Origin: a virus
Strand: one strand, 5' to 3'
Virus record (IMG/VR): IMGVR_UViG_3300031576_000002
Coordinates: 141,228-205,227 of that record
DNA: 64,000 nt
Part shown: piece after piece, positions 1-64,000 of the stretch
Numbering within the stretch: the first letter of the stretch is position 1
Layout: each line of letters starts with the position of its first letter
The notes under the pieces: generated by a model
The model's database searches: none
The model's input: the letters and a program-made list of their open reading frames with translations, nothing else
Told to the model about the DNA's origin: nothing
Program-made: the position numbers and the translations under genes

Positions 1-2396
1 CTTAAACTGTTGTACTCCTCTTCTATGTGCTCTACGACATCGTCGAGTCCTGGCGCCAAAGCTGCGGATGAGTCCAAGATAGCGTGAGCCGCTGTAAGCA
101 GCGGCGGAAGCGTGTCAAAGTGCTCGCATAGACTGCGCAGCTTCTCGTATTTCACGGGGAGTACATCGCCCAATTCCTCGTCTAGCTGTTCCAGCAGTGA
201 TTCGACAGCAAAATCATGAGCCAACCCTCTGAGCCAGTCGCCCTGGCTGTCGCGTATGAACTTTTCTAGGTCCTCGTCACTGGCATAGTCGCCAATAAAA
301 GCCGGCCATTCATTGCTGAATTCCTTGACCCAGTCAACATTGTAGCCTTTCGATAACCACTCCATCGTGCTGACAACGCCGTAATTAGCGATCTCCTCCT
401 GAAGCGACTCTCCTTCTAAAAAGTTAGCCTTCGCAGAAGGATCCAGTTTACCAAAAACTTTTTCTACGTCATCGGCGCTCACACGATTCTTAGCGAAGAG
501 GTACTCGTAGAATCCCTCTAGCGCTCTTGCGTCTTCGGCCAGACTGTTATTTTCCGCGTACGTCTTATAGTCAGACTCGTCCATGTCTTCTACACGGCTC
601 CGCACTTCCTGTTCAAAGTTGTCCTCTACAAGATCCTCGCTCGGATCCTCCATTCTGTACTTGCCCGGCTCTTCTTGGCAGAAAAGATCATAAAGATAGT
701 CGTGGACTTCCGCGACAAAAGCTTGCTGGCGACGAGTCTCTTCCTGCTGCAAGCGCTCCTGCTCCGCAGGATTAAGCGGAATCAGTTCCAGTTGCCGCGA
801 ATCCGTCGGTATAAGGGGCTCGTACACAGGCGGCTGAAGATCTTCCTGCCCAAGAATGCCAAGCGCTGTCTTCAAGCGACTGGCGCCTTTACGGGCGCCC
901 AAATCTTTCACCCACAAGTCCGCGTACACTTCCCCGTACAATTTGATCGGGTCTTCAATTTTCTTGAAGCCCTCTTCTGCGGGCAGCTTCTCGTAGAAGC
1001 GCTCCAGCGTCTCGTCTGATGCGCCGCCCCACCGATTCGCCTGGATCTCTGCATTCGTCCAGATCAGATAGCGAATGTTGTTACGCCGTGCAGCATCCTC
1101 CAAGTAATCAATAACCATATCGGTCCAGTCGGAGAATCGGTTAATCAGCGCATTTACAATCCGGTGGACTTTCTGCTTGCTCAGTTTGTAATCCACCGCC
1201 AACTTGCCAATCACTTCTTTATCGAGGTAGCGGTAGATGCTGCGCATGAAATCGCTTTGAATGTTCTCCACCACCCACGCCTTGCCAGATTCCCCCACGC
1301 TCGGAACAGCAATCCACTCGGGTTCACCATCGATGCGGATGTAGGCAATGGCTTCGCCGTAGTGACCTGGCAAACTTTGGCCGTACAGCTTTCGCGCCAG
1401 CACCCATCCCGGTTCGCCCGCAATCTGTTTTCCGTCTGCGACAACTGCATTCCAGATTTCATCGGTAGGGTAGAACGCAAACGTATAGGGCACGTCTGAT
1501 ATTGTAGCGCCCTTGTACTCCTTCTCGCCGCGCTCGACATGAAATGTCATCGGATCTAGGCGCGCTACCGCTTCCTGAAGCTCGGCTACGGTCGCCTCTG
1601 TTCCAATCCGTGCGATAATGTCGCGCCGGATGTAACCCGGCACGTTGCGGAGCAAAGCCTCGATGTCACTCTGGATGAGCTGTTCATCGGGAGTCCGGCC
1701 CTCAAGCTGCTTCTCTACTTCTTGCACACTACGCGGAAGGTGGTCGGCGCTACCGGCATGGTCAATGTCTATTTCTTCAATTCTTGCTTCTTCTGCCTCA
1801 TCGCGCTTCTCTTGCGCGATCTCCATGAAACGCTCAAGAGTGGGAATGCCGCGGTTGGAGTAGCCTTGCGCCAAATTCATTACCACCCCAGCATCTGCAC
1901 TGACTATCCAATTATGTTGACTATTAGCTAGAAACTCCTCTCCTAGTGCGTACATGGGATCAGCGTCCGGCCAGTCTACCCCGTTCCACCATTCCTCTTT
2001 CCACGCCCGCAAGCTATCAAATAGCAGGACGTCGATTTTCGCCTGATCCAGACTGGGCAGCACAACCTTCAAAGCTGCTTCAAGTTCATCGCCGTCAAAC
2101 TTACTGCTTACGGGGTCTGCCTCTTCAAGAGCATTCCCCGCTTCCTCGCCATGATCTTTTCGGACAATGTCTACCGCTGACGACCAAATATCTTTCCCGC
2201 CGTCAATGCTTGGACGGTCCTCATCATTCCAATACTCCCATACGTCAAACTCGACATCGGTGCGTCCTACGACTACATCAGGAACAAGGTAACGTCCGTA
2301 GCGAGCGTCCGCCCCATGGTCCAAGTTCCAGATCGCCTCGTGGGGGAAGAGTTCCTCGATCGCTGCTACAACGTCTTCGCTACGAATCCCAGGCAT
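1..2396 (-). CDS. Large polyvalent-type phage protein, 3' end outside window
   Basis: The minus frame is open from an ATG at 2396 (GAGGG upstream) to the window edge, giving about 800 codons with no stop. It is incomplete at the C-terminus. The composition is acidic and rich in Trp and Glu. Residues about 379-382 read IQSD, about 445-456 read like IWTNAEIQANRW, and about 467-479 read FYEKLP..GFKK. This order resembles the EIQSD / WTTGEQQ / fYxklP..GFkk domain seen in large polyvalent proteins of phages and plasmids, whose last motif looks GNAT-like; that assignment is from memory. Alternative upstream starts at 2429 and 2438 lack a good ribosome site. It is the last gene of the leftward run that begins near 3800. 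Exact function is unknown. Confidence 0.8.
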   Translation of the reverse strand, partial: MPGIRSEDVVAAIEELFPHEAIWNLDHGADARYGRYLVPDVVVGRTDVEFDVWEYWNDEDRPSIDGGKDIWSSAVDIVRKDHGEEAGNALEEADPVSSKFDGDELEAALKVVLPSLDQAKIDVLLFDSLRAWKEEWWNGVDWPDADPMYALGEEFLANSQHNWIVSADAGVVMNLAQGYSNRGIPTLERFMEIAQEKRDEAEEARIEEIDIDHAGSADHLPRSVQEVEKQLEGRTPDEQLIQSDIEALLRNVPGYIRRDIIARIGTEATVAELQEAVARLDPMTFHVERGEKEYKGATISDVPYTFAFYPTDEIWNAVVADGKQIAGEPGWVLARKLYGQSLPGHYGEAIAYIRIDGEPEWIAVPSVGESGKAWVVENIQSDFMRSIYRYLDKEVIGKLAVDYKLSKQKVHRIVNALINRFSDWTDMVIDYLEDAARRNNIRYLIWTNAEIQANRWGGASDETLERFYEKLPAEEGFKKIEDPIKLYGEVYADLWVKDLGARKGASRLKTALGILGQEDLQPPVYEPLIPTDSRQLELIPLNPAEQERLQQEETRRQQAFVAEVHDYLYDLFCQEEPGKYRMEDPSEDLVEDNFEQEVRSRVEDMDESDYKTYAENNSLAEDARALEGFYEYLFAKNRVSADDVEKVFGKLDPSAKANFLEGESLQEEIANYGVVSTMEWLSKGYNVDWVKEFSNEWPAFIGDYASDEDLEKFIRDSQGDWLRGLAHDFAVESLLEQLDEELGDVLPVKYEKLRSLCEHFDTLPPLLTAAHAILDSSAALAPGLDDVVEHIEEEYNSL

Positions 2397-2468
2397 TGGA
2401 CCCTCGACGCAAAAAATCGGACACGGCATCTGCCGCATCCGAGGCTACAGGACCGCAACTGAAAAGCG

Positions 2469-3176
2469 CTAAGTCGGGTTGGACTCGAAGGGAGCTTCTT
2501 CGGTCTCGGCTGCGTGAACAGCCTGCTGGAGCCTCTGAAGCAGGGTCGAGCCATTCGGCAACTTCTGGAGAACAGCTTCTACTTCTCGACGTAGATCCGA
2601 ATTCGGCTGGCGTAGCTCTGGATTGTGCAGGATCAACTGGATGGCGTCGGCCTGGTCCTTGACCCTCTTCGAGTCAAGCTTATAGCCCAGCAAGAGCCCC
2701 AGAGAGGGCACGAGAAGCTCCGTACCATGCACGGCCGTACGCGCGGACTCACCGCTCATCGCTGCATCGAGCTTGTCAGGATGGAACACCACTAGCTCGA
2801 TTACAACGCCTTCCTTGGCGTGCCGCAACTTCACGGGATCCAGGTTACCGCCCTCCCCCGTGACTCGGTCGAACCCGTACTTCTTGGAGAGCGCCATGAT
2901 TGGAGTGAGCGCGTTGTAGTCCACGGCAAAGTCAATATCCTTCGTCGCTCGCGTATAGTTGTAGACGTGCAGCGCATTGGATCCGATCAAGACGAACTCA
3001 ACTCCGGCAGCGTTCAAGAGTTTGACGGCATCCTTCATCGCTGCTGCGAAGTTGCCGCCCGCTCGGATATGGAGTCGTTGGAAAGACTCGCGGAGAAAGG
3101 TCGAGTTGAGCGCCATCACCTCATCGAGAGAGGCGGTGGGTGCCAAGCGATTCGCCAAGTTCTTGAGCCGTTCCAT
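2469..3176 (-). CDS. Nucleotidyltransferase-fold protein (AbiEii/MNT-like)
   Basis: This is a 235-residue protein with the nucleotidyltransferase signature: IGSNALH at 64-70, then TKDID around 78-82 giving the paired Asp, and a third acidic position in VVIELVV (E127). Those residues normally bind metal and NTP. The family includes AbiEii-type toxins, MNT antitoxins and other small NTases. It lies 42 bp downstream of a DUF5615-like gene and upstream of the polyvalent gene, probably in one operon. Which nucleotide or target it uses cannot be read from the sequence. Confidence 0.8.
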   Translation of the reverse strand: MERLKNLANRLAPTASLDEVMALNSTFLRESFQRLHIRAGGNFAAAMKDAVKLLNAAGVEFVLIGSNALHVYNYTRATKDIDFAVDYNALTPIMALSKKYGFDRVTGEGGNLDPVKLRHAKEGVVIELVVFHPDKLDAAMSGESARTAVHGTELLVPSLGLLLGYKLDSKRVKDQADAIQLILHNPELRQPNSDLRREVEAVLQKLPNGSTLLQRLQQAVHAAETEEAPFESNPT

Positions 3177-3218
3177 AGCGTGCAGTCTAGCAGAGCTTGC
3201 CCAAAAACGTCTCCGGCC

Positions 3219-3719
3219 TTACCGTTCCCGCACAGAGGTCAGGTCAACGATTTCGGCCTGTCCAAACCCCGCTCTCACCATCCACGGCTTTGGCCTTGTC
3301 CAAAGGCTGAACCGGATGATTACATCTGAAATGCGCTTGGCTGCCTTCTTAGAATCTGCCAGGATCCGCTGATCTACCACAATAACACCCAACTCATACT
3401 CCATTGCAAGAAACACGAAATCCCCTGCATTAGAAGTAATCACGATCTCCCCAGCAGCGACCGTCTTCGCGATCTGAGGATCCTTCATTCCCCCCGGTAC
3501 AGCCTTGACGGTGATGTTCACGGCCTGCAAGCTGTCCAGAATAGAAGAGACGTCTTCATCCAGGACCACACGGCCTAGGGCCATGCCGGCTCTATCAAGC
3601 ACCGCCTGAACTTTGCGAAGACGTTTCATCGCGATCTCAGAGATAGGCTTGGTGAGGTAGGCTAGAAGATAGTGCAAAGAGGGCGGCAGCATGCCACTTT
3701 CGTAGGCCCGGCTCCGCAC
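3219..3719 (-). CDS. DUF5615-like (PIN-related) predicted nuclease
   Basis: The core motifs are VLDEDVSS, GGMKDPQIAKTVA, VITSNAGDF and GVIVVDQ. This is the order of DUF5615 proteins, which are PIN-related predicted nucleases often found in toxin-antitoxin pairs. Candidate starts are GTG 3719, ATG 3692 and ATG 3629; the conserved region begins near the last, so the true protein may be about 136 residues. No DUF433-type antitoxin is visible next to it. The neighbour is a nucleotidyltransferase, so a two-gene toxin or defence module is possible but unproven. Confidence 0.65.
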   Translation of the reverse strand: MRSRAYESGMLPPSLHYLLAYLTKPISEIAMKRLRKVQAVLDRAGMALGRVVLDEDVSSILDSLQAVNITVKAVPGGMKDPQIAKTVAAGEIVITSNAGDFVFLAMEYELGVIVVDQRILADSKKAAKRISDVIIRFSLWTRPKPWMVRAGFGQAEIVDLTSVRER

Positions 3720-3803
3720 CGGATCTACAGGAGTGTGTGGCTACATCCCGCTGCGCAGGCGCCAGGGCTTCCCAGTCCCCCGGGCACTTACTGCCGCCCT
3801 TCT

Positions 3804-3831
3804 ACTATACCCCTCAGAATCACGATTACGC
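3804..3831 (-). promoter_or_regulatory. Promoter of the GYGKAA/TATAGT class
   Basis: The minus strand reads GCGTAA, 16 nt, TATAGT. It should drive the DUF5615-like, nucleotidyltransferase and polyvalent genes. The GCGTAA box contains the stop codon of a start-less open segment that follows the split gene. The surrounding 3720-3951 interval holds no other gene I can support. Confidence 0.55.
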
Positions 3832-3951
3832 GCGGGCAGCCTCTACGGCCTCACCAGAAGCAACGATCTGCGTAGACTTGCGTCGAACCCTTTTTAGCGC
3901 CTCGACTTGAAGTTCGAGCGGCTGCCCGGCAGCATCGCAACCCTAACTTCT

Positions 3952-4575
3952 CTACGGCCCCAAAAGACGAATTGCTCTTCTGAGGTAGCCTGCTTGTACC
4001 GGCCCGTGCTCGCAATCATTCAGGCTCGGCCGCAAGCGGTGGTAGTAGTTCATGCGAATGGCCCAGTCCATCACACTCTTGACTCTGGACGGCTCAGGCG
4101 ACTCGCCAGGATCTCCCGTGCAGATGTAGCCTTGCAGATTGTCCTCGACGTCAAACACCTTGATTCCGTGCCCGCCCTCCCAGACAAGCCGGTGCCCGGT
4201 CTTCGGATCCTCGTCCTCGATGAGCGGCTCGACTTTGCCGTACTCACCCACGTTCGCGGGATCCGTTTCATCCCACCAGTGCGCGAGCAGATGCTTCAAC
4301 CGCGACTCTCGCCGGTGAGGCCGAATCCTTGAAGTCGTGTCCATGTAGCCAAGCCTCCGGTAGTCGAACCCTGGCAGAATAGCAATCTTCTGCTCCGGGA
4401 AATATCCACGCCTTTCCGTTACCGCGGACTGCCCCACGACCTCCGTAAACAGCGCTGGCAGCGCGGCAGGAGGAACCGTCGCAGCATGCCGGTTGTAGGC
4501 TGCGACTTCTCCACGCCCTGAGAAATCAAAGGATCCGGCTAGATGTGCAAGGATGTCATGCACGCCGTTTATCAT
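3952..4575 (-). CDS. C-terminal part of conserved phage protein split by an HNH gene
   Basis: The 207-residue ORF begins MINGVHDILAHLAG and contains FSGRGEVAAYNRHA, ALPALFTEVVGQ and FPEQKIAILPGFDY. These are the middle and C-terminal motifs of a conserved phage family whose members read FRxVHDxxAH without interruption. The preceding half is at 5067-5468. Joining FR (codon at 5115) to GVHD (4566) restores the motif FRGVHD. The HNH gene lies in between and overlaps this ORF's start by 20 nt. The ATG at 4575 gives a plausible independent start, so the two halves may be made separately. Biochemical function is unknown. Confidence 0.8.
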   Translation of the reverse strand: MINGVHDILAHLAGSFDFSGRGEVAAYNRHAATVPPAALPALFTEVVGQSAVTERRGYFPEQKIAILPGFDYRRLGYMDTTSRIRPHRRESRLKHLLAHWWDETDPANVGEYGKVEPLIEDEDPKTGHRLVWEGGHGIKVFDVEDNLQGYICTGDPGESPEPSRVKSVMDWAIRMNYYHRLRPSLNDCEHGPVQAGYLRRAIRLLGP

Positions 4576-5089
4576 GAGGGCAGTAACCGTACAAACCGAG
4601 ACTCATATTGCAATTACAGCACAAAACCCGGTAACCCTCCGGATAGCCCTCTATTCTAAGCTCGTGAAATATCTCGCCCCTGTACCGAGATTTAGCTCTA
4701 TGCTGCCCACCCCCTCCACGGACGTGATCTAAGCACAAAAATTCGAGTAGCTCTTCCCCGCAGCATGCGCAGGCAGGGTGATCCAGCTTGCTGTAATGGC
4801 ATAGAGCTTCGTAGCGCTTGCTTCGCCGCCACTGCTTCAAATAAATTCGTCTCCTCTCCCGGAAAACAGGATCCTTTCCCCGTCGCCTGCTGTACTCTCG
4901 GAACTTCTCGGGACTAGCTTTGAAATACTCACGCGCCTGCCCCAAGACCTTCGCTCGAAACTCGGGCTCTTCGTGATACCGTTTGCGCTTGGCGGCAAGC
5001 ATGCACGCCTTGCACTTCCCGTAGGTACGGTAAAATTCTCTGCGTAGCTTAGCCGTCCCGCACCGATTACATATCTTTAGAGTGTCCAT
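4556..5089 (-). CDS. HNH homing-type endonuclease with N-terminal zinc finger
   Basis: The protein has 177 residues. The N-terminal CNRC...CKAC (Cys 7,10,26,29) forms a zinc finger, followed by a long basic helical stretch. The C-terminal half has CACCGE, LCLDHVRGGG and VLCCNCN, the typical two Cys pairs around the His of an HNH nuclease. The gene fills nearly all of a 548-bp insertion inside a conserved phage gene. It overlaps the upstream fragment by 23 nt and the downstream fragment by 20 nt. This is the arrangement expected of a free-standing homing endonuclease that has invaded a coding sequence. Confidence 0.9.
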   Translation of the reverse strand: MDTLKICNRCGTAKLRREFYRTYGKCKACMLAAKRKRYHEEPEFRAKVLGQAREYFKASPEKFREYSRRRGKDPVFRERRRIYLKQWRRSKRYEALCHYSKLDHPACACCGEELLEFLCLDHVRGGGGQHRAKSRYRGEIFHELRIEGYPEGYRVLCCNCNMSLGLYGYCPHDKRRA

Positions 5090-5468
5090 GCACGTAGCAT
5101 AACATGAAAATACCCCGAAAGTGAAGGTTCTGATCTTGGGTAAAGAAAGGGTGCTCCGGACCTCCGGTGAATACCTTGAGCCGGTTGTTCTGCGTTACGT
5201 CCTCGACCATCTCCTCCGCATTGGCGTAAGGATTCTCGTCCACATACTCCACTTCAAACTTAGAAGTAATCCTGCGGAAAAGCTTGTCAAGATGAGCTAC
5301 GAGTGCTTGGTAGGACGGCACCGCAGACGCATCGTGAGCAGGCGCTTTCTCGTAAGCAGTAGCAACGGCTTCGAGGTATTCATCCCAGTCCACTGGCATC
5401 AACTTGGCCAAACGCTCAAGTAACTGCGCGTTTTTCTCTGGCGCAGGTGTATAGTAGTCAGCATGCAT
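5067..5468 (-). CDS. N-terminal part of conserved phage protein split by an HNH gene
   Basis: Residues 51-119 carry PSYQALVAHLDKLF, VDENPYANAEEMVEDV and LKVFTGG, then NLHFRG, matching the front half of the FRxVHD family. The last 14 codons read into the HNH insertion and end at a stop at 5067. The first codons come from the end of the neighbouring tnpB unit: the ATG at 5468 lies in its right terminal repeat. Before that insertion the reading frame would have continued to an ATG at 6713. The start is therefore an insertion product, or translation starts later (for example Met24). Confidence 0.75.
   Translation of the reverse strand: MHADYYTPAPEKNAQLLERLAKLMPVDWDEYLEAVATAYEKAPAHDASAVPSYQALVAHLDKLFRRITSKFEVEYVDENPYANAEEMVEDVTQNNRLKVFTGGPEHPFFTQDQNLHFRGIFMLCYVHGHSKDM
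5454..5461. repeat. Right 8-bp flanking direct repeat of tnpB unit A
   Basis: GTAGTCAG here matches GTAGTTAG at 6690-6697 in 7 of 8 positions. The two copies directly abut the ends of unit A, and copy B has a perfect 8-bp pair in the same register. They are read as a target-site duplication. Confidence 0.7.
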
Positions 5469-6689
5469 GACTGCTTAAGCCGCCACTTGCATAGCAGGTA
5501 AGCAGCCTTCTCGTTTCACAGAGGAACTTACAAGCGTATCCTCTCCACGAAGGGATAGCAGAGCCCGGTTTAAGACGTTTTTAGCCGCGTTGACATCTCT
5601 ATCAAGGACCAAGCCACAAGCAGAGCAGATATGGACTCTTTCACTCAAACTCTTCTTCACAGTCATTCCACATCCGCTGCACTCTTGGCTGGTGCCTCTG
5701 GGATTGACTTTTACCACTATCCTACCAGCTTCTTCCGCTTTGTAGGACAGCATGTGGAGCAACATCCCCATTCCAACATCTTTGAAGCTACGCCTGAATC
5801 CACGGCTGAGACCCTGGCTCATACCTTTCAGGTTCAAGTCTTCCACCGCAATCAGATCATACTCTTTGACCAAAGACTTAGACACTCCATCAAGAATATG
5901 CTTCCGAGTTCTTGTAACTTTCTGCCAAGCCTTAGCCAGTACCTTGACGGCTTTCCTTCTACGCTTAGATCCCTTCTGTCTCCTGGATACCGTTCTTTGA
6001 GCATGCTTGAGCTTCTTCTCGTTCTTGGCGTAAACACGTTGCCGCTCAATCAAGATGCCGTCTGAGGTAGCGACTAGAGCTTGCATGCCTAGATCAATGC
6101 CAATGACTTTGCCAGTCTTGAGAAGAGGAGCTGGAAGCGGTAGCTCACAGGATAAGACGGCGTACCAGCCGTCAGCTTCTCTTTTGACTGTGACCTCTTT
6201 AACCTTGGCATCAGGCGGAAGCTCCCGATAAGGATTCCAGCGGAAGTGTCCCAGCTTGGAAAGATGTAGCTTTTTGCTGTCAAACTTGAAACCTGACTGA
6301 TTGTATGTGAAGGAGTCGTACCGATCCCTACTCTTGAATCTGGGAAAGCCTGGCTTCTCTCCACGCTTGACTCTTCTGAAGAAAGCCTTGTACGTTTTGT
6401 CCAGTTTTTGAAGGACTGGGTGAAGAACTCTTGAATAGATCGTGTCATAGCCTTCTACCTGCTTTGAAACATACTTAAGCTCTAGGCACTGATCGTAGAA
6501 GCTGAGAGTTCTATTATGCTGCTTCCACTCCAGGATTCGTTGTTCCAAAGCACAGTTGTAGAGGAAGCGGCAGAAATCCAGAAGCCGCTGGAGATTGATC
6601 TCCTGGGCCTTGGTAGGTTGGAGGCGGAACTTGTAGGAACGGCGCACGGCTAGAGTGTATCACAAGGGAGTTAAGGAATCACGCATGTA
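5462..6689 (-). mobile_element. TnpB-only transposable unit A (1228 bp, terminal inverted repeats)
   Basis: The unit contains one tnpB. The left end reads CATGCGTGATTCCTTAA and the right end, read inward, CATGCATGACTGCTTAA, which match in 14 of 17 positions. The tnpB stop codon is part of the right repeat. The unit is exactly as long as copy B at 18819-20046. IS200/IS605 elements normally lack such terminal repeats and make no target duplication, so a different transposase acting in trans is inferred. Confidence 0.8.
5475..6647 (-). CDS. tnpB: TnpB RNA-guided nuclease (IS1341-type), copy A
   Basis: A full-length TnpB of 390 residues. RuvC residues are visible: GIDLG (D185), AVEDL (E269) and DRDVNAA (D351). 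The zinc ribbon CSGC..CSAC (C323, C326, C341, C344) lies between the last two. The N-terminal MRRSYKFRLQPT is the usual TnpB opening. The start is GTG, 6 nt after a TACACT -10 box, so a leaderless mRNA is likely. TnpB cuts DNA under omegaRNA guidance; because the unit ends about 13 bp past the stop, any scaffold RNA must overlap the coding sequence. No tnpA is present. Roughly nine in ten residues match copy B. Confidence 0.95.
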   Translation of the reverse strand: MRRSYKFRLQPTKAQEINLQRLLDFCRFLYNCALEQRILEWKQHNRTLSFYDQCLELKYVSKQVEGYDTIYSRVLHPVLQKLDKTYKAFFRRVKRGEKPGFPRFKSRDRYDSFTYNQSGFKFDSKKLHLSKLGHFRWNPYRELPPDAKVKEVTVKREADGWYAVLSCELPLPAPLLKTGKVIGIDLGMQALVATSDGILIERQRVYAKNEKKLKHAQRTVSRRQKGSKRRRKAVKVLAKAWQKVTRTRKHILDGVSKSLVKEYDLIAVEDLNLKGMSQGLSRGFRRSFKDVGMGMLLHMLSYKAEEAGRIVVKVNPRGTSQECSGCGMTVKKSLSERVHICSACGLVLDRDVNAAKNVLNRALLSLRGEDTLVSSSVKREGCLPAMQVAA

Positions 6690-6697
6690 GTAGTTAG
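6690..6697. repeat. Left 8-bp flanking direct repeat of tnpB unit A
   Basis: GTAGTTAG differs at one position from the copy at 5454-5461. See the unit A entry. Confidence 0.7.
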
Positions 6698-6711
6698 TGA
6701 AGGGCTCGGCC

Positions 6712-7179
6712 ATGAGTCAACCAGTAAAAAAAATCTCACACCGCTTCACTTGGAGCGACATCATCCGGGAGTCGGCATGGGCACAGTGGATTCGTATGAC
6801 TCGGCCGCCAGGCTCGCGAATAACGCATACTCCGTGGGGGTGCATCCTCTCCGACATTCCTTCTGCCCAGCAGAAAATTGAAGCTCGAAAACTGCGCCGG
6901 GCTTACGAGTCTTGGATCGCCCAGGATGAAGAGCGTGCTCGTGACGCAGAGTTGTTCCGATTCTGGACCGCCGTGTTCCCTCCGCATCGCTTGCTCGTAG
7001 AGGTCACCGAAGCTTACGCGGCCGGCTTGCCGTACAAGAATATCCTCCGCGAGTACCGGCTACGGTTCAAAGTTCAGCCTCTCGGCTGGGCAAAGTGGGA
7101 AGCATTTGTTCGAGATCCGGAATCCGGCGGCGGAGTTCTCGTTCCATTCCGGGGTAGCCAAGAAGGAACGTCACGATAG
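6712..7179 (+). CDS. Hypothetical protein on the plus strand
   Basis: Apart from the tnpB genes this is the only plus-strand gene I support. It encodes 155 residues from ATG 6712 with AAGGG 7 nt upstream. The protein is rich in Trp, Arg and Glu and I recognise no domain. Its 3' end overlaps the convergent gene at 7067-8272 by about 110 nt, which is long for this window. The tnpB unit A now sits directly upstream; before insertion a plus-strand TATAGTAG near 5450 would have lain close to its start. Confidence 0.6.
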   Translation: MSQPVKKISHRFTWSDIIRESAWAQWIRMTRPPGSRITHTPWGCILSDIPSAQQKIEARKLRRAYESWIAQDEERARDAELFRFWTAVFPPHRLLVEVTEAYAAGLPYKNILREYRLRFKVQPLGWAKWEAFVRDPESGGGVLVPFRGSQEGTSR

Positions 7180-8272
7180 CGTCTGGACTCTGAAGTACCA
7201 CGTCTCTCCAAGAGAGCGGGTACTTGGAGTAGGTGAGCTTGATCCCCAGCTCTTCAAAGTTCAATCCAAGCGCTGGACCGAATTTACGAAACCGGGAAGG
7301 AAACTTTCCTATCTCCTCTTCAGGGATGTGCCCTTTGACGTCAAAAGCGAGCGATACGATCACTTCGCTATCCCTGAGACGGTACATGCCCACGGGTCCG
7401 CCAGAGGGCTTGAAAATGATGGATTCTTGATCGAACCAGTTTCCCAGCTCCACCGCATCACGCCACTCCACCCCTTCTACTAGAATCGACCGCTCCCGCT
7501 CAGCGTAGAATCCGTAGACTGGCGTCCAGGAGTACCCTCGACGTTCAAGCTCTGAAGTCAACTCTCCGTGGCGACGCCGGTTCTCGGCCCTCGACCTGTT
7601 TTCCTTTTCAGTGCGCTCCTCGATCTCCCGATCCCGCCAACGGATCCTCTCCGGTCGCGGAGAGGTCTGAAACTCCTTCTCTCGGTCACGCTGTCTCTCC
7701 CACTGTTCCGGTACCTTTGGATCGAACTTCACGGCTCTGGGGTCGGGGCGGTAAGCAGACAGAACCGTGTAGGCTGCGCCCGGCCGCTGAAGGTACTCCA
7801 GATCCGTCACGCTAATCCCCAGCAAAGCTATCGCCCGTCCGAGAATGCCGGCCTGCACCTTGGGCACGTTAGACCGCCATCCCGATCCGGGCGGCTTCTC
7901 GCGCGGATCTTTGCTGACAACCATCTCCTCCCAGAATTCCCTTACGCCAGGGCCTAGCAGTTGCCGCATCGGTCGCACGGCTTCCATGGGAACGGTTGGA
8001 TAGATGCCGTCCCCACCAAGCTGACCGCTGAGAAGATCAACTTCGACTCCACCCGGCAATAGATTCCAGTTGTGGACTTGCCCGTCTGGGAGACGGCCAT
8101 AGGCGATCTTGCCGCCTAGCTCTTGCTGCACGGCAAAGGCCACAGCAAGCGAATCCTTGGCCGTCGCTCCTTGGCTGTGAACGAGGCGCTGTACCTCTTG
8201 AAGTAGCGGCACAAAGTCGGCTGGAACTTCTCGCCCCTGCCCCAGCAGACTCAGAGCCCTGGCAAGAATCAT
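7067..8272 (-). CDS. Phage protein with YunG-like N-terminus and DUF3293-like C-terminus
   Basis: The start at ATG 8272 is chosen for GGGAGA 4 nt upstream; a longer ORF to 8344 has no such site. The protein has 401 residues. The N-terminal third reads AVQQELGGKIAYG, VHNWNLLPGGVEVDLL and GGDGIYP, which resembles YunG-like proteins (GG..H.WN.L.dG..vDLT..Qf). After a charged linker rich in Arg and Glu, the C-terminal part reads RRGYSWTPVYGFYAE and ESIIFKP, like DUF3293. Neither domain has a firm biochemical role known to me. Domain calls are by eye. Confidence 0.75.
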   Translation of the reverse strand: MILARALSLLGQGREVPADFVPLLQEVQRLVHSQGATAKDSLAVAFAVQQELGGKIAYGRLPDGQVHNWNLLPGGVEVDLLSGQLGGDGIYPTVPMEAVRPMRQLLGPGVREFWEEMVVSKDPREKPPGSGWRSNVPKVQAGILGRAIALLGISVTDLEYLQRPGAAYTVLSAYRPDPRAVKFDPKVPEQWERQRDREKEFQTSPRPERIRWRDREIEERTEKENRSRAENRRRHGELTSELERRGYSWTPVYGFYAERERSILVEGVEWRDAVELGNWFDQESIIFKPSGGPVGMYRLRDSEVIVSLAFDVKGHIPEEEIGKFPSRFRKFGPALGLNFEELGIKLTYSKYPLSWRDVVLQSPDAIVTFLLGYPGMERELRRRIPDLEQMLPTLPSREAEL

Positions 8273-8294
8273 CACGTCTCCCGAAAAGCCACGC

Positions 8295-8675
8295 TCAAGG
8301 CACAGGTAGGTAAGCCTTGGCCGCACTGACCAGGAGTACGCCAAAGGTCTGGCCTACCTTGCCGAGCAGCGCGTTCAGCTTCTCGCGGTCGCAGTTGCCC
8401 CGCTGAAGCGTCGCCAGGTCCGCCTTGGAGATCTCGATCCTGGCCTCGGGAGTCAGATTCTTCATGAGCAGGTCACGGGCTTCCTGGCTCATCTTGGCGC
8501 CGCGAATGGCGTGAACGATGTCAAACCAGATGTCCTGCGCGAACGCCTTGAGAAGATCCCGGATCTCAGGATCTTCAAGCATGCCCCCGATCTCGTCTTT
8601 GATCGTGTCCCGAAACCCGAGATCGTTGAGCAGAACGCCGAGCGTGCCCTTGATGTTGTCAAGCGAGTTAGCCAT
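8295..8675 (-). CDS. Hypothetical helical protein
   Basis: The 126-residue protein is predicted to be mostly alpha-helical, with an amphipathic N-terminus and a hydrophobic C-terminal GVLLVSAAKAYLPVP. It overlaps the end of the lipoprotein gene by 8 nt and is probably co-translated with it. No motif is recognised. Confidence 0.7.
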   Translation of the reverse strand: MANSLDNIKGTLGVLLNDLGFRDTIKDEIGGMLEDPEIRDLLKAFAQDIWFDIVHAIRGAKMSQEARDLLMKNLTPEARIEISKADLATLQRGNCDREKLNALLGKVGQTFGVLLVSAAKAYLPVP

Positions 8676-9249
8676 TCGATACCTCGGTTACGGGCTCCAC
8701 GGCAGGAGCCGGCTCAGATGCAGGCGGGGGCTCCGCCGGTGGAATCGGCTCCACGGGTGCAGTTTCTTCCTTGAAGAGCAGATCAAACAGGCTCCCGAAT
8801 ACTCCGCCGAGGCCCTTATGGATACCGCCCCAGATCCCTCCCAGCAGCGCCAACGGGCCAGACTCGCGGTCCAAGTGCTCGACCACTTCCTTGGCCTTCA
8901 GCGCTTCAAGGCTCATCGCCTCCTTGGCTGGAGGGCACAGGTTGGAGTCTGCCGTACAGTCGCAGGCGGTCGCTTCCGTGCGAGCGGCGAGGTCATCGAT
9001 CTCAACCGCGTAGATCCGGTAGGTCGATTCCTCTGGCATGGTCAGGGTGAGTACCTTCACCCTCGCCTCCCCGTACAGAGAGACGCGCGCTACGCACGAA
9101 GCGCACTCTTGGCAGTTCACCTCACTGTAGTCCTCTGCAAAGGCCCTGACGATGCTGACCGAGTTCGCAAAGCTCTCTTCCTGCTGAGCCGTGAACGCAG
9201 AACAGCTCGTGAGCAAAACGACGATGATCCCGGCGTAGATGGATCGCAC
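8668..9249 (-). CDS. Lipoprotein with Pro-rich tail
   Basis: GTG 9249 has a strong AAGGGGGG site. The N-terminus VRSIYAGIIVVLLTSC is a signal peptide with an LTSC lipobox, so the mature protein should be lipid-anchored. It has clustered Cys (CQECASC, CDC), then a Gly-rich hydrophobic stretch (GGIWGGIHKGLGG) and a C-terminal tail of Pro, Glu and Ala. It could be a virion-lysis or superinfection lipoprotein, but nothing in the sequence decides this. A longer in-frame ORF to 9330 lacks signal-peptide character. Confidence 0.8.
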   Translation of the reverse strand: MRSIYAGIIVVLLTSCSAFTAQQEESFANSVSIVRAFAEDYSEVNCQECASCVARVSLYGEARVKVLTLTMPEESTYRIYAVEIDDLAARTEATACDCTADSNLCPPAKEAMSLEALKAKEVVEHLDRESGPLALLGGIWGGIHKGLGGVFGSLFDLLFKEETAPVEPIPPAEPPPASEPAPAVEPVTEVSNG

Positions 9250-9283
9250 GGCACCCCCCTTTACCCTAGTATCGAGGAGTTCG

Positions 9284-9850
9284 CTACTGCCGCTTCGACG
9301 GTCGTTTCCTAGGCTTCCGGGATTCCACAAGTAACCTAGCTATCTCGTCGAACTCTTTCACAGCGTCGGGATCTACGATCGCCAGCAGCGCTCTCACCGT
9401 CGCCGGCTCGAAGGCTCCGGCGTCGTGCAACGCTTGGATGTCCCACAGGTCAAGAGGCTGGTTGGCGTAGAACTTTGCCATGACCAGCAGTTCCACGGGA
9501 AAGGTAGGAGCGTTCGTCCCCCACAACGTCTTCTGCACGGGATGGTCGATCGCCGAGGCTTCGGGTTCGTCCTCGGCGAAGAGCACGTCTACACGTTCCT
9601 TCACCCCACTAGCACCTGGAGGAAGGGCGATGTAGTGGTGCGGCGCAAAAACACGGTCCACTTGGAACCCGGCTTCCCGCAACGTCTTGAGCACTCGCCC
9701 CCTATCTCCCGGGCGGAAGAATGCGTCTACGTCCGCCGTGTACCGCGCAACGCCGTGCGCGTTCACAGCGGCTCCGCCTCCGACGGCATAGTCGATGCCC
9801 GCAGGCCCGACTGCTTGCACCAGGAGCTTCAGGATCTCTGCGGCTGTCAC
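9284..9850 (-). CDS. Nucleotidyltransferase-fold protein
   Basis: The protein has 188 residues. YAVGGGAAVNAHG (21-33) and TADVDAFF (38-45) give the GG...D-x-D core of the NTase superfamily, related to AbiEii and DUF6036 proteins. It is the second NTase in the window and is only distantly similar to the one at 2469-3176. It overlaps the next gene's stop by 4 nt. The C-terminus is a basic tail. Substrate unknown. Confidence 0.8.
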   Translation of the reverse strand: MTAAEILKLLVQAVGPAGIDYAVGGGAAVNAHGVARYTADVDAFFRPGDRGRVLKTLREAGFQVDRVFAPHHYIALPPGASGVKERVDVLFAEDEPEASAIDHPVQKTLWGTNAPTFPVELLVMAKFYANQPLDLWDIQALHDAGAFEPATVRALLAIVDPDAVKEFDEIARLLVESRKPRKRPSKRQ

Positions 9851-10050
9851 GGTTCTTTCTTAGACGGCTTACTCACAGCCTTGGCCTGGAATGCCTGCAT
9901 GACCTTCTGCCGGATGAGCTGGGGATTCACGGCGACATCCACGAACCCCAAAATCTCGTAGGCCGATGTGAACCCCGACCAGGTAATGCTCACGCCCTTC
10001 CCGTCTTCTTCCGAGATCGTGATCTTGCGCGTCTTGCTGTCTTTCTTCAA
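9847..10050 (-). CDS. Small basic hypothetical protein, TTG start
   Basis: TTG 10050 has a perfect GGAGG 5 nt upstream. The ORF extends further to 10080 but only through the terminator hairpin, so the TTG start is preferred. It gives 67 residues, with a Lys-rich N-terminus and C-terminus. It overlaps the nucleotidyltransferase gene by 4 nt. Confidence 0.75.
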   Translation of the reverse strand: MKKDSKTRKITISEEDGKGVSITWSGFTSAYEILGFVDVAVNPQLIRQKVMQAFQAKAVSKPSKKEP

Positions 10051-10066
10051 GGTATCCTCCAAATAG

Positions 10067-10092
10067 AAACGGGGACGCAAGCGTCCCCGTTT
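10067..10092 (-). terminator. Perfect GC-rich palindrome, likely Rho-independent terminator
   Basis: AAACGGGGACGC and its exact complement are separated by 2 nt, giving a 12-bp stem. The minus strand continues into GTTTCTATTTGG. It sits between the AT-hook gene (stop at 10113) and the next ribosome site, where a terminator or attenuator would be expected. Confidence 0.75.
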
Positions 10093-10112
10093 CTCAAGCG
10101 CTGATAGCGGAC

Positions 10113-10889
10113 TCAGTCGTCGCTACCGTCATCGCCATCATCATCGTCGGTGCTGTCGTCGTCGTCACCATCATCGTCCGACGCCTCCGCCTTGGCAGTG
10201 CCCTCGTCGTCCTCTCCGCCTCCCTCGGCTGCCTCCTCTTCCTTCACCTTCTTGGCCTTCTTGACCTTCTTGGGAGCTTCCTCCTCCTCCTCAGCCTTGG
10301 CCTTCTTCACCTTCTTGGGGGCCTCCTCCGGCGCCTCAGCGGCCTTGGCCTTCTTACCCTTGCCCGTGTACTCGCCCCGGCCAACCTTCCTGAGTTCGCC
10401 CGCGTCACAGGCACGCTTGAGGTGGCCACTCGCACCCACGGCTTCGATCTCGAAGTGCTTCGCCACGTCGGTCGGGCTCACGACGTCCTTCTGCGCAGAG
10501 ACCCACTCCACGACGGCCGACATCTTGAGCCGCTTCTTCTCACTCTTTGCAACCTTCGGCTTCTCCGTACCGGCTGCCTTCACCTTGGCAGGCCGTCCGC
10601 GCTTTTTCGGCGCCTCGGTCGTCTCCTCCACCTTCACCTTGGCGGGCCGCCCCCGACGCTTCACGGGTGCGTCGCCGTCTCCCGTGGACTCGGCCGAAGC
10701 CGCCTTCACGAACGCGGAGACGAGCCCCAGTGGAATGCTGGACGCTCCCACGGTCACGTTGCCGGTGCCGTTCGCGCTGAACAGCACTTCGTCGCCCGCG
10801 TGCAGGGTCACTCGGCCACCCTTGGAGGACACGAGGCCGACGCCCTTCTGGTACTCCTGGCTCTTCGCAACTTCGATCCTGAAATCCAT
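10113..10889 (-). CDS. AT-hook / winged-helix nucleoid-like protein with acidic tail
   Basis: The 258-residue protein is built like a eukaryotic chromatin protein. An N-terminal beta-rich region (about 1-65) is followed by two AT-hooks (KRRGRPAKV and KKRGRPAKV, about 77-104). A central segment (about 120-170, SAVVEWVSAQKDVVSPTDVAKHF) looks like a small winged helix. Lys-rich KKVKKAK repeats follow, then a run of Asp and Ser at the C-terminus. AT-hooks bind AT-rich minor groove. A role in genome compaction or regulation is inferred. It has its own TTGACA promoter and a strong terminator, so it is expressed as a single unit, and repeats in the DNA follow from the Lys/Asp runs. Confidence 0.85.
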   Translation of the reverse strand: MDFRIEVAKSQEYQKGVGLVSSKGGRVTLHAGDEVLFSANGTGNVTVGASSIPLGLVSAFVKAASAESTGDGDAPVKRRGRPAKVKVEETTEAPKKRGRPAKVKAAGTEKPKVAKSEKKRLKMSAVVEWVSAQKDVVSPTDVAKHFEIEAVGASGHLKRACDAGELRKVGRGEYTGKGKKAKAAEAPEEAPKKVKKAKAEEEEEAPKKVKKAKKVKEEEAAEGGGEDDEGTAKAEASDDDGDDDDSTDDDDGDDGSDD

Positions 10890-10933
10890 GCTGCCTCCCG
10901 ATTAGATGCGAACGACATGTTCGCTCTCACTAT

Positions 10934-10962
10934 TGATTAGCTTGTACTCCCGTTGCTGTCAA
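10934..10962 (-). promoter_or_regulatory. TTGACA-type promoter for the AT-hook gene
   Basis: The minus strand reads TTGACA, 17 nt, TAATCA, about 45 nt ahead of ATG 10889. The -35 box is perfect and the -10 is weak. It differs clearly from the GYGKAA class. Confidence 0.6.
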
Positions 10963-10970
10963 GCCCAATC

Positions 10971-11201
10971 CTAGAAATTTCCTACATCGTGCTGATAGCC
11001 GAGGCTGTAGCGACGCGCAGAGGAATTGTTCGGGTAGCCTCGCTGCCCGGAAACGGTGGGACTCCCGTCCGTGTAGTAACACGGTACAAGCCAGATCGTG
11101 TCTACTCTCTGCTGCCGCCAGTACGCCAGCTCTCTGGCAACCTCTCCCGTCGGAATCTCGGCCCAGCCTGGAATCTTGATGACAGGTGCGCTAGTCGTCA
11201 T
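10971..11201 (-). CDS. Small hypothetical protein
   Basis: ATG 11201 has GGAGG 4 nt upstream and overlaps the previous stop by 4 nt. It encodes 76 residues. The core PGWAEIPTGEVARELAYWRQQ is followed by a Tyr/Gly/Ser-rich tail. No domain recognised. Confidence 0.75.
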   Translation of the reverse strand: MTTSAPVIKIPGWAEIPTGEVARELAYWRQQRVDTIWLVPCYYTDGSPTVSGQRGYPNNSSARRYSLGYQHDVGNF

Positions 11202-11965
11202 GCAGCCTCCGCGTACCACCCGCAGAACTGGCACCACGTTCCGCTTGAAGGATGGCGGTAGTTGTAGATCTTCTCCACGGGCTTACACTCTTCAGGAGTC
11301 GGGCGCGTCGCGTACCGCCCCCACCAATCCCCCGGGTAGCGCTGCGGGGGATTCTCGATCAGATCGAGACACGGCTGGTGCTCGGGGTAGAACTCTCGAA
11401 TACGCCGGACAGCCTTGTGGTTATCCGGGTACACCAGCTTCCGCCGCGCCTCAATGATCTCGGAGTTGGCCTGCTCGATCGCAGCCTTCTCCTTCGTCCG
11501 CCGCTCATCAGAGAAGCGCGGATCATCGTGGAAGTGCTTCAACTCGTAGGAGGGTACCGGCCAGATTCCCGTATACCCTCTCCGCGTACCGCTCGGGTCG
11601 TAGTAGCAGTGCTTGGAGTACTGGTAATGGCTGCTGATCCAAGCCTGAACGCGCGGATGGTCCTCGGGCAGAGGAATGTAGAGTTCCCGGTGCAGCGCGT
11701 CTCGCTTCGCCTTGTGAGCCTCCCAGGTCGTGAACGAGTCTCCGGCCGATTCGATCACAAGTCCGAGCAGGATGAGCGTCGGACCTCTGGGAGGAGTGTT
11801 TCCAGCCGGGGTGTAGACGTTCTTTGTGAAGTAAGTCGGATAGCCCGGCGGGTCGCCGTAGCACCCATTTCCGGGATCCTGCTGGAGATGGTAGCTACCC
11901 GCAATCTTGGCGGTCGGGAGCTTCTCCAGGCGTTCCCGGTTGATCGTGCTCAAATCGTATTTCAT
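11198..11965 (-). CDS. Hypothetical phage protein
   Basis: ATG 11965 follows AAAGGAG by 5 nt and gives 255 residues. The protein is rich in Tyr, Pro and Trp, and ends with WCQFCGWY, a single CxxC pair. It is expressed from the TATGAT promoter just downstream of the tRNA gene. I recognise no family. Confidence 0.75.
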   Translation of the reverse strand: MKYDLSTINRERLEKLPTAKIAGSYHLQQDPGNGCYGDPPGYPTYFTKNVYTPAGNTPPRGPTLILLGLVIESAGDSFTTWEAHKAKRDALHRELYIPLPEDHPRVQAWISSHYQYSKHCYYDPSGTRRGYTGIWPVPSYELKHFHDDPRFSDERRTKEKAAIEQANSEIIEARRKLVYPDNHKAVRRIREFYPEHQPCLDLIENPPQRYPGDWWGRYATRPTPEECKPVEKIYNYRHPSSGTWCQFCGWYAEAA

Positions 11966-11984
11966 GGAGTCTCCTTTCAAAAAT

Positions 11985-12013
11985 ATCATACAACCGCATT
12001 CAAAAAATTTCCG
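11985..12013 (-). promoter_or_regulatory. Promoter between tRNA-Lys and the 11198-11965 gene
   Basis: The minus strand reads CGGAAA, 17 nt, TATGAT, then an AAAGGAG ribosome site. The -35 box begins at the 3' end of the tRNA gene. Confidence 0.5.
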
Positions 12014-12014
12014 G

Positions 12015-12088
12015 TGGGCACGGAAGGAATCGAACCTTCGACCACTCGGTTAAAAGCCGAATGCTCTAACCAACTGAGCTACGCGCCC
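12015..12088 (-). tRNA. tRNA-Lys (anticodon UUU)
   Basis: The acceptor arms GGGCGCG and CGTGCCC pair with one G-U. The D-arm contains TAGCTCAGTTGG, the anticodon loop is CTTTTAA, and the T-arm contains GGTTCGATTCC. After the discriminator A the DNA reads CCG, so the full CCA end is not encoded. The stop codon of the upstream small gene (12079-12321) lies inside its 5' end. Confidence 0.95.
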
Positions 12089-12321
12089 GTTTTGCGCGCC
12101 TTCAGCCACTGCTCGACGTAGCGTTTCGCAGGAGCGATCGTCTTGTAAGAACGCTGGGTCTCTTCCTTGTGGCACCACGCATAGGCGCGGTAACCATAGA
12201 GTTTCCAGCACACCATTCCACCCGGCCGACCATTGGTGGTCTGGTAGCCGGTATAGTCGCCAACGCCATCATGCCGCCATCGCATACTATCCTCCGCATG
12301 CTTGCCCTTAGCTTTCTTCAA
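12079..12321 (-). CDS. Small hypothetical protein overlapping tRNA-Lys
   Basis: The 80-residue basic protein starts at TTG 12321, overlapping the previous stop as TTGA. Its final codons GGC GCG TAG are the first bases of tRNA-Lys, so the tRNA supplies the stop. It is rich in Tyr, Trp, Lys and Arg; function unknown. Confidence 0.7.
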   Translation of the reverse strand: MKKAKGKHAEDSMRWRHDGVGDYTGYQTTNGRPGGMVCWKLYGYRAYAWCHKEETQRSYKTIAPAKRYVEQWLKARKTGA

Positions 12322-12893
12322 ATGTAGCCTCCTGCAAAGCCTCTCGCAGGATCCCCGTACTTATCCGTCAAATCAGCAGCGATTCCCTCACCGCGAAGAA
12401 ACGCTTCGATCGCTTCCGGCGGGGCACTCTGGAGTACGACCTTGCGCCGCTTGTCCGGCCCCGGACGGGGAATAGCAAGGAACGGAATGCCCTCTCTCAC
12501 TGACGCTTCCGGCAGTTCGGGCACATCGCCCCAACACTCTACAGAGTGCGGACACGCAGGAGCTTTGTTGGACGGCAGGTTCGAGTGCGCCCCGCACTTG
12601 ACTCCGAGCGCTCCCGGCAGAAGATACGCTACTACCGTGCCACCAAGCCGGGGGTGCTGGGCGGGATATTCTTCGGCCCGAATCCGTGCCAGACGTAGCA
12701 CCTCACGCGCTCGCTCGACATCTACGAGCAACTCTTGTACGGAGCGCTTCTGGAACGCGGCACGCGAAGATACGCGCCAGCTTCCCAGCAACTCCGGATC
12801 CACGCCCGGACACTCGCCCCGGTACGCTGCTCCAAGGCAATGGTCAGCAGCAGCGATCCAACGCTGCTCCAGAGTTGGCTCCTTCCCGAGCAA
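12318..12893 (-). CDS. C-terminal part of a frameshifted phage protein (DHH/PGD family)
   Basis: The part from about residue 8 reads EQRWIAAADHCLGAAYRG, ECPGVDPELL and SRAAFQKRSVQ, followed by a His/Cys-bearing C-terminus. As I remember the family, these motifs directly follow DHH..PGDPGYG..PP in one continuous chain. Here the first half is at 12844-13263 in another frame, overlapping by 50 nt. Upstream of the TTG at 12893 the frame reads LGQTLTLLGKE, which fits the homologous junction. Most likely one gene broken by an indel. Confidence 0.7.
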   Translation of the reverse strand: MLGKEPTLEQRWIAAADHCLGAAYRGECPGVDPELLGSWRVSSRAAFQKRSVQELLVDVERAREVLRLARIRAEEYPAQHPRLGGTVVAYLLPGALGVKCGAHSNLPSNKAPACPHSVECWGDVPELPEASVREGIPFLAIPRPGPDKRRKVVLQSAPPEAIEAFLRGEGIAADLTDKYGDPARGFAGGYI

Positions 12894-13263
12894 GGTAAGC
12901 GTCTGACCGAGCTAGGTACTCGACAGGAGGACGGCCGTAGCCGGGATCGCCCGGATGGTGATGGTCCACCATCCGAATCGAAATTCCCCGACAACTCGAT
13001 ACGTCATCAGCTTCGTCACGGTAGACCGGATTGAATCCGCACTCCACCAGGTATACGCTCGCGCCCGCAGGCACCGTTGAGATCCACGTAGCGAGCGTCA
13101 CCGTTCGTTCCGCATCCGCTACGCCTTCGCTGGCGTAGGCAACGCCCGAATGTACGCGGTACAAGCCCACGGTCGCGTACAGAACCCCCTGGCCGTGTTG
13201 CCGGAGCACGCTCTCGACCTCTTCCATCTCGGGGTCCGACGCTCCAAGAATGTAGATACTCAC
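12844..13263 (-). CDS. N-terminal part of a frameshifted phage protein (DHH/PGD family)
   Basis: GTG 13263 follows AGGAGA. The start MSIYILGASDPEMEEVESV and the motif VDHHHPGDPGYGRPP are those of a conserved phage family. After YLARS the frame drifts into unrelated sequence ending in RCC. The expected continuation is in the ORF at 12318-12893. It overlaps the previous gene by GTGA. Function unknown; the DHH triplet alone does not prove phosphoesterase activity. Confidence 0.7.
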   Translation of the reverse strand: MSIYILGASDPEMEEVESVLRQHGQGVLYATVGLYRVHSGVAYASEGVADAERTVTLATWISTVPAGASVYLVECGFNPVYRDEADDVSSCRGISIRMVDHHHPGDPGYGRPPVEYLARSDAYLAREGANSGAALDRCC

Positions 13264-13496
13264 TGTTCTTTCTCCTGGCAGCCTGGACACCACTCGTCCG
13301 GGTGCGCCATGTAGGACCGGGCTACGGCTTGCGTGTCGAAGCAAATCACCCCGCCGTGTTCATTGCAGACAAGTTGCCACTTTCCCGCGTCTGGATCTTC
13401 GGACGGCTGGAGGCCGACCAGCGTGCCCGTACTGCGGGCGCGTGTAGCAGTCCTGATACCGTCCCAGTCTGCCGCAGCAGGATGTATTCTTGACAT
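13260..13496 (-). CDS. Small Cys/His protein
   Basis: Seventy-eight residues with LVCNEHGG near the middle and EWCPGCQ at the C-terminus, a likely zinc site. It begins 6 nt after the stop of the 59-residue gene and overlaps the next start by 4 nt. No better function can be given. Confidence 0.7.
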   Translation of the reverse strand: MSRIHPAAADWDGIRTATRARSTGTLVGLQPSEDPDAGKWQLVCNEHGGVICFDTQAVARSYMAHPDEWCPGCQEKEQ

Positions 13497-13502
13497 AAGC
13501 GG

Positions 13503-13682
13503 TCAGGGCGCAGCCTTGTGCGTAACGTAGTGCACCTTCATCGTCTTTCCCCGTCGCTCCATCTTTTCAAACACGTACCCCTTCGGAGCACCCCCCAGAG
13601 CCAGAGCAGCTCCTCCCGCGTAGGGATCTACCGTGAACTCCTTCACGATCCGCTGTCTAACTTTCTCGCCCTTTTTCTTCAC
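13503..13682 (-). CDS. Small basic protein, GTG start
   Basis: GTG 13682 has AGGGG 5-6 nt upstream and lies about 45 nt after a consensus promoter. The 59-residue product is strongly basic at the N-terminus (KKKGEKVRQR) and contains PYAGGAALALGGAPKG. It is the first gene transcribed from that promoter. No domain recognised. Confidence 0.75.
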   Translation of the reverse strand: MKKKGEKVRQRIVKEFTVDPYAGGAALALGGAPKGYVFEKMERRGKTMKVHYVTHKAAP

Positions 13683-13726
13683 CGTTTCCCCTTTTAGCCC
13701 GTAGGCCGGTTCGCAACCTTACCGCC

Positions 13727-13755
13727 AGTATAGTCTTATGCGCCTATAGTGTCAA
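13727..13755 (-). promoter_or_regulatory. Consensus sigma70-type promoter
   Basis: The minus strand reads TTGACA, exactly 17 nt, TATACT. It lies across the last codons of the 13744-14190 gene and drives the leftward genes from 13682. It is the best canonical promoter in the window. Confidence 0.85.
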
Positions 13756-14190
13756 GTCCTTGTGCGTGGCTCTTAACTTCTCGCGAGCCTGCTCTGCCGT
13801 CATCGTCAGCGTCCGGACAGGATCCATCGCCTTCCCACACTTCCGGCAGGGGCGTTCTACGCCATCGTCTGAGAAGCGTACCCGGTGGCACTTCGGGTTG
13901 ACGCACTGGAACATCAGACAGGCTTCCAACGTACCTTCCCTGCCCCGCTTCACCACGTCCATGAAGGATTTGACCAGCGGGCGCGTACGCTGGATGAATT
14001 CAATTTCGTCTTCTACTGCGTCACGCACGATAAGGGGCTGGTTGCGCACGGAATTGATCGTGGTATTTCGGACGCAGACTGGACACTTGATATGCCAGCG
14101 ATCGGCGCGGTGCTCGAACTCCTTACCACAGTCGCAGCGCACCTGGAGAAAGTTGACCCGAGCCGTCCATCGAGCACCCAGTAGCTTCAA
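13744..14190 (-). CDS. Zinc-ribbon protein
   Basis: The 148-residue protein has two metal sites: CDCGKEF...CPVC near the N-terminus and CVNPKCHRV...PCRKCGK near the C-terminus, separated by a helical middle. It starts at TTG 14190, overlapping the previous stop as TTGA. Probably a nucleic-acid-binding accessory protein; this is inference. Confidence 0.75.
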   Translation of the reverse strand: MKLLGARWTARVNFLQVRCDCGKEFEHRADRWHIKCPVCVRNTTINSVRNQPLIVRDAVEDEIEFIQRTRPLVKSFMDVVKRGREGTLEACLMFQCVNPKCHRVRFSDDGVERPCRKCGKAMDPVRTLTMTAEQAREKLRATHKDLTL

Positions 14191-14372
14191 GGCTGCGGAC
14201 TTTCCTCGCGCTTTTTGAACTGCCCTGACTTCTTACTGAAGGGATTCTTCCCCATCCGATAGGGATGTAGCGGACACTCTTTGCTCGTACAACGCTTGAC
14301 CTCGCTGGGAGCACCGCCCATGCACATCAAGCATAGCGCGCGAATCGCTTTCTTGCGGGACGTGTAGATCAT
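14187..14372 (-). CDS. Conserved small Cys-rich phage protein
   Basis: Sixty-one residues reading AIRALCLMCMGGAPSEVKRC then CPLHPYRMGKNP. This CxxCxGG...V+.C...CPL.PYR.GK pattern is one I know from many phages. The four Cys probably bind zinc. Lys/Arg-rich termini suggest nucleic-acid contact. Exact role unknown. Confidence 0.85.
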   Translation of the reverse strand: MIYTSRKKAIRALCLMCMGGAPSEVKRCTSKECPLHPYRMGKNPFSKKSGQFKKREESPQP

Positions 14373-14378
14373 TTTCCC

Positions 14379-14699
14379 TCACGCTTGCGCGGGCTTGATG
14401 ACCATCACGGGTACACGACCGCCGCGCATCTTCAGGCATTCGTCTATCCGCTCTGCCACGTCTGCGAGCTTTTCCGCGTCCGCTTCTACTCTAGCCAGAG
14501 CTTTGGCATACTCTGCCCGCTCGAAATCTGGAAGATTGCGCAACACGATCGTCGCCGCGCTTCGGCCCAGATACACCATAGTAAGAGCCAGGTCGGATAG
14601 ATCCAGATGTCCCTCATCTATGCAGGTGTTGACAACTGCTTCAAGCCTACTCGTGGCGCGCTGCATGTCCTCCTGATAGACATCCTCTTCTGAATTCAA
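14379..14699 (-). CDS. Hypothetical helical protein
   Basis: The 106-residue protein starts at TTG 14699 in a TTGA overlap. It is acidic and helical, with LPDFERAEYAKALARVEADAE in the middle. No motif recognised. Confidence 0.7.
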   Translation of the reverse strand: MNSEEDVYQEDMQRATSRLEAVVNTCIDEGHLDLSDLALTMVYLGRSAATIVLRNLPDFERAEYAKALARVEADAEKLADVAERIDECLKMRGGRVPVMVIKPAQA

Positions 14700-15007
14700 A
14701 ACGTCCTCCGATCCTCAAACTTGAAGCCTGCGGCTGCAAGGTGGGCGCTTACCTGCGCAATCGCGCGTGCTTGGTGAGCTGCGTACTCTACCGCGGTTCT
14801 GGGGATGTCCAGCTCCCGCTCTGAATTCTCGATCGCGTTCTCCAGGATCTTCCACGGCATCGACTCGACCAAGGCGAGGGTGTCTTCACTCACACGGCGG
14901 AAGATGAGTCCCGCGCTCGGATAGCCCCACATTTCTCCAATAGCGAGGAGGTTGACCTGGTTCTTCGTCCAGGCTACATGGACAGGGTTGAGAGCTTCAG
15001 TCGGCAT
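14696..15007 (-). CDS. Hypothetical protein
   Basis: A 103-residue, mostly helical protein. Its ATG lies within the last codons of the preceding coiled-coil gene (11-nt overlap). No family recognised. Confidence 0.7.
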   Translation of the reverse strand: MPTEALNPVHVAWTKNQVNLLAIGEMWGYPSAGLIFRRVSEDTLALVESMPWKILENAIENSERELDIPRTAVEYAAHQARAIAQVSAHLAAAGFKFEDRRTF

Positions 15008-15317
15008 TTTTGACGGCCTCCCTGACGCTGTCCAGCGTCCGCTCGATATCGCTCAGACGATCTACGATCGGCTGGACGGCTTCGTTCACATCAGAAGGCT
15101 GAGCCGTACTTCCTATCTCGCCAGAGATGTCTTCAAGCCTTTCCAAAATCTTGTCGTAGTCACCCTCGACGCTGCGGATCCGGTCGCGCAGGTAGCTGAA
15201 CTCCACCGCCATCCAGCGACGAAGTTGTTCGAGCGTCAGCTCTTCCGAATCGGCCGGCTGCACCGACGGCTGCAACGGCGACAGAACTGTAGGCTGGAGC
15301 TTTTCTGCTTTTTTCAT
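14997..15317 (-). CDS. Coiled-coil protein
   Basis: The 106-residue protein has a Pro/Gln-rich N-terminus, then heptad-like charged helices (FSYLRDRIRSVEGDYDKIL and VDRLSDIERTLDSVREAV). It probably self-associates. Function unknown. Confidence 0.7.
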   Translation of the reverse strand: MKKAEKLQPTVLSPLQPSVQPADSEELTLEQLRRWMAVEFSYLRDRIRSVEGDYDKILERLEDISGEIGSTAQPSDVNEAVQPIVDRLSDIERTLDSVREAVKNAD

Positions 15318-15324
15318 CGAGCCC

Positions 15325-15627
15325 TCAGTGCGCCATACACGGCGCTGATTTTGGATGCTTAGAAGAATCGTAACGCAGGCGCAAAGTCCGGTAGAGCACG
15401 GACAAGTCCGCGTCTTCTGCGCCTCCTACTAGAATACCGTTCTTGTACACGTCGGCGCGGAATACTCGATCTGCGCCATCCCACCAGACCTCGGCCCAGA
15501 ATGCTGCCGCTGCTACGGGAGCCCAGACCGCTTGTGCCCGGAGTTGCTCTGCGGTACCAGCTTCTACTTCCAGGCCGGCGATGTCGGTCATGGTCAACGC
15601 ACTCTCGGATAGCTGAGGAGGGCGCAT
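15325..15627 (-). CDS. Hypothetical protein
   Basis: ATG 15627 is used; the frame opens to a TTG at 15645 inside a hairpin, and ATG 15591 is also possible. The core AQAVWAPVAAAAFWAEVWWDGADRVFRADVYKNG suggests a small alpha-beta fold. No family recognised. Confidence 0.65.
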   Translation of the reverse strand: MRPPQLSESALTMTDIAGLEVEAGTAEQLRAQAVWAPVAAAAFWAEVWWDGADRVFRADVYKNGILVGGAEDADLSVLYRTLRLRYDSSKHPKSAPCMAH

Positions 15628-15628
15628 G

Positions 15629-15648
15629 TAGTTGTGCCAGCACAACTA
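15629..15648. repeat. Perfect palindrome TAGTTGTGC / GCACAACTA
   Basis: Nine-bp arms with a 2-nt loop overlap the stop codon at 15646-15648. The same core recurs in the long hairpin at 60059-60120. There is no U-run, so it may be a binding site or processing signal rather than a terminator. Confidence 0.6.
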
Positions 15649-15921
15649 GGTAGGCTTAGCCTTTCTACTTTCTAACTGCTCCAGATCTTTATGCGCCGCT
15701 CTCAAGGCAACAACAGAGTCCTTCAGGAAGTCGGAGATCACTTCTCGCTCCACCTGAGTCGTCGCTGTATCGAACTCTTGCCTGAGAAACTCCAACGCCT
15801 TCGTGTGCCGGTGGATCTGTCCAAGAATGCGTGCTCGTGCCTGGCGTATCTCAGATACTTTTCGCTTCTTCTTGGGCTCTTTCTTGGGCGGAAGTACCCG
15901 CGTGGACCCGAAGTCATTCAT
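15646..15921 (-). CDS. Basic coiled-coil protein
   Basis: The 91-residue protein has a Lys/Arg-rich N-terminus (PPKKEPKKKRKV) and then a long amphipathic helix. Its ATG overlaps the TGA of the severed lipoprotein tail (ATGA), which shows the original operon order before the tnpB insertion. Confidence 0.7.
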   Translation of the reverse strand: MNDFGSTRVLPPKKEPKKKRKVSEIRQARARILGQIHRHTKALEFLRQEFDTATTQVEREVISDFLKDSVVALRAAHKDLEQLESRKAKPT

Positions 15922-15955
15922 GAAGTCTTCGGCGGCTGGAAACTATCACCTTTAT
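15918..15955 (-). pseudogene. Severed 3' tail of the lipoprotein gene at 17095-17658
   Basis: The frame ending at 15918 reads KGDSFQPPKTS and stops in an ATGA overlap with the next gene. It is in frame with the lipoprotein reading frame at 17658 if the tnpB unit between 15956 and about 17160 is removed. It is best read as the displaced last codons of that gene. Confidence 0.65.
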
Positions 15956-17162
15956 GCGACAGAAGAGGCCGCTCTGTGCTACAGTATCGGCTATGATTCA
16001 GCTCACCCTCCGACTCAAGCTCAGGCCAACTCCTGAGCAGAAGTCTATCTTCTATACCACCTCGGAGCAGCATACTCAATCTTACAACTACGCCTGCAAC
16101 TTTGGCTGGAAGAACAGCACTGCCAACCGGATCGAGATTCATCATGGTGTCTACCGTGCCCAAAGAGAGGCGACTCAGCTTCCTTCTCAACTTGTCGTAT
16201 CCAGCATTACCAGGGCTTCTGAATCTCTAGCCTCTGCCAAAGCCTTGAGAAGGAAAAAGAAGAAAGTAGCCTGTCCAAAGTCCAAACTCTGCCCCATCCG
16301 ATACGATTCAAGATCCTCCACAGTCAATCTCAAAGAAGGCTTTGCCGCTCTAGCAACCGTATCCGGCAGACAAAGAGTCCAGTTCAAAGTCCCTGACTTT
16401 CAACTTCCATACATTGACTGGAAAGTCTGCTCTTCCGATCTTATCCGGAATAGGAAGGGTAACTACTTCCTTCATGTCGTAGTCAGCCGTGAAGAGGAAC
16501 CGTTCATACCCGTTAAGAGAACAGTCGGAGTCGATCTTGGTATCACGCATCCAGCCGTAACTTCCAAGAACAAGTTTTTGGGTAAGAGGAGCTGGAAGAA
16601 CGTAGAAAGGAGAAACTTCAAACTGAGGCGTTCCCTTCAAGCCAAAGGCACAAAATCTGCCAAGAGACATCTTCAAAAGCTCTCTGGTAGACAGAAACGT
16701 TTCCGGCGTGACTGTGACCGTGTCTTGAGTAAGCAGTTGGTCCAGTCTTGTAAGAAGGGTTCTACCTTGGTATTTGAAAACTTGAAAGAGATCCGATCCG
16801 GTAACTCCAAAGGCAAGAGGTTCAACCGGAAGCTCCACGGTTGGAGCTTTGACCAACTTCAAGCCTTTGTAGAGTACAAAGCAAAGATGAGAGGTATCCA
16901 AGTTGTTTACGTGGATCCCCGGTACACCTCTCAGAAATGCTCCAAGTGTAAGTTCAGGAGCAAGAAAAACCGGATCTCTCAAAGTAGCTTCCAGTGTCGA
17001 AGCTGCGGGTTCAGGATTCATGCTGATCTCAATGCAGCTAGAAACATACGGAAGCGGTATCTTTTTACTCAGGCTAAAAGTTTGGGTAACGGGCTTATGT
17101 CAACAAGCCTAGTGCAGAGGTCAAAAGATCATCTGCAAGCTGCCTGCTTCGGCCGGTAGTAG
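15956..17162 (+). mobile_element. IS200/IS605-type tnpB insertion, third lineage
   Basis: The plus strand reads TTTAT immediately before the proposed left end, a plausible TnpB target-adjacent motif. The right end is placed just after the tnpB stop because the interrupted lipoprotein frame resumes there; it is uncertain by a few bases. No inverted repeats like those of units A and B are seen. It lacks tnpA. Confidence 0.6.
15993..17159 (+). CDS. tnpB: TnpB RNA-guided nuclease, distinct lineage
   Basis: The start is ATG 15993 (MIQLTLRLKL), 7 nt after a TACAGT -10 box; an ORF 13 codons longer has no TnpB-like sequence. It encodes 388 residues. RuvC residues are VGVDLG (D181), VFENL (E262) and HADLNAA (D345), with a CSKC..CRSC ribbon (C316, C319, C335, C338). 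Apart from these motifs it shares little with copies A and B. It is complete and may be active. Any omegaRNA should lie at its 3' end. Confidence 0.93.
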   Translation: MIQLTLRLKLRPTPEQKSIFYTTSEQHTQSYNYACNFGWKNSTANRIEIHHGVYRAQREATQLPSQLVVSSITRASESLASAKALRRKKKKVACPKSKLCPIRYDSRSSTVNLKEGFAALATVSGRQRVQFKVPDFQLPYIDWKVCSSDLIRNRKGNYFLHVVVSREEEPFIPVKRTVGVDLGITHPAVTSKNKFLGKRSWKNVERRNFKLRRSLQAKGTKSAKRHLQKLSGRQKRFRRDCDRVLSKQLVQSCKKGSTLVFENLKEIRSGNSKGKRFNRKLHGWSFDQLQAFVEYKAKMRGIQVVYVDPRYTSQKCSKCKFRSKKNRISQSSFQCRSCGFRIHADLNAARNIRKRYLFTQAKSLGNGLMSTSLVQRSKDHLQAACFGR

Positions 17163-17658
17163 TTGATGCCAGAAAGCACTCCGGCTCTTCCGTCGCGTTC
17201 AGGTACAGGCAGCACACCTCCGTCCAGGGTCTGCCATCCGTATCGACCACTTCGGATTGCCAGCAAACCTTCTCCGGCTGGATCTCGGGACTATCGGTGT
17301 GGCAATCGAACGTACAATTCGGATTGACTCGATCGCAAGCGGACAAGAAGATCAGCAAACTGATGACCTTCACCCACCTCATCCCGTTCCAGTACATTCC
17401 CTTCCCCCGCACTTCTGCCCACCAGCGTTCCACTACAGAATTGTTAAGATACGTCTCGGCCGAGTTGTGATTCAAGACTTCCTCTCCTCCTGCCGTGAAG
17501 ACTCGAATCCGATTCCCGTAGCGTCCCTTTCCAGGAATCCGCCACCGGACGCCTCGCGGTTTCCGATCGGTGTTGCAGTAGCCTTGATCTATCTCAGCCC
17601 GCAGACCAAGGCCAGCCCCATTGATTTCGGCCGCGATAGTTTTCAATCGGCGCGACAT
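17095..17658 (-). CDS. Fused protein: conserved phage domain plus lipoprotein, 3' end cut by tnpB
   Basis: Residues 1-86 form one unit (GYCNTDRKPRGVRWRIPGKG, HNSAETYLNNSVVERWW). From Met88 or Met93 a second unit begins with a signal peptide and lipobox (VISLLIFLSAC), then paired Cys. The second unit has GGGGGAAGGGA before Met88, so it may be made separately even though no stop separates the two. The last ~20 codons lie in the tnpB gene; the original end is at 15918. The Cys-rich part resembles the lipoprotein at 38529-38714 (W..E.CC). Confidence 0.6.
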   Translation of the reverse strand: MSRRLKTIAAEINGAGLGLRAEIDQGYCNTDRKPRGVRWRIPGKGRYGNRIRVFTAGGEEVLNHNSAETYLNNSVVERWWAEVRGKGMYWNGMRWVKVISLLIFLSACDRVNPNCTFDCHTDSPEIQPEKVCWQSEVVDTDGRPWTEVCCLYLNATEEPECFLASTTTGRSRQLADDLLTSALGLLT

Positions 17659-17668
17659 GTTTTCAGCA

Positions 17669-17911
17669 CTAGGCGGCCGACTGCTCTTCCGTTGCCAATG
17701 CGCTAGCCGCGTTCTCTGCTTCCCACCGTTCCAGATCCACTTCGAACAGGCAGGTCTGCACGAACCCGATCACGGCTTCGGCACCCCGCCGCTCCAGCTC
17801 GCTGTTCCACTTCGCCTTGCGCTTGTGCTCGACCTTGCCCTCTTCCCGGATGCGTCGGGCTTCCTTGGCCTTCTTCACCTTCTCCTGCTTGCGCGACTTG
17901 GACTTTCGCAT
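17669..17911 (-). CDS. Small basic protein
   Basis: The 80-residue product has a very Lys/Arg-rich N-terminal half and a helical C-terminal half (ELERRGAEAVIGFVQTC). ATG 17911 follows AGGAGG. It is driven by the promoter at 17932-17960. Possibly DNA- or RNA-binding. Confidence 0.75.
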   Translation of the reverse strand: MRKSKSRKQEKVKKAKEARRIREEGKVEHKRKAKWNSELERRGAEAVIGFVQTCLFEVDLERWEAENAASALATEEQSAA

Positions 17912-17931
17912 TTCAGTTGCCTCCTGATTCT

Positions 17932-17960
17932 ACTATACCGCGCCAATCTTAGAATTCCGC
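17932..17960 (-). promoter_or_regulatory. Promoter of the GYGKAA/TATAGT class
   Basis: GCGGAA, 17 nt, TATAGT on the minus strand, 20 nt ahead of ATG 17911, with an AGGAGG site in the leader. Confidence 0.75.
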
Positions 17961-17968
17961 ACCCCTGG

Positions 17969-18769
17969 CTATATTTCTGTCCAGGCTCGAACCCGTTCTC
18001 GGCACTCCGCCAGATACCCCTCTTGCAGGTCCAGGAAGTGCCAGGACTTGTAAAGAATGAAAGGACTGTGCGAGGTTGCGATGACCTGGAAACGCTTCGC
18101 CAGTTTGGGAACGATCTCATTCCAGAGAACCATTTGATTCGGCAGGCTCAGGCTCATGTCAGGTTCATCGAGCAGAATCGTACTCGGGCCTGTCCGTGGA
18201 AGCGTCTTCACGTACTCCGAGAACGCTGTCCAGCCCTCTACCCACAGGCTGTTATATTTCCGATCTGGATTTTTTGTAAGGTCCGGAACTTGATCCAGCA
18301 ACTCTGCGATTCTTTCAATCTTATGGATTCGCCGCTGTCCCTCGCTCGGCTTTTGCGCGATCTCCTGAATCTGGTCCTTCATCGAAGTCATGCCATCGGC
18401 AGAATTCTCGGCCCGGTCCACGAAGAAGGAAAGCCCGTCTCGATCCGCGGCTGCATTGAGAAAGGTTGGAGTCCCGTCCCATTCTATATTTGCAGTACAC
18501 TGGCCCGGTGCTCGTATGGCTAAGCAGTCTGGAAGATTGGGCGGCTTCCTCCGCAAAACCCCGATCTCGATAATGTCTCCGGGGTCAGGGTGTTTCGACC
18601 AGCCTCCTGTCGTGATCCCGCAGTAGACCCCCGTGATCTTGAGCGCAGTCGTCTTCCCGCACCCGTTCGGCCCAAAGAGAATGTTGACTCCGGGCTTGAA
18701 CTTGAGCTTGCCCTTGAACGCAGGAAGCTGCGCGGCAAAGCCCGTCTTGACTCGGAAGGACTGGATCAT
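17969..18769 (-). CDS. AAA/ABC-type ATPase (OLD/RecF-like)
   Basis: The 266-residue protein has Walker A GPNGCGKT (33-40), an ABC-like signature PSEGQRR (141-147), Walker B TILLDEPD (197-204) and an H-loop TSHS (232-235). It is a compact single-domain ATPase of the AAA_21/OLD type, which act in phage exclusion or DNA repair; no TOPRIM nuclease domain is attached. ATG 18769 is preferred over an ORF start at 18823 because the promoter lies between them. The mRNA should start at or next to the ATG. Confidence 0.85.
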   Translation of the reverse strand: MIQSFRVKTGFAAQLPAFKGKLKFKPGVNILFGPNGCGKTTALKITGVYCGITTGGWSKHPDPGDIIEIGVLRRKPPNLPDCLAIRAPGQCTANIEWDGTPTFLNAAADRDGLSFFVDRAENSADGMTSMKDQIQEIAQKPSEGQRRIHKIERIAELLDQVPDLTKNPDRKYNSLWVEGWTAFSEYVKTLPRTGPSTILLDEPDMSLSLPNQMVLWNEIVPKLAKRFQVIATSHSPFILYKSWHFLDLQEGYLAECRERVRAWTEI

Positions 18770-18776
18770 CGGACGT

Positions 18777-18804
18777 ACTATACAGCGCGCTTCCAAAAAT
18801 ACGC
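18777..18804 (-). promoter_or_regulatory. Leaderless promoter of the ATPase gene
   Basis: GCGTAT, 16 nt, TATAGT on the minus strand, only 7 nt before ATG 18769. No ribosome site fits in that space. Confidence 0.7.
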
Positions 18805-18810
18805 ACCTAT

Positions 18811-18818
18811 CCCGTCGA
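18811..18818. repeat. Left 8-bp target duplication of tnpB unit B
   Basis: CCCGTCGA, identical to 20047-20054 on the other side of the unit. Confidence 0.85.
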
Positions 18819-20046
18819 GCCATGCGTGACTCCTTAAGCCCTCTGTGCTACCATCCAGCCATGCGGCGTTCCTACAAGTTCCGGCTTCAACCGACCAAGG
18901 CTCAGGAGATCAATCTCCAGAGGCTCCTGGACTACTGCCGCTTTCTCTACAACTGCGCTTTGGAGCAGCGTATTACAGAATACAAACAGCATAAGAGGAC
19001 TCTCAGCTACTACGATCAAGCCTTAGAACTTAAGCACGTATCCAAGCAGGTAGAAGGCTACGACACAGTCTACGCCAAAGTCTTGCAGGTTGTCCTTCAA
19101 AAACTGGATCTAGCTTACAAGGCTTTCTTCAGAAGGATCAAGCGTGGAGAGAAGCCGGGCTTTCCACGGTTCAAGAGTAGGGATCGGTACGACTCCTTTA
19201 CCTACAACCAGTCTGGTTTCAAGTTTGACAGTCAAAGGCTGCATCTTTCCAAGCTGGGCCATTTCCGCTGGAATCCTTATCGACAACTTCCACCAGACGA
19301 TAAGGTCAAAGAGGTCACAGTCAAAAGAGAAGCCGACGGTTGGTACGCAGTCTTATCCTGTGAGCTACCCCTTCCAGAACCTCTTCCCGCGACTGGAAAG
19401 GTCGTTGGTATTGATCTAGGCATGCAAGCTCTAGTTGCTACCTCAGATGGAATCGTAATTGAACGCCAACGTGTCTACGCCAAGAATGAGAAGAAGCTCA
19501 AGCATGCTCAGAGAACGGTTTCCAGAAGAAAGAAAGGCTCTAACCGTAGAAGAAAAGCAGTCAAGGTATTGGCTAAGGCTTGGCAGAAAGCTACAAGAAC
19601 TCGGAAGCATATTCTTGATGGAGTGTCTAAGCAGTTGGTACAGAACTATGATCTGATTGCGGTTGAAGACCTGAACCTGAAAGGGATGAGTCAAGGGCTC
19701 AACCGTGGATTCAGGCGTAGCTTCAAGGATGTCGGAATGGGGATGTTGCTTCACATGCTGTCCTACAAAGCGGAAGAAGCTGGTAGGATAGTGGTGAAAG
19801 TAGATCCCAGAGGAACCAGCCAGGAATGTAGTGGATGCGGAGCAACTGTGAAGAAGAGTTTGAAAGAAAGAGTTCATAACTGCTCTGCTTGTGGCTTGGT
19901 CCTTGATAGAGATGTCAACGCGGCTAAAAACGTCTTAAGCAGGGCTCTGCTATCCCTTCGTGGAGAGGATACGCTTGTAAGTTCCTCTGTGAAGCGAGAA
20001 GATTTCTTAAGTGCTGCTCAGGCAGCGGCTTAAGCAATCACGCATG
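18819..20046 (+). mobile_element. TnpB-only transposable unit B (1228 bp, terminal inverted repeats)
   Basis: The ends are CATGCGTGACTCCTTAA and, read inward from the right, CATGCGTGATTGCTTAA, matching in 15 of 17 positions. The unit is bounded by a perfect 8-bp repeat. Removing the unit and one repeat restores a stop (GGA TAG) to the neighbouring gene, so the empty site can be reconstructed. It has the same length as unit A. Confidence 0.85.
18861..20033 (+). CDS. tnpB: TnpB RNA-guided nuclease (IS1341-type), copy B
   Basis: ATG 18861 is chosen by alignment to copy A; a longer frame to 18633 is not TnpB-like. The 390-residue product keeps all catalytic residues (D185, E269, D351) and the four-Cys ribbon. 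The start lies 6 nt after a TACCAT -10 box, as in copy A. About 40 residues differ from copy A, spread along the chain, so the two copies are not a recent duplication within this genome or have diverged under selection. Confidence 0.95.
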   Translation: MRRSYKFRLQPTKAQEINLQRLLDYCRFLYNCALEQRITEYKQHKRTLSYYDQALELKHVSKQVEGYDTVYAKVLQVVLQKLDLAYKAFFRRIKRGEKPGFPRFKSRDRYDSFTYNQSGFKFDSQRLHLSKLGHFRWNPYRQLPPDDKVKEVTVKREADGWYAVLSCELPLPEPLPATGKVVGIDLGMQALVATSDGIVIERQRVYAKNEKKLKHAQRTVSRRKKGSNRRRKAVKVLAKAWQKATRTRKHILDGVSKQLVQNYDLIAVEDLNLKGMSQGLNRGFRRSFKDVGMGMLLHMLSYKAEEAGRIVVKVDPRGTSQECSGCGATVKKSLKERVHNCSACGLVLDRDVNAAKNVLSRALLSLRGEDTLVSSSVKREDFLSAAQAAA

Positions 20047-20375
20047 CCCGTCGAATCGCCGCCTGCCCAGGGACTTCGCCAGTGGGGGAGGGGTAGGAGG
20101 TCATCCGACCGCAGCTCGATCGACATCTCTAGGGCTTGGTACTCGTAGCACTCCAAGCCCGCCAGCCACCAGCCAGAGGCAATCAGCTCCTCTTCCGAGG
20201 CGTCGGTAGGATCCTGCATGCAAACGTCGAATACGATCTGCGGCTCGTCAGCCATACCGCAGGTCGTCCGCTGAAGGGCCAGGATGGCGCAGAAGAAACC
20301 GGCCGGCGCCTTGGCCTCCGCCAACATCGGAATCCGCAAGGTGTGCGCAAGTAGGAGTAAGGCTAAGGCACGCAT
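20007..20375 (-). CDS. Secreted or membrane small protein, C-terminus altered by tnpB unit B
   Basis: The N-terminus MRALALLLLAHTLRIP looks like a signal sequence. The mature part has scattered Cys and acidic patches. The last 12 codons (MRDCLSRCLSST) come from the end of the tnpB unit. Without the insertion the gene would end GGDSTG-stop. Function unknown. Confidence 0.65.
   Translation of the reverse strand: MRALALLLLAHTLRIPMLAEAKAPAGFFCAILALQRTTCGMADEPQIVFDVCMQDPTDASEEELIASGWWLAGLECYEYQALEMSIELRSDDLLPLPHWRSPWAGGDSTGMRDCLSRCLSST
20047..20054. repeat. Right 8-bp target duplication of tnpB unit B
   Basis: CCCGTCGA, identical to 18811-18818. Confidence 0.85.
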
Positions 20376-20434
20376 GCACCTATGTTACTTGAAGCGGGAG
20401 TACAGGACTAACTTACATGGCGCTGCTTCGCTTC

Positions 20435-20878
20435 TCAGCGAATTCCCGGTCGGGCAACTGAAAGGCCAAGGCGAATCTGTAGTGCCGCCTCTACCATGCC
20501 CAGGTCGTCAGCAATCATGCGCTCATGCAAATCAGGAAAGACGCGCACGGTGTCCGGTAGATTGAATGCGCGCCAAATCCTACTGACCCCTGCCCCTCCT
20601 TCCGGTGTGTCGCCACCGTGGTAGATAGCTGGAACAGGACGACCTTCCCCCATCGTCATCGACACTCTACCTCGTGGGATTCCGGCGTAGTGGCCTTCCA
20701 GACCCCGTAACTGTTTCTCCCAGAGCATCCGTAGCTCTTCCAGCACAACCGGCCAAAGACTTGCGTGGTCAGAATCGGGATAGTCGCCTTCGTGAAAAGA
20801 CGTCAGATCCCAGACAAACCCATCCTCAGCCGGAATAGGCAGCCACCAGTAAATCCCTACCGCAGCTCTGCCCTTCAA
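20435..20878 (-). CDS. Hypothetical phage protein
   Basis: The 147-residue protein starts with GRAAVGIYWWLPIPAEDG and is rich in Trp, Gly and Pro; PDTVRVFPDLHERM lies near the end. No family recognised. It is separated from the next gene upstream by 72 nt with no clear signal. Confidence 0.7.
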   Translation of the reverse strand: MKGRAAVGIYWWLPIPAEDGFVWDLTSFHEGDYPDSDHASLWPVVLEELRMLWEKQLRGLEGHYAGIPRGRVSMTMGEGRPVPAIYHGGDTPEGGAGVSRIWRAFNLPDTVRVFPDLHERMIADDLGMVEAALQIRLGLSVARPGIR

Positions 20879-20950
20879 GCGTAAGCGTGCAAGCCGCGCT
20901 CGCCGCAGAGAATCGCGTATTCTACTTTTTGGCGGTTCCCGCGTGGAAGG

Positions 20951-21355
20951 CTAGAGGCGGGGCCGCTCCAGATAGTGCAGCTTCAGCGGCTTCGGGAATT
21001 CCTGGAGGAACGTGAATCCTGCTTCTTGCACAGGAAGCTCCGCAGAGCTTGCAACTCGTAGCTTCTTCAGCAAGCGCATCGCCTGCCCGAGCGCCTTCTT
21101 CTGCCCGACCTTCTTGCTGTAGGTATCCATGTCGGTGCAAAAAGAGTAGCCGTACAGCTCGATGCCTTCGGGCGTGGTGATCCGGCATTCCGTGATCGCG
21201 GTAATGCCGCGCTCTCTGCCCGTGATCTTCAACCAGACTTGGAGTGGCTGAAAGGGTCCAGCAACGTGCTTTTTGTTTTTGTCGTAGAAGTTGAGCCCCG
21301 ACCGGAAGCATGTCCGGTAGCGGACCTTCAACCCATCGTAGTTCTCGACCTCCAT
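20951..21355 (-). CDS. Hypothetical phage protein
   Basis: ATG 21355 follows GAGGAGA. The 134-residue product has alternating beta segments (LQVWLKITGRERGITAITE) and a basic C-terminal helix (KKALGQAMRLLKKLR). This layout resembles small double-stranded-RNA-binding-like folds, but no motif is diagnostic. Confidence 0.7.
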   Translation of the reverse strand: MEVENYDGLKVRYRTCFRSGLNFYDKNKKHVAGPFQPLQVWLKITGRERGITAITECRITTPEGIELYGYSFCTDMDTYSKKVGQKKALGQAMRLLKKLRVASSAELPVQEAGFTFLQEFPKPLKLHYLERPRL

Positions 21356-21378
21356 GATGTCTCCTCGGATTGGACTTA

Positions 21379-21612
21379 CTATTCCCCTGGCCTGAACTGC
21401 TCGAACGCTTCGGCGGCTTCGTAGAATGCGGGTATCTTCTCCCACAATCGTTTCAGAGCCTCTTTCTTCGTCTTTCCTCTACCCTGCAAGATCGCGCCGC
21501 TCTTTCCCCCAGCCACGCTCTTCAAGACAAGGTCGGCGTACCAACGCCTCGACTTCGGATACGCCTGCCAGAAGTTGACTTCCAGCTTGTAGGAGAGTTC
21601 GGTTTTCGCCAT
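21379..21612 (-). CDS. Small dsRBD-like protein, leaderless gene
   Basis: The 77-residue protein has beta-strand segments, then GRGKTKKEALKRLWEKI. The G.GkTk.eA pattern also occurs at 35510-35761 and 43340-43621, suggesting a small paralogous family. ATG 21612 begins 6 nt after TATAGT, so the message should be leaderless. Confidence 0.75.
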   Translation of the reverse strand: MAKTELSYKLEVNFWQAYPKSRRWYADLVLKSVAGGKSGAILQGRGKTKKEALKRLWEKIPAFYEAAEAFEQFRPGE

Positions 21613-21618
21613 GGTTGT

Positions 21619-21647
21619 ACTATACCCCACGCTTTCAAGAATTCCAC
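21619..21647 (-). promoter_or_regulatory. Leaderless promoter, GYGKAA/TATAGT class
   Basis: GTGGAA, 17 nt, TATAGT, then 6 nt and ATG 21612. Confidence 0.8.
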
Positions 21648-21832
21648 ACTTCGGTGTCTTCCTGCGGCCAGCCTCGCTCGTAGTAGATCAGGCGCAGCCG
21701 AGTCTCGCAGCGGGCACAGAGAAGGGCCGGAGGATCGCGGCGTGGCGCGTCTACGGCTACGCGCTCACTCATACTCTCGCCGTACCCGCAGTTACACCCC
21801 CAGCGGTAAATATCGACGCGATAGCTTGTCAT
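21635..21832 (-). CDS. Small Cys-rich protein
   Basis: Sixty-five residues with WGCNCGYGES and LLCARCETRLRL, two Cys pairs of zinc-ribbon type. The start ATG 21832 overlaps the stop of the small membrane gene by one base. Function unknown. Confidence 0.75.
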   Translation of the reverse strand: MTSYRVDIYRWGCNCGYGESMSERVAVDAPRRDPPALLCARCETRLRLIYYERGWPQEDTEVWNS

Positions 21833-21945
21833 TAGAAAAACAGGAAGGCGACGAGAAAGATCCAGAGCAGGATGTAGAGAACCGCTAGTACGTTCTCCAC
21901 AAAGTCCCAAACTGCTTTCTTGAACCGCGCCCAAGTTGTCATCAT
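21832..21945 (-). CDS. Small membrane protein
   Basis: Thirty-seven residues: a short basic N-terminus (TTWARFKKAVWDF) and one long hydrophobic helix ending LLWIFLVAFLFF. It begins directly after the upstream stop (TGAATG) and ends in a TAATG overlap with the next gene, which supports translation. Confidence 0.65.
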   Translation of the reverse strand: MMTTWARFKKAVWDFVENVLAVLYILLWIFLVAFLFF

Positions 21946-22509
21946 TCAGCCCAGTACGATCAAGAGCGCGAGAGCGATGAACATCAGGCCCACCCCGGCT
22001 TCCACGGCTGTTCGCCAGAACTCCTCCTGCCGCTGCTCTCTGTAGTAGAGCCGGGACGGGACTGCTTCCGGGATTCTATACCGGAACGGATCGTAGCGAA
22101 ACGGTCTCGCGTCTCTCCTGCTTGCTGCCCACCACCAGGTCGGCTTACCCGGCTCGGCATCTGGGTGAGTCCGCATGTAGTTGTTTTCCTCGATCATGTC
22201 TTCCAGGAATGCCTCCCACCCGTAGACATGCTCAAAGCCTTTCGGCGGATCGCGGAAGTAACTGGGCTGGGTTCCGCCCCCGCTTTCGGCGGCAGAACCC
22301 GCCAGCAATTCGCAGCCTGCAAAACGATCGCTAGTCCGAGTCGGAGTTCCTGGATCTCCCGGCTCGCCGCCAGAGAAAAAGTGAAGGCGGCTCTCCCTCC
22401 AAGACACAGAAGCGGAAGTCCCGTGGATCTTCTCCAGAGCGTAGACTTCCTCGTGCTGGTGGAGAAACTGAGGACAACGGTAGAGATTCTGAATGTGTAG
22501 GTAACTCAT
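21946..22509 (-). CDS. RNA-ligase N-terminal fragment joined to a membrane protein
   Basis: Residues about 20-50 read HEEVYALEKIHGTSASVSW then LHFFSGGE. EKIHGT is the lysine-adenylation motif I of RNA/DNA ligases and the following strand also fits. The later motifs (III, IIIa, IV, V) are absent. The rest is an unrelated Arg/Tyr-rich region and a C-terminal membrane helix (GLMFIALALLIVLG). As it stands it is unlikely to be a working ligase. It may be a deletion fusion or a deliberately reused domain. Confidence 0.6.
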   Translation of the reverse strand: MSYLHIQNLYRCPQFLHQHEEVYALEKIHGTSASVSWRESRLHFFSGGEPGDPGTPTRTSDRFAGCELLAGSAAESGGGTQPSYFRDPPKGFEHVYGWEAFLEDMIEENNYMRTHPDAEPGKPTWWWAASRRDARPFRYDPFRYRIPEAVPSRLYYREQRQEEFWRTAVEAGVGLMFIALALLIVLG

Positions 22510-22524
22510 TGGTGCTCCGTTATG

Positions 22525-22716
22525 TCAGCGCTTCCAGTCCGGTTTGCCGCGAAAGAAGTACATGACGTGGATTGGACACATTTCGTCCATCATGTTCTTT
22601 ACGACTGTCATCCAGTACCTGCCGCGCATACGGTAATCGTCCAGTTTCACTTTGCCCGTGCATACTAAGCACTGGGCTCGCTTAGGGCGTTTGGCAGTTT
22701 TATTTTTCGCGGCCAT
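22525..22716 (-). CDS. Small basic Cys protein
   Basis: Sixty-three residues from ATG 22716 (AGAGGGA upstream). A Lys/Arg-rich N-terminus precedes CLVCTGK and a later EMCPIH, which could bind one zinc. No family recognised. Confidence 0.65.
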   Translation of the reverse strand: MAAKNKTAKRPKRAQCLVCTGKVKLDDYRMRGRYWMTVVKNMMDEMCPIHVMYFFRGKPDWKR

Positions 22717-22894
22717 CAGTTCCCTCTGCGCGCAGCATCGCAGCCATCTGGTCATCTCCCTGTTGCTCGATCGCGTGCTGCGATCTATAAGCGCATGTCC
22801 GCAAACAACTCCACTCTGATATAGACGCGCAGAGCAGCAGGCCCAGCGTAGGGTCATCGCAGAAGAAAAGGGCGCGGAAGAGGAGATCGTACAT
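22700..22894 (-). CDS. Small hypothetical protein
   Basis: Sixty-four residues with a hydrophobic N-terminal half (LLFRALFFCDDPTLGLLLC). Overlaps the next gene by 17 nt. Low information. Confidence 0.55.
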   Translation of the reverse strand: MYDLLFRALFFCDDPTLGLLLCASISEWSCLRTCAYRSQHAIEQQGDDQMAAMLRAEGTDGREK

Positions 22895-22895
22895 G

Positions 22896-23099
22896 CTACC
22901 CTTGATGTTCAGAACACGGCTTGGACAAATCACCGTAGGACTTCACCTCTTTGTGGCAACGCTCACAGTAGGTTCTAAAAAGCGTTGGCATCTTCTCGAC
23001 TTCTTCACGATCAAGCCCTTCCTGCAACGCGCCCATTAGCACCAACCGCTCCACGGTGCTGAGACGCGGAATGGATGCGAGGATTTCCTGTAGCGTCAT
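22896..23099 (-). CDS. Small helical protein with C-terminal metal site
   Basis: Sixty-seven residues. The first part is an amphipathic helix (LQEILASIPRLSTVERLVLM). The end has YCERCHKEV and PCSEHQG, a plausible zinc site. ATG 23099 follows GGGGGAAG. Confidence 0.65.
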   Translation of the reverse strand: MTLQEILASIPRLSTVERLVLMGALQEGLDREEVEKMPTLFRTYCERCHKEVKSYGDLSKPCSEHQG

Positions 23100-23118
23100 G
23101 GCTTGCTTCCCCCGAGAA

Positions 23119-23820
23119 CTACTCAAACTTCCGCTCTCGCTCCGTGCGTCGCAAAGTATCATACGCGGTTTCCCCTCGTCTCATCAGATAACTGCACCCC
23201 ATGGTTCCGCCCTTCCATGAACCTGAGCCTTCTCCCACTTCGTCACAAAACTTCACATTGATACTACGCCTGATCTTTCGCGGAAAGGGAATTTGTAGCT
23301 TCCTCGAAAGCAGGGGACGCCACTCCAGCTCATCCACCGTGACCTCTGCGCAACGTCTCTGGACTTCCCCGCTGCGCAGCGTGTAGCGATAGGGGAATTC
23401 TTCGCGGTAGAGATCATTGCGTTTGTAGTCGCTCCAGGTCTTGAATGGAACCCAAGTTCCATCCTTACGAAGAAGGTCGTAACGTATGGCTGCACCCATA
23501 TCCCAGGGCATGTGAATCAGCCACGTTCGTGAGCCCCAGTTAAGATACAGATCGCCAAGAAAGAACCCGAACCCCCAAGAGTCCATCGTCTCTTTTGGTT
23601 TCCGCCAAGCTGAGCAAACACGGAAGAATACCGACAGCCCAAACAGATCGGTGTGAAGGCCAAAGGCTTCTTCAGACAGATAGAACTTGATACTGAAGGT
23701 TGCCTGCTTCCGGAGTGTCAGCTCGCCCCAACTCATACGGTGGGTACCGTCTGCCTCCCATCGCTTTCCGCCGAGGGCGTGAAACCACTTCGGGGCTTCG
23801 TACAGACTCGCGTCACTCAT
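23119..23820 (-). CDS. Conserved phage protein (GSWKGGTMGCSY family)
   Basis: The 233-residue protein has MDSWGFGFFLGDLYLNWG in the middle and GSGSWKGGTMGCSYLMRRGE near the C-terminus, followed by LRRTERERKF. I recall this GS.KGGT.GCSY..r.gE signature from phage genomes, where it is uncharacterised. It is aromatic-rich and probably globular. Confidence 0.75.
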   Translation of the reverse strand: MSDASLYEAPKWFHALGGKRWEADGTHRMSWGELTLRKQATFSIKFYLSEEAFGLHTDLFGLSVFFRVCSAWRKPKETMDSWGFGFFLGDLYLNWGSRTWLIHMPWDMGAAIRYDLLRKDGTWVPFKTWSDYKRNDLYREEFPYRYTLRSGEVQRRCAEVTVDELEWRPLLSRKLQIPFPRKIRRSINVKFCDEVGEGSGSWKGGTMGCSYLMRRGETAYDTLRRTERERKFE

Positions 23821-24155
23821 AGCCCGTCCCCCCGTACCCAGTCCTGTCCTTCGCTGTTACCTACTTCGCGCGCCTCTTCCAGCCAGCAGAGGGTGCGATA
23901 CCTACGCACTCCGCCAATCGGCCATGTCTTGATCTCGGACTCCACTTCATCATGTAACCGCCACCACGGCGTTCTCGGGTCCACCGCAGTCCACTTCTTC
24001 TCCCAGTATTCCACACGACCCTCACGCTTGAGTGCGCGTAGCGTACTGCTGATGCGGCGGTCGGGTACATGAACAACGCGCCGCAAGTCCGCCAGAGTGC
24101 TAGCACCCCCCTTGAGGGCTGCGAGCACCAAGTCTTGGAGTACGATCACTTGCAC
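23817..24155 (-). CDS. Winged-helix protein
   Basis: About 112 residues. The segment VLAALKGGASTLADLRRVVHVPDRRISSTLRALKREGRVEYWEKKWTAV (non-contiguous summary: helix, recognition helix RRISSTLRALK, wing) fits a MarR/PadR-like winged helix. GTG 24155 or 24149 gives a short overlap with the previous gene. Probable DNA-binding regulator. Confidence 0.7.
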   Translation of the reverse strand: MQVIVLQDLVLAALKGGASTLADLRRVVHVPDRRISSTLRALKREGRVEYWEKKWTAVDPRTPWWRLHDEVESEIKTWPIGGVRRYRTLCWLEEAREVGNSEGQDWVRGDGL

Positions 24156-24406
24156 GACACCGCCACGCCCTCGCGGCTCTTGCTTACCACCACTAGACAG
24201 ACGGTCCCCTTCCAAGTTTCACACTCGTACACACGCGCATCCCGCAAGTCCTTGACATCCGAACAGATGGGAGAGTCCGAGTGGGGATCCTCTTCCACGG
24301 CAATCGCCTGCGGTTCAGTCAAATTCAGCCACACAGCCCAGATCACCACCGCTAAGAGAACGAGTGCAAGAATGCCCGGAACGCGCTCTGGAAGCTTTTC
24401 CATCAT
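24146..24406 (-). CDS. Membrane-anchored small protein
   Basis: Eighty-six residues from ATG 24406 (GGAGG upstream). One N-terminal membrane helix (ILALVLLAVVIWAVWL) is followed by an external domain with two or three Cys. Overlaps the upstream gene by ATGA. Confidence 0.7.
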   Translation of the reverse strand: MMEKLPERVPGILALVLLAVVIWAVWLNLTEPQAIAVEEDPHSDSPICSDVKDLRDARVYECETWKGTVCLVVVSKSREGVAVSCK

Positions 24407-24576
24407 CTCCTCCACCACCGGATGAACCGGCGGATCAACCCCGAGAGCCCCACGTTGCGCCCGCACCCAAGACAATAGGCCGCAGCCCATTCGCCCTGCG
24501 GGTCATCCTCGTAACTGGTGAACCCGAACCACCAGGACCCGACGATAGGGTCGCCGTACTTGCAGTTGTGTCTCAT
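24403..24576 (-). CDS. Small hypothetical protein
   Basis: Fifty-seven residues, ATG 24576 after GGAGGTGG. Trp-rich with YCLGCGRN and a basic tail (LIRRFIRWWRR). Similar Trp/Arg-rich tails occur at 28365-28691. Confidence 0.65.
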   Translation of the reverse strand: MRHNCKYGDPIVGSWWFGFTSYEDDPQGEWAAAYCLGCGRNVGLSGLIRRFIRWWRR

Positions 24577-25043
24577 GCCCACCTCCACGGCTGCAAGCCA
24601 AGCAATCTTAAAAGCATCCGTTCCAAGTATCCGTTTTCCACATTATACCCCACCAACCTGGCCCACTCCTCCCCGCCTCGCTTCGACATCCGCTTTTCTT
24701 CCGCAAACCATCCGGCGCATAATTCACGCCTATCCGCAAATTCCGCCAGAACCCCACGCGCCTCCGCGACAGCAAGATAGGTACGCTTGCTGGCGCATAT
24801 TTGACCGTCTCCTACAAGAAGGGCACCGCGAAGCTCAACCCTAGCGACAACAGTGCCGTACCCGTACCGGAGTGCATCAATCGCCCGGTTACTACCAGTG
24901 AGCGCACGGGGGCCATAACTGGTTGGCGCCGCAACCGTGTGCGTATCACCGCTAACAATCTTCTGGCCGTCGTAGTTACCATCACTAAAATGCCAACCGC
25001 CCGTGTACCCTGCTTCAACCCGTTGAAAATTTTGGCTTTTCAT
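24573..25043 (-). CDS. DUF7666-like hypothetical protein
   Basis: The 156-residue protein has GWHFSDGNYDGQK, then ALRYGYGTVVARVELRGAL and SKRTYLAVAEA. The order GWHF, ALdY..G....VEL.G, K..R resembles DUF7666-type proteins common in phages. Function unknown. Confidence 0.65.
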   Translation of the reverse strand: MKSQNFQRVEAGYTGGWHFSDGNYDGQKIVSGDTHTVAAPTSYGPRALTGSNRAIDALRYGYGTVVARVELRGALLVGDGQICASKRTYLAVAEARGVLAEFADRRELCAGWFAEEKRMSKRGGEEWARLVGYNVENGYLERMLLRLLGLQPWRWA

Positions 25044-25366
25044 GACGACTTGAGCCTCTCGTACAGTCTGTTGTCCAGTAGTTCGGCCGGCGCCGGATTA
25101 CCCCACCCCAGGTCAAGCGATACAACGGGCACCTCTTCCGCCCCTGTCGCGAATATCCAGATATGGAAGAACGCGGTCCAGTGATGCTTTGGTACATTTG
25201 CACTCTTCCGAAACGGCTGCCGCACAATTGCCCTGCCCGTGTACTCTGCGCTCACAACTTGGACCCGTAGGCCATACTCACGGCAGTCCGCGGCCTGCTG
25301 TTCCAACTTCTGGATGAAGTCGGCAGCATCGCTAGCCGCTAGAAGGCGGGGCCAGAACTGAGTCAT
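25040..25366 (-). CDS. Hypothetical protein
   Basis: A 108-residue protein with a helical N-terminus and an aromatic core (HHWTAFFHIWIFATG). It overlaps both neighbours by 4 nt. No family recognised. Confidence 0.7.
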   Translation of the reverse strand: MTQFWPRLLAASDAADFIQKLEQQAADCREYGLRVQVVSAEYTGRAIVRQPFRKSANVPKHHWTAFFHIWIFATGAEEVPVVSLDLGWGNPAPAELLDNRLYERLKSS

Positions 25367-25617
25367 GGGGTGTAGTCCCCGCTGGGATTCTTGGCGAATC
25401 GGGGTTTGAGTTCGCGCATGCGATCTTCAAACCACCGGGCGTTATCTTCTTGCGATTCTTTGCAAGCTTCAATCGCTTGCTCCTGGGCTTGCCGGAAGCC
25501 TTCGGCAAGGGCTCGCTCATGGGCAAGGGTCGCCCGCTCAGTGACGTAGCGGCAGTATTCACATCTTTCGACATAGTGACATTCGCCGGAGCGGGCGTGG
25601 GAAAAGCACGGGATCAT
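25363..25617 (-). CDS. Small Cys-rich N-terminal, helical C-terminal protein
   Basis: Eighty-four residues. CFSHARSGECHYVERCEYC forms a compact Cys/His cluster; the rest is a long charged helix (ALAEGFRQAQEQAIEACKE). A zinc-binding adaptor is plausible. Confidence 0.7.
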   Translation of the reverse strand: MIPCFSHARSGECHYVERCEYCRYVTERATLAHERALAEGFRQAQEQAIEACKESQEDNARWFEDRMRELKPRFAKNPSGDYTP

Positions 25618-25618
25618 C

Positions 25619-25912
25619 TTACACCTCCGGTACTACCTTCCAGGCACGAAATTCCGTCTTGCCCTCTAGCGGGTGCGAAAACTTCTGGCCCGGCCTTGGG
25701 GGTGGAACCTCTAGCGGCGGCATTTCTTCTACCTCGTAGCCGCGCCCCATCAGGTACCGGATCACGCTGGCGGCGTAGTCTGTCGGCACCGAACGCAGCA
25801 CCTTCTCCCCGGGGTCGGAATAGCTGACGGCAAACTCGGCCGCCATCGCCAGCGCCACGACGTCTGGGTCGATGTATGGTTGCCGTGTGCCCCAATAGGT
25901 AGATTTCGGCAT
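25619..25912 (-). CDS. Hypothetical protein
   Basis: Ninety-seven residues with a helical middle and a Pro-rich C-terminal part (LEVPPPRPGQKF). No family recognised; nearly abuts the DHH gene. Confidence 0.65.
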   Translation of the reverse strand: MPKSTYWGTRQPYIDPDVVALAMAAEFAVSYSDPGEKVLRSVPTDYAASVIRYLMGRGYEVEEMPPLEVPPPRPGQKFSHPLEGKTEFRAWKVVPEV

Positions 25913-25914
25913 CG

Positions 25915-27312
25915 CTACACCTCCATCAGCGCGCGCAGCTCGGGATCCTGCGTGTCGGCGCGGAACGTGAAGCCTGTAGAATGGGGATGTCCACCCCCGC
26001 CATAGCGCTTGGCCAAGAGGCTGATGTCGAGGCGCTCCGGCTTGGAGCGAAGCGAGGCTTCGTACTGCGGTATTACCTCCCTGCCAACGAACTGGTACGC
26101 TTCTGCGTATTCAGTACAACCACAATTCTCTACCATGCACTTGACCTTGGCATCCAAAAACAATTGATGCCCTCCGTTCCTATGGCCACAGATACAGAAC
26201 TTCAAAGCTTCTAAATCGTCAGTTTCCTCCAAATACCGCTCAAACGCAGTCTTCGGTTGTCCTTCTGCCGCCACGTCCTCCACCCGCCGAATGCACGCGG
26301 CGAAGTCGATGTCGTGCTTCAGGTAGAGGTGCTCGCATACCTCGTCCCGGAGGACGGACGTGCGGACCGCGAGACCACTCAATCTGGCGAACACTTCCCT
26401 TGGTTTGAATGGGTCACCGGGACACCCACATATACAGCCCGCTACTGTACACTTAAGAGTCTGCAAGCTTTTCGTTCCCCGGTACTTGTCCTGCATCTCG
26501 TGCTCACTAATTTTATGGTGGCAGAGACAGACACCAGTTCCGCTCCCCCGCAGGGTTACGGGCCTCGCCCCCTGGGCGATCTGCTCGACGAGTTTCTGCT
26601 GAGCCCGCAGGATGGCGGTGCCCTGTTCCGCCAGTCGGGCCATCAGGTAGCTATCTCCATCCGGAGTCGGATCGTTCGTTTGCGTGAGGTTTTCCCACCA
26701 CGACTGGAACGTCATGGGAAAGCTGCGGATCGCCGCGTTGACCTCGCGCGAATTGGGAAGTTTCCATCGCCACAAGTCTCGATCTTGGACGACCCGGACG
26801 AGCAAAGGGGAAGGATGGCCATACTCCTCTGGCATGTACCCCGTCTCGTAAACTACACGCTTCATCCACTCGACGAAGGATTCGGCAGCCGAGCCTATCG
26901 AAGATGGTTCGTCGCCGAACGACAGCAGAACTCCCGATTTGATGTCCCGAATCCACGTAGCGTACTGCCACGCCAGCCACGCGCCCGAATGATCCATGTC
27001 GAAAAAGCAGAAGTCCAAGTCTTTCAACTCATCGGCCGCGCTTTTGTGGTGGTCCAGCACGACCAGGCTCCTGGCCCGCTGCTTCATATCCAGCAGGGTG
27101 ACGCGCGGGTAGCTAAGGTCCACGATGATGACGTCGCGGCCCTGCACGTCGGGAGGAGGCAGGTGGTAGCCGCCGGGGACGAATTCGGCGTCCTTGAGGC
27201 CACCCCACATTTCCAAAACGAACCTGGCGCAGTAGCCATCCTGACAACCAATGTCCTCCCCTTTTTCGTTCTTGGTGCCGTGGTAGAGGACGAGTGTGTT
27301 CTTGTCATTCAT
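25915..27312 (-). CDS. DHH-family phosphoesterase with two inserted metal-binding modules
   Basis: The 465-residue protein has IIVDLS (D65), LDHHKS (DHH 87-89), FDMDHSG (about 105-110) and a C-terminal GGGGHPHSTGF (438-448). These are the DHH and DHHA1 motifs of nano-RNase/RecJ-like phosphoesterases that cleave nucleotide phosphodiesters with Mn. Between them lie two copies of a C.C.H...H.......C....C.C module (262-298 and 373-400), which is not part of the usual family. The same module appears in the gene at 52812-53267. Catalytic residues look intact. Confidence 0.85.
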   Translation of the reverse strand: MNDKNTLVLYHGTKNEKGEDIGCQDGYCARFVLEMWGGLKDAEFVPGGYHLPPPDVQGRDVIIVDLSYPRVTLLDMKQRARSLVVLDHHKSAADELKDLDFCFFDMDHSGAWLAWQYATWIRDIKSGVLLSFGDEPSSIGSAAESFVEWMKRVVYETGYMPEEYGHPSPLLVRVVQDRDLWRWKLPNSREVNAAIRSFPMTFQSWWENLTQTNDPTPDGDSYLMARLAEQGTAILRAQQKLVEQIAQGARPVTLRGSGTGVCLCHHKISEHEMQDKYRGTKSLQTLKCTVAGCICGCPGDPFKPREVFARLSGLAVRTSVLRDEVCEHLYLKHDIDFAACIRRVEDVAAEGQPKTAFERYLEETDDLEALKFCICGHRNGGHQLFLDAKVKCMVENCGCTEYAEAYQFVGREVIPQYEASLRSKPERLDISLLAKRYGGGGHPHSTGFTFRADTQDPELRALMEV

Positions 27313-27677
27313 TTTGGTTGGTCTTTCCAGCCCGCACTGAAGTCGTCCAATACAAAAAGGACTTCAGACTTGCACATGATCGGCTCTGTGGCGGCCCGCA
27401 TCTTAGTCATGAAGGCGGCGTCCTCCGCCTCCATTTCCTTCCCTACTTCATCAGCCCGCACCATGCCGTCGATCGCCATGAACATCAGGGAATCGTCTAC
27501 CTCGATGGTGTTGCCCCCAAGGTCGATGAACGAATGCAAGGTTCCTTGTTTGTCCACCCCTCGGAACACCATGAGGTTGATTGATGGAACCGAGAAGCCG
27601 ACGCCTTGGTAGCACTTGTCCTCACACTCGATCTCGGGGGAGAGGTAGACCATCAGCGGGCCTTCATTTTCGTTCAT
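27309..27677 (-). CDS. Hypothetical protein (MNENEGPL family)
   Basis: The start at ATG 27677 follows GGAAAG; an ORF to 27842 is mostly non-coding upstream. The 122-residue product begins MNENEGPLMVYL, closely like MNEDEGPLTVPF at 29541, so the two are paralogous at the N-terminus. Several Met and acidic residues; function unknown. Confidence 0.7.
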   Translation of the reverse strand: MNENEGPLMVYLSPEIECEDKCYQGVGFSVPSINLMVFRGVDKQGTLHSFIDLGGNTIEVDDSLMFMAIDGMVRADEVGKEMEAEDAAFMTKMRAATEPIMCKSEVLFVLDDFSAGWKDQPK

Positions 27678-27745
27678 GTTTCTTTCCGCGGGATTAACCT
27701 GGCGCACAACGTCTCTAGAATGCGATGGTCCTCCAGGTACTCGAT

Positions 27746-27823
27746 CTAAGCCACCATGGATTTGGCCCGATACCAAGCATAGTGCTCCGCCAAAATTTCG
27801 AGCCAAAGCTCGAAGTAGCTCAT
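27746..27823 (-). CDS. Very small peptide
   Basis: Twenty-five residues (MSYFELWLEILAEHYAWY...). It is supported only by an ATGA overlap with the stop at 27820. Amphipathic and aromatic. Confidence 0.4.
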   Translation of the reverse strand: MSYFELWLEILAEHYAWYRAKSMVA

Positions 27824-28050
27824 CCTGATTTCCTCTGGGCATCCCACATGTCCACCCCCACGACGATACCGTGCAGGTAGATCATGAGGCTTGCGGCTAG
27901 CGCAATAACCGCCTTGGGTAACTCCGGCACGACCTCGGGTTCCCGAAGCATCAGCGCTAGGTACATCGTCCAGCACGAAACGAACAACACCACCGTGACG
28001 CCGCGTAGCCAGCGGCCCAGCAACTTTGTCTCTTTCGGTGTCATGCTCAT
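27820..28050 (-). CDS. Two-helix membrane protein
   Basis: About 76 residues with membrane segments GVTVVLFVSCWTMYLALML and AVIALAASLMIYLHGIVVG. ATG 28050 or 28044. Possibly holin-like in size and topology, but there is no lysin next to it. Confidence 0.65.
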   Translation of the reverse strand: MSMTPKETKLLGRWLRGVTVVLFVSCWTMYLALMLREPEVVPELPKAVIALAASLMIYLHGIVVGVDMWDAQRKSG

Positions 28051-28292
28051 CTCAGGACCAAGCCGTTCGACCAAATGGTCACAGATTTCATTATCGTGTC
28101 GAAGACCGCCCGCTCCTGTCGGACCGCACGATGAAACTCCTCCACATCATCCCGACACAAATCCACGGGGCGACGCCCATCCATGATCGCGTCCCAGACC
28201 TTGATACGTCGGGCCTCCAACACCCACATGAGACGATCTCTCAAGACGGCCCCGAACACCAAGGCCTCGGATTTACTCACGGTCGGTACCAT
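28047..28292 (-). CDS. Hypothetical helical protein
   Basis: Eighty-one residues from ATG 28292 (GGGGGGAA upstream). Charged helices; no motif. Overlaps the membrane gene by 4 nt. Confidence 0.65.
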   Translation of the reverse strand: MVPTVSKSEALVFGAVLRDRLMWVLEARRIKVWDAIMDGRRPVDLCRDDVEEFHRAVRQERAVFDTIMKSVTIWSNGLVLR

Positions 28293-28364
28293 TTGATTCC
28301 CCCCAATCCCTTCCGTCGTACTGCCCCACCAGAGATAATACACCAACCAGTAGTGCAACCAGAC

Positions 28365-28691
28365 CTACACTACCGTCTCGAACAACCGCTTAGTGTCTTC
28401 GGTCTCGTCGATCCAAGTGGCGCCACACCAGTAGCAGTGGCGGTGCAGATGCTCGCGCCCAGGGCAGTCCGAGCAGCACCTTTCCCACGGGCGGAAGAGG
28501 AAGCGCTCGATCAAGCGGCTGAGCCACCAGGGTTGTCCAGGCGCCCAGCAGGTCGCGAGTTCCGATTCGACCCCGCACTTGCGACACTGGCCCTGGGTGC
28601 CGGGCAGCCCCCGATAGCCCCAGGGGTAGCCCACGGGGGCCAGCGGGGGGATGCGCTCGACAAACGATGGGCGTGGCCCCTGGATCGTCAC
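28365..28691 (-). CDS. Zinc-binding small protein
   Basis: The 108-residue protein has QCRKCGVE, then CCSDCPGREHLHRHCYWCG, giving at least two Cys/His metal sites. Trp/Arg-rich between. No named family. Confidence 0.7.
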   Translation of the reverse strand: MTIQGPRPSFVERIPPLAPVGYPWGYRGLPGTQGQCRKCGVESELATCWAPGQPWWLSRLIERFLFRPWERCCSDCPGREHLHRHCYWCGATWIDETEDTKRLFETVV

Positions 28692-28912
28692 GGTAGAATC
28701 CTTCCCCAGTACCGTCCGTGCGACCGCTGGACCGCCGCCAAGGACTCGCCCCGCAGCACCACGACCTCGACATGGGACTTGTCCCTAGCCTCCTCGCGAT
28801 CAATCCGGAAGCGCTCTGCCAGAGCTTCACGGCCCCGCGTACCGAAGTCTTCCAGCCGCAGGAGCTTGCCCGCGGGCCGGTCGTACACGATGAGGAAGTT
28901 GAGCATCTCCAT
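28688..28912 (-). CDS. Conserved small phage protein
   Basis: Seventy-four residues: FLIVYDRPAGKLLRLEDF, VEVVVLRGESLAAVQRSHGRYW. I know this VYDR..G.Ll...HaRYw pattern from actinophages, uncharacterised. ATG 28912 or 28906 lies 2 or 8 nt after the TATTAT box, so little or no leader is present. Confidence 0.75.
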   Translation of the reverse strand: MEMLNFLIVYDRPAGKLLRLEDFGTRGREALAERFRIDREEARDKSHVEVVVLRGESLAAVQRSHGRYWGRILP

Positions 28913-28914
28913 AG

Positions 28915-28943
28915 ATAATACACCAGCGCACGCCGGAATATGC
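28915..28943 (-). promoter_or_regulatory. Likely promoter of the same class, variant boxes
   Basis: GCATAT, 17 nt, TATTAT on the minus strand, ending just before the 28912 start. Confidence 0.45.
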
Positions 28944-28956
28944 GCCGTGCTTCGCG

Positions 28957-29226
28957 CTACGCCTGGTATTTGCGCCACAATCGGCTACTCACAGTCTTGG
29001 AGGGTTTCCAAGCTGAGCACGCGCGAAACAGTTCTGCTTCCGTCGCGTTCCGGACGTTATCCCCGTTGCCCGTGCCCTTTAGCTGGTTGCACCAGCCATG
29101 CACCGCCTGTGTGTTCTCTAGCGTGTCCTTGCCGCCTTGCGATCTTGGAATGATGTGATCTACGGTAGCGTTGCGCCGATGCAGCTTTCTACCGCACAGG
29201 GCGCACACGTTCCCTTGATCTTTCAT
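28957..29226 (-). CDS. HNH endonuclease
   Basis: Eighty-nine residues. CALCGRKL, ATVDHIIPRSQGG, NTQAVHGWCNQLKG and the Cys pairs form a complete HNH domain. ATG 29226 is used; the frame opens slightly further. It stands free between phage genes and is a probable homing or packaging-associated nuclease; its size favours a free-standing HNH. Confidence 0.85.
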   Translation of the reverse strand: MKDQGNVCALCGRKLHRRNATVDHIIPRSQGGKDTLENTQAVHGWCNQLKGTGNGDNVRNATEAELFRACSAWKPSKTVSSRLWRKYQA

Positions 29227-29259
29227 ATTCTTGTCTAGCAAGTGTCGGTAGCTCAAGCC

Positions 29260-29541
29260 TCAGTTCTCTCGTGGTGGCAGATCCCGCTGGTACGTGACCA
29301 ACTCGCCAGCACCATTACGGAAAATGATCTCGATACAATCGTCCACTACTTTGAACAGTGCAGCTATGTGGCCATCCGTACCGAGCAGCACAGCCGCCTG
29401 GTACTCCCTGGAATCAAGTGCGGCGTAGATGCGGGCCAGGGCGGCGTCGAGCGGAAGCGACTCGCTCTCTTGCACCGTCAGGCAGACGCGCTTCCCGTCG
29501 CGGAAGAACGGGACCGTCAGGGGACCTTCGTCTTCATTCAC
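29260..29541 (-). CDS. Hypothetical protein (MNEDEGPL family)
   Basis: GTG 29541 starts 5 nt after the DUF4419 stop. Ninety-three residues. The N-terminus matches the protein at 27309-27677. Middle part YQAAVLLGTDGHIAALFKVV looks beta-rich. Confidence 0.65.
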   Translation of the reverse strand: MNEDEGPLTVPFFRDGKRVCLTVQESESLPLDAALARIYAALDSREYQAAVLLGTDGHIAALFKVVDDCIEIIFRNGAGELVTYQRDLPPREN

Positions 29542-29545
29542 GGCA

Positions 29546-30610
29546 CTAGGCCACCTTGTAAATGAGATGCCCGAACTCAGGGCGAAGAAACTTTCCTTCT
29601 TGCCGACTGCTGAACAGTCCCTGCCGCATCTCGAATTTCTCACCTGTTTCAAGCTGCTTGTACTTGACGGAAGCAGCGTGAGCTGGGAATCTGCTCGGGT
29701 CACTGGACTCCCTCACGGTAGAGAACAGTTGCACGATCCAGCCGTCCACCTCCGTCTCCGTATGACCCGACCCACGCCCGCAGTCCAACTTGTACATCTG
29801 ACCCCAGAAGGTCGGATCCTGCCACGAATCGGCAATGCGGTGGATCAAAGATGCAACCCGCTTGATCCAATAGAGTTGCGTCTTTGTCTGATCGTAAGTA
29901 TCAAGAATGTTGATGTCCCTGCCAGACCAGCTACCGCTGTGCTTGCTGTACGGGACGGCCGCCACTTCGTACTGGTTCTCCATTCGCGGAAAAAAGATTG
30001 ACTGCAACTTGTCCCACGAACTACGCAACAGCTCCCAGTCATCCCGCGACCCTTGGACGTCAATTGCGGGAAAACCGCACAAAGTCGTGGAGTAGTAGTA
30101 GTAAGGACTCACCATGTCGGCGAGAGCGGCGTACCGTGCGAATCGTTCGCGCTCACCTGAAGTCGTGAACTCGGGGAAAAAAGTGCTGGTGTCGGTAGGA
30201 ACGTACTTCTTCAGTTCCTCAATCAAACTGTCCATCGGCATCGTGTCCATGGAGCCCGATACGACTACTACCAAGGCTTTGTCCTCCCGTGTCGTAAACA
30301 AATCCCGAAAGGCAGCAGGATCTTTCGATACCATCTCCGTCAGCTCGCACAGGATCGTGTACCAGATGATGTCCGGCGTCACAACGATTCCTTGGTGCGT
30401 TGCCCAAGCGTATGTGAGGTAGTCCACCCAGTTGCGGTGAAAGACTTCGCCCGTCAGGTTGTGCTTGATTAGGTTTGGCTTCTTGCCTTTTGGCTTTTCG
30501 CGATGTCGCTGACTGAACAGATCCAGCGTTTCCGATGCCCGTCCCAGCGCTCGCTTTGAACCGTGTTTCCGAGGCACAACTTCCAGGTTTTCATCCAAGT
30601 TCAGAATCAT
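29546..30610 (-). CDS. DUF4419-domain protein
   Basis: The 354-residue protein follows the DUF4419 plan: HRNWVDYLTYAWATHQGIV, TPDIIWYTILCELTEMV, FPEFTTSGERERFARYAALAD, YYYYSTTLCGFPAIDVQG and DDWELLRSSWDKL. DUF4419 is widespread in eukaryotes and bacteria and has no firm biochemical role. It is a notable cargo for a phage. The start ATG 30610 is 22 nt after the previous gene. Confidence 0.85.
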   Translation of the reverse strand: MILNLDENLEVVPRKHGSKRALGRASETLDLFSQRHREKPKGKKPNLIKHNLTGEVFHRNWVDYLTYAWATHQGIVVTPDIIWYTILCELTEMVSKDPAAFRDLFTTREDKALVVVVSGSMDTMPMDSLIEELKKYVPTDTSTFFPEFTTSGERERFARYAALADMVSPYYYYSTTLCGFPAIDVQGSRDDWELLRSSWDKLQSIFFPRMENQYEVAAVPYSKHSGSWSGRDINILDTYDQTKTQLYWIKRVASLIHRIADSWQDPTFWGQMYKLDCGRGSGHTETEVDGWIVQLFSTVRESSDPSRFPAHAASVKYKQLETGEKFEMRQGLFSSRQEGKFLRPEFGHLIYKVA

Positions 30611-30632
30611 TTCAATCTCCTATCGTTGACTG

Positions 30633-30902
30633 TCACCATCCCAAGTCCTTCTTGACGTCTTCTGGGTCGCATCCCCAGCGCTTGCGGAACCCGATCCTGA
30701 GTCGATCCGCCAGTGAGAAGAGGAACAAAGAGATACCGAAATGAACCCCCATCAAGACGCCAGCAGTACGATCCCGCAGACCGAGCCACACGACAAACGC
30801 AAGCACCGCCCCAAAGGCCCCCACGTTGAGCCCCAGGCACGCGAGGCCCGTCCGCCGCACGTCGCGCTGGAGGGATCGGGTCTTGATGCCGTCAGGCTTC
30901 AT
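30633..30902 (-). CDS. Two-helix membrane protein
   Basis: ATG 30902 gives 89 residues with membrane segments LNVGAFGAVLAFVVWLGL and GVLMGVHFGISLFLFSL. Both termini are charged. Overlaps the upstream gene by 11 nt. Confidence 0.7.
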   Translation of the reverse strand: MKPDGIKTRSLQRDVRRTGLACLGLNVGAFGAVLAFVVWLGLRDRTAGVLMGVHFGISLFLFSLADRLRIGFRKRWGCDPEDVKKDLGW

Positions 30903-31323
30903 CGTCCCACTTGCCCTCCGGCCATCCCGTAGCGTCGCCCCACTCTTCCCGCTTCCATCCGTTTTCGCCATCAACTGGGTCCAGCAGCGCCCGGTGGGTT
31001 GCGCAGGCGTCGGGTGGATCGCAGGCGTCCGCCTTCGACTTCGCGGCAATATCCGCGAGGATAGCGCGTTTCTCGTCTTCGAGTTTGGACTCGTCGATCC
31101 CGAAGAATTCGGCCAGCAATGACTTGATGCTGAAGGGCACCGGAATCAGTTCGTCCTGCCGCAGCCCGCAGCGCCGCTCTCCATCTTGGTCACAACGGTC
31201 GTCATGCCGATGGTACTTCGCCAGCGTGAGGCCCTTGCGGAAACTCGACACGAGCCAGTCGAGTAACTCCCCACATGCCTGGGACTTGTCCGCCACCAGG
31301 CGCAGCTTATCGTGTTCAGTCAT
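30892..31323 (-). CDS. Conserved phage protein (LLAEFFGID family)
   Basis: The 143-residue protein has LIPVPFSIKSLLAEFFGID and KLEDEKRAILADIAAK, a pattern I recall from actinophage proteins. Two Cys pairs lie around it (HHDDRC..RRC and CDPPDAC). Function unknown. Confidence 0.75.
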   Translation of the reverse strand: MTEHDKLRLVADKSQACGELLDWLVSSFRKGLTLAKYHRHDDRCDQDGERRCGLRQDELIPVPFSIKSLLAEFFGIDESKLEDEKRAILADIAAKSKADACDPPDACATHRALLDPVDGENGWKREEWGDATGWPEGKWDDEA

Positions 31324-31335
31324 TCTACCTCTCGC

Positions 31336-31521
31336 CTACTTCGGGCGAGCGTGCGCCAAACCAGAAGATACATCCGCCGCTCTATGGCGTTCGTGCTCTG
31401 ACATTCGATTCCAAAGTTTATCCATCTGGCCCAGTATTGCATCCACGGCTTCGGACTCGTCCTCATCTATCGGCACCAACTCGTGCAGCAGCTTGATGTA
31501 TTCTTCGTAGTCAGCGTTCAT
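31336..31521 (-). CDS. Small acidic helical protein
   Basis: Sixty-one residues from ATG 31521. YEEYIKLLHELV and AVDAILGQMDKLWNRM are helical. No motif. Confidence 0.6.
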   Translation of the reverse strand: MNADYEEYIKLLHELVPIDEDESEAVDAILGQMDKLWNRMSEHERHRAADVSSGLAHARPK

Positions 31522-31615
31522 GTCTTCCCGGCGCAACTCGGGCTCCGCTCGAATATCGGGCAGCTCGCCAAAGTCCTTTTGGGTAGAGCTGCCCGAATAG
31601 GAGGGTTCTCTTCAT
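31511..31615 (-). CDS. Possible 34-residue basic peptide
   Basis: ATG 31615 overlaps the upstream stop as ATGA. The product is Arg-rich. Only the overlap supports it. Confidence 0.35.
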   Translation of the reverse strand: MKRTLLFGQLYPKGLWRAARYSSGARVAPGRHER

Positions 31616-31830
31616 CTCGTAACTCGATCGGGGAGTTGGCAACGCACCAACTCGGCTGCGTCGTGCGCCCGCACCCGGGACTCACCCTTGAACCAGACGC
31701 AGTCAGGATCATACAACTGATCCTCCAGTTGGTTTTCTGCCTTCCTCCAGACTTGCTCTTCGTCCTCTCCCCACCACAGTTGCAACTCAGTGATTCCTAG
31801 TCCACCAGTTCCTCGTGCCACAACCCACAT
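31612..31830 (-). CDS. Hypothetical acidic protein
   Basis: Seventy-two residues from ATG 31830. LQLWWGEDEEQVWRKAENQLED is followed by a basic tail. No family recognised. Confidence 0.6.
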   Translation of the reverse strand: MWVVARGTGGLGITELQLWWGEDEEQVWRKAENQLEDQLYDPDCVWFKGESRVRAHDAAELVRCQLPDRVTR

Positions 31831-31838
31831 GTCGCCCC

Positions 31839-32132
31839 CTATTTCTTCTTCGCCGCCTTCGGCTTCGCTGCCTTGACGAGCGCACGGCACAGCGCCTCAT
31901 TCAGCGTCTTGCCCTGGACCCAATCCGTAAGTGCGTCGTGGGAATGGCAGGATCCAACCTTCCACTCATCGCGCAGGTGCGAAATATGGAGGTCGCCATC
32001 GGGCAAGCGGTAGACGAGTTCTTCGATCAGGTCAGGAATCGTACTCGGATCTCTGGACGGCCAGCGTGCGCACATGTTTGGGTACACTTTCCAAACGTCG
32101 CGATCAAGCTTTATCGGATCTGGAATCTTCAT
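31839..32132 (-). CDS. Hypothetical protein with Ala/Lys tail
   Basis: ATG 32132 follows AGGAAAG. Ninety-seven residues: a beta-rich front with HISHLRDEWKVGSCHSHD, and a C-terminal run of Ala and Lys (VKAAKPKAAKKK) that may bind nucleic acid. Confidence 0.65.
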   Translation of the reverse strand: MKIPDPIKLDRDVWKVYPNMCARWPSRDPSTIPDLIEELVYRLPDGDLHISHLRDEWKVGSCHSHDALTDWVQGKTLNEALCRALVKAAKPKAAKKK

Positions 32133-32319
32133 GTGGTATGTCTTTCCTGCCCCGTAAAGGATTATACACCGACAGACCGCCAAAGTAGCGGTCGTAGAAC
32201 TCGTGGATCTTGTCGTCAGCTTCCAGCACCGGCAGCACGTCCTGGGGGTTGTAGTAGCGCGGCGCCAGGACAAGGGCTGCCGGGGCTGCGTCCGCGCTTC
32301 TATCGGCGATGAGTTTCAT
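32104..32319 (-). CDS. Hypothetical protein
   Basis: Seventy-one residues, APRYYNPQDVLPVLEADDKIH in the core. Overlaps the next start by 29 nt and the previous stop by 4 nt. Confidence 0.65.
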   Translation of the reverse strand: MKLIADRSADAAPAALVLAPRYYNPQDVLPVLEADDKIHEFYDRYFGGLSVYNPLRGRKDIPHEDSRSDKA

Positions 32320-32819
32320 CGGCGTGGTCGGGTAGACTTCTTACGGTCGCGCCAACTCTGCACCCAGAACACCGATAGCTGCACCGGATTCACCAGGTAG
32401 AAAGTGAAACCATCATCGGCTGGAACATTGAGGAAATTCCAGTCCTGCTCTCGCTTGCACCACTCCCTGTATGAAACTAGGGAACCCTTGTCTACTTGAG
32501 TTTGGTAATGATAGTCGCGAAACCACCTCTGTCCTCGGAACCACTCATACCGCGCGTGATCCTGAATGAAATAGGTGCCAAGAATCTTTTTCTCGAAAAA
32601 GTAGATGATGACATCGGCCATGAGACGGTATTGATAGAGGGCTGCAAGCGCGGCTTCGTTCTTCCCGTACTCAGAGGAATCCAGCACTGCCGGCAAATAC
32701 GCACTGGCTTCCGCAAGCGCCCACTCCGTATGCTGGAGCTGGAGTTTCTTGAGTTGCTTCATCAGACGCGCAGGATTCCCGTGGCTGACCCAAAAGCCTG
32801 TGGGTATCTTGGTGCTCAT
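32316..32819 (-). CDS. Hypothetical phage protein
   Basis: The 167-residue protein is aromatic-rich (YEWFRGQRWFRDYHYQ, FTFYLVNPVQLSVFWVQSW) with a basic C-terminus. It is well-formed and full length but matches no family I know. Confidence 0.7.
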   Translation of the reverse strand: MSTKIPTGFWVSHGNPARLMKQLKKLQLQHTEWALAEASAYLPAVLDSSEYGKNEAALAALYQYRLMADVIIYFFEKKILGTYFIQDHARYEWFRGQRWFRDYHYQTQVDKGSLVSYREWCKREQDWNFLNVPADDGFTFYLVNPVQLSVFWVQSWRDRKKSTRPRR

Positions 32820-33040
32820 TTTTCGTCATCCTGGAAGATCAACCACAGGATCTCGCGTGCCGCGGCGTTCCGAACCGAGATGTCGGTCAAGCCGTAGCGA
32901 TCGTGCAGCAACATCGCGACGTTCGCGACGTAGCCCTGGAAGAACCCGGGGTCCGCTTCGAAGGCGTCGCGCATCACTTGGCATGCTTCAGCCTCGCGCC
33001 ACGCTTGCGCGGCCCATCCTCGTGCTTCCGATTCGGTCAT
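32816..33040 (-). CDS. Small helical protein
   Basis: Seventy-four residues from ATG 33040, with a perfect GGAGG upstream. SEARGWAAQAWREAEACQVMRD is helical. Function unknown. Confidence 0.7.
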   Translation of the reverse strand: MTESEARGWAAQAWREAEACQVMRDAFEADPGFFQGYVANVAMLLHDRYGLTDISVRNAAAREILWLIFQDDEK

Positions 33041-33435
33041 GACCTCTCCTCCACAGTTCGCACTTGAAGTATCGAGCGCATTATGCTGGGCACATTTGTG
33101 CAATCGGACAGAAAGTCTACGGTAAGCTTCCCAAGCACTTCCCCATCAGTCGGTTCCCGCCGCAACTTTTTCGCCATCTGGGTGCGAACACCTTGAACGT
33201 GAAGGCGCGCCATACCTTCCCGGAGCAAGAGTTCGCGCTGTTCTTCCGGAGTCAGTAAAAGTTGTAGAAGATCGAACGGACGAACCAAGTAGCGCCAGCT
33301 CACAAGACGGCCATGCTCAAACCGGAGGGCTACATCGAAGTAGGTTGTCTTTGCGTGGGCATCGCACCACACGGTCGCGTCCTCTTCAAACGCTTCCGTG
33401 TCGGGCAGTCGGGTCTTAACCCGCGCACGTAGCAC
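33037..33435 (-). CDS. C-terminal part of a frameshifted MGMFDS-family protein
   Basis: The frame opens at GTG 33435 and reads ATVWCDAHAKTTYFDVALRFEHGRLVSWR, the later part of a common small phage family. The first part is at 33330-33521 in the neighbouring frame. The last two thirds are helical and basic. Whether a separate GTG start is used or the gene is broken cannot be told. Confidence 0.6.
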   Translation of the reverse strand: MLRARVKTRLPDTEAFEEDATVWCDAHAKTTYFDVALRFEHGRLVSWRYLVRPFDLLQLLLTPEEQRELLLREGMARLHVQGVRTQMAKKLRREPTDGEVLGKLTVDFLSDCTNVPSIMRSILQVRTVEERS

Positions 33436-33521
33436 TTGAACTGGGCCTCGACGTTATCTCGTGCCATACCGCAGGTAGGGCACTTCCACCCGTCGATGAA
33501 GGCACTGTCAAACATTCCCAT
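33330..33521 (-). CDS. N-terminal part of a frameshifted MGMFDS-family protein
   Basis: MGMFDSAFIDGWKCPTCGM is the typical opening of this family, in which a CPxCG pair is followed by a Cys-containing strand. After KCYVRG the frame loses similarity and runs on as Arg/Pro-rich sequence to 33330, while the expected continuation is in the -1 frame. Confidence 0.6.
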   Translation of the reverse strand: MGMFDSAFIDGWKCPTCGMARDNVEAQFKCYVRGLRPDCPTRKRLKRTRPCGAMPTQRQPTSM

Positions 33522-33678
33522 GGTTCACCTCGGCTTTCGGTTCTGGAGGAGGACATACACAGCACGAATCGTCTTGGTCCTCCGGCCGTCCATCGCGGCA
33601 CTCAGGACACATCAAGCCGCACCGATACCCACCATCCCCGATCCGGTGCTGCCCTCGCCCGCAATCTTCCTGCTTCAC
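33508..33678 (-). CDS. Small Cys-rich protein, GTG start
   Basis: Fifty-six residues. GTG 33678 overlaps the Thg1-like stop as GTGA. It has CGLMCPEC and CCVC clusters, likely zinc binding, and a Pro-rich tail. Overlaps the MGMFDS start by 14 nt. Confidence 0.65.
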   Translation of the reverse strand: MKQEDCGRGQHRIGDGGYRCGLMCPECRDGRPEDQDDSCCVCPPPEPKAEVNHGNV

Positions 33679-34508
33679 GGTGGAATAATCGGATCCGCCT
33701 CGTGAAAAATGACGTCTACACGGTTGGTAACGGAACTGAATTTGGGAAGAGTCAGAAGAACAACGTCCGATCTTTCGACTGACAGATTTGGATTCTGACG
33801 GGCGTCATGTTTGGGCGGCAGTCGATCAATTTCTTCTGGGGCAAATGGGCGATTGACGGTCCGCCGTTGGTAGAAACTACCGCGTTTGAGAGGCGCTGCC
33901 AGATCATTCCAATTGTAACCCTTCTGGAACAGCATTTCTTGCATGTCTGACTGCTTCTTACCGTGCAGCTCTTTGTGAGAAAAATGAGCACGAGCCAGCA
34001 TCTGGACGCTGTTTTTGGCAGCGTCTTGCTCTCGCCACAATACCGCGTTCGCGGCCTCCCACAACGTAGGCACTGTGTAAGCTCGGCAATCAAACGAAAC
34101 TCTCGCCCATTCTTCATCGTGACGTCTAATAAATAGCGGCCCCTGGAGGACAAAGGCGGTGGTTGCCATTGAAGCGATGACCGATACCAATTTCTGGATT
34201 CGGCCGTTGAAGAAAATCTCACTCGCGTAGGAGTCGGAGTACAGCACCAAGGTGATTTCGTCGGACTGGCAGTATCCGATTCGAGCGTTGGTTTGTTCGA
34301 CGAGATGACGAGTGACCGCCCTCATCAAGTTGACAAATCCGACGTCAAAGGGACGCTCTAGGCCAACGGTGAAAGTATGAAAAGAACGGCCGTCGATACG
34401 AACAATAACAGGCAGCAAAGGCATAAACTTCTCACCTGCATGGATACTTTCCAGCATTTTCATCCGGTCGCCCAAATCATCGGGGCCTGGATAACCCATG
34501 TTTCTCAC
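33675..34508 (-). CDS. Thg1-like 3'-5' nucleotidyl transferase (tRNA-His guanylyltransferase family)
   Basis: About 277 residues from GTG 34508 (GGGAGAG upstream; ATG 34499 is the alternative). VIVRIDGRSFHTFT (D39) and YCQSDEITLVL (D83, E84) are the metal-binding motifs of Thg1, and SEIFFNGRIQKLVSVIAS follows as in the family. Thg1 adds G to the 5' end of tRNA-His; Thg1-like proteins repair 5'-truncated tRNAs using 3'-5' templated synthesis. It is of usual length. A role in mending host or phage tRNAs is inferred. The tRNA-Lys gene in the window is not adjacent. Confidence 0.92.
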   Translation of the reverse strand: MRNMGYPGPDDLGDRMKMLESIHAGEKFMPLLPVIVRIDGRSFHTFTVGLERPFDVGFVNLMRAVTRHLVEQTNARIGYCQSDEITLVLYSDSYASEIFFNGRIQKLVSVIASMATTAFVLQGPLFIRRHDEEWARVSFDCRAYTVPTLWEAANAVLWREQDAAKNSVQMLARAHFSHKELHGKKQSDMQEMLFQKGYNWNDLAAPLKRGSFYQRRTVNRPFAPEEIDRLPPKHDARQNPNLSVERSDVVLLTLPKFSSVTNRVDVIFHEADPIIPP

Positions 34509-34527
34509 GGAGTCTCTCCCTCCTGCT

Positions 34528-34893
34528 TCACTTGAACACCAGGACAGCCTTCTGGTCACCCGGGATCTTATCGAGCACGTCCTGCATCTTGATGTTGCGC
34601 CCGCTCAGGATCTCGGCCACCAGCGGGTGGGGATCCTTCCCGAAAGACCCCAACTCGTGCGTCCAGACGGACCGTCCAACCAGCGCTTCTAAGCGCTCGT
34701 GCACCAGCTCAAACGGAACCGTCAGGGGGGTCATGAACAAGAGGCTCAGCTCTTCGGCCCGCTCTTCACGAGGCGCCGCCCGGACCGACTCCATCGTGCT
34801 GCGCAGCCGCGCTCGGCAAGCCTCGCACCACTCCTTCGCCCCTACCTTCTGGTTGCAAATCCCACAGGTTCTCGTGCCCAGTTCGGCGCTCAT
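34528..34893 (-). CDS. Zinc-finger protein
   Basis: The 121-residue protein has TCGICNQK...EWCEACRAR at the N-terminus, then helical segments. It overlaps the previous gene by 4 nt. Likely nucleic-acid or protein adaptor. Confidence 0.7.
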   Translation of the reverse strand: MSAELGTRTCGICNQKVGAKEWCEACRARLRSTMESVRAAPREERAEELSLLFMTPLTVPFELVHERLEALVGRSVWTHELGSFGKDPHPLVAEILSGRNIKMQDVLDKIPGDQKAVLVFK

Positions 34894-35282
34894 GTCAGCG
34901 CTCCATTCCGTTTTGTTAGTTTCGTTACAGCGTCAAGGACTCGAAGCAAGAAATCATTTCTCTGTTTATACTCCGGAAATAGACGATCCCACACTTTGCA
35001 CTCTTTCGACGTTCGGTCTGCCTCTGCATGACAGTCCGTAAAATCCAATTCTTCCACATGACGGAGCAGACTTGCGTCTTTTTCTACGCAAGACAGACAG
35101 TGTTCAACTACCGTAGCAACGTAGTCGTCTCTCTTCCTTGTTCTTGGCCAGTAGAATTTAGTCTCTCCGGCGCTATCAACGAGGAAGAACGAAAATGATC
35201 TCAAAGTGACGAACACTGGACTGCCAACTTCTATCGCGGCGCCACATCCCGAGCAGAAATGTTTCTTGCCAGATGGATCCAT
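34890..35282 (-). CDS. Zinc-ribbon protein
   Basis: ATG 35282 gives 130 residues. HFCSGCGAAIEVGSPVFV opens the protein and EHCLSCVE lies in the middle, consistent with one zinc ribbon. The rest is helical. No family name. Confidence 0.7.
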   Translation of the reverse strand: MDPSGKKHFCSGCGAAIEVGSPVFVTLRSFSFFLVDSAGETKFYWPRTRKRDDYVATVVEHCLSCVEKDASLLRHVEELDFTDCHAEADRTSKECKVWDRLFPEYKQRNDFLLRVLDAVTKLTKRNGALT

Positions 35283-35283
35283 G

Positions 35284-35496
35284 TCAGTTCTCCAACGGGT
35301 TCGGCTCGACAATCTTGGTTCGGAAGGGCCACCAGCAGGGCGCCACCCACACGACTCCGGTTGGCCCCGCGGCCCGCTCGATTCTCTTGCCATCGGGCAG
35401 GTAGGCAACGCCTGGCCCTCGTAGAAACTCTACCAGGTGCCACCCCAGCCAAATCTTCAGGCGAGGGAACCGGCCGAGGCTGGAATGTTGGTACAT
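35284..35496 (-). CDS. Small Trp/Pro-rich protein
   Basis: Seventy residues from ATG 35496; GTG 35520 is possible. Beta-rich, with VEFLRGPGVAYLPDGKRIER and GVVWVAPCWWPFRTKIV. Unknown function. Confidence 0.6.
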   Translation of the reverse strand: MYQHSSLGRFPRLKIWLGWHLVEFLRGPGVAYLPDGKRIERAAGPTGVVWVAPCWWPFRTKIVEPNPLEN

Positions 35497-35509
35497 GCCC
35501 GGTGCCCCC

Positions 35510-35761
35510 TCACCAGTCACAGGGCGTGACCTTCCCGCTCTTGATGTGCTTCTCTGCCCGAAGTATCACTTCACGCAGCATCTTTGCACGCGCGGCTAGG
35601 TCGTCCAGCGCATCCTTCCTCGTGTCGCCCTCGCCTTCGATCAACGCCATCCCTACGGGATTCATGATGGCGGCTCGCCACCACGTCTGCCTTCGCCCTA
35701 CGACTACTTCCCCGAGGGTCTTGTCTAAAAAATCAATGAACACGCTACTTGGCTTCTTCAT
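35510..35761 (-). CDS. Small dsRBD-like protein
   Basis: Eighty-three residues. TWWRAAIMNPVGMALIEGEGDTRKDALDDLAARAK resembles the G.G.T+.eAl..La segment of the proteins at 21379 and 43340 (described non-contiguously). ATG 35761 overlaps the previous stop by ATGA. Confidence 0.65.
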   Translation of the reverse strand: MKKPSSVFIDFLDKTLGEVVVGRRQTWWRAAIMNPVGMALIEGEGDTRKDALDDLAARAKMLREVILRAEKHIKSGKVTPCDW

Positions 35762-36423
35762 GGCTCGTCCTCTCGCTCAGTCAGCTCGAACCGAATCGAG
35801 TCGCCCAGCACGATAACTTGACCGCAGCCCTCGACAGGACACACGCCCCCAACACCCGGATCCTTGAACGCTTCCGACTTGCTCTGCTCTCTGTGAGCCG
35901 GGCAGTAGTTCTCGTACTTCGCCACCACGTAGCTCCAACCCTTCGTCTTGCCTGCGGACTCGGGTAGCGTGCCGGTGAGGCCCAAGAGGATGCCGACGAG
36001 CCCTTCATGCCCGGGTGGTCGCCGTTCATGCGTCAGGCCGGTCTTGAGATCGTGGTAAGGAGCGAGTCGGCAATCCTGCACCTGAATGGCCGGATCCATC
36101 AGCAATGTTTCGTTGCACCAAACTCGCTGCTGGATCAGACTCGCTATTGCGTCGCGGTCCGTTTTGGTTGCCCGGTTCATCACCTCGATGATGCGGCGGG
36201 CGATCAGGCGGTTGACGGAGTCGGGTGTAGGGGAGTCGCGCGTCATGCCTTCTACGCAACCACGATACCCTCCTCCACACTCGTGAACTACTATGGCGCA
36301 ACCATCTGCAATCTTGCGCTGCTCCTCATCACAGGCATGGCAATCGGCTATCAAACCGGAAAGAGACTCACGTTTTACCGCCACGAACTCGTGGTTCAAC
36401 TGGTCCATCAGTGGGTCAGCCAT
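35758..36423 (-). CDS. Hypothetical phage protein
   Basis: ATG 36423 follows GGAAAGGAA. The 221-residue protein has an N-terminal helical part, a middle with CNETLLMDPAIQVQDC, and near the end CPAHREQ and CPVEGCGQ. Two possible metal sites. No family recognised. Confidence 0.7.
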   Translation of the reverse strand: MADPLMDQLNHEFVAVKRESLSGLIADCHACDEEQRKIADGCAIVVHECGGGYRGCVEGMTRDSPTPDSVNRLIARRIIEVMNRATKTDRDAIASLIQQRVWCNETLLMDPAIQVQDCRLAPYHDLKTGLTHERRPPGHEGLVGILLGLTGTLPESAGKTKGWSYVVAKYENYCPAHREQSKSEAFKDPGVGGVCPVEGCGQVIVLGDSIRFELTEREDEP

Positions 36424-36823
36424 TGGGCGTTCCTTTCCCGGCCAAGATGCCATACGCAAGACACCCAAACCGCATATCGTCATCGGTCTCGCCCGGCACG
36501 AACCTCTTGCGGCAAAGGTTGATGTCTACTATCTCAAAGCCTGCGGGAATTGCGTGGTACCATTCGCCTGGAAACAGCAGCAACACACCGCCACTAGCGT
36601 CCAGTTCATCCCAAGGGCGCAGCCCCATCTCGCACAACGCAAGATATGACATGGTGCGGAGCGACTCCCAGTCGCAGGGAGCGCACGCTGGGATCGGAGC
36701 ACCGGCCTCGCGCTCAAACTGCGGCGTCACGATGTTGACTGGATCGTCAGGGCCAGCGCCAATAGCACGCCGAAGCCGGGCGGCCAACTTGGACTCCCGT
36801 CCACTCTGTAGTAGATCAGCCAT
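36416..36823 (-). CDS. Hypothetical protein
   Basis: About 135 residues from ATG 36823. LQSGRESKLAARLRRAIG is a basic helix; ALCEMGLRPWDELDASG and FPGEWYHAIPAGFEIVD form the core. No family recognised. Confidence 0.7.
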   Translation of the reverse strand: MADLLQSGRESKLAARLRRAIGAGPDDPVNIVTPQFEREAGAPIPACAPCDWESLRTMSYLALCEMGLRPWDELDASGGVLLLFPGEWYHAIPAGFEIVDINLCRKRFVPGETDDDMRFGCLAYGILAGKGTPNG

Positions 36824-37208
36824 GATTCTCACAGTTTTCCTTTCGCCGGCCGCAGCAGAAGCAAACACCTATCAAGGACAAATTCTCTTCATCCTCTGCC
36901 AACCTCTTAGCAAAGGCTGCGTCTTCTTCCGGGGTGTAGCTTTCTGGACTCGGGTTCCAGATACTAAGTTCATTGTGAAACTTGCCGACATCAAACGCGC
37001 TCCACCCGGAAGGAATCTCTTTTCCCGTCTTAGTCCAGTTTCTTCTAGCGTCAGATTTGCTCTTGAAGGCCATCAGCATAACCAGCAAGTCGTACATATC
37101 AGTAGTTGGCTCCACCGTAATTACTTCTTCTTCGTCGGGAAAAATCAGCTTTTTATCCCCTTCTTTGAGATTTCCAAGTACCATCACGTTCAACACACGC
37201 TTTTTCAT
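36816..37208 (-). CDS. Hypothetical protein with C-terminal Cys cluster
   Basis: ATG 37208 gives 130 residues. KKRVLNVMVLGNLKEGDKKL opens a small beta domain; CFCCGRRKENCENHG ends it as a metal site. Overlaps neighbours by 4-8 nt. Confidence 0.7.
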   Translation of the reverse strand: MKKRVLNVMVLGNLKEGDKKLIFPDEEEVITVEPTTDMYDLLVMLMAFKSKSDARRNWTKTGKEIPSGWSAFDVGKFHNELSIWNPSPESYTPEEDAAFAKRLAEDEENLSLIGVCFCCGRRKENCENHG

Positions 37209-37525
37209 TTCGGCATTTCGGCTGGCAGTACGGGCCGTGGGAAGCACGACAGCGTGATACCCGACGAATCGCTAACGAAGAAACATACTTCTGCGTCCGA
37301 CCAACATCTCGTAATCACTGCTCCAAATCTTCCACCCTGTTGCACCCATTCGTCGCACTGTCTACCCCCCGCGACCTCGGGCTGGGGCGCTGGCGCAGCA
37401 GGGGGCTGATTCAACTTGCTCGTGTCCAGGGTTGAACGTGGCGCGACGACGGCCTGGACCAGCATGCCACCACCCGCGGCGAACAAGGTTAACCCAAAAA
37501 CTAAGAAATACTCGGTGCGTTTCAT
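37205..37525 (-). CDS. Secreted or membrane-anchored protein
   Basis: The 106-residue protein starts with a hydrophobic signal (YFLVFGLTLFAAGGGMLVQAVV), then a Pro/Ala linker and a small domain with three or four Cys. Probably exported; no lipobox. Confidence 0.7.
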   Translation of the reverse strand: MKRTEYFLVFGLTLFAAGGGMLVQAVVAPRSTLDTSKLNQPPAAPAPQPEVAGGRQCDEWVQQGGRFGAVITRCWSDAEVCFFVSDSSGITLSCFPRPVLPAEMPK

Positions 37526-37767
37526 TTTGCCCTCCGCTTCCTCAGTTCTGCCGCACGATCGGCTGCCTTCGTAAGCCGTGCGCTGGCCCGCGTGAATTGA
37601 TGAGCCCGGTAACGCAGGGATACTTCCAGCTTGCGCAGAGCCGCGACTTCAGTGTCGGCGTATTCAACCGCTGTCTCCGGTCTGTTTGAGTGTGTTCTCG
37701 CAGTAGCCGCCCAATCAAGTTTCGACCAGCCAGGTATACGATTATAATTCTTTGTCCAAACTTTCAT
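37522..37767 (-). CDS. Small basic helical protein
   Basis: Eighty-one residues with a Lys/Arg-rich helical C-terminus (AADRAAELRKRRAK). Overlaps both neighbours by 4 nt. Confidence 0.65.
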   Translation of the reverse strand: MKVWTKNYNRIPGWSKLDWAATARTHSNRPETAVEYADTEVAALRKLEVSLRYRAHQFTRASARLTKAADRAAELRKRRAK

Positions 37768-37985
37768 GTGCGCCGCTTTCTCGGTTGAAAGTCTTGCCAG
37801 TACTCCGACCGTATCCCGGGCTTCACTCCGCTCAGAGCCAGCAGAGCGTCCTGGAGTCCAGCCGCGTACCCACCCTCAAACCCTTCACGTGCGAACCCGC
37901 GGGGATAAATCAAATATGCATTGCGGGAGGCCGCGATTGACTCGTCTACACGCTTGATCGCTTTCAGGATGTTGCGCTTAGACAT
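37764..37985 (-). CDS. Small hypothetical protein
   Basis: Seventy-three residues. NILKAIKRVDESIAASRNAY then GGYAAGLQDALLAL, a plausible two-helix protein. ATG overlaps the previous gene. Confidence 0.65.
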   Translation of the reverse strand: MSKRNILKAIKRVDESIAASRNAYLIYPRGFAREGFEGGYAAGLQDALLALSGVKPGIRSEYWQDFQPRKRRT

Positions 37986-38229
37986 CGGTCTTTAGCTCCA
38001 GTGGCCGTGCGCCAATGCGCTCAACCCGCGTGATGGCCGCCACGTCCCAGATGCAACCCGAGGCGCAATCCCAGCCGTAGTACCACAGCATTCCAGGGTG
38101 CAGCCGCAGACCCCACTGGTACGGCGCGATTTCGATCCCGGCATACCGCTCGGCTACCGCGTGCCAGTCCGGCGGATCCGAATAATACGGCCGGGCCTGG
38201 GGAACAAACTCGTGGTGGAATGCGAGCAA
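37978..38229 (-). CDS. C-terminal part of a frameshifted conserved phage protein
   Basis: This frame reads FHHEFVPQARPYYSDPPDWHAVAERYAGIEIAPY and YYGWDCASGCIWD (separate motifs). It is the continuation of the ORF at 38021-38545: the homologous family has a WxGxSWIxWC front, then ILVI, then IDW..+A..Y.GIEI.PY and WYYGWDCASGCIW. The shift lies near 38225 at a TTT. Confidence 0.7.
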   Translation of the reverse strand: MLAFHHEFVPQARPYYSDPPDWHAVAERYAGIEIAPYQWGLRLHPGMLWYYGWDCASGCIWDVAAITRVERIGARPLELKTDV

Positions 38230-38545
38230 ACTCCTCCTCGCTGCGGATCACCAAGATCCGGTCCAGCGCGACCTCGAAGCGGTACCAGTGGGGGCGGAGG
38301 CCAGAGAGGAAACTCTCGGCCTGGCACCACTCTATCCATGAGTTACCGACGCCGTACCAGACACCTGGCGGCTTTCCATTTGGCCGCGCCTTGAACTCCG
38401 CGAGAGACTGGAGCACCAGCGCGTCCTCATCGGAGCTATGGATCCTGTCGTCTGGCCCCACGGCTTCCGGCACCATGCAGAAGCGGTTCTCTCCCTGCGC
38501 GGAAGGACACGCGACGTAGGCCACAGGGTTAACCTCCGGCTGCAT
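38021..38545 (-). CDS. N-terminal part of a frameshifted conserved phage protein
   Basis: ATG 38545 follows GAGG. The frame is family-like through GVWYGVGNSWIEWC and RILVIRSEEEF, then turns into Arg/Leu-rich nonsense after about 38225. The true C-terminus is in the ORF at 37978-38229. Function unknown. Confidence 0.7.
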   Translation of the reverse strand: MQPEVNPVAYVACPSAQGENRFCMVPEAVGPDDRIHSSDEDALVLQSLAEFKARPNGKPPGVWYGVGNSWIEWCQAESFLSGLRPHWYRFEVALDRILVIRSEEEFARIPPRVCSPGPAVLFGSAGLARGSRAVCRDRNRAVPVGSAAAPWNAVVLRLGLRLGLHLGRGGHHAG

Positions 38546-38714
38546 CAACGTCCTCACACACGGTCGAGTTCCCCTCGGTGCAGCACTCGGAAGCCCAAGT
38601 AGTTCCATCCACACGCTCCCCTGAGTAGATAATACACCGCGCAGGATCAGATTCTACGCCGCAGCCAAGCAGGAGCACTACCACCGCCCAGCAAATAACA
38701 TCAATCACATTCAT
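38529..38714 (-). CDS. Small lipoprotein
   Basis: Sixty-one residues from ATG 38714. Signal VIDVICWAVVVLLLGC has a lipobox. The mature part has TTWASECCTEG, similar to PWTEVCCLYL in the lipoprotein cut by tnpB at 17095-17658. These are probably one family. Confidence 0.7.
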   Translation of the reverse strand: MNVIDVICWAVVVLLLGCGVESDPARCIIYSGERVDGTTWASECCTEGNSTVCEDVDAAGG

Positions 38715-38943
38715 ACCACATCTCCCCTCGGCGCCGCTCGACAAGAACTCCACCTTCGTCGAACAGTCCGAGATCAAGATTCGTCGTGCGGCATAGGTGA
38801 CGGTATGCCAACCACGCCTGTTTGAGATCATCTGCAAGAACAAGATCGACGGGGAACTCGGCCAGCGGAGAGTTCCAAGCGATACGGATGGGATAAATCA
38901 AACTGTTTACCGGGTAGTGCCCCTTGGGCCTGATAGCGAACAT
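38701..38943 (-). CDS. Hypothetical protein
   Basis: Eighty residues from ATG 38943 (GAGGAAG upstream). YPIRIAWNSPLAEFPVDLVLADDLKQAWLAYRHLC, written here as the run of its core, suggests a small alpha-beta fold. No family recognised. Confidence 0.65.
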   Translation of the reverse strand: MFAIRPKGHYPVNSLIYPIRIAWNSPLAEFPVDLVLADDLKQAWLAYRHLCRTTNLDLGLFDEGGVLVERRRGEMWYECD

Positions 38944-39035
38944 CACTTCCTCGGCAGTACCAGCTTACGGATTTTGGGGCGTATCTGCTGACGTATCTTC
39001 CAAAGATCAAAGGATCCTTGCGCGTTTAGCCACAC
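38943..39035 (-). CDS. Possible 30-residue basic peptide
   Basis: GTG 39035 to a stop that overlaps the next ATG as TGATG. The frame is open further upstream without a start. Very basic C-terminus. Weak support. Confidence 0.35.
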   Translation of the reverse strand: MWLNAQGSFDLWKIRQQIRPKIRKLVLPRK

Positions 39036-39055
39036 ATCAGGCGACGTGCGGAAGG

Positions 39056-39307
39056 CTACCCCCAGCCGAGATGGTCGCGGATCTTGGCCTGCATCTGGGC
39101 GAGGTCGCGTTCAGTTGGAACGCTATCCTCAGAACTCTTGGCCGGTTCTACTCCATGTGCCCCGTACTTCTCCTTCCAGCACTCCAAGCAGAGCCCGTCG
39201 AATTCAACGTGGAACCGCTCATACTCTCCGGAAGAAAAACCACAGGCATGGCAGGTAACCCGGCGGGCACGAGGCTGACTACTGGAGGACTCTTTCAAAT
39301 CGCTCAT
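39056..39307 (-). CDS. Small zinc-ribbon protein
   Basis: Eighty-three residues from ATG 39307 (GAGGGAG upstream). VTCHACGFSSGEY and GLCLECWKEK give a CxxC...CxxC ribbon. Function unknown. Confidence 0.75.
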   Translation of the reverse strand: MSDLKESSSSQPRARRVTCHACGFSSGEYERFHVEFDGLCLECWKEKYGAHGVEPAKSSEDSVPTERDLAQMQAKIRDHLGWG

Positions 39308-39558
39308 GGCTCCCTCGGATACAACCGTGCTAACTCTTTCACTGCCCACCGAATTCGACCTACATCGTACAAAGTCAGAGGCTCTCCGGTTAACGCCAGG
39401 CCCGTCGTATACGTTTTGTACGGAGCGATCAGAGTCACCAACTGCTTCAGTTCTTCCGGCACTCCAGCGGCCTCAATCGCTTCAGCAATAGACATAGACG
39501 GATGCTCACGGCTAACCCAATTTGTACCCGCAAGAAGTAGTTTTTCGTGCCTAGTCAT
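39304..39558 (-). CDS. Hypothetical helical protein
   Basis: Eighty-four residues. REHPSMSIAEAIEAAGVPEE in the middle; overlaps neighbours by 4-8 nt. Confidence 0.65.
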   Translation of the reverse strand: MTRHEKLLLAGTNWVSREHPSMSIAEAIEAAGVPEELKQLVTLIAPYKTYTTGLALTGEPLTLYDVGRIRWAVKELARLYPREP

Positions 39559-39970
39559 GGCTTCCTCGACAGAGTTGACCGATGCGCTGCTTCAATCCCT
39601 CGCGCAGCATCCCCTTGATTGTCTCGATCGCAGTATCCGGATTCGCCAGTACCTCGCGCGTCCATGTCTTCGTGGCTTCTCGCTCCGCTCGCAAGCTCGC
39701 CACCTTGGCCCCGTGGTAGGCGGGATCAAGGCAAAGATAGATCGGATGCAGGTTCATCTCTTGGAGCATGGGCTTGCAGAGATTCAGCAACGCTTGTACG
39801 AATCGCTCTTCGCGTGCCCCGACATTACAATACAATTCAAATACGTCGATTCGGCAGCCGGGTGGATCCTCAATCCTGCGGTACCCTACGAGCACCTCTT
39901 CATCAAGTAGCAGGCGAACGGCATTCCGCACGATCTCAAGTCCAGCTTCGATGGCGGGTGATTTATTCAT
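39551..39970 (-). CDS. Hypothetical protein
   Basis: The 139-residue protein has IEAGLEIVRNAVRLLLDEEV and PGCRIDVFELYCNVG, with helical C-terminal half. No family recognised. Confidence 0.65.
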   Translation of the reverse strand: MNKSPAIEAGLEIVRNAVRLLLDEEVLVGYRRIEDPPGCRIDVFELYCNVGAREERFVQALLNLCKPMLQEMNLHPIYLCLDPAYHGAKVASLRAEREATKTWTREVLANPDTAIETIKGMLREGLKQRIGQLCRGSHD

Positions 39971-40185
39971 GGGCCGATCCTATCTGTGCGACCGTGGCGA
40001 CGTGCTGGACCGTACACCTGTTCCCAGCACACGCGCTTTGAGTTTCCGCTAGCCCGGCAATGGTCGTAGGCATCACGCGACGGGTTCACGACTTTGGGCG
40101 CCAACACACACAGCACGAGTAGAACGAAGAGCGCCGCTACCAGGAGCGCACACGCTTTGAACTGTTCTCGTGCGCGTGTATCCAT
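39967..40185 (-). CDS. Small membrane protein
   Basis: Seventy-two residues from ATG 40185. Membrane helix ALLVAALFVLLVLCVLAP near the N-terminus, Cys and Arg in the outer part. ATG comes right after the upstream stop. Confidence 0.7.
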   Translation of the reverse strand: MDTRAREQFKACALLVAALFVLLVLCVLAPKVVNPSRDAYDHCRASGNSKRVCWEQVYGPARRHGRTDRIGP

Positions 40186-40187
40186 AT

Positions 40188-40597
40188 TTACTTTGTAGAC
40201 GCCCAACCAGCCGCCCGTACTTCTGCCATCCACGGTGGATCTTCGTCAGGCAGTCCCAGCGCCTTCCGAATTGGCTTCCGGTCTTCGTAACTTTCAGCCG
40301 TAGCGAGCAGCACTTTCTTAGGCACTGGACGCAACGGAGGCCCATGGGCGTTGTCCGCCCAGCACTTTCCATCTGCGTCAATCGCCCACGTAGAAGGAAT
40401 GTCCCAGCCTTTGTGGTGAAGAAATCCATGCCCGCGCAGAGGAAGGGGGGGGGGGGGGGAAACTTCTTGCTGATGTCGAACACGACGCGGCCGCCTGGTA
40501 CCGGAAGTCGTGCCAACCCCTCCTGCACGTGTCCATTTACACGATCCCGCGCGTAGTTCATGACGGGATCGAATCCGAGCGGTAGCTTGACAGCCAT
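40188..40597 (-). pseudogene. Phage gene interrupted by a 15-G homopolymer frameshift
   Basis: The gene starts at ATG 40597 (AVKLPLGFDPVMNYARDRV) and is normal up to KKFP at the C-run. With one base added (or two removed) in the run the frame continues as LPLRGHGFLHHKGWD, WAIDADGKCWADNAHG and PPLRPVPKK to a stop at 40188, overlapping the next gene cleanly. As printed, translation leaves that frame. The run makes phase variation or a sequencing error equally possible. Confidence 0.7.
40445..40459. repeat. Poly-G tract of 15
   Basis: Fifteen consecutive G, the only long homopolymer in the window. It lies inside the coding region of the gene at 40188-40597, where its length sets the frame. Confidence 0.9.
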
Positions 40598-40598
40598 C

Positions 40599-40859
40599 TC
40601 AGCCTCCGTTCTCTTCCGCCTGCATTTCATCGGCACAGTCCGCAGCATTCAGAAGCTGCTTGGCAAACGCACGAACTGCGGGCGTAGAAGCGGTCCAAGT
40701 CATCGAAGCAGAGCCAGACTGAATCTGGAACTGGACGCCTTGGACGCCGAGGATCCGCATGATCTTGATGGAAGGAAAATCGCAGCCGCGTGAAGGAGGG
40801 GACGGCGGAGAGAGAGGCGGCTTCACCTCTTCCGGCTTGGTGCTTTTCTCTCTAATCAT
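40599..40859 (-). CDS. Hypothetical protein
   Basis: ATG 40859 gives 86 residues. A Pro-rich N-terminal part (PPLSPPSPPSRG) is followed by a beta strand segment and helical tail. Unknown. Confidence 0.6.
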   Translation of the reverse strand: MIREKSTKPEEVKPPLSPPSPPSRGCDFPSIKIMRILGVQGVQFQIQSGSASMTWTASTPAVRAFAKQLLNAADCADEMQAEENGG

Positions 40860-41145
40860 GGCGCTTGGCCCCGTAGACCCGCTCGACAAAGTGCCGCGCC
40901 TCCGAGGCGCACTCCTTATCCATTTGCCGCTTCTCCGCTTCCGCTGCCTTCTTGGTCGCCACGATATAGCACGGCTCCCGGCCTGGACCGTAACGCAGGG
41001 CCGCCTCACAGTAGATGCCCCATCCCAAGGCAACAAGCTCTGGCGCAGGCACTTGGCGACTACGTTTCGACTTGGAGGTGGACTTGCGACTGCGTGAAAG
41101 AGAGGGCTTCAATCCTCCCGGCTTGATGTTCTTTTCTTTGGTCAT
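40852..41145 (-). CDS. Basic protein
   Basis: ATG 41145 gives 97 residues. MTKEKNIKPGG is shared in style with neighbouring DUF1566 genes; SRSRKSTSKSKRSR is strongly basic. Possibly nucleic-acid binding. Confidence 0.6.
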   Translation of the reverse strand: MTKEKNIKPGGLKPSLSRSRKSTSKSKRSRQVPAPELVALGWGIYCEAALRYGPGREPCYIVATKKAAEAEKRQMDKECASEARHFVERVYGAKRHD

Positions 41146-41450
41146 GTCTTTCTCGTACGCACAGGCAAGGCACAACAGTCGGAAAAATTTACAAGGTCGC
41201 GGAAGAAATAGCGACCGGATAAGGCAACGGCAGCCGCTTCATCCATGCCACGCAAAGTTGAAGTCCAAATCCAATTTGGTTGCGGATTGATTCTAACAAT
41301 CACTACGGCTTCATCAACAGTAGGCAATCGCCAGTCCGAGAAGCCTCCTTCCCGATAAGACTTGGCGTACCTCTTGGCAGCATTCCAGTCCAAACGATGG
41401 CTTGAAAAAGTTGCTACCTGCAACTCGGTCTTGATTGCGCTCTTGGTCAT
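41142..41450 (-). CDS. DUF1566 (Lcl) domain protein, short copy
   Basis: The 102-residue protein has DWNAAKRYAKSYREGGFSDWRLPTVDE, WIWTSTLRG and ALPVRTRK as separate motifs: the core of the DUF1566/Lcl fold. It is followed by a larger paralogue at 41447-42019 in a 4-nt overlap. Such proteins are usually external; the DRLPT motif is intact but biochemical role is unclear. Confidence 0.85.
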   Translation of the reverse strand: MTKSAIKTELQVATFSSHRLDWNAAKRYAKSYREGGFSDWRLPTVDEAVVIVRINPQPNWIWTSTLRGMDEAAAVALSGRYFFRDLVNFSDCCALPVRTRKT

Positions 41451-42019
41451 ACTCTTGCCCCATCCGCGCTATACCCCCGCCCATGAACCGCGACTGAGAA
41501 ATAGGTTCCATCATCCGCACGGAACTCAGCTCGTTCCGTGCTGGGATTGTCTGAGAGGATCTGCTGAAGCAGCGACACCGCGAGCATCTGAGCATTGCGC
41601 TGGTCCACCCGAACCATGATGTTATTGGGGCCTTTCCTATCCTTCCACTGCACGATCTCCAGCTTGAGGACCGGCTTCGGCATGGGCTCGGTAGAGGCGC
41701 GCTTCGGCTTTTCCGAGGACTTGCAACTGCGCACCGGCAAAGCGCGGCCGTCGTAGGAGTGGCCCTGGTCGAAGAAGCCGGAGTAGCCAAAGCTGAGGCC
41801 GACGTAAGCCGCCTCCGAGCCGCGCGATTCGGAGGTCCAAACCCACACTGGTTGTGGATTGGTTCTGGCGATCTCTTTCGCCTCAGCAATAGTAGGAAGA
41901 CGCCAATCAGTATGACCGCCTTCTCGGTAGTCCTTGGCGTATTCCGCCGCCTGCTTCCAAGTCAGATAGACGCTCGTCGTGGGCGCTACCTGCAATTCAG
42001 CCTTTGCTCGCTTAGTCAT
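41447..42019 (-). CDS. DUF1566 (Lcl) domain protein with C-terminal extension
   Basis: Residues about 20-100 repeat the DUF1566 plan (WKQAAEYAKDYREGGHTDWRLP, VWTSESRG, GRALPVRSC). Then a Pro/Lys-rich linker leads to a second domain (MVRVDQRNAQMLAVSLLQQIL) of about 75 residues of unknown type. Tandem with the shorter copy downstream, pointing to duplication. Confidence 0.85.
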   Translation of the reverse strand: MTKRAKAELQVAPTTSVYLTWKQAAEYAKDYREGGHTDWRLPTIAEAKEIARTNPQPVWVWTSESRGSEAAYVGLSFGYSGFFDQGHSYDGRALPVRSCKSSEKPKRASTEPMPKPVLKLEIVQWKDRKGPNNIMVRVDQRNAQMLAVSLLQQILSDNPSTERAEFRADDGTYFSVAVHGRGYSADGARV

Positions 42020-42060
42020 CTCAATCCTTCCAGTTGCAGTCGAACACGGATCTGCCCTTT

Positions 42061-42300
42061 TTACACCTGAACTTCTTGCAAAGAATCGGGCGGACCAGAA
42101 GGATCAAGTGCAGGATCGAGCGCCAGCACGATGTCGCCATCCTTGATCGGGATTGAAGCTCGCCCCCCAACCACCGGCTCCGCCACCGACGCGATCTCAT
42201 TGTTCCGCATGTTGCTCAGCAGGATCGAGTCCTCGGGGCGGGCATCCTGCTCGACCTGCTGGAGCGTCCGTACCCGACACCCGATAAAGTACCGCGGGCT
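42061..42300 (-). CDS. C-terminal part of a frameshifted SPGxFxAE-family phage protein
   Basis: The frame reads RYFIGCRVRTLQQVE, EDSILLSNMRNN and IKDGDIVLALD. It continues the ORF at 42197-42505 after an indel near 42290, in a GC-repeat (CGCGCG). Joined, the two give one conserved phage protein of about 145 residues. Confidence 0.65.
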   Translation of the reverse strand, partial: SPRYFIGCRVRTLQQVEQDARPEDSILLSNMRNNEIASVAEPVVGGRASIPIKDGDIVLALDPALDPSGPPDSLQEVQV

Positions 42301-42505
42301 CCGCGCGCGGCTCGAAGTCCTCTGGCCCTCTTGCCCTCGTGGTGAACTGGAAGCAGTAGGGAGTGGCTCCGTAGCGCTCGACAATCCCACGGGCCATATG
42401 ACGAGCTGAATCGACATCCCACTGATCGATCTCGCGAGACGTCTCCTCCGCGAAGAGGGCGCCGGGGCTGTAGAACGTGACAAAGTGCTTTGTAGGGCTA
42501 GACAT
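42197..42505 (-). CDS. N-terminal part of a frameshifted SPGxFxAE-family phage protein
   Basis: FVTFYSPGALFAEETSREI, DQWDVDSARHMARGIVERYG and PYCFQFTTRARG are conserved in a known uncharacterised phage family. After AEPA the frame is lost. It has an AAGGAGAC site and the GTGTAA promoter at 42529-42557. Confidence 0.7.
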   Translation of the reverse strand: MSSPTKHFVTFYSPGALFAEETSREIDQWDVDSARHMARGIVERYGATPYCFQFTTRARGPEDFEPRAEPAVLYRVSGTDAPAGRAGCPPRGLDPAEQHAEQ

Positions 42506-42528
42506 TGAAGTCTCCTTGGCTCGAACTT

Positions 42529-42557
42529 ACTATACCGGCGCGATCTTATTTTTACAC
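42529..42557 (-). promoter_or_regulatory. Promoter of the GYGKAA/TATAGT class
   Basis: GTGTAA, 17 nt, TATAGT on the minus strand, 23 nt ahead of ATG 42505 with an AAGGAG site in the leader. Confidence 0.8.
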
Positions 42558-42692
42558 ATCTGTCTTTCAGAAGACTTGAAGGAGCGCAGAAGTGAGCCCC
42601 GGTCGCGGCCCGTTCAACAACACTCACTTGTCGGCTGCGCCACTATCCACCAGTGCCGCAATTCACCGGTTATCGGAAACTCATGGCGAAAC
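42558..42692 (-). other. Intergenic stretch with an inverted repeat
   Basis: About 135 bp without a credible gene. AAGTGAG and CTCACTT could form a stem around a GC-rich loop. It is not a tRNA on the tests I applied. Possibly a terminator or small RNA. Confidence 0.35.
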
Positions 42693-43115
42693 CTATCCGC
42701 GCTCCTTCAAATCCTCTGTGTAGCCTGGAATCGGATTCTCTTCCCGCCACGCGACCAATTCGACGTATGGGGGCTTAACATCGCTCCAAACCGCGTTTAG
42801 CCGCAGTTCAACCGTTTCTTTTATCGCAGCTTCAAAAAATTGGAGCGTAGTATCCCGGGCTGCGGGAAACTCCTTTCGCGCAATCCGCTCAAATCTCACC
42901 CAGCCAAAACTAAGATCTGAGCAGCGATGAATGAAATGCCCCCGCTCAAACTGCGCCCCGTAGTAACTCGGGGCGCCATCCTTCTCAGGATCGTAGGGGC
43001 GCGTCAGGATCCTTTCGTCCTCGATCATATCGTTGAGCACGTCAGAATAGGCCGCGCTCACGCCGCAGCCAGAGCACTTGAGGAAGATGCGCCAGTGATC
43101 GCCTTTGGCCAGCAT
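42693..43115 (-). CDS. Hypothetical protein with Cys pair
   Basis: ATG 43115 follows AAGGAG. The 140-residue protein has KCSGCGVSAAY and HRCSDLSFGWV; then FPAARDTTLQFFEAAIKETVELRLNAVW as a helical end. No family recognised. Confidence 0.7.
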   Translation of the reverse strand: MLAKGDHWRIFLKCSGCGVSAAYSDVLNDMIEDERILTRPYDPEKDGAPSYYGAQFERGHFIHRCSDLSFGWVRFERIARKEFPAARDTTLQFFEAAIKETVELRLNAVWSDVKPPYVELVAWREENPIPGYTEDLKERG

Positions 43116-43306
43116 CAGGACTCCTTGAGTGGAAACAACTTCTCCCACTCTGCCCCCGAGCACTCTTTGCAGGTACGGATGCAACCGTCGGGGTGGTCAG
43201 CCCGCAATCCGGCTCGGCGGAACCAGTCGCCACAGTAGAAGCGGTGGAGAAATCCCAACGCAACGACGACTTTCTCCAATCGGTCGATGCGATCTTCAAT
43301 CTTCAT
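43115..43306 (-). CDS. Small zinc-binding protein
   Basis: Sixty-three residues: an N-terminal helix (RIDRLEKVVVALGFLHRFYC) and CIRTCKECSG. Promoter at 43339-43367, leader with a purine-rich site. Confidence 0.7.
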   Translation of the reverse strand: MKIEDRIDRLEKVVVALGFLHRFYCGDWFRRAGLRADHPDGCIRTCKECSGAEWEKLFPLKES

Positions 43307-43338
43307 AGGACTTCCCCTTCCTACTACCCGCGCTAACT

Positions 43339-43367
43339 ACTATACAACTCGATTCTTATTTTTACGC
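43339..43367 (-). promoter_or_regulatory. Promoter of the GYGKAA/TATAGT class
   Basis: GCGTAA, 17 nt, TATAGT on the minus strand ahead of the 43306 start. It lies within the end of the upstream gene. Confidence 0.8.
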
Positions 43368-43621
43368 ACGGGCTTGCAATTCTTTTTTGGGATCGTCCTC
43401 GCTGCCATGTGGCCGCCCGGAAGCGTACCCACGTAGTACAGCAGCTCCACCTCCGCCATGACAATCTGGAGTCGCAAGCGATTCTCTGCTTCCGCCTTGG
43501 TACTGCCAGAACTGCTGATAATGCCCTCTCCCGTTTCTGCTACGGTGAGCGCCGCGTTCCACCGGAAGGCCGCTGCGGGGGGTTCCCCCGTCTTCCACGT
43601 TTCAACTTGAAAGAGTGGCAT
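43340..43621 (-). CDS. dsRBD-like small protein with basic tail
   Basis: Ninety-three residues. WNAALTVAETGEGIISSSGSTKAEAENRLRLQI, taken as its core pattern, resembles the G.Tk.eA..rL segment at 21379 and 35510. It ends in Lys/Arg (KKNCKPVRKNKNR). Confidence 0.65.
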   Translation of the reverse strand: MPLFQVETWKTGEPPAAAFRWNAALTVAETGEGIISSSGSTKAEAENRLRLQIVMAEVELLYYVGTLPGGHMAARTIPKKNCKPVRKNKNRVV

Positions 43622-44441
43622 TCGCGCCTCCGCCTTTGTTAGTTACGATCACGCTGTAGGTTCCAGTTCCGATCGCCTGCGGTCGCGTCTCTACCTTGCA
43701 CGCTTCGCTCTTCTCCAACGTATAAACCGCAAGCTTGCGCTGCTCGTCCGTCCAGTAGTGGAAGCGGACATTCATAAAGTTCCGGTAGAACGGCCCCAGG
43801 TAGACTTCCTTGCCGTACTCTTGCGTAGCTCGCTGCACGAGCTTCAAACATTCCGCCTGGCTCTCGGGACTGGTGGGATCCAGCAGCGGCGAACCTGGCA
43901 GCGGAATCTCGGCGGGTGCGACACCTGCAACCCGCACAGCGGTCTTCGCTTTGACCCGCTCCGTCACGTCAAAGAAATCCCAGCAGTTCTCCTCGCCGAC
44001 CAAGTTGAGAAGATCCGTGGACAGCGTGTCTTGTCCCGCGACCACGATCAGGCTCAGCCCCGCTTCCAAAATCCTACGAGCCAGCGGCATGTAGTCGCGG
44101 TCCCCGCCCACGATCACGAACTGATCGCAGAGTCCAGCTCGCAGCGAATCTTGCGCGTCCAGCGATAGCTCGATGTCGGCACTCGACTTGCCCCGCTTCG
44201 CCTGCACGTAGATCGGCGTCACGCCAATGGTTTGGAGCGCACCTTGCGCTCCTACCATGCCCACGTCCTCCCAGTCAGCGTACGCTCTCCTCAGCACCAC
44301 CTTCTCTACCTCTCCCGTCAGAGTACGGAGCAGCTTTCGGATCTGCTCAATCGTGTAGCCTCCAGGTTGCGGTAGCTGCGCGCGTAGGTTCTGCACTGCC
44401 CGAAGTACATTCTCGTAGTCGATGTAAACCGCAGTACGCAT
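43602..44441 (-). CDS. NYN/PIN-like domain nuclease
   Basis: From ATG 44441, 279 residues. VYIDYEN (D8), SSADIELSLDA (D89), FVIVGGDRDYMPL (D114, D116) are the acidic motifs of NYN (LabA/DUF88) domains, which cleave RNA. A C-terminal region of about 90 residues (LVQRATQEYG onward) could be LOTUS/OST-HTH-like. Such proteins act in RNA decay; here a phage or host RNA target is inferred. Confidence 0.85.
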   Translation of the reverse strand: MRTAVYIDYENVLRAVQNLRAQLPQPGGYTIEQIRKLLRTLTGEVEKVVLRRAYADWEDVGMVGAQGALQTIGVTPIYVQAKRGKSSADIELSLDAQDSLRAGLCDQFVIVGGDRDYMPLARRILEAGLSLIVVAGQDTLSTDLLNLVGEENCWDFFDVTERVKAKTAVRVAGVAPAEIPLPGSPLLDPTSPESQAECLKLVQRATQEYGKEVYLGPFYRNFMNVRFHYWTDEQRKLAVYTLEKSEACKVETRPQAIGTGTYSVIVTNKGGGANATLSS

Positions 44442-44442
44442 A

Positions 44443-44775
44443 TTAGACACCCCTCTTGGCTTGAGCCTCGCACTCGTCGAGTGCATCAATCACGTCGATC
44501 CAGGCTGTCGCGTTCTCGTTCTCGACCTCCTCCAGCTCCTTCCTCCAGTCCGGGTTGCGTTGGTCAAGCGTCTCCAGCAGGACTCTGGCCGCTTCCACCA
44601 GCCGGTCGCAGGGAGACGGTTCCTTCTGGGGCTCAACAATCGACGGCAATGGCGTCGATTTTGGGCCGTAGACTGCTTTCTGCGGCTGGGCCGGACTACG
44701 ACGGCCACTTCGCGGTGACTGCCTCCCCAGGGCCTGGCCTGGCCGCACTTTCGCCTCTGCACGCTTCTTGGTCAT
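44443..44775 (-). CDS. Basic-N, acidic-C small protein
   Basis: ATG 44775 gives 110 residues with a basic, Pro/Ser/Gln-rich first half and an acidic helical second half (LEEVENENATAWIDVIDALDE). Possibly a disordered adaptor. Confidence 0.6.
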   Translation of the reverse strand: MTKKRAEAKVRPGQALGRQSPRSGRRSPAQPQKAVYGPKSTPLPSIVEPQKEPSPCDRLVEAARVLLETLDQRNPDWRKELEEVENENATAWIDVIDALDECEAQAKRGV

Positions 44776-45038
44776 TTCTTGCCTCGTTTTATTTTGGCTA
44801 GGGTGGTACCAACACTTTTTCGTGCCCATCCCGTCCGTTCCGCGATCTGCTGAATCTTCAATCCTTCTGCTTTCAGTTTCTTCAGCTTCTCGATTTCCAC
44901 AATGCGGCGGTGCGGTTCAACGCCGAGCTGGGGTAGCCGCTCACGGATCGCGGAAATCTGCGATCCGTCCATGCACGCAGTCTTGAGGAGGGAGAGACCC
45001 GCTCTATGCAACTTCAGAATTTCTTCGTCTGGCAGCAT
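44772..45038 (-). CDS. Double helix-turn-helix protein
   Basis: About 88 residues from ATG 45038. Two HTH-like parts: DGSQISAIRERLPQLGV and KLKAEGLKIQQIAERTGW. The second resembles the C-terminal HTH of DNA invertases/resolvases. It is paralogous to 52024-52320. Overlaps the upstream gene by 35 nt. Likely DNA-binding regulator. Confidence 0.75.
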   Translation of the reverse strand: MLPDEEILKLHRAGLSLLKTACMDGSQISAIRERLPQLGVEPHRRIVEIEKLKKLKAEGLKIQQIAERTGWARKSVGTTLAKIKRGKK

Positions 45039-45312
45039 TCTTAGTCTTTCTCTCGCACGCACCCTGTCGCGCATCAACCGCTTTCAGAATCAACACAAAA
45101 CGGTCTGAATCATCTTTTCCTCGCCACCGTGTACACCAGCGGCGATAAGCTCCTGTGACCAGCGCCATATCCTCTAGCATTCCACAGACTCTGAGATCTT
45201 CAAGTGCTTCTGGCATCAGAGATGTTACAACTTCTTTTTGGCGTAGATAGGTCTTCCGGACCTCGCTCAACTTTCGCGGGGCTCTCTTTTTAGCTGGGCG
45301 CTTTGTTGCCAT
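45004..45312 (-). CDS. Basic protein
   Basis: The 102-residue protein starts with TKRPAKKRAPRKL and ends in basic residues. Middle RRWCTRWRGKDDSDRFVLIL. Unknown; possibly nucleic-acid binding. Confidence 0.6.
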   Translation of the reverse strand: MATKRPAKKRAPRKLSEVRKTYLRQKEVVTSLMPEALEDLRVCGMLEDMALVTGAYRRWCTRWRGKDDSDRFVLILKAVDARQGACERKTKNAARRRNSEVA

Positions 45313-45791
45313 TACTCACGCCCCTTAATCAACTTCTTGAGCTTGGACAGCGTCCGTTCCAGCCGCTCCATTCGGTGCTCGACCAGGTGACTCTTCATCA
45401 TCGCACCGACTAGCGTGTCGTTCCCCTGAGCGCTGTCAATCGTGTACCCACAGTAGCGACAGCGCAGCCAGAACTTCTCTGCACTCCCCCCGTCTTGAAC
45501 CACGTTTCGGTCGGGAGAGGAGTCGTGCGTTTCGTACCGCCAGCGGAAATCTACATAGCCCGCTCCGACGCGGAACTCATAGGCACAGGGAGAACTCGTC
45601 AAATGCTCCAGCACTTTCCGATCCGTCAGCGGTAGCCGCGCCCAAACTTTCTCACCGGGGTCGAGGAACTTCGTAGACTTGGAATCTTGCCGAAGCGCTG
45701 CGCGGATTGCTACGTCGCACGCAATCGCATACTTCTCTGTCGCGTGCCTGGACTCGGCAGGTAGCTCGACTTTGAGGATTTTTTCAGCCAC
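45312..45791 (-). CDS. Zinc-ribbon protein with C-terminal helix
   Basis: GTG 45791 gives 159 residues. A beta-rich middle (YEFRVGAGYVDFRWRYE) precedes FWLRCRYCGYT...HLVEH, a CxxC-H-H site. C-terminus RTLSKLKKLIKGRE is a basic helix. Confidence 0.65.
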   Translation of the reverse strand: MAEKILKVELPAESRHATEKYAIACDVAIRAALRQDSKSTKFLDPGEKVWARLPLTDRKVLEHLTSSPCAYEFRVGAGYVDFRWRYETHDSSPDRNVVQDGGSAEKFWLRCRYCGYTIDSAQGNDTLVGAMMKSHLVEHRMERLERTLSKLKKLIKGRE

Positions 45792-45987
45792 GGTCGAGTA
45801 CCTGGTCGATGAGCGCGTGAAGCTGCTCTCGCAGCAGAGCACGCTGAACCGGATCTTTCAAGGCAGCGTCTGGAATTTCGGCGCGGAACTTGAGCACTCG
45901 CCCCGTACCTAGAAAGAGAGATCCGTCCCATCCGTGGGAGAACGCTTTGGGAACTGGCACATCTTCTACCCGAGCCGGCGATTCCAT
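45784..45987 (-). CDS. Small hypothetical protein
   Basis: Sixty-seven residues, FSHGWDGSLFLGTGRVLKFRA in the front half and a helical end. Overlaps the next gene by 8 nt. Confidence 0.65.
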   Translation of the reverse strand: MESPARVEDVPVPKAFSHGWDGSLFLGTGRVLKFRAEIPDAALKDPVQRALLREQLHALIDQVLDRG

Positions 45988-45988
45988 G

Positions 45989-46393
45989 TCAATCCTCCAA
46001 TCTGATCTTGGGCAGCGGATCCGGCGCAGTCTTCATCGGCGTGTCAAAGCAGACTTTCACTCCACCTTCGGGGTGTTCCTTCCAGCTAACGGCGTGCCGA
46101 ATCACCTGGAGTAGGTCGTAGGAGCGTTTCGCCTCCACGGCGAGAGCAGACTCCGTACACCCCAAGGAGCCGCTGTCCAGCCCGTACAGGACCTTCCTCA
46201 AAAGAGCGAACGCCTCGTTCACCTCCCACGAGTACATCTTATCCAGGTCCGGCCACTGTCCATTCGACATGGGACGGTTAGAACGGATATATCTGATCTC
46301 GACTAGCTGCCCCATGTGAATGCGGCCGTGCAGGTCCAGCGCATTCAACAGTGCGTCTACCTGCTCTCGCGTGAGTTCCAGAGTGATCTTCAT
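45989..46393 (-). CDS. Hypothetical protein, leaderless gene
   Basis: ATG 46393 begins 6 nt after TATAGT, so the mRNA is predicted to be leaderless. A longer ORF start (TTG 46408) lies inside the promoter and is rejected. 134 residues; KITLELTREQVDALLNALDL then helical segments. No family recognised. Confidence 0.75.
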   Translation of the reverse strand: MKITLELTREQVDALLNALDLHGRIHMGQLVEIRYIRSNRPMSNGQWPDLDKMYSWEVNEAFALLRKVLYGLDSGSLGCTESALAVEAKRSYDLLQVIRHAVSWKEHPEGGVKVCFDTPMKTAPDPLPKIRLED

Positions 46394-46399
46394 AATTGT

Positions 46400-46428
46400 A
46401 CTATACAACCCGCGTCAGAATTTTTCCC
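46400..46428 (-). promoter_or_regulatory. Leaderless promoter, GYGKAA/TATAGT class
   Basis: GGGAAA, 17 nt, TATAGT, 6 nt, ATG 46393. The -35 box deviates at one position. Confidence 0.7.
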
Positions 46429-46429
46429 A

Positions 46430-46627
46430 CTACCCGCCTTCCAGCTCGCGCTCCTCGGCCAGCCATCCGGGAATCGTAACTGACTCTCCGTCGCGGTCTA
46501 CGATCTGGGAGAGTGGAATCCAGACCTGACGGCCGTCCTGCTCAACTAGCAGGGCTCGATCCGTCTCGCGAACGATTCGTACTTCGCAGCGCACGCTGGC
46601 GTCATCTTCAAATCCATTGAATCTCAT
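46430..46627 (-). CDS. Conserved small phage protein
   Basis: Sixty-five residues: CEVRIVRETDRALLVEQDG, VWIPLSQIVDRDG, IPGWLAEERELE. I recall this W+P.SQI.d...ipgWLA pattern from phages; it probably forms a small beta barrel. Function unknown. Confidence 0.75.
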   Translation of the reverse strand: MRFNGFEDDASVRCEVRIVRETDRALLVEQDGRQVWIPLSQIVDRDGESVTIPGWLAEERELEGG

Positions 46628-48153
46628 TTGGGCACCTCCTTGTGGAGCATGTCTGCGGCTCTTACGCGCTTCTTGGCAATCTTGGCGTAGCTCTCATCCT
46701 GCTCGATGCCATAGTACCGGAAGCCTTCCAAGAGAGCTGCTACTCCAATCGAACCTGAACCTGCGAACGGATCGAGAACTTTACCGTTGGGCGGGGTAAT
46801 GAGGCGGCAAAGGTAACGGCAGAGCTTGATGCTCTTCACAGTCGGATGCCCGTTGACTTCTCCCGGGTCGAGCCCAAAGTTGCGATCCTTCTTGGAAGAC
46901 TTACTGCAATAGAAAAATCTCGATACTGTTGCTCCGGGGAAATCCAGTTGGCGCACCGCGCAAGAAGGAACGCAGGCAAATAGCGGAATAGCCTCATTAC
47001 CGCCTTCACCTGCGAAGGTCGTATCTGGCCCAGTCATTCGCTTGAGTTCACCAAAAATAATATCCTGCGATTCCCCTTTACTATTTTTTCGCACGGCCGT
47101 ACCAGTCTTCACTTTCATAGTTCCGACTTCCCGGCACAGAGGGTCGTGAGAAAGAACCAAATTTGCCGGCCACCTGCCCTTCGTAGAAAGCCGTTCTCCT
47201 ACAGGCTTAGCCTCTTCATACGAAGAGCCATGCCACGGCTTCCCTTTGCCCTTGCCTGACTTGAACCAGGACTCTGGGTACTCCGCTTTCCAGTCTGCTC
47301 GTACACGACAACCGTCGATGTTAAGACCGCCAACGCCGTGCTTGAGAACATTGGCAGCAATCGTGGGTTCGGAGATTGGCTTCTGGACCAGAATCCAGAA
47401 CTCTGCGGCAGGCTTTAACGCAGTTCCGTAACCCGCCCAAGGCTCTGCCTCTTCTGTACCAATAGATCGAATCTCTTCTTCACGGCTCTGAGACTTGGAA
47501 CCGGGACGTTTTGCAAAATCTTGACCGCCTGAACGTGCGTGCCGGATCTTTCCTACTACGTCTCCGAGTTTTGGGTAGACTTTTTCTGCCCAGGCAGGAA
47601 CTGCATCAAACTCCGCACAGATCCGCGCAAACCTTTCCGCAGTTGGAATTTGGGGGCATGGCGTATTCTCCCCAAGCCAGTGGTCTACTTGGCGAGGAGT
47701 GACGCCAGACGCTTTCGCTACTTCTTCCCGAGAGCCGAGGCCCTTCAACCAAGAAACTATTTCTTCCGCATCTACCCTACGCTTATCGATCTGTTTGGCG
47801 ATAGTAGAACTTTTCGGAAATCCGACTCCAAATAAATGTGTAACTATATCTTTCACTTGGAATCCTGACCATTCGATCGCCGTCATCGTCCAGTGCGACG
47901 TTCTCGGAATCGCCCAGACAAGCGCGTAGCCTCCAGGCTTCAAAACACGGTGGCACTCCCGTAGAATCTCGGTCAGCCAGCCAATCCACTGCTTTCGACC
48001 GCCTTTCGCAGAGTCCCACTTTGCGGGCAGGAACGAAATTCCTGCCGGCGGATCTGTGACGACGGAGTGGAAACGGTTATCGGGTAAACGCCGCAGAACT
48101 TCCAAGGCGTCTCCGTGAACTACCCGGTATCGACGTTTCGGTTTCTCAGCCAT
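46624..48153 (-). CDS. DNA methyltransferase (N6-adenine/N4-cytosine class)
   Basis: The 509-residue enzyme has the catalytic motif IV as TDPPAG (33-38), a DPPY variant, and motif I as LDPFAGSGS near residue 460, followed by YYGIEQDESY. This order (IV before I) is beta-class. An inserted region about 140-165 (EEVAKASGVTPRQVDHWLG) reads as a helix-turn-helix, and more target-recognition sequence follows to about 400. DPPAG is unusual at the last position. No restriction gene is adjacent, so it is an orphan methylase, probably protecting phage DNA. Confidence 0.9.
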   Translation of the reverse strand: MAEKPKRRYRVVHGDALEVLRRLPDNRFHSVVTDPPAGISFLPAKWDSAKGGRKQWIGWLTEILRECHRVLKPGGYALVWAIPRTSHWTMTAIEWSGFQVKDIVTHLFGVGFPKSSTIAKQIDKRRVDAEEIVSWLKGLGSREEVAKASGVTPRQVDHWLGENTPCPQIPTAERFARICAEFDAVPAWAEKVYPKLGDVVGKIRHARSGGQDFAKRPGSKSQSREEEIRSIGTEEAEPWAGYGTALKPAAEFWILVQKPISEPTIAANVLKHGVGGLNIDGCRVRADWKAEYPESWFKSGKGKGKPWHGSSYEEAKPVGERLSTKGRWPANLVLSHDPLCREVGTMKVKTGTAVRKNSKGESQDIIFGELKRMTGPDTTFAGEGGNEAIPLFACVPSCAVRQLDFPGATVSRFFYCSKSSKKDRNFGLDPGEVNGHPTVKSIKLCRYLCRLITPPNGKVLDPFAGSGSIGVAALLEGFRYYGIEQDESYAKIAKKRVRAADMLHKEVPK

Positions 48154-48181
48154 CTACCTGTACCTTTTCCCAGCAGCCCGC

Positions 48182-48463
48182 TCAACGTGGAAAAAGGCAG
48201 CGGCTCCGCAGCCAGCGCAGAACGGCGTGGTGCGCGTTTTCGGCTTCGCTTGCTGCAACGTAGTCCTCGTATACCTGGCAGTACGCATTGAAGTGGTAGA
48301 ACCCCGCTCTGACCCACCACTTACGAGCTGGATCGCTCGACACCCAAGTCGTCAGACTAACAGTAACTTGCAAGCCGTCATGCCAAAAATCATCTCGCCA
48401 CCCGAGCGGCGGGGACATTCCTTTCACCCCAGCAGGATGAATGATTTCAATTGGCCTGCTCAT
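48182..48463 (-). CDS. Hypothetical phage protein
   Basis: Ninety-three residues: LGWRDDFWHDGLQVTVSLTTWVSS, WWVRAGFYHFNAYCQVYEDYVA (two motifs). Beta-rich with a helical end. Promoter at 48492-48520 and a purine-rich leader. Confidence 0.7.
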   Translation of the reverse strand: MSRPIEIIHPAGVKGMSPPLGWRDDFWHDGLQVTVSLTTWVSSDPARKWWVRAGFYHFNAYCQVYEDYVAASEAENAHHAVLRWLRSRCLFPR

Positions 48464-48491
48464 GTTTTCCCCGCGGTGTCTTCCTCTGACT

Positions 48492-48520
48492 ACTATACCC
48501 AGACCAGAGTGAAATTTTAC
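48492..48520 (-). promoter_or_regulatory. Promoter of the GYGKAA/TATAGT class, variant spacing
   Basis: TATAGT at 48492-48497 with GTAAAA at 17 nt or GTGTAA at 19 nt. The leader has GAGGAAG. Confidence 0.6.
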
Positions 48521-48523
48521 ACG

Positions 48524-48838
48524 TCACGGCATGAGCGCCTTGTTCGCAGGATCCTCCCACGTCCTTCCTAACAATCCGGACAGGAGAGCCTCCGCTTTGA
48601 TTGCTTCGACCTGCTGGCGCATATTGCGCTCGATCTCGAATCGAACGCGGTAGTGTTTCTCGGCGTCTCTCAGATGAGAGGCCAACCGTTTGAGGCGTGG
48701 AATAGTTTTTTCCGCTTCGTCCCGAAACTTGACAAGGCTATCCCGTGCGGTCAGAGATTGAGGAATCCACTCCTTGATCTCTTCCGCCCGCTGCGCCAGC
48801 AGCTCTGCCATGTGCTCAAGCGACTCGCTCAGATTCAA
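48524..48838 (-). CDS. Helical coiled-coil protein
   Basis: The 104-residue protein is almost entirely charged helix (EAEKTIPRLKRLASHLRDAE, RFEIERNMRQQVEAIKAE). Probably a coiled coil; function unknown. Confidence 0.65.
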   Translation of the reverse strand: MNLSESLEHMAELLAQRAEEIKEWIPQSLTARDSLVKFRDEAEKTIPRLKRLASHLRDAEKHYRVRFEIERNMRQQVEAIKAEALLSGLLGRTWEDPANKALMP

Positions 48839-48839
48839 G

Positions 48840-49019
48840 TTACGCCTCCCGGTCTACCGTCTCCGTCCGGAGGTAGATCCAGGTTCCGTTCAAGTCGCAG
48901 TCCGTCCCCGCAGAAAGCATTTTGGTATAGCGCCGAACTTCCCCCGTCGTCGTACAGCGATAGACATACCACGTCTCCCGGATCATCCACACGAAAAGGA
49001 GAGGTAGGAGAAAGCGCAT
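48840..49019 (-). CDS. Small secreted or membrane protein
   Basis: Fifty-nine residues from ATG 49019 (AGGA upstream). MRFLLPLLFVWMIRETW is a short signal or anchor. The mature part has RCTTTGEVRRY and TDCDLNGTWIYLR with two Cys. It lies between two 3-nt gaps, which supports it. Confidence 0.7.
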   Translation of the reverse strand: MRFLLPLLFVWMIRETWYVYRCTTTGEVRRYTKMLSAGTDCDLNGTWIYLRTETVDREA

Positions 49020-49022
49020 GTA

Positions 49023-49262
49023 TTAGTTCCTGTGGGAGCTATCAATGCGGTCCAGCAGATTCTGGTACTTCGACTTCTTCTTGCCGCCTCTTTCGTCCCG
49101 TAGCGCTTGCACTCCGACTAGCGCTAAATCCTCCAGCAGTTGCTTGGGCAGCCTGCGCGTAAACTCCTCAACGGTAACTCCGTCGATGTAGTGAACGCCC
49201 TTCCTGACTTCTACTGCGTGCTCTTTCCCTGCAATCCTTACTTTCCCCTTCGCAGCTTTCAC
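49023..49262 (-). CDS. Small hypothetical protein
   Basis: GTG 49262 overlaps the previous stop by GTGA. 79 residues: HAVEVRKGVHYIDGVTVEEFTRRL and a basic C-terminal half. Unknown. Confidence 0.65.
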   Translation of the reverse strand: MKAAKGKVRIAGKEHAVEVRKGVHYIDGVTVEEFTRRLPKQLLEDLALVGVQALRDERGGKKKSKYQNLLDRIDSSHRN

Positions 49263-49759
49263 GGCTTATGATCCAGTGCTGCGTGGACAACGCGAAAGGA
49301 TCCCCCGCAGAGTTGGCAATCCCCTGGAGCACCAGGATGTTTCTCCGCGTGCATTGTGACCAGCGCCGAGAACAGGACTTCGAGCAGTCCGCGCTCGACC
49401 GTGACCAGCGCGGGATCGCGGACGGAGAGGGCGCGGATCGCGGCGGCAAGCGTCTCGGGATGCACCCGCTTATTCTGGCGTTCGGTTCGCCCGGCAGAAT
49501 CGCAAATCCTCGCCGCCTCTGCGAGCGCCGCCTCGCGGGCGCGCTGGACGATGGCCGCGACGTGCGCGCATCGGTCTGCGGTATGTGGAGTACCATCGCC
49601 TTCATCCCAGATCCAATCACCCTCGCGCGGCATCCACCAGAGATTCCGAATGCAGACCGGACACGGCCTGCAATCCTTGACCATGTAGCGATCGGATACT
49701 GCGCACGGAGATGCCGGGATCACGATTTTGTTTCCGCGCATGTATGGCTCGTAGCTCAC
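49259..49759 (-). CDS. Zinc-binding helical protein
   Basis: The 166-residue protein has CRPCPVCIRN near the start, an Ala/Arg-rich helix, and DCQLCGGSF near the end. Two CxxC sites. No family name. Confidence 0.65.
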   Translation of the reverse strand: MSYEPYMRGNKIVIPASPCAVSDRYMVKDCRPCPVCIRNLWWMPREGDWIWDEGDGTPHTADRCAHVAAIVQRAREAALAEAARICDSAGRTERQNKRVHPETLAAAIRALSVRDPALVTVERGLLEVLFSALVTMHAEKHPGAPGDCQLCGGSFRVVHAALDHKP

Positions 49760-49995
49760 GACTCACCTCCCAGCTCTTCCCATAGAGGGGCTGCGTAGCA
49801 GACCGAACCCCCTTCGCCATCCTCGGTGGCAGCATCGTGGATCCACTCCACATCATGCTCCGATTCGTATCGGATCGCTTCGAGTTCGGTAGCGCAGTTT
49901 CGCTTGCACACTAGCTGCGCAGCTTCCAGCATCCCGTCGCGCTTGCCTTTCCGGTAGGTGTAGTTACACGCCTCTTTGCAGTCGGCCACGTTCAC
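49756..49995 (-). CDS. Small phage protein
   Basis: Seventy-nine residues: EACNYTYRKGKRDGMLEAAQLVC, LWEELGG at the end. The pattern (Y..G..dGm.eAa..vC) recurs at 49992-50282, so the two are related. Confidence 0.7.
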   Translation of the reverse strand: MNVADCKEACNYTYRKGKRDGMLEAAQLVCKRNCATELEAIRYESEHDVEWIHDAATEDGEGGSVCYAAPLWEELGGES

Positions 49996-50282
49996 GGCTC
50001 CCCTCGCAGCACGTCATGGATCCGAGCAGCGTCGCAGTCCGCCTGTTCCGGGTGATACCAGTCACCGTCGAGGACTTCGAGAGGGTGTTCCTCTCGGCAC
50101 CACTCGCACACCATCTTAGCCGCCGCGCGCATGCCATCGCGGTGGGCGTCGGCGTTCGCAGCCCACGCCTCGCGGAGCTGCGCGCAGAGCCAGCGGGTCT
50201 CATCGCCGTACTCGCAAACGCTGGTAAACAGGTCGTCGTCCAGCCCTGCCTCAATCCTGAACAGCTTTTCCTCGTTGGTCAT
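49992..50282 (-). CDS. Small phage protein related to 49756-49995
   Basis: ATG 50282 follows GAGGAGGG. Ninety-six residues: LREAWAANADAHRDGMRAAAKMVC, EWCREEH. The HRDGMraAAkmvC segment repeats that of the next gene. Probable short duplicate family. Confidence 0.7.
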   Translation of the reverse strand: MTNEEKLFRIEAGLDDDLFTSVCEYGDETRWLCAQLREAWAANADAHRDGMRAAAKMVCEWCREEHPLEVLDGDWYHPEQADCDAARIHDVLRGEP

Positions 50283-50629
50283 GGTGCGTCCCTCCTCGAC
50301 TCTCCGAATTTCATCGTGCGCCTTCGCGCCCACCACCACGGGGCCTGCTCCCATCCGGTCGGACGCTCGAAAACCGAGGTCCCGTTCCCGTGCTCGTTCG
50401 CAGCCCCGAGCCACCCACGTACAGCGCGGAACCGAACGCCGGCCCGGATCGGTGGACCCCGTACCCAGTGCCGATGCCGGTGGCAGAGCACGATCTGCTG
50501 GCCTTGATTTGAATCCCCGGTCAATGAGTCGAACGCGAGCAGGCACGCACTAGCCGACGCCCAGCGGCCCGAGCAGCGCTTGCCGGCGCGCGTGATGGCG
50601 ATGCAGCGGGCGTGGCGGTAGTCGGTCAT
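50279..50629 (-). CDS. Arg-rich hypothetical protein
   Basis: The 116-residue protein has RCIAITRAGKRCSGRW and LCHRHRHW, the typical CxxH/C pattern of small zinc modules, then Arg/Trp-rich sequence. Unknown. Confidence 0.6.
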   Translation of the reverse strand: MTDYRHARCIAITRAGKRCSGRWASASACLLAFDSLTGDSNQGQQIVLCHRHRHWVRGPPIRAGVRFRAVRGWLGAANEHGNGTSVFERPTGWEQAPWWWARRRTMKFGESRRDAP

Positions 50630-50724
50630 TGCTTCCTCGCGATCCGGTAGAGCCCGACCAAAATGTCAAACCCCTGCGCACACGCGATCCCCAGCACGAA
50701 CCCGCTGACCATATCGTCGGTCAT
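50626..50724 (-). CDS. Small membrane peptide
   Basis: ATG 50724 gives 32 residues: DDMVSGFVLGIACAQGFDILVGLYRIARKQ, one hydrophobic segment with a basic end. It overlaps both neighbours by 4 nt. Confidence 0.5.
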   Translation of the reverse strand: MTDDMVSGFVLGIACAQGFDILVGLYRIARKQ

Positions 50725-50978
50725 CTCTTCCCCCTCACGCGCACGGCGGCAGCGACCACCGGCACGGCAGATCGGCCACCGTCCGCCGCCCATTCTGCGG
50801 CATGGCAAAGCGGGACGCGCATTGCCTCCACCGCATCCAGCAGCGCGGTTACCCCGCTGCGCTCGCGGCAGCGCGCCCGGGTGTGGGGGGATCCGTGCTC
50901 TTCACGCGCTGACTGCTTGACGCTGGCCTTGTCTGCCGAAACGATCAACCAGCATCCACAACCCACGCAGCGGATCAT
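50721..50978 (-). CDS. Hypothetical Cys protein
   Basis: Eighty-five residues, IRCVGCGCWLIVSAD at the N-terminus; Arg-rich. Unknown. Confidence 0.6.
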   Translation of the reverse strand: MIRCVGCGCWLIVSADKASVKQSAREEHGSPHTRARCRERSGVTALLDAVEAMRVPLCHAAEWAADGGRSAVPVVAAAVRVRGKR

Positions 50979-51187
50979 GGCTTTCCCTCCCGAGACCGCG
51001 CAGCGGATTCGCGGATCCGCGCCTCGTGCGCAGCCTCGTGGCGGAGCAGGTCCTCAGTCGGAGCACCGTCTGCGAGCATCCGGAGCGTTTGCCCGACCTT
51101 CTCCGTGCACGGCTTGCAGATCACCAGGCTCGGCGGGGCGGGCGGCACGCCGCACCCATTGGCGCACGACTTGAGCGGCTTTCTCAT
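50975..51187 (-). CDS. Small Cys-rich protein
   Basis: ATG 51187 gives 70 residues: SCANGCGVPPAPPSLVICKPC then a charged helix. Two Cys pairs, probable zinc site. Confidence 0.65.
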   Translation of the reverse strand: MRKPLKSCANGCGVPPAPPSLVICKPCTEKVGQTLRMLADGAPTEDLLRHEAAHEARIRESAARSREGKP

Positions 51188-51747
51188 CACGGCTTCCACT
51201 CCAGGGCGCGGATGCGTGCCGCCACCTCTTGGACTACCAGGATCGGGTTCCGTCCCTCTGTCTCGACCTTTTCACTATCGGACGCTGCCAGCTCGCGCGC
51301 CTTGTCGAACCCGCGGCGCTCGGCGGTATCCACTTCGGCTTTCAGCTTCCGCACGCGATCGACAATGCTCGGGCTGCATTTCGATCCGTGCGCGCCACAC
51401 TCACCGACTACGGCCTCCAAATCCACCTGCAACCGCTCGTAAGCGTCGGCCAGGTATTCGAGCGCCTTGGAGTTCTGCGCCATCTCCTGCACGCCCGCGA
51501 TCAGCGCGGGGAGCGCGTTGACGGCGGCCAGGATCAGGTCGCAATCCTCGTCCGCCAATTCCGGGCAATGATCGGACTCGTCGGAGTTGCAACCCGCGCA
51601 CGCTACGGACTTATCATCCGTGCGAATCACGAAGACCACGCCACACGAAACGTCATCTTCGCGGGAAAACCTCCACTCGCCCGGAGTCGCCTTCGCACGC
51701 AACTCTTCGAGCCGGTCGCACAGTTCCAGCAGGTCGGCGGCGGTCAT
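51187..51747 (-). CDS. Ea22-like phage protein
   Basis: ATG 51747 gives 186 residues. LLELCDRLEELRAKATPGEW is the hallmark ATPGxW opening of ead/Ea22-like proteins. ACAGCNSDESDHC and a long helical middle follow. Phage accessory protein, role unclear. Confidence 0.75.
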   Translation of the reverse strand: MTAADLLELCDRLEELRAKATPGEWRFSREDDVSCGVVFVIRTDDKSVACAGCNSDESDHCPELADEDCDLILAAVNALPALIAGVQEMAQNSKALEYLADAYERLQVDLEAVVGECGAHGSKCSPSIVDRVRKLKAEVDTAERRGFDKARELAASDSEKVETEGRNPILVVQEVAARIRALEWKP

Positions 51748-51953
51748 GGCTGCACCTCCCTCGATGTCCACAACGCAAACTCCTCGCGTCCAGCGCGGCC
51801 CCGGAACTCGGCAGCGGCTACTATGAGCGCATTTGCTGCGGCACTCTTTTCGACCGTACTTCCGAATTCCGGAAGCTTTCCCACACTCTGCTCACAGTAG
51901 TACGCGCACTCGTGGAAAGCGGCGATCCGGGCCTTCTTGGTGTCCGTGCTCAT
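51744..51953 (-). CDS. Small hypothetical protein
   Basis: ATG 51953 gives 69 residues: ARIAAFHECAYYCEQSVG and an Ala-rich helix. The frame is open upstream to 52169 without a credible start (a basic run from 52022 is possible). Confidence 0.6.
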   Translation of the reverse strand: MSTDTKKARIAAFHECAYYCEQSVGKLPEFGSTVEKSAAANALIVAAAEFRGRAGREEFALWTSREVQP

Positions 51954-52023
51954 CGCTTCCCCCTCACGCGCGCGCTTCTTCCGATCGGAACTTCTGCGAT
52001 GCTTGCGCCGCAACCTGAACATT

Positions 52024-52320
52024 TCATCGCTTCTCTCCATCCAGCACGACGGTACGGCCACGATTAGAACGAAGCCAGTTACGAATCGTGTGGGGATTCC
52101 ATCCGGTCTGCTGTGCAATCTGCTTTTGATTGAGACCTTGCTTGAGCAGTTTACGGAGCCGCTTCGCATCGATCACCTTGCGCCTGCCTCTCAGCGGAAC
52201 TTTGACGCCCAGTTCCTCCAAGCGTTCTCGCACTTCGTAGTTAGGAATGCCGGCGATTGTTGCGATCCTGAGAATCGACAATCCCCGCTTGCGCAGGTCG
52301 AGAAGTTCCGCATCATTCAT
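52024..52320 (-). CDS. Double helix-turn-helix protein
   Basis: ATG 52320 gives 98 residues. ILRIATIAGIPNYEVRERLEEL and LNQKQIAQQTGWNPHTIRNWL are two HTH segments. It is the paralogue of 44772-45038; both pair an N-terminal unusual HTH with a Hin-type C-terminal HTH. Likely DNA-binding. Confidence 0.8.
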   Translation of the reverse strand: MNDAELLDLRKRGLSILRIATIAGIPNYEVRERLEELGVKVPLRGRRKVIDAKRLRKLLKQGLNQKQIAQQTGWNPHTIRNWLRSNRGRTVVLDGEKR

Positions 52321-52546
52321 GTTCTGCTTTCCGTGCCGTCCCGCGTAGTTCAGGCCGATACCACAGGCCGTCTTCGCTAAGACCAACTTGCAAGTCCTCA
52401 CCACATTTCGAGCAAAACGTCTGCTGGCCTACAGTCCAAGAAGGTCCAACTCCTTGACACCGCTCTTCAGCAGTAAATCCAACTAGAAACACTCCTGCCC
52501 CGCACTGAGGACAAGTAAGCATTGCAACTTCTTCGGCATCGTCCAC
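52313..52546 (-). CDS. Small zinc-ribbon protein, leaderless GTG gene
   Basis: GTG 52546 starts 6 nt after TATAGT. The alternative ATG 52522 would leave out DDAEEVA. 77 residues: LTCPQCGAG and FCSKCGEDL form a rubredoxin-like ribbon. Overlaps the next gene by 8 nt. Confidence 0.75.
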   Translation of the reverse strand: MDDAEEVAMLTCPQCGAGVFLVGFTAEERCQGVGPSWTVGQQTFCSKCGEDLQVGLSEDGLWYRPELRGTARKAEHE

Positions 52547-52552
52547 ACTAGA

Positions 52553-52581
52553 ACTATACACCGGAGACTCCAAGATTCCAC
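52553..52581 (-). promoter_or_regulatory. Leaderless promoter, GYGKAA/TATAGT class
   Basis: GTGGAA, 17 nt, TATAGT, 6 nt, GTG 52546. Confidence 0.8.
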
Positions 52582-52594
52582 ACGGCCTCCCGGT

Positions 52595-52828
52595 TCATCG
52601 GCGGCCTTTGTTTGCTGCCACTTCTGCCATCAAAATGTCCGCGGCGATAATTCCGGTCATGGACGCAACGCTCAGCACTTGCATGGCGGCAGAGTTGACT
52701 CCTGCTCGGTGGCTCTCTGCTTTGAGCTTCTGCTCGAACTTGCTCAGACACTCGCTGGTGTTATTCAGTTGCTCGGACTTATCGAGCAGCGCATTCCCAG
52801 GCGACGCTTTCTTACTTGGCCTTTTCAC
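52595..52828 (-). CDS. Helical membrane or coiled protein
   Basis: GTG 52828 follows GGAGGAAG. 77 residues: a charged helix then MQVLSVASMTGIIAADILMAE, moderately hydrophobic. Unknown. Confidence 0.65.
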   Translation of the reverse strand: MKRPSKKASPGNALLDKSEQLNNTSECLSKFEQKLKAESHRAGVNSAAMQVLSVASMTGIIAADILMAEVAANKGRR

Positions 52829-53267
52829 CGTCTTCCTCCGCAGAGCACGTATGAAAATAGGAAGAGCTTGGATCGCCTTGCGCCGTGGTATCACGCAGGG
52901 CTCCGCACTTGGGACACGGCTGCCAAGCTCCGAGGCTGAGGGGGAGCGTGACAGGCTGAAAGTATCTATCGCGCTCGTCCAGCAACTTTGAAACTATGCC
53001 GGCGACACGCCTGGGCATATCTTCGTCTATGAGCATGTTAGGAATCACAGCTTTCGCAAGCTCAACCCAGGCCCCTCTGCGCTCTGCCTGCGGGTCGGGA
53101 TAGACGTACAATGGAAGGTTGGTAGGAATAGCCAAGGTGAAATTGACGAACATCGTGCATGCACATTTGAGCGTTCCGCCTCCTTGGCAGGCCGTGGAGG
53201 TTGCATGAGCAGAACGCGGATGCTGGCAGCTTGCACAAAGGTCTTCACTCGTCATCGTAATGTCCAT
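52812..53267 (-). CDS. Protein with CxCGH-type metal module
   Basis: The 151-residue protein opens with CASCQHPRSAHATSTAC then LKCACTMFVNF, the same C..C.H...H...C....C.C..F module as the two inserts in the DHH protein at 25915-27312. A Pro/Tyr-rich middle and a second CPKCGALR...HTC site follow. Probably a zinc adaptor; function unknown. Confidence 0.75.
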   Translation of the reverse strand: MDITMTSEDLCASCQHPRSAHATSTACQGGGTLKCACTMFVNFTLAIPTNLPLYVYPDPQAERRGAWVELAKAVIPNMLIDEDMPRRVAGIVSKLLDERDRYFQPVTLPLSLGAWQPCPKCGALRDTTAQGDPSSSYFHTCSAEEDGEKAK

Positions 53268-53270
53268 GCT

Positions 53271-53756
53271 CTAAACCCCTTCCGTGTGAATAGAACCGTC
53301 CGCTTGAAACCGATGCTTCCTTCTACGATCGCCTACGCGGGACTCTGCCGCCGTCCAGTGCGCGGGACGAGGAAGTATGATCGTCTGCCGTGCTTCGTCC
53401 ACTCGGCATCGTGCAAACAGCTCCGCTAGCTCTGGCGTACTTGCTTCCGCGATAATCGTGTGGGGCTTCGACCAGGGCGTGGACTGGACAATGTAAGAAG
53501 TCCCGGCCTCGGACTCCTGCGCGTTCACACTCCACTTCTCTTCGCCACAGCCCTTGTTATTGCGAAGGTCGAGGGTGTAGCGATAGAGTCGAAAATCCTC
53601 GATCCGAACTGCATCCACCTGTACTTCCTGCCCGACTCCGCCCAACTTCTCGGCTAGCAGTGCAGCATCCTCTCGCCGGGAAAAGAAAACCTCGAAGTCA
53701 CTCGCCGTCCCTCCAACTCGAAATACGATGCTCCCTTTCTTCTCAACCGGTGCCAT
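53271..53756 (-). CDS. Hypothetical phage protein
   Basis: The 161-residue protein has repeated beta strands (GSIVFRVGGTASDFEVFF, LYRYTLDLRNNKGCGEEKW) and a basic, Arg-rich end. It overlaps 53743-53985 by 14 nt. No family recognised. Confidence 0.65.
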   Translation of the reverse strand: MAPVEKKGSIVFRVGGTASDFEVFFSRREDAALLAEKLGGVGQEVQVDAVRIEDFRLYRYTLDLRNNKGCGEEKWSVNAQESEAGTSYIVQSTPWSKPHTIIAEASTPELAELFARCRVDEARQTIILPRPAHWTAAESRVGDRRRKHRFQADGSIHTEGV

Positions 53757-53985
53757 GGGCCTTCTCCTCTTCGCTCAGGACTTCCTGAACTCTGCGCAGC
53801 GCGGCCACAGTCCAGTACGCAAGCCCCTCCGCCGGGCGCAAGGCGTCAAGAACTTGCTGGCTGTACTTGGTCTCGTCCAGTCCATTCAGCAGTCGCGCCA
53901 GATTGTCGAATGTCAGTATCAACCGCAGCAGCGTCTCTTGGTCGATTTTCAACTCGTTGTTCAAGAGCCCCTCCTCCGACGACAT
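53743..53985 (-). CDS. Helical protein
   Basis: ATG 53985 gives 80 residues; the longer start at 54006 is possible. LLNNELKIDQETLLRLILTFDNL is helical. It overlaps the preceding gene's out-of-family tail by about 140 nt. Confidence 0.65.
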   Translation of the reverse strand: MSSEEGLLNNELKIDQETLLRLILTFDNLARLLNGLDETKYSQQVLDALRPAEGLAYWTVAALRRVQEVLSEEEKAHGTG

Positions 53986-54826
53986 ACGATTTATCCACGA
54001 ACCCATCTTTGCCAGCTAGATGCGCGCTCCACCAGAATACTCCCGTAGCCCGCTGCTTGAAGTGCCCACGCCGCCAATGCTTGCGCGGACTGTCATGCGG
54101 TCGCCTGCTATCCGTATGGATGCTCTCCCGCAGGCTCGCGTCGAGGTGCAAAATGTGATAGCCGAGCAGCGGCGCCTTTCCCGCCTTGGCGCGCTTCTTC
54201 TGGACTTTCGGGGGGCACTCTCCCTTCTTCCAGGTCACTCCGCTTCGTAGGTTGACTAGCTTGAGAAAGCCCGCGGTCGAAGATGCGAACTCGCATAGAC
54301 ATACTTCCTGCAATTTCTGAAAAGGCATTTCCAGAACTTCGGTAGTGCCATTTTCATACACCATCAGCTTGCTTGCCGTCGAATTCGCGTCTGGAAGCCC
54401 AATCTCGAAGTCGCCATGTTCAGGACTGTAGTGAATCAGCACCACATCGCCGAGAAACCCTTTGGCTTGCTCGATCTCGACCCAAAAGAAAGATGCGACT
54501 GTTCCCGGCTCGATCTCGCGGAGCATCATGCAAGAGCGCCCAATCGGCTGCATCTCAGACTTCGCATCGATCTGCTTCCGCGTCTCGTCCAGGTGGTAGT
54601 CGCGCAGCGTTCCCAGGTCCACCCACACCTGCGGGTAGGGAAGTCTTGTGAGCGTGGGATCGGTTGGTACATTGAACGCCGCCCACACCAGCGTAGGATC
54701 CTCGGCTTTGAAAACAGGTACTGGCTTGTTCAGGCTGAAGTCTCTGTCCCAGACCAGGTTCCTGCCGTCCTTCACGGGAAGATCCTTTGCGCGCTTCAAG
54801 ACTGCGATCAGATCGTCTACGAACAT
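53846..54826 (-). CDS. Conserved phage protein with HWRRGH motif
   Basis: The 326-residue protein has PQVWVDLGTLRDYHLDETR, MMLREIEPGTVASFFWVE, and PRKHWRRGHFKQRATG then GKDGFVDKSYVV. The HWRRGHf motif is one I recall from many phages, where the protein usually ends shortly after the K-S-Y. Here 45 further residues overlap the next gene. An indel near 53970 could explain that. Function unknown. Confidence 0.7.
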   Translation of the reverse strand: MFVDDLIAVLKRAKDLPVKDGRNLVWDRDFSLNKPVPVFKAEDPTLVWAAFNVPTDPTLTRLPYPQVWVDLGTLRDYHLDETRKQIDAKSEMQPIGRSCMMLREIEPGTVASFFWVEIEQAKGFLGDVVLIHYSPEHGDFEIGLPDANSTASKLMVYENGTTEVLEMPFQKLQEVCLCEFASSTAGFLKLVNLRSGVTWKKGECPPKVQKKRAKAGKAPLLGYHILHLDASLRESIHTDSRRPHDSPRKHWRRGHFKQRATGVFWWSAHLAGKDGFVDKSYVVGGGALEQRVENRPRDAAAVDTDIRQSGATAEWTGRDQVQPASS

Positions 54827-55083
54827 TACCTGCCCTTAAGACTGGAAACTTGATCCATCAAGTAGATTTGATCCTGCGCCAGGTTCTCAAAATTCTGATT
54901 CGTCTTGTCCAGCTCTTGCAGCAAGACTTTCGCGTTCCCTTGCTGCACGCTGATGATCTGCTCGGCCAACTTGGCCGGTCCGGCGTACTCCCGTAGAAGC
55001 TCGATCTCTTCCCTCTGCGTCTTGACTACGTGCAGCAGAAAGAGCACCAGGACCACCCCTAGGAATGTCGTCAGGCGTCGCAC
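54826..55083 (-). CDS. Membrane-anchored coiled-coil protein (i-spanin-like), leaderless gene
   Basis: GTG 55083 starts 6 nt after TATAGT; a TTG at 55098 inside the promoter is rejected. The 85-residue protein has an N-terminal membrane helix (FLGVVLVLFLLHVV) and a long coiled coil (REEIELLREYAGPAKLAE). This is the layout of Rz-type inner-membrane spanins, but no partner lipoprotein is adjacent, so this is only a possibility. Confidence 0.7.
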   Translation of the reverse strand: MRRLTTFLGVVLVLFLLHVVKTQREEIELLREYAGPAKLAEQIISVQQGNAKVLLQELDKTNQNFENLAQDQIYLMDQVSSLKGR

Positions 55084-55089
55084 ACGTAC

Positions 55090-55118
55090 ACTATACAACT
55101 GCTGCCTGGCGTTTACGC
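55090..55118 (-). promoter_or_regulatory. Leaderless promoter, GYGKAA/TATAGT class
   Basis: GCGTAA, 17 nt, TATAGT, 6 nt, GTG 55083. The TAA of the -35 box is also the stop codon of the upstream gene. Confidence 0.85.
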
Positions 55119-55571
55119 ACTCAGGAAGGCACGCACTCTGGAGCCGAGCTTCTTGCGGGAGCGGTCCAGAACGATCACGGCACCGACGAGCTGCCGGATG
55201 TCTCGCGGCGGATCTCCTACGAACGCAGAGTCAAAGTCTTCTCGCTTCTCAAACACGAATTCGCAGGCTCTCTTACGTGCCGAGGGTTTCAGCGCCGCCT
55301 GCAAGCCGTGCCGGGTCATCCTGAAAATCGGCCTACCCCTTCCTTCCGGTAGCTCGACTGGAGACTTCCCCACAATCATAGTCAGCGGAGCACGCTCAGG
55401 AGACCAGAGAACGAAATGGATGTAGCCTACGACAAGCTCTTTCGTAACCTTCACCCTGCACGTAGTACATGCTGACGGCTGGACCGGAATCCCTTTTGCT
55501 GGAACCTTTCCCGCATCGCGATCGGTGCGAATGATCGCGGCCTCGATCAGATCATCCCGGCTCACGGACAT
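55113..55571 (-). CDS. Hypothetical phage protein
   Basis: The 152-residue protein has SACTTCRVKVTKELVVGY, a CxxC pair and beta strands, and a basic C-terminus. No family recognised. Confidence 0.7.
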   Translation of the reverse strand: MSVSRDDLIEAAIIRTDRDAGKVPAKGIPVQPSACTTCRVKVTKELVVGYIHFVLWSPERAPLTMIVGKSPVELPEGRGRPIFRMTRHGLQAALKPSARKRACEFVFEKREDFDSAFVGDPPRDIRQLVGAVIVLDRSRKKLGSRVRAFLSA

Positions 55572-55875
55572 GCTCCGTTACGCCCTCATGGTCGGGCGGA
55601 TTCCACTTGCGATCTCTGTTCTCCGCCATCTTTGCGGCTACGTGAGCAAGCAGATCAATAGCGCGCATTCCGGCTAGATCCGAGAGTCCCATGAGAAGTA
55701 TGAATATGTCCGCGACTTCGACACAGTAGGACGAATCATTAGCGGCGTAGGCTTTTCGGAACTCTTCCACCTCTCGAACTAGGTGCGCAACTTTTCCTTC
55801 TACCGTTCCGTTCGGGAACGTAGAGCGGCTCCAGGACGTAATGTCGCAGAACACTTCTTCAAATCGGTCGCGCAT
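55552..55875 (-). CDS. MazG-like / DUF550 nucleotide pyrophosphohydrolase
   Basis: The 107-residue protein reads VAHLVREVEEFRKAYA, VEVADIFILLMGLSDLAG, AAKMAENRDRKWNPPDHEG. This follows DUF550, in the MazG-like NTP pyrophosphohydrolase superfamily: paired Glu, then E.aDi, then K...NR.W..pD. Such enzymes remove non-canonical NTPs. ATG 55875 starts 8 nt after TATAGT, so the leader is at most 1-2 nt. Confidence 0.8.
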   Translation of the reverse strand: MRDRFEEVFCDITSWSRSTFPNGTVEGKVAHLVREVEEFRKAYAANDSSYCVEVADIFILLMGLSDLAGMRAIDLLAHVAAKMAENRDRKWNPPDHEGVTEHVREPG

Positions 55876-55877
55876 CG

Positions 55878-56066
55878 CTACCTACTATACCCTGCACACT
55901 TAGGCTTCTTGCACGCCTTCGCGTCTTGATCCGCCGTCGCGTTGGCGAGACAGATCCGCTCGATCTCGGCAGGCCGAGATGCTTCTAGCTTGCGCAAATG
56001 GCAAATGCCGTGCTTCTTGGAATACCAGAAGCACTCACGGGGGTAGACAGGCTGGCTAGCGGACAA
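55878..56066 (-). CDS. Small Cys-rich protein
   Basis: Sixty-two residues: RECFWYSKKHGICHLRKLE and ICLANATADQDAKACKKPKC. Cys/His spacing suggests a compact metal site. Unknown. Confidence 0.65.
   Translation of the reverse strand: MSASQPVYPRECFWYSKKHGICHLRKLEASRPAEIERICLANATADQDAKACKKPKCAGYSR
55884..55912 (-). promoter_or_regulatory. Promoter of the same class, weak -35
   Basis: TATAGT at 55884-55889 with GTGCAA at 19 nt or GCAAGA at 17 nt. It overlaps the end of the upstream gene. Confidence 0.5.
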
Positions 56067-56115
56067 CGCGACCCTCTCGGCTCGCGCGCCAGGATAAACC
56101 GCCTCAGCTTAATCG

Positions 56116-56490
56116 TCAATCAAAGTGACGAATTATGCGGGCCAGACGCTCATGGATGCCTGGAACTCGCTCCCATTCGTCCGTCTGCGCGGCATCTTCT
56201 GCTGCCGCATCGGTGTCGATGTAGCGCTCCAGATCTTCCCCAAAGACTGCTCGCAGGTCTTCTGGATTGTCGAGCAGCTCGTTCAACTCGGACTGCGCTC
56301 TAGCCTCGATCAAGCTCTCGCCCAGTAGGTCGCCGGCAGCGTCTCGTACCATGCTGCGCATTTCCGGCTCCAGGTCTTCTCGCAGCCGGTCATAGTCGAG
56401 ATGCCTCGCCAGCCAAACAGGATCGAATGTCTCAGGCTGCTCGTGTAGATCGGCGGTGAGCTGCCTTACGAGTTCTCTGAATAGGGTCAA
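56116..56490 (-). CDS. Acidic structural-region protein
   Basis: The 124-residue protein is acidic and helical (DYDRLREDLEPEMRSMVRDAAG). It lies at the start of the virion-type block. No family recognised. Confidence 0.65.
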   Translation of the reverse strand: MTLFRELVRQLTADLHEQPETFDPVWLARHLDYDRLREDLEPEMRSMVRDAAGDLLGESLIEARAQSELNELLDNPEDLRAVFGEDLERYIDTDAAAEDAAQTDEWERVPGIHERLARIIRHFD

Positions 56491-57011
56491 GGCGGATTCC
56501 GGCTGCTTTCACTTTGATCGTTGACGATATTGAGTGTACGCATCACCGTATCATCAAGGTGATAGAATGTTGCAGTTCTTGCGATTCGATCAATCTTGAA
56601 CCGGCCTTTTCCGGCGGCGAGCACTTCCTCGAAGAGTTGGCCCACGGTAATGTCTCCGCTGCCCGTGTCGGTGTTGGGCACGATCACATTCAGGAAGTCT
56701 GCCAGTACGATCGTAGACCCCCCTGCTGTCGAGGTCGCGGTTCCGATCGGGGTCTTGGTTGCGTCTCCATCCTCCTCAAAGCGTATCAGTAGAAGTCCTT
56801 CGGTATCGCTCGGGATGGCTACAGTTGCTTGATGAAGACCTGGAAAGTTTGGACTCTGCTCTGTCAAGGCGATTTCGTGATTCACAGTACGAGGCGGATT
56901 CGTAAATGCGAGAGCTACGTCGTCCCAGATCTGGCCGCTCTCGTTGAGCACCAGCGCGATGACAGGACTGCCAATCTGTGCAGGATCGGTGTATCGGATA
57001 AGAAGGGCCAT
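56487..57011 (-). CDS. Virion-associated protein
   Basis: The 174-residue protein is beta-rich (VIALVLNESGQIWDDV, LHQATVAIPSDTEGLLLIRFEEDG), ending in ARTATFYHLDDTVMRTLNIVN. ATFY.lDDT...T endings occur in phage neck and tail proteins. Position among structural genes supports this. Confidence 0.7.
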   Translation of the reverse strand: MALLIRYTDPAQIGSPVIALVLNESGQIWDDVALAFTNPPRTVNHEIALTEQSPNFPGLHQATVAIPSDTEGLLLIRFEEDGDATKTPIGTATSTAGGSTIVLADFLNVIVPNTDTGSGDITVGQLFEEVLAAGKGRFKIDRIARTATFYHLDDTVMRTLNIVNDQSESSRNPP

Positions 57012-57026
57012 GACTGGATCCTGTCG

Positions 57027-58562
57027 TTAGGTTTGAGTCCCCACCACTGTACCGCCTGTATCAGTTGCATCGGTCGGGGCCGTCGTGCCAATCCGCAAAG
57101 TACTGACACCGGCGCCTCCGGTGTCGTCCACCCAGAGGTAGTTGTCCTTGCCCGAAAGGGACTGGATTTTGAGATACGGCATCTTGCTAGTACCACTAGT
57201 TTGAGCAATCAACTCAGCAAAGGTGCGGACTGCCCCCGCACCCTTACCCCATCCAAGTGAAAGGCTATTGATGGCTTGGACAGAGAGTGGGCGGCCGTAG
57301 AGCGTACCCGGAGCAGACGCGGGATCAGATCCAATCCGCAGCGTGCCCACCGACTCATCAAGCAGAACTTGTCCACCCACAAGAATCTCAACATCGTCGA
57401 GCGCGGGCGAAGGCTTCTTGCCAAGATGCAGAGCGCCAGCAACTGTACCCGAACCACCTACCAGCCCAGCCCGCACAGATGCGGTAATCGCTTTGCCTGT
57501 TGTAGGTACCGTTCCCATGGTAGCGATGGGGCCGGCTGCTGACGAAGTGGACAAGAATAGTGACGGAAATCTGTCGTTTCCGCCGCCACCGATCGGAGAC
57601 CCGATCACCGTAAGCCATGGATCTCCTGCCCCGCCGGGAGGTGCCAACCACAGCAAAGGGTCTGGATACGTCGGAGCGGTATCCCAGTCAAATGGGCCGA
57701 AACCCTGCGTTGCGAGAATAAGACTGCCACCACTGCCTGCCAGGTTTATGTGCTGGGGGTCTGGCGCACCACCGAACGCATTTCCCAGCGAGATCACATT
57801 CGTATTTACGGGAAATGTACCGGAAGGGCTGAATAGAGGTTCATCTCCAAGTGCGGGTTGATGGATCACCAACCCTGCACCCGTATTGAAGCTAGCAATC
57901 CCCAAAAAGTGCTGAACCGCTGGGGGTACCGCCCCAGCACCGTGGAGCAGCAACCACGATGGCATGCCTACGCCGCCTGCCGACCCTACGGTATCGAAGA
58001 CCTCCAACAAATCACCACCGTTGAGATCCCCTCGAAACTGAGAGGGGGAACTTACCAGAATTGAAGGCCCAGACCCCGGACTTGGGGTGCCGCCAATCGA
58101 AGGGATGGTCGTACCGATCGGAACAAATCCAATGAAGGGCACGGGCAGAGCACCCGCCCCTCCCGCTGGATCACCCAGCAGGACAAGACCGACGCCATCT
58201 ACAGTCGGATCTCGCAGCGCAATCGTGCCCGCAGTCGGGTGAACGATCTGGCCGGTTTTGGCAGCGGAGTTGACGTTCCAAATAATGTCGCCGTCCGCAT
58301 TCGCGAGGATGTCGCTGACGGTCGAAAGATTCAGATCACCGACAGGCTCAATCGTGATCGAGCCTGAACTCGTCAGGTGGATAGACGTGTTTCCAACGAT
58401 CTCCAGCGCACCATCAGAGGCAATCAGCTCGCCCGACAGTTCGAGCGTAGCTCCGCCAGTATCAACGAGCCGAACAGGTCCGTCGATCAGCGGAATCGTA
58501 CGTCCGACCCGATAGGCTCGGGCCAGTGAAGGAGTAAGGGGAGTGCCACCTACGGATGCCAT
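57027..58562 (-). CDS. Large beta-rich appendage or tail protein
   Basis: The 511-residue protein is very rich in Gly, Thr, Ser, Val and Asp, with repeats such as GSITIEPVGDLNLSTVSD. Such sequences form beta-helical fibres or sheath-like shells in phage tails. No catalytic motif is visible. The start codon follows GATAGT by 6 nt, hinting at the leaderless class, though no -35 fits. Confidence 0.7.
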   Translation of the reverse strand: MASVGGTPLTPSLARAYRVGRTIPLIDGPVRLVDTGGATLELSGELIASDGALEIVGNTSIHLTSSGSITIEPVGDLNLSTVSDILANADGDIIWNVNSAAKTGQIVHPTAGTIALRDPTVDGVGLVLLGDPAGGAGALPVPFIGFVPIGTTIPSIGGTPSPGSGPSILVSSPSQFRGDLNGGDLLEVFDTVGSAGGVGMPSWLLLHGAGAVPPAVQHFLGIASFNTGAGLVIHQPALGDEPLFSPSGTFPVNTNVISLGNAFGGAPDPQHINLAGSGGSLILATQGFGPFDWDTAPTYPDPLLWLAPPGGAGDPWLTVIGSPIGGGGNDRFPSLFLSTSSAAGPIATMGTVPTTGKAITASVRAGLVGGSGTVAGALHLGKKPSPALDDVEILVGGQVLLDESVGTLRIGSDPASAPGTLYGRPLSVQAINSLSLGWGKGAGAVRTFAELIAQTSGTSKMPYLKIQSLSGKDNYLWVDDTGGAGVSTLRIGTTAPTDATDTGGTVVGTQT

Positions 58563-58611
58563 AAGTCCACTATCCCGTAAATACGCCGAGTTCTGTTAAG
58601 CTCTCGTACGC

Positions 58612-58785
58612 CTAGTTCTCCTGCCTTCGATACTCCCGCTCGATCTCTCGCGACCGCTCCCACGCTCTTGCAGAACCGACCGCTAGCGCCAATGCCGCGA
58701 CTCTTAGGATCTCGGAAACGACCCCGCAGATAGCACCCGCAAGTCCGAGAACCCATGCAAAAGCAAGAAGCGCCAGTCTTTCCAC
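58612..58785 (-). CDS. Small two-helix membrane protein
   Basis: Fifty-seven residues from GTG 58785. LLAFAWVLGLAGAICGVV and ILRVAALALAVGSA are membrane helices, then an Arg/Glu-rich end. The size and topology resemble holins, but this is only suggestive. Confidence 0.65.
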   Translation of the reverse strand: MERLALLAFAWVLGLAGAICGVVSEILRVAALALAVGSARAWERSREIEREYRRQEN

Positions 58786-58818
58786 GCACTCAGCTTATCC
58801 GAGGGCGGGGACGCCGCT

Positions 58819-59241
58819 TTAGGTCATAGTCGGGCGGATGTTGCTCAGGTCTTCCCGCGACGAGAGCGTGGCGCCCACCGATCGAATCGGTGACAGCTCG
58901 GTCGTCACCCGCATCTTGAAACGGTTCAAGATGTTGGGGCTCTTCTGAAGGTTCTCGATCAACTTCTCGGACAGTGCCGTACGGATCTCTTCGGCTGTGC
59001 CGAAGTCCCACTTCTGCGCGAAAAGGATGCGCTCCAGCGCCGCACGCAGATCCGCTTCGACGTTGTCGGGAAGACTGATGACCCGGTGCAGAATCTGGGC
59101 TTTCTGGAGCCGCGCGGCAAGGTACGCATAGAGCGTAGTCTTGATCGCCTCGTAGCCCTTCTCCTTGAGCGTCCGGTCAAAGAATTCCGGCGTGGGTGGG
59201 ACGAACTCCAGCTTTCCATTTGCCCTTACGCAGATCAACAT
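58819..59241 (-). CDS. Virion-block hypothetical protein
   Basis: The 140-residue protein has a helical middle (LRAALERILFAQKWDFGTAEE) and a mixed C-terminus. No recognised family. Confidence 0.65.
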   Translation of the reverse strand: MLICVRANGKLEFVPPTPEFFDRTLKEKGYEAIKTTLYAYLAARLQKAQILHRVISLPDNVEADLRAALERILFAQKWDFGTAEEIRTALSEKLIENLQKSPNILNRFKMRVTTELSPIRSVGATLSSREDLSNIRPTMT

Positions 59242-59495
59242 TCGCCAGCCTCCATTCCGGTAATAAACCCCTGCATCAGCTTCTCTATCACGCCTAGACT
59301 CTCGTGCAGAGATTCGTCCAGTTCATCCAGATCTTCCGGTGTACACGCGCCCCGTCGAATACCATAGCCTCGAATGAGTTGTGCGACAAGTTTGAGGAGT
59401 GCGTAGTCATCTACTACGGACAAGCCGTCTTCCGCTAGAACGCTGATGATGCGTTCTGCGGCAACCGCCATCTGATTGGTCGTCGGATCTGCCAT
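59235..59495 (-). CDS. Small acidic protein
   Basis: ATG 59495 gives 86 residues: ERIISVLAEDGLSVVDDYALL and a Glu/Asp-rich C-terminus. TATAAT lies 10 nt upstream, within the end of the upstream gene. Overlaps the next start by 7 nt. Confidence 0.65.
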   Translation of the reverse strand: MADPTTNQMAVAAERIISVLAEDGLSVVDDYALLKLVAQLIRGYGIRRGACTPEDLDELDESLHESLGVIEKLMQGFITGMEAGEC

Positions 59496-59506
59496 GACCC
59501 TTAGTA

Positions 59507-60067
59507 TTATACACGCGCCCCGCGTGTAGCTTTCGCTTTCGTGGCCTGCTTGACCGCCTCTACTGCATAATAGCTCGGTCGGGTAGGATCTCCTGCTGGA
59601 GCGCCCCACCCCTCCATCGGTGTAATCTGAATAACGGTAAGGCCCGCTTGTTCGGTCATAACTCGGGCACCTGCGTCGGTAAAGCGAAAGTAATCTTCTG
59701 GATCCCGATGGACAGGCTGGCAGAACGCTGCATGCCAGAGCAGTTGACCTTGGGGCCTCAACACTCTCGCGAATTCCTGTAGAGCCTGCCATGGAGCGTA
59801 GACATGTTCGAGAAGTGCTAGGGCAAGGACACGGTCGAAGCTCTGCTCTCGGAACGGTAGGTAGACACAATCTGCTCTGACGCTCGAAGACTCCTCTCGC
59901 TTTTCTGTATGGAAGTCAGCACATATATGCCGCGCCTTCTGAGATGAGATCTCTTCTGTCTTTGGATAACGGCCAGAGCCTACTTCCAAGACTCGGGCGC
60001 CTTCAGGGATCGCCAAGATCCAGTTGACAAAGACCTTATCGCTGTGACGGTCTGCCCAGATAGGCAA
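59507..60067 (-). CDS. Class I SAM-dependent methyltransferase
   Basis: The 186-residue protein has motif I VLEVGSGRYP, then ADFH, ADCVYLPFREQSFDRVLALALLEHV and a WHAAFCQPVHRDPEDYFRFT region. This is the small Methyltransf_11-like class. The substrate could be a glycan, protein or lipid. The start is TTG 60067 inside the long palindrome, so the natural N-terminus may have been changed. Confidence 0.8.
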   Translation of the reverse strand: MPIWADRHSDKVFVNWILAIPEGARVLEVGSGRYPKTEEISSQKARHICADFHTEKREESSSVRADCVYLPFREQSFDRVLALALLEHVYAPWQALQEFARVLRPQGQLLWHAAFCQPVHRDPEDYFRFTDAGARVMTEQAGLTVIQITPMEGWGAPAGDPTRPSYYAVEAVKQATKAKATRGARV

Positions 60068-60120
60068 GGTTACGCTACCTAGTTGTGCTGCTACAACTAG
60101 GCAGGGTAATCCTGCCTATC
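60059..60120. repeat. Long imperfect palindrome (62 bp)
   Basis: Two 28-nt arms match in about 24 positions: GATAGGCA outside, GGTTAC-like bases in the middle, and CCTAGTTGT next to a 6-nt loop. It covers the start codon of the methyltransferase gene and touches the stop of the upstream gene. The inner core is shared with the palindrome at 15629-15648. Confidence 0.7.
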
Positions 60121-60526
60121 AGAGCCTCGGATCCGTCACGGTGTAGGCTGCTACCAGATCCTTGAGAAGGATCAGGTTTACATGCGCGGGAATCCGCAGC
60201 AACCACTCCGCACCAGCCTTCTGTATTTGCAGTCGGATTGTGAGTGCATCCCCGTTTGTACTTTTCAGAATTCTTAGTTGATTGATCGGGTTCGAGCTGA
60301 TCTCACCCTCTTGGTCAGTCTTCACCATAACAGTATCGATCGCTACGAGATCGTGAACATTGAAGTGCGGCGGCTTGTACACTGTTACCGTTACTTCTAC
60401 TTCTGGAACGGGGTATCCAGTGAGATCGCGGACGTTCCCCTTGATCGTGATGAACCGATCAAAGGGAAGATGAAATCCCTGGCTGACGTAGAAACCTTCC
60501 GTGTACAACGAAAGGGCGGTGAGCAC
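60119..60526 (-). CDS. Virion-block hypothetical protein
   Basis: The 135-residue protein is beta-rich (FITIKGNVRDLTGYPVPEVEV), an immunoglobulin-like start with a repeated V-T-V pattern. Likely a virion decoration or tail component. Confidence 0.65.
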   Translation of the reverse strand: MLTALSLYTEGFYVSQGFHLPFDRFITIKGNVRDLTGYPVPEVEVTVTVYKPPHFNVHDLVAIDTVMVKTDQEGEISSNPINQLRILKSTNGDALTIRLQIQKAGAEWLLRIPAHVNLILLKDLVAAYTVTDPRL

Positions 60527-60810
60527 TAGGGCGCCCCGACCGACACCGTAGTCTGCGTTTGCCGCATTTCCTCGACGCCAGGTGGCGGAGTCTTCGCGGC
60601 CTGAGTTGCTGCATTCATCTGATCCACGATACTGCGCGCCATCGTGCTCGCCTCTGAATTGCTGAGCCCTGAGATGTAGATCGTGTAGCGGCCCCGCGAA
60701 TCCCGGATCTTGAAGTAGAAGGCGGGCAGCGCTTCATTCGGCCGAATGGGCAGCGCGCTGTACGTCTGCGCCAATTTACGAATTGCGGCTTGAAGCAAAC
60801 GCACGGTCAC
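60526..60810 (-). CDS. Virion-block hypothetical protein
   Basis: Ninety-four residues: AFYFKIRDSRGRYTIYISG then an Ala-rich helix. Overlaps neighbours by 1-4 nt. Unknown. Confidence 0.65.
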   Translation of the reverse strand: MTVRLLQAAIRKLAQTYSALPIRPNEALPAFYFKIRDSRGRYTIYISGLSNSEASTMARSIVDQMNAATQAAKTPPPGVEEMRQTQTTVSVGAP

Positions 60811-61937
60811 TCCGTCACGGGCTCGATGCGCACGCGGCTGGGGAAGGATTCGATCTGTCCGAGCAGATTCTTGACGAAGATTTCCTTCTCGGAGTCCAGC
60901 TCTCCCGCGTCGAGAATCTTCTCCAGCCCCTCAACCAGAAGGTCGATTTCCGCAAATCCCATCTCCACTGGAACAGCTTCCTCTCCATCTTCTACGAACT
61001 CGCCCTCTTCAGGAGCCTCATCGACCATCGTATCGAGAAAGCTCTCCTCGGCACCCGGAGCCTCGTCAAGCCACTCGGCAGCTTCCTCCTCATCGAGAAT
61101 GGAATCCACGATGCCCTCGTCTTCCATCTCTAGCGGCTCTTCCTCCGCTTCCTCTTCGGACTCGTCCTTCTCTTCGGCCTCTTCCTCCTCGGGCTCCTCT
61201 TCCTCCTCGTCCTCATCTTCGTCCTTGGCGGCTGCAAGACGATCGAGGAGAGCTGCCTGAGTGGGATACTTCTTCTTGACGGGCTCGGTCTTGACCCGCG
61301 TCTGCGGATCCAGCTCGACTTCGTAGCGCTCCTTGTCTGTGCCTTCGTCCTTCACGTCAGTCACCTTGACCTTCTCACCAGGCTCGACATGATCGGCGCT
61401 TCGGATCAGCTCGTCCAAGATTCCCATGGCCCTCCCCCTTCTACCGCTCGCACTCGATGTCAAATTGCTGTAGTCCATGCCGCAGTCACGGCAGCGGTAG
61501 TGGACACGTTTGCCCAGCGTTCCCATCGGAGCATTCTCGGCGCCGCAGGTCGGGCACGCAGCTATGTCTTCTACCGCCTGATCGGCAAAATCGACGTCAT
61601 GTTCTGGACAAGAACCAGGCGTGTCGCATTCACCCTCTTCGTGTGCAGCAACGCGATTGCGCCTGCTTTCATTTCTGCCGGAAATCATTTCTCGGAGCAG
61701 CTTCACAACCTGACTTCCGTCTTTTTCTTCCACATCTGCCCAAAAGTCTTTCACATCTTTTGTCACTTGTGCCTGAGTATACTGACTGCCCATCTCATTA
61801 TGCTCGCGCTTCATGTCGTCCCACTCGTTAAGCCATGCCCTAGCATTCGCTTCGTCGTCTGACACTTCCTGCGAAACTTCCTCGCCTTCAGGCTCATCTT
61901 CCAAAGCTGCGCGCTGGATGCTGTCAAGTAACGACAC
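60807..61937 (-). CDS. Acidic zinc-ribbon protein, possibly two fused genes
   Basis: The 376-residue protein has three parts. Residues 1-120 are acidic with HEEGECDTPGSCPEHD; about 120-160 form a zinc ribbon CPTCGAEN...RCRDCGMDY. At about residue 171 an ATG follows a very strong AGAAGGGGGAGG site, and the rest is an extremely Glu/Asp-rich region ending in KILDAGELDSEKEIFVKN. The two may be made separately or as a fusion. Acidic proteins like this are common in capsid-scaffold or portal-associated positions. Confidence 0.65.
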   Translation of the reverse strand: MSLLDSIQRAALEDEPEGEEVSQEVSDDEANARAWLNEWDDMKREHNEMGSQYTQAQVTKDVKDFWADVEEKDGSQVVKLLREMISGRNESRRNRVAAHEEGECDTPGSCPEHDVDFADQAVEDIAACPTCGAENAPMGTLGKRVHYRCRDCGMDYSNLTSSASGRRGRAMGILDELIRSADHVEPGEKVKVTDVKDEGTDKERYEVELDPQTRVKTEPVKKKYPTQAALLDRLAAAKDEDEDEEEEEPEEEEAEEKDESEEEAEEEPLEMEDEGIVDSILDEEEAAEWLDEAPGAEESFLDTMVDEAPEEGEFVEDGEEAVPVEMGFAEIDLLVEGLEKILDAGELDSEKEIFVKNLLGQIESFPSRVRIEPVTE

Positions 61938-61946
61938 GGCTACCTC

Positions 61947-62453
61947 CTAAATGTCCACGATCGTAGTCGTGACCGATGCTACGTCACCTGAGAACGCACG
62001 GTAGCTGAATTCCATCCGAAGTGCTTTCGCGTGCGGAAGCGGCCAGTCGATCCGGTCAATCATTCCTGCCTTCACATTTCTGCTAGGAATATCCACCGAA
62101 GCAAAGGCGGTCTCGAAAGCCCGCGTTTTCTCCCACTCGTCTACGAAGCCGCCGCGGTAGAAAAGGCCGTACTCTTCCACAATGTTCAACGAAGACGGAA
62201 TCACGTAGGCACGCCAGAGCAGAAGTCGGTCGGTCAAGTCCGGCGTCAGCAGCGTATCGAGGTCTGCCGCCGTGAACGTATGCGTGTAGATCCCGGGCGC
62301 CTGTGTGAGATCGGTCATTACAATGTTGCTGGTAATGACCGTATCCGTCAGGGGGTCGATCAAGTCGAGGCGCACGTCCAGCGCGGCGTCGAACTCCGTT
62401 ACGATTGTAACGGACTCGATCGCTTTGTAGATCGCGCGGGGAGAAGCGATCAA
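61947..62453 (-). CDS. Virion-block protein
   Basis: The 168-residue protein has VTEFDAALDVRLDLIDPLTD and GIYTHTFTAADLDTLL, ending in RMEFSYRAFSGDVASVTTTI. Beta-rich; typical of minor virion proteins. No name. Confidence 0.65.
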   Translation of the reverse strand: MIASPRAIYKAIESVTIVTEFDAALDVRLDLIDPLTDTVITSNIVMTDLTQAPGIYTHTFTAADLDTLLTPDLTDRLLLWRAYVIPSSLNIVEEYGLFYRGGFVDEWEKTRAFETAFASVDIPSRNVKAGMIDRIDWPLPHAKALRMEFSYRAFSGDVASVTTTIVDI

Positions 62454-63277
62454 GTCTCCTCCCAGGGGAACGATACGAAGTTCACGTGCACAGAGATTTC
62501 ACCGCCCGGATCTTCGTTCGGATTGGGTTGTACAGCCACTCGAATCCAGTCGCCTTGATCGAGTCGTAGCAAATTGAGCGAGGCAAAGTACGATTGCGTT
62601 TGCGGTACTCGCACACGCCGGAAAAAGATTTCCGGGCTTCCTTCACGCTTCAAGTAAATGTGAACGGTCTCGTCCCCACCAGTCGCGGTCACTTCCAGGT
62701 TCTCCAAGTAGACCGTTCGATCGCTCGGAATCTGGAAGAAAATCACGTCCTGCTCAAGGCCCGAGGTGGGAACCGCGCTCACGTTGAACGCTTGGTCGCG
62801 CATGTGACGGCGTGTACTTGCCTGGAGAAAATCACCGTCGCTGTTCTGATCGCGGAGCCCATCTCGAATGTACATCTGCCCGACATAACCCGGAGGAGTT
62901 CCTCCCAGCCACGCAACGCCTTCGTTCACGACGTCCACGACGATGAGCGTGTCTGGGTCGAAGAGCTGGGCCGAGGTCACTCCCGGAGTCAAGGGCTCGG
63001 ACAGGAACGTGACCTGATGCTGGAACGTGGCGCCCATCGCAATCGAACTAGGCAGGTCGATCGCTTCCATCGCAGGATCTTGGATGTAGCGCCCGTCCGC
63101 AAGCTGGAGATGTCCTCGGATGTGGTAGGTCGGCGAAGTCCAGGTTGCGCCGCCCGGAGGAGATCCACCGTTCGTGATCTCGACCAAACAGTCTAGCTTG
63201 CCTCGAACACCGCCCGGAATATCAACCGGATGGCGCTTACGCATCCAGAGAATGCGCGTGTACGCAAGATCAGCCAT
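62450..63277 (-). CDS. Virion structural protein
   Basis: The 275-residue protein is beta-rich with YHIRGHLQLADGRYIQDPA, GGDETVHIYLKREGSPEIFF and SVHVNFVSFPW. Probably a tail or neck protein; no named family. Overlaps neighbours by 4-8 nt. Confidence 0.7.
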   Translation of the reverse strand: MADLAYTRILWMRKRHPVDIPGGVRGKLDCLVEITNGGSPPGGATWTSPTYHIRGHLQLADGRYIQDPAMEAIDLPSSIAMGATFQHQVTFLSEPLTPGVTSAQLFDPDTLIVVDVVNEGVAWLGGTPPGYVGQMYIRDGLRDQNSDGDFLQASTRRHMRDQAFNVSAVPTSGLEQDVIFFQIPSDRTVYLENLEVTATGGDETVHIYLKREGSPEIFFRRVRVPQTQSYFASLNLLRLDQGDWIRVAVQPNPNEDPGGEISVHVNFVSFPWEET

Positions 63278-63518
63278 GGTTCCCGGCCTCCAGCATTCGG
63301 ATCGCTCGCTTCAGTGGAGAGCGCGCTACAAACACCCGCCAGCCGTCTCTTATGTCCGCGACGATGTCCTTCTCATTTTCCATGCGGCGCAGCGCGGTAA
63401 AGAGCGTGCTACGGTCTAGGCCCAAAATCCCGCCGATCTCCTTGGCCGCCATGATGCGCCTTCGCCCCAGGAGTTCGAGAACCTGGAGTCGGATAGACTC
63501 GTGGCTCCAGTGTGTCAC
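63270..63518 (-). CDS. Small winged-helix DNA-binding protein
   Basis: Eighty-two residues: LQVLELLGRRRIMAAKEIGGILGLDRSTLFTALRRM is a clear winged-helix plan (helix, AKEIGGILGLDRST recognition, wing NEKDIVADIRDGW). It lies within the virion block, so it may be a regulator of late genes. Confidence 0.8.
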   Translation of the reverse strand: MTHWSHESIRLQVLELLGRRRIMAAKEIGGILGLDRSTLFTALRRMENEKDIVADIRDGWRVFVARSPLKRAIRMLEAGNHG

Positions 63519-63552
63519 GGAAAAAGTTTAAGCGGCGAAAGATAAATCAGGG

Positions 63553-64000
63553 TTAAGCCTTGATGCGCAAGCGTGCAGAGCTGCCGGACAAATCATCTGG
63601 GAGTGCTACATTGTAACGCTCTTCGCGCAAGAGTTTGACAGGATCTGCACGCACGACATGGTGTCTACCCTGCAACCCTCGGGAGGTCCAGGCGCCTTCG
63701 AAGCTCTGAATCACCACGTCCAGGGTCTCATCTGAGACCGCCGAGAACAGTAGTGGGTAGTCCAGCTCGATCTCGGTGGGGCTCACCCGCGCCGCAAATC
63801 GAGCGGTGCCCACGATCTCTGCCGTCTTCTGACGGTGCAGCCACACTTCAACGACAGGCGGCGGAGCTTGTGTCGGGTTACCTGTCATGGACAGCCCCAG
63901 GCGCACCGCCATCGTGTCGAATACTCCGAGGAAGGTCTCGTAGCACATACGGCAGAAGCGCCCTGCCGTCGCCGTGCCAAAAGGAGCCAGCGTGGGCTGC
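63553..64000 (-). CDS. Virion-block protein, 5' end beyond window
   Basis: The frame is open to the right edge; an internal ATG at 63948 (CYETFLGV) is only a fallback start. Before it the frame reads GRFCRMCYE, adding one Cys pair. The known part is beta-rich (VEVWLHRQKTAEIVGTARF) with a basic C-terminus. Probably structural. Confidence 0.65.
   Translation of the reverse strand, partial: QPTLAPFGTATAGRFCRMCYETFLGVFDTMAVRLGLSMTGNPTQAPPPVVEVWLHRQKTAEIVGTARFAARVSPTEIELDYPLLFSAVSDETLDVVIQSFEGAWTSRGLQGRHHVVRADPVKLLREERYNVALPDDLSGSSARLRIKA

What the first reader, a model, noticed from the sequence alone, without database searches (positions are those of the whole stretch)
18811..20054. tnpB carried by a unit with terminal inverted repeats and an 8-bp target duplication
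Unit B has ~17-bp inverted ends (15 of 17 match) and is flanked by a perfect CCCGTCGA repeat. IS200/IS605-family elements that carry tnpB are known to lack such ends and to insert without duplicating the target. Removing the unit and one repeat restores a clean gene end (GGDSTG then TAG). A DDE-type transposase acting in trans is the simplest reading, which would make tnpB a passenger of a MITE-like cassette.
Basis: partly seen in the sequence, partly recalled or inferred. Interest (0 to 1): 0.88.

Follow-up and report, generated by a model that had tools for sequence, protein, structure and literature searches.

The report
Phage tnpB cassette with transposon ends
In a large uncultured bacterial virus, the gene for an RNA-guided DNA cutter (TnpB) sits inside three copies of a small mobile cassette whose ends and insertion scars look like those of an ordinary cut-and-paste (DDE-type) transposon, and one of those ends also seems to form the end of TnpB's guide RNA; this arrangement has been described for the eukaryotic relatives of TnpB, and I found no report of it for a bacterial one.

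Summary
The unit is one of three copies in the same 205-kb virus record. Each is exactly 1,226 bp, bounded by 20-bp inverted ends (18/20, 15/20, 17/20; consensus CATGYRTGAYNNCTTAASYC). The three sites differ, and each unit is flanked by a different direct repeat (8, 9 and 9 matches of 10; joint chance about 2e-12). Joining the flanks restores clean genes at all three sites. The copies differ by 13-15% with no indels and dN/dS of 0.10-0.14, and the left end is conserved. This points to a long-lived mobile family, not one accident.

TnpB is an ISDra2-like RNA-guided nuclease with its catalytic residues kept. A covariance model of canonical omega-RNA 3' ends, built without these copies, matches all three and ends 5 nt short of the cassette end, inside the right inverted repeat, so the repeat doubles as the omega-RNA end.

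The transposase families tested are absent from the record, and no partner element was found elsewhere. CAT ends and ~10-bp duplications fit the IS4 family (ISH8/IS231-like). Best reading: a mobile insertion cassette moved in trans by a DDE transposase, with tnpB fitted to the new end. Precedents are MIC231 cassettes and Fanzor elements. New variant of a known kind; the transposase is inferred.

The parts
18821..20046 (+). cassette copy 1, 1226 bp, CATG to CATG
18821..18840 (+). left terminal inverted repeat CATGCGTGACTCCTTAAGCC
   Evidence: 18/20 complementary to the right end; conserved between copies (6/20 variable columns against 13/20 in the adjacent leader)
20027..20046 (-). right terminal inverted repeat CATGCGTGATTGCTTAAGCC (read on - strand); contains the tnpB stop codon
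18811..18820 (.). left direct repeat: CCCGTCGA (18811-18818) plus GC
   Evidence: statistics
20047..20056 (.). right direct repeat: CCCGTCGA (20047-20054) plus AT
   Evidence: statistics
18861..20033 (+). tnpB, 390 aa, ISDra2-like RNA-guided nuclease; RuvC residues D185, E269, D351 kept
19956..20041 (+). predicted omega-RNA 3' scaffold ending in AGCAATCAC, the last 15 nt inside the right inverted repeat
   Evidence: covariance-model match, 20.6 bits, E 1.2e-6; structure
20042..20046 (+). GCATG: 5 extra bases between the canonical omega-RNA end (TCAC) and the cassette end, conserved in all copies
5462..6687 (-). cassette copy 2, 1226 bp, 86% identical to copy 1
5475..6647 (-). tnpB of copy 2, 390 aa, 89% identical
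6668..6687 (-). left inverted repeat of copy 2, CATGCGTGATTCCTTAACTC
5462..5481 (+). right inverted repeat of copy 2, CATGCATGACTGCTTAAGCC (read outside-in)
6688..6697 (-). left direct repeat of copy 2, CTAACTACTA
5452..5461 (-). right direct repeat of copy 2, CTGACTACTA
5467..5552 (-). predicted omega-RNA 3' scaffold of copy 2
   Evidence: 18.7 bits, E 8.2e-6
5067..5461 (-). phage gene (phrog_3170-like) interrupted near its start by copy 2; joining the flanks gives one ORF, MAEPFTDYYTPAPEKN...

Best explanation
The unit is a non-autonomous cut-and-paste cassette, that is, a mobile insertion cassette. Its 20-bp inverted ends are recognised by a DDE transposase supplied in trans, most likely IS4-family of the ISH8/IS231 kind, from the host or a co-infecting element. 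That transposase inserts the cassette at unrelated sites with a staggered cut of about 8-10 bp, leaving a target duplication. The only cargo is an ISDra2-like TnpB whose omega-RNA 3' end lies in the last ~100 bp of the cassette and shares its terminal hairpin and AG-NNN-TCAC end with the right inverted repeat. The downstream flank thus becomes the 3' part of the guide. TnpB most likely helps the cassette persist by cutting cassette-free alleles, for example of co-infecting related phages or replicated empty copies, so that repair copies the cassette in. Shown from sequence: the inverted ends, duplications at three sites, intact and constrained tnpB, canonical omega-RNA end inside the TIR, and absence from the record of the transposase families tested. 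Inferred: the transposase and its family, movement in trans, RNA expression, guide start, and homing.
For: Three 1,226-bp copies with paired ends and no solo ends. Duplications at three unrelated sites, joint chance about 2e-12. Gene structures restored at all three joints. Left TIR conserved (6/20 variable) next to a fast leader (13/20), p=0.028; this is an end with no omega-RNA role, so a transposase is the likely constraint. dN/dS 0.10-0.14 at dS 0.45-0.61, no indels; TSD copies differ at only 4 of 30 positions, so insertion seems younger than the divergence of the copies. Cassette GC 0.49 in a 0.57 record. CAT ends, T15 and 10-bp repeats fit ISH8; CAT and TAA fit IS231 in Table 1 of PMC2266710. 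No Y1, serine, DDE_Tnp_1 or rve protein in the record. TnpB is ISDra2-like with intact RuvC residues. Canonical omega-RNA model matches all three copies at E 5e-7 to 3e-6, ending at TCAC/TCAT, plus an untrained Geobacter control at 2.4e-10. Two other tnpB genes of the same record have no such ends.
Against: No transposase and no autonomous element with these ends was found; coverage of cellular genomes was thin and the host is unknown. The IS4 assignment rests on few conserved bases (CAT, T15) and the repeat length; the IS231 'AA' at 11-12 is absent. Repeats are imperfect (8, 9, 9 of 10). No external empty site. If the guide starts straight after TCAC as in canonical elements, its first five bases are the fixed GCATG and it could not match an empty site. 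The three sites share no 5-base motif upstream of the duplication that could be a common TAM. Both points weaken the homing step.
Confidence: 0.7

Rival explanations
1. It is an IS200/IS605- or IS1341-type element moved in trans by a Y1 HUH transposase; the inverted ends and flanking repeats are coincidence.
For: TnpB and the omega-RNA end AG-NNN-TCAC are of the IS200/IS605 kind; TCAC is the usual right boundary in relatives.
Against: GCATG after TCAC is shared at three unrelated sites, so the boundary is not TCAC. No shared tetranucleotide lies 5' of the left end. Only 40 bp precede tnpB, too short for the usual left-end hairpin. Duplications at three sites are not a Y1 product. No Y1 protein in the record.
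Confidence: 0.06
2. The cassette is cargo of a DDE element outside the IS4 family (an uncharacterised group with 8-10 bp duplications). This shares the best explanation's mechanism and differs only in the family of the transposase.
For: The IS4 match rests on CAT, T15 and repeat length only; 8-9 bp duplications occur in other families (general knowledge).
Against: From general knowledge, most families with 8-9 bp duplications have G-rich tips (GG, GT), not CAT.
Confidence: 0.3
3. The units are dead relics of one past capture, spread by duplication or recombination within the phage.
For: No transposase of the tested families in the record and no identical copies.
Against: Each copy has its own unrelated flanks and duplication. 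Pairwise divergence is 13-15% with dN/dS 0.10-0.14 and no indels or stops. Both ends are conserved.
Confidence: 0.06
4. TnpB itself makes the insertion: its staggered cut gives the 8-10 bp duplication and the cassette is joined in without a DDE transposase.
For: Variable repeat length with 0-2 non-matching bases at the left junction, and no transposase of the tested families in the record; TnpB-type nucleases make staggered cuts (general knowledge).
Against: Does not explain conserved 20-bp inverted ends on the side without RNA; no shared target motif; no precedent known to me.
Confidence: 0.05

Closest known systems
MIC231 mobile insertion cassettes of Bacillus cereus group (IS231 ends, moved in trans); PMC2266710, PMC1196294
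   Same: Non-autonomous, IS4-type CAT ends, ~10-bp duplications, cargo gene between the ends instead of a transposase
   Different: Cargo here is an RNA-guided nuclease whose guide RNA uses the cassette end; found in a phage; the mobilising IS is not identified; the IS231 'AA' bases are absent
Fanzor1 elements of IS4 type in Ectocarpus virus (ESvi-1A/1B, ESv-2 = ISvEsV1_1); PMC3627910
   Same: TnpB homologue carried by an IS4-like element with TIRs and an 8-bp TSD in a large virus; some related elements lack a transposase
   Different: Eukaryotic Fanzor1 in an algal virus; here a bacterial ISDra2-like TnpB in a phage; TIR bases differ (IS4Sa group has T at position 9, here A)
Fanzor reRNAs with TIR/TSD recoded into the scaffold (SfAV and others); PMC10711439
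   Same: TIR forms part of the guide-RNA scaffold; non-autonomous TIR/TSD unit encoding only the nuclease
   Different: There the TSD is absorbed into the scaffold; here the canonical scaffold end lies 5 nt inside the element
ISDra2 and other IS200/IS605 elements with TnpB (PDB 8bf8)
   Same: TnpB protein and the architecture of the omega-RNA 3' end
   Different: Those end at TCAC/TCAA, have no TIRs or target duplication, and use Y1 TnpA

Membership tests
TnpB RNA-guided endonuclease family | TnpB profile and RuvC D/E/D residues with zinc ribbon | tested here: met
   NF040570 314 bits (cut-off 100), PF01385, PF07282; D185, E269, D351 align with ISDra2 TnpB
TnpB RNA-guided endonuclease family | omega-RNA overlapping the 3' end of tnpB | tested here: met
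   Model from 14 relatives matches all three copies; 1/13 variable four-fold sites in codons 359-378 against 54/137 elsewhere, p=0.018. Sequence evidence only; expression not tested
IS200/IS605 element | No TIR, no target duplication, right boundary at TCAA/TCAC, Y1 TnpA | tested here: not met
   20-bp TIRs, duplications at three sites, boundary 5 nt beyond TCAC, no Y1 protein
IS607 element | Serine recombinase, no TIR or TSD | tested here: not met
   TIRs and duplications present; no Resolvase domain in the record
IS4 family, ISH8 subgroup | Ends CAT-----------T-----, 10-bp direct repeats | tested here: met
   All six ends have CAT at 1-3 and T at 15; 10-bp repeats with 1-2 mismatches. Few positions, so weak on its own
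IS4 family, IS231 subgroup | Ends CAT-------AA--TAA---, 10-12 bp repeats | tested here: not met
   CAT and TAA present, AA at 11-12 absent in all six ends
IS4 family (any subgroup) | DDE transposase with YREK motif | not testable with these tools
   No transposase in the cassette; DDE_Tnp_1 absent from the record; partner unknown
Mobile insertion cassette (MIC) | IS ends bracketing cargo without transposase | tested here: met
   Only tnpB between the ends
Mobile insertion cassette (MIC) | Mobilised in trans by the transposase of a cognate IS | tested here: inconclusive
   No cognate IS found in viral contigs or 397 cellular genomes; not assayed

The most novel reading that the evidence does not exclude
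TnpB is not cargo but part of the mobility machinery of a TIR/TSD transposon that has no DDE transposase: its RNA-guided staggered cut opens the target and sets the 8-10 bp duplication, while the inverted ends are processed by TnpB-RNA or host enzymes.
Probability: 0.05. Interest if true: 0.95.

Novelty: new variant of a known kind. Interest (0 to 1): 0.68.

Why it matters
TnpB is the ancestor of Cas12 and of eukaryotic Fanzor. In the papers I could read, capture of TnpB-type nucleases by DDE elements, with the transposon end recoded into guide RNA, is described for eukaryotes and their viruses. A bacterial TnpB that made the same switch in a phage would be an independent case. It would show that TnpB can serve transposons other than IS200/IS605 and IS607, and it makes testable how the guide boundary adapts when the transposon end changes.

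Tried and rejected
Exact TIR pattern scans of IMG/VR gave 7 and 12 single hits. None had a convincing mate; the ones read lay in ordinary phage genes, and none of those loci encodes a relative of this TnpB.

P0001 and alignment scans found only relatives at 48% identity or less. Of 78 viral relatives tested, one (L065) had long convincing TIRs, but no clear duplication and no further copy. The L092 and L053 inverted repeats were judged AT-rich or partial.

Empty-site relatives: no near phage, no relative of the flanking ATPase or the DNA polymerase in IMG/VR; the best phage polymerase is 27% identical.

397 genomes of one phylum (drawn from the Actinomycetota MAG L025) held no TIR beyond one single-mismatch chance hit. 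The host could not be inferred, so this phylum is not known to be the right one. The IS231 end sequence recalled from memory was not found in the paper library, so I rely only on the published consensus.

A common TAM upstream of the three insertion sites was looked for by eye and not seen.

Full report
What is there. The window is the last 64 kb of a 205,227-bp virus record. The record looks like a contractile-tailed phage (tail sheath, baseplate wedge), with a UDG-PolA fusion polymerase. It has no close relative among sequenced phages or, for its polymerase, in IMG/VR. The reported unit is real and is one of three. All three are exactly 1,226 bp from CATG to CATG and 85-87% identical without an indel. 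Their ends pair as 20-bp inverted repeats, 18/20, 15/20 and 17/20. The six ends are the only good matches to the end pattern in the record, so there are no solo ends and no larger sibling element.

Target duplications. The three copies sit in unrelated sequence. Read from the CATG ends, the flanks are CCCGTCGAGC/CCCGTCGAAT, CTAACTACTA/CTGACTACTA and GGTGGAGCGG/GGTGGAGCGA. Random spacings of the same length in this record match that well with probability about 2e-12 for all three together. Removing the element and one repeat gives tidy genes each time: a stop right after GGDSTG at copy 1, one continuous ORF at copy 2, and an ATGA stop/start overlap at copy 3. At copies 1 and 3 the right-hand repeat continues into intact coding sequence, so I take the left repeats as the changed ones. 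The differences could be later mutations of a 10-bp duplication, or 8-9-bp duplications plus 1-2 extra bases; the data do not decide.

Age and constraint. Pairwise dS is 0.45-0.61 and dN/dS 0.10-0.14, so TnpB has been kept functional. The two copies of the target repeats differ at only 4 of 30 positions. I infer that the cassettes diverged before they landed here, so a mobile family exists outside this record. The left inverted repeat varies at 6 of 20 columns and the leader beside it at 13 of 20 (p=0.028), which suggests that an end-binding enzyme constrains it. The cassettes have 49% GC in a 57% window.

The protein. It is a TnpB of the ISDra2 kind (NF040570, 314 bits; PDB 8bf8, E 5e-52), with RuvC residues D185, E269 and D351 conserved. 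Relatives are at most 48% identical in the viral collections and below 60% in the phage and plasmid collections.

The guide RNA. In relatives the tnpB 3' end carries a conserved structure: an outer stem, a GAGAAG block, a terminal hairpin, then AG-NNN-TCAC, which I take as the element boundary. A covariance model from 14 relatives (9 of 11 pairs with double changes), built without the three copies, finds all three at E 5e-7 to 3e-6 and also finds an unused Geobacter sequence at 2.4e-10. In every copy the match ends at TCAC (TCAT in copy 2), which lies inside the right inverted repeat, 5 nt before the cassette end. Thus GTGANNNCT of the inverted repeat is the complement of the AGNNNTCAC end motif, and the CTTAAG of the right repeat forms the 3' strand of the terminal hairpin. 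Silent sites are depleted of change in the RNA core (1 of 13 against 54 of 137; p=0.018).

Mechanism. TIRs plus duplications at unrelated sites are what a DDE transposase leaves. Y1 and serine enzymes do not make them, and no Y1_Tnp, Resolvase, DDE_Tnp_1 or rve domain is in the record. Other transposase families were not scanned over the whole record. The enzyme most likely acts in trans. In the published table, ISH8 ends (CAT, T15, 10-bp repeats) fit fully, IS231 fits except for two bases, and IS4Sa does not fit at position 9. This is a modest match. How TnpB helps is inferred: in canonical elements it is thought to cut empty sites and so promote copying-in. Here there is an open problem. If the guide starts after TCAC, it begins with the fixed GCATG and cannot match an empty site. 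If the scaffold is extended by 5 nt to the cassette end, the guide is the flank, as usual. The unpaired stretch after the extended hairpin is 7 nt in the copies and about 9 nt in relatives, which is compatible with the second option. No common TAM-like motif is seen before the three duplications.

Relation to known systems. It works like a MIC231-type cassette and like the Fanzor units of large viruses. Fanzor1 in IS4-type elements of an algal virus is documented (PMC3627910), and Fanzor reRNAs that take in TIR and TSD are documented (PMC10711439). I found no paper describing this for a bacterial TnpB; the library lacks most subscription journals, so this is not proof of novelty.

Controls. 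Two other tnpB lineages in the same record have no such ends. Among 78 viral relatives tested for inverted ends with flanking repeats, only one other (L065) shows long convincing TIRs, with its stop codon inside the right TIR, but without a clear duplication. The two scans of the viral collection for this cassette's end gave only unpaired hits.

Noticed in passing
L065:1444-2704 (IMGVR_UViG_3300037993_000335): A 37%-identical tnpB bounded by 21-bp inverted ends (20/21, ACGGTARTGGTCAAGTTTGAC), stop codon inside the right end, no clear target duplication, no second copy in IMG/VR: possible independent capture by another TIR element.
   Followed up: partly
window 15954-17159 (+): Second, distant tnpB, also low GC, without inverted ends; a related one lies near G000:37.9-39.1 kb.
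   Followed up: partly
window 5462-5481: The right inverted repeat of copy 2 supplies an in-frame ATG that gives the interrupted gene (5067-5468) a replacement start (MHADYYTPAPEKN...).
   Followed up: no
L032:11685-14450 and L032:9808-11688 (G000:51.7-54.5 kb and 49.8-51.7 kb): DNA polymerase A fused to a uracil-DNA glycosylase domain, and next to it a RecA with an intein.
   Followed up: no
window 33675-34559 (-): Predicted protein that reads like a tRNA-His guanylyltransferase (Thg1-like); judged by eye only.
   Followed up: no
L053:1494-2665 (IMGVR_UViG_3300009285_001773): A tnpB with a perfect 14-bp inverted repeat between its start and its TCAC right end; no target duplication seen.
   Followed up: partly
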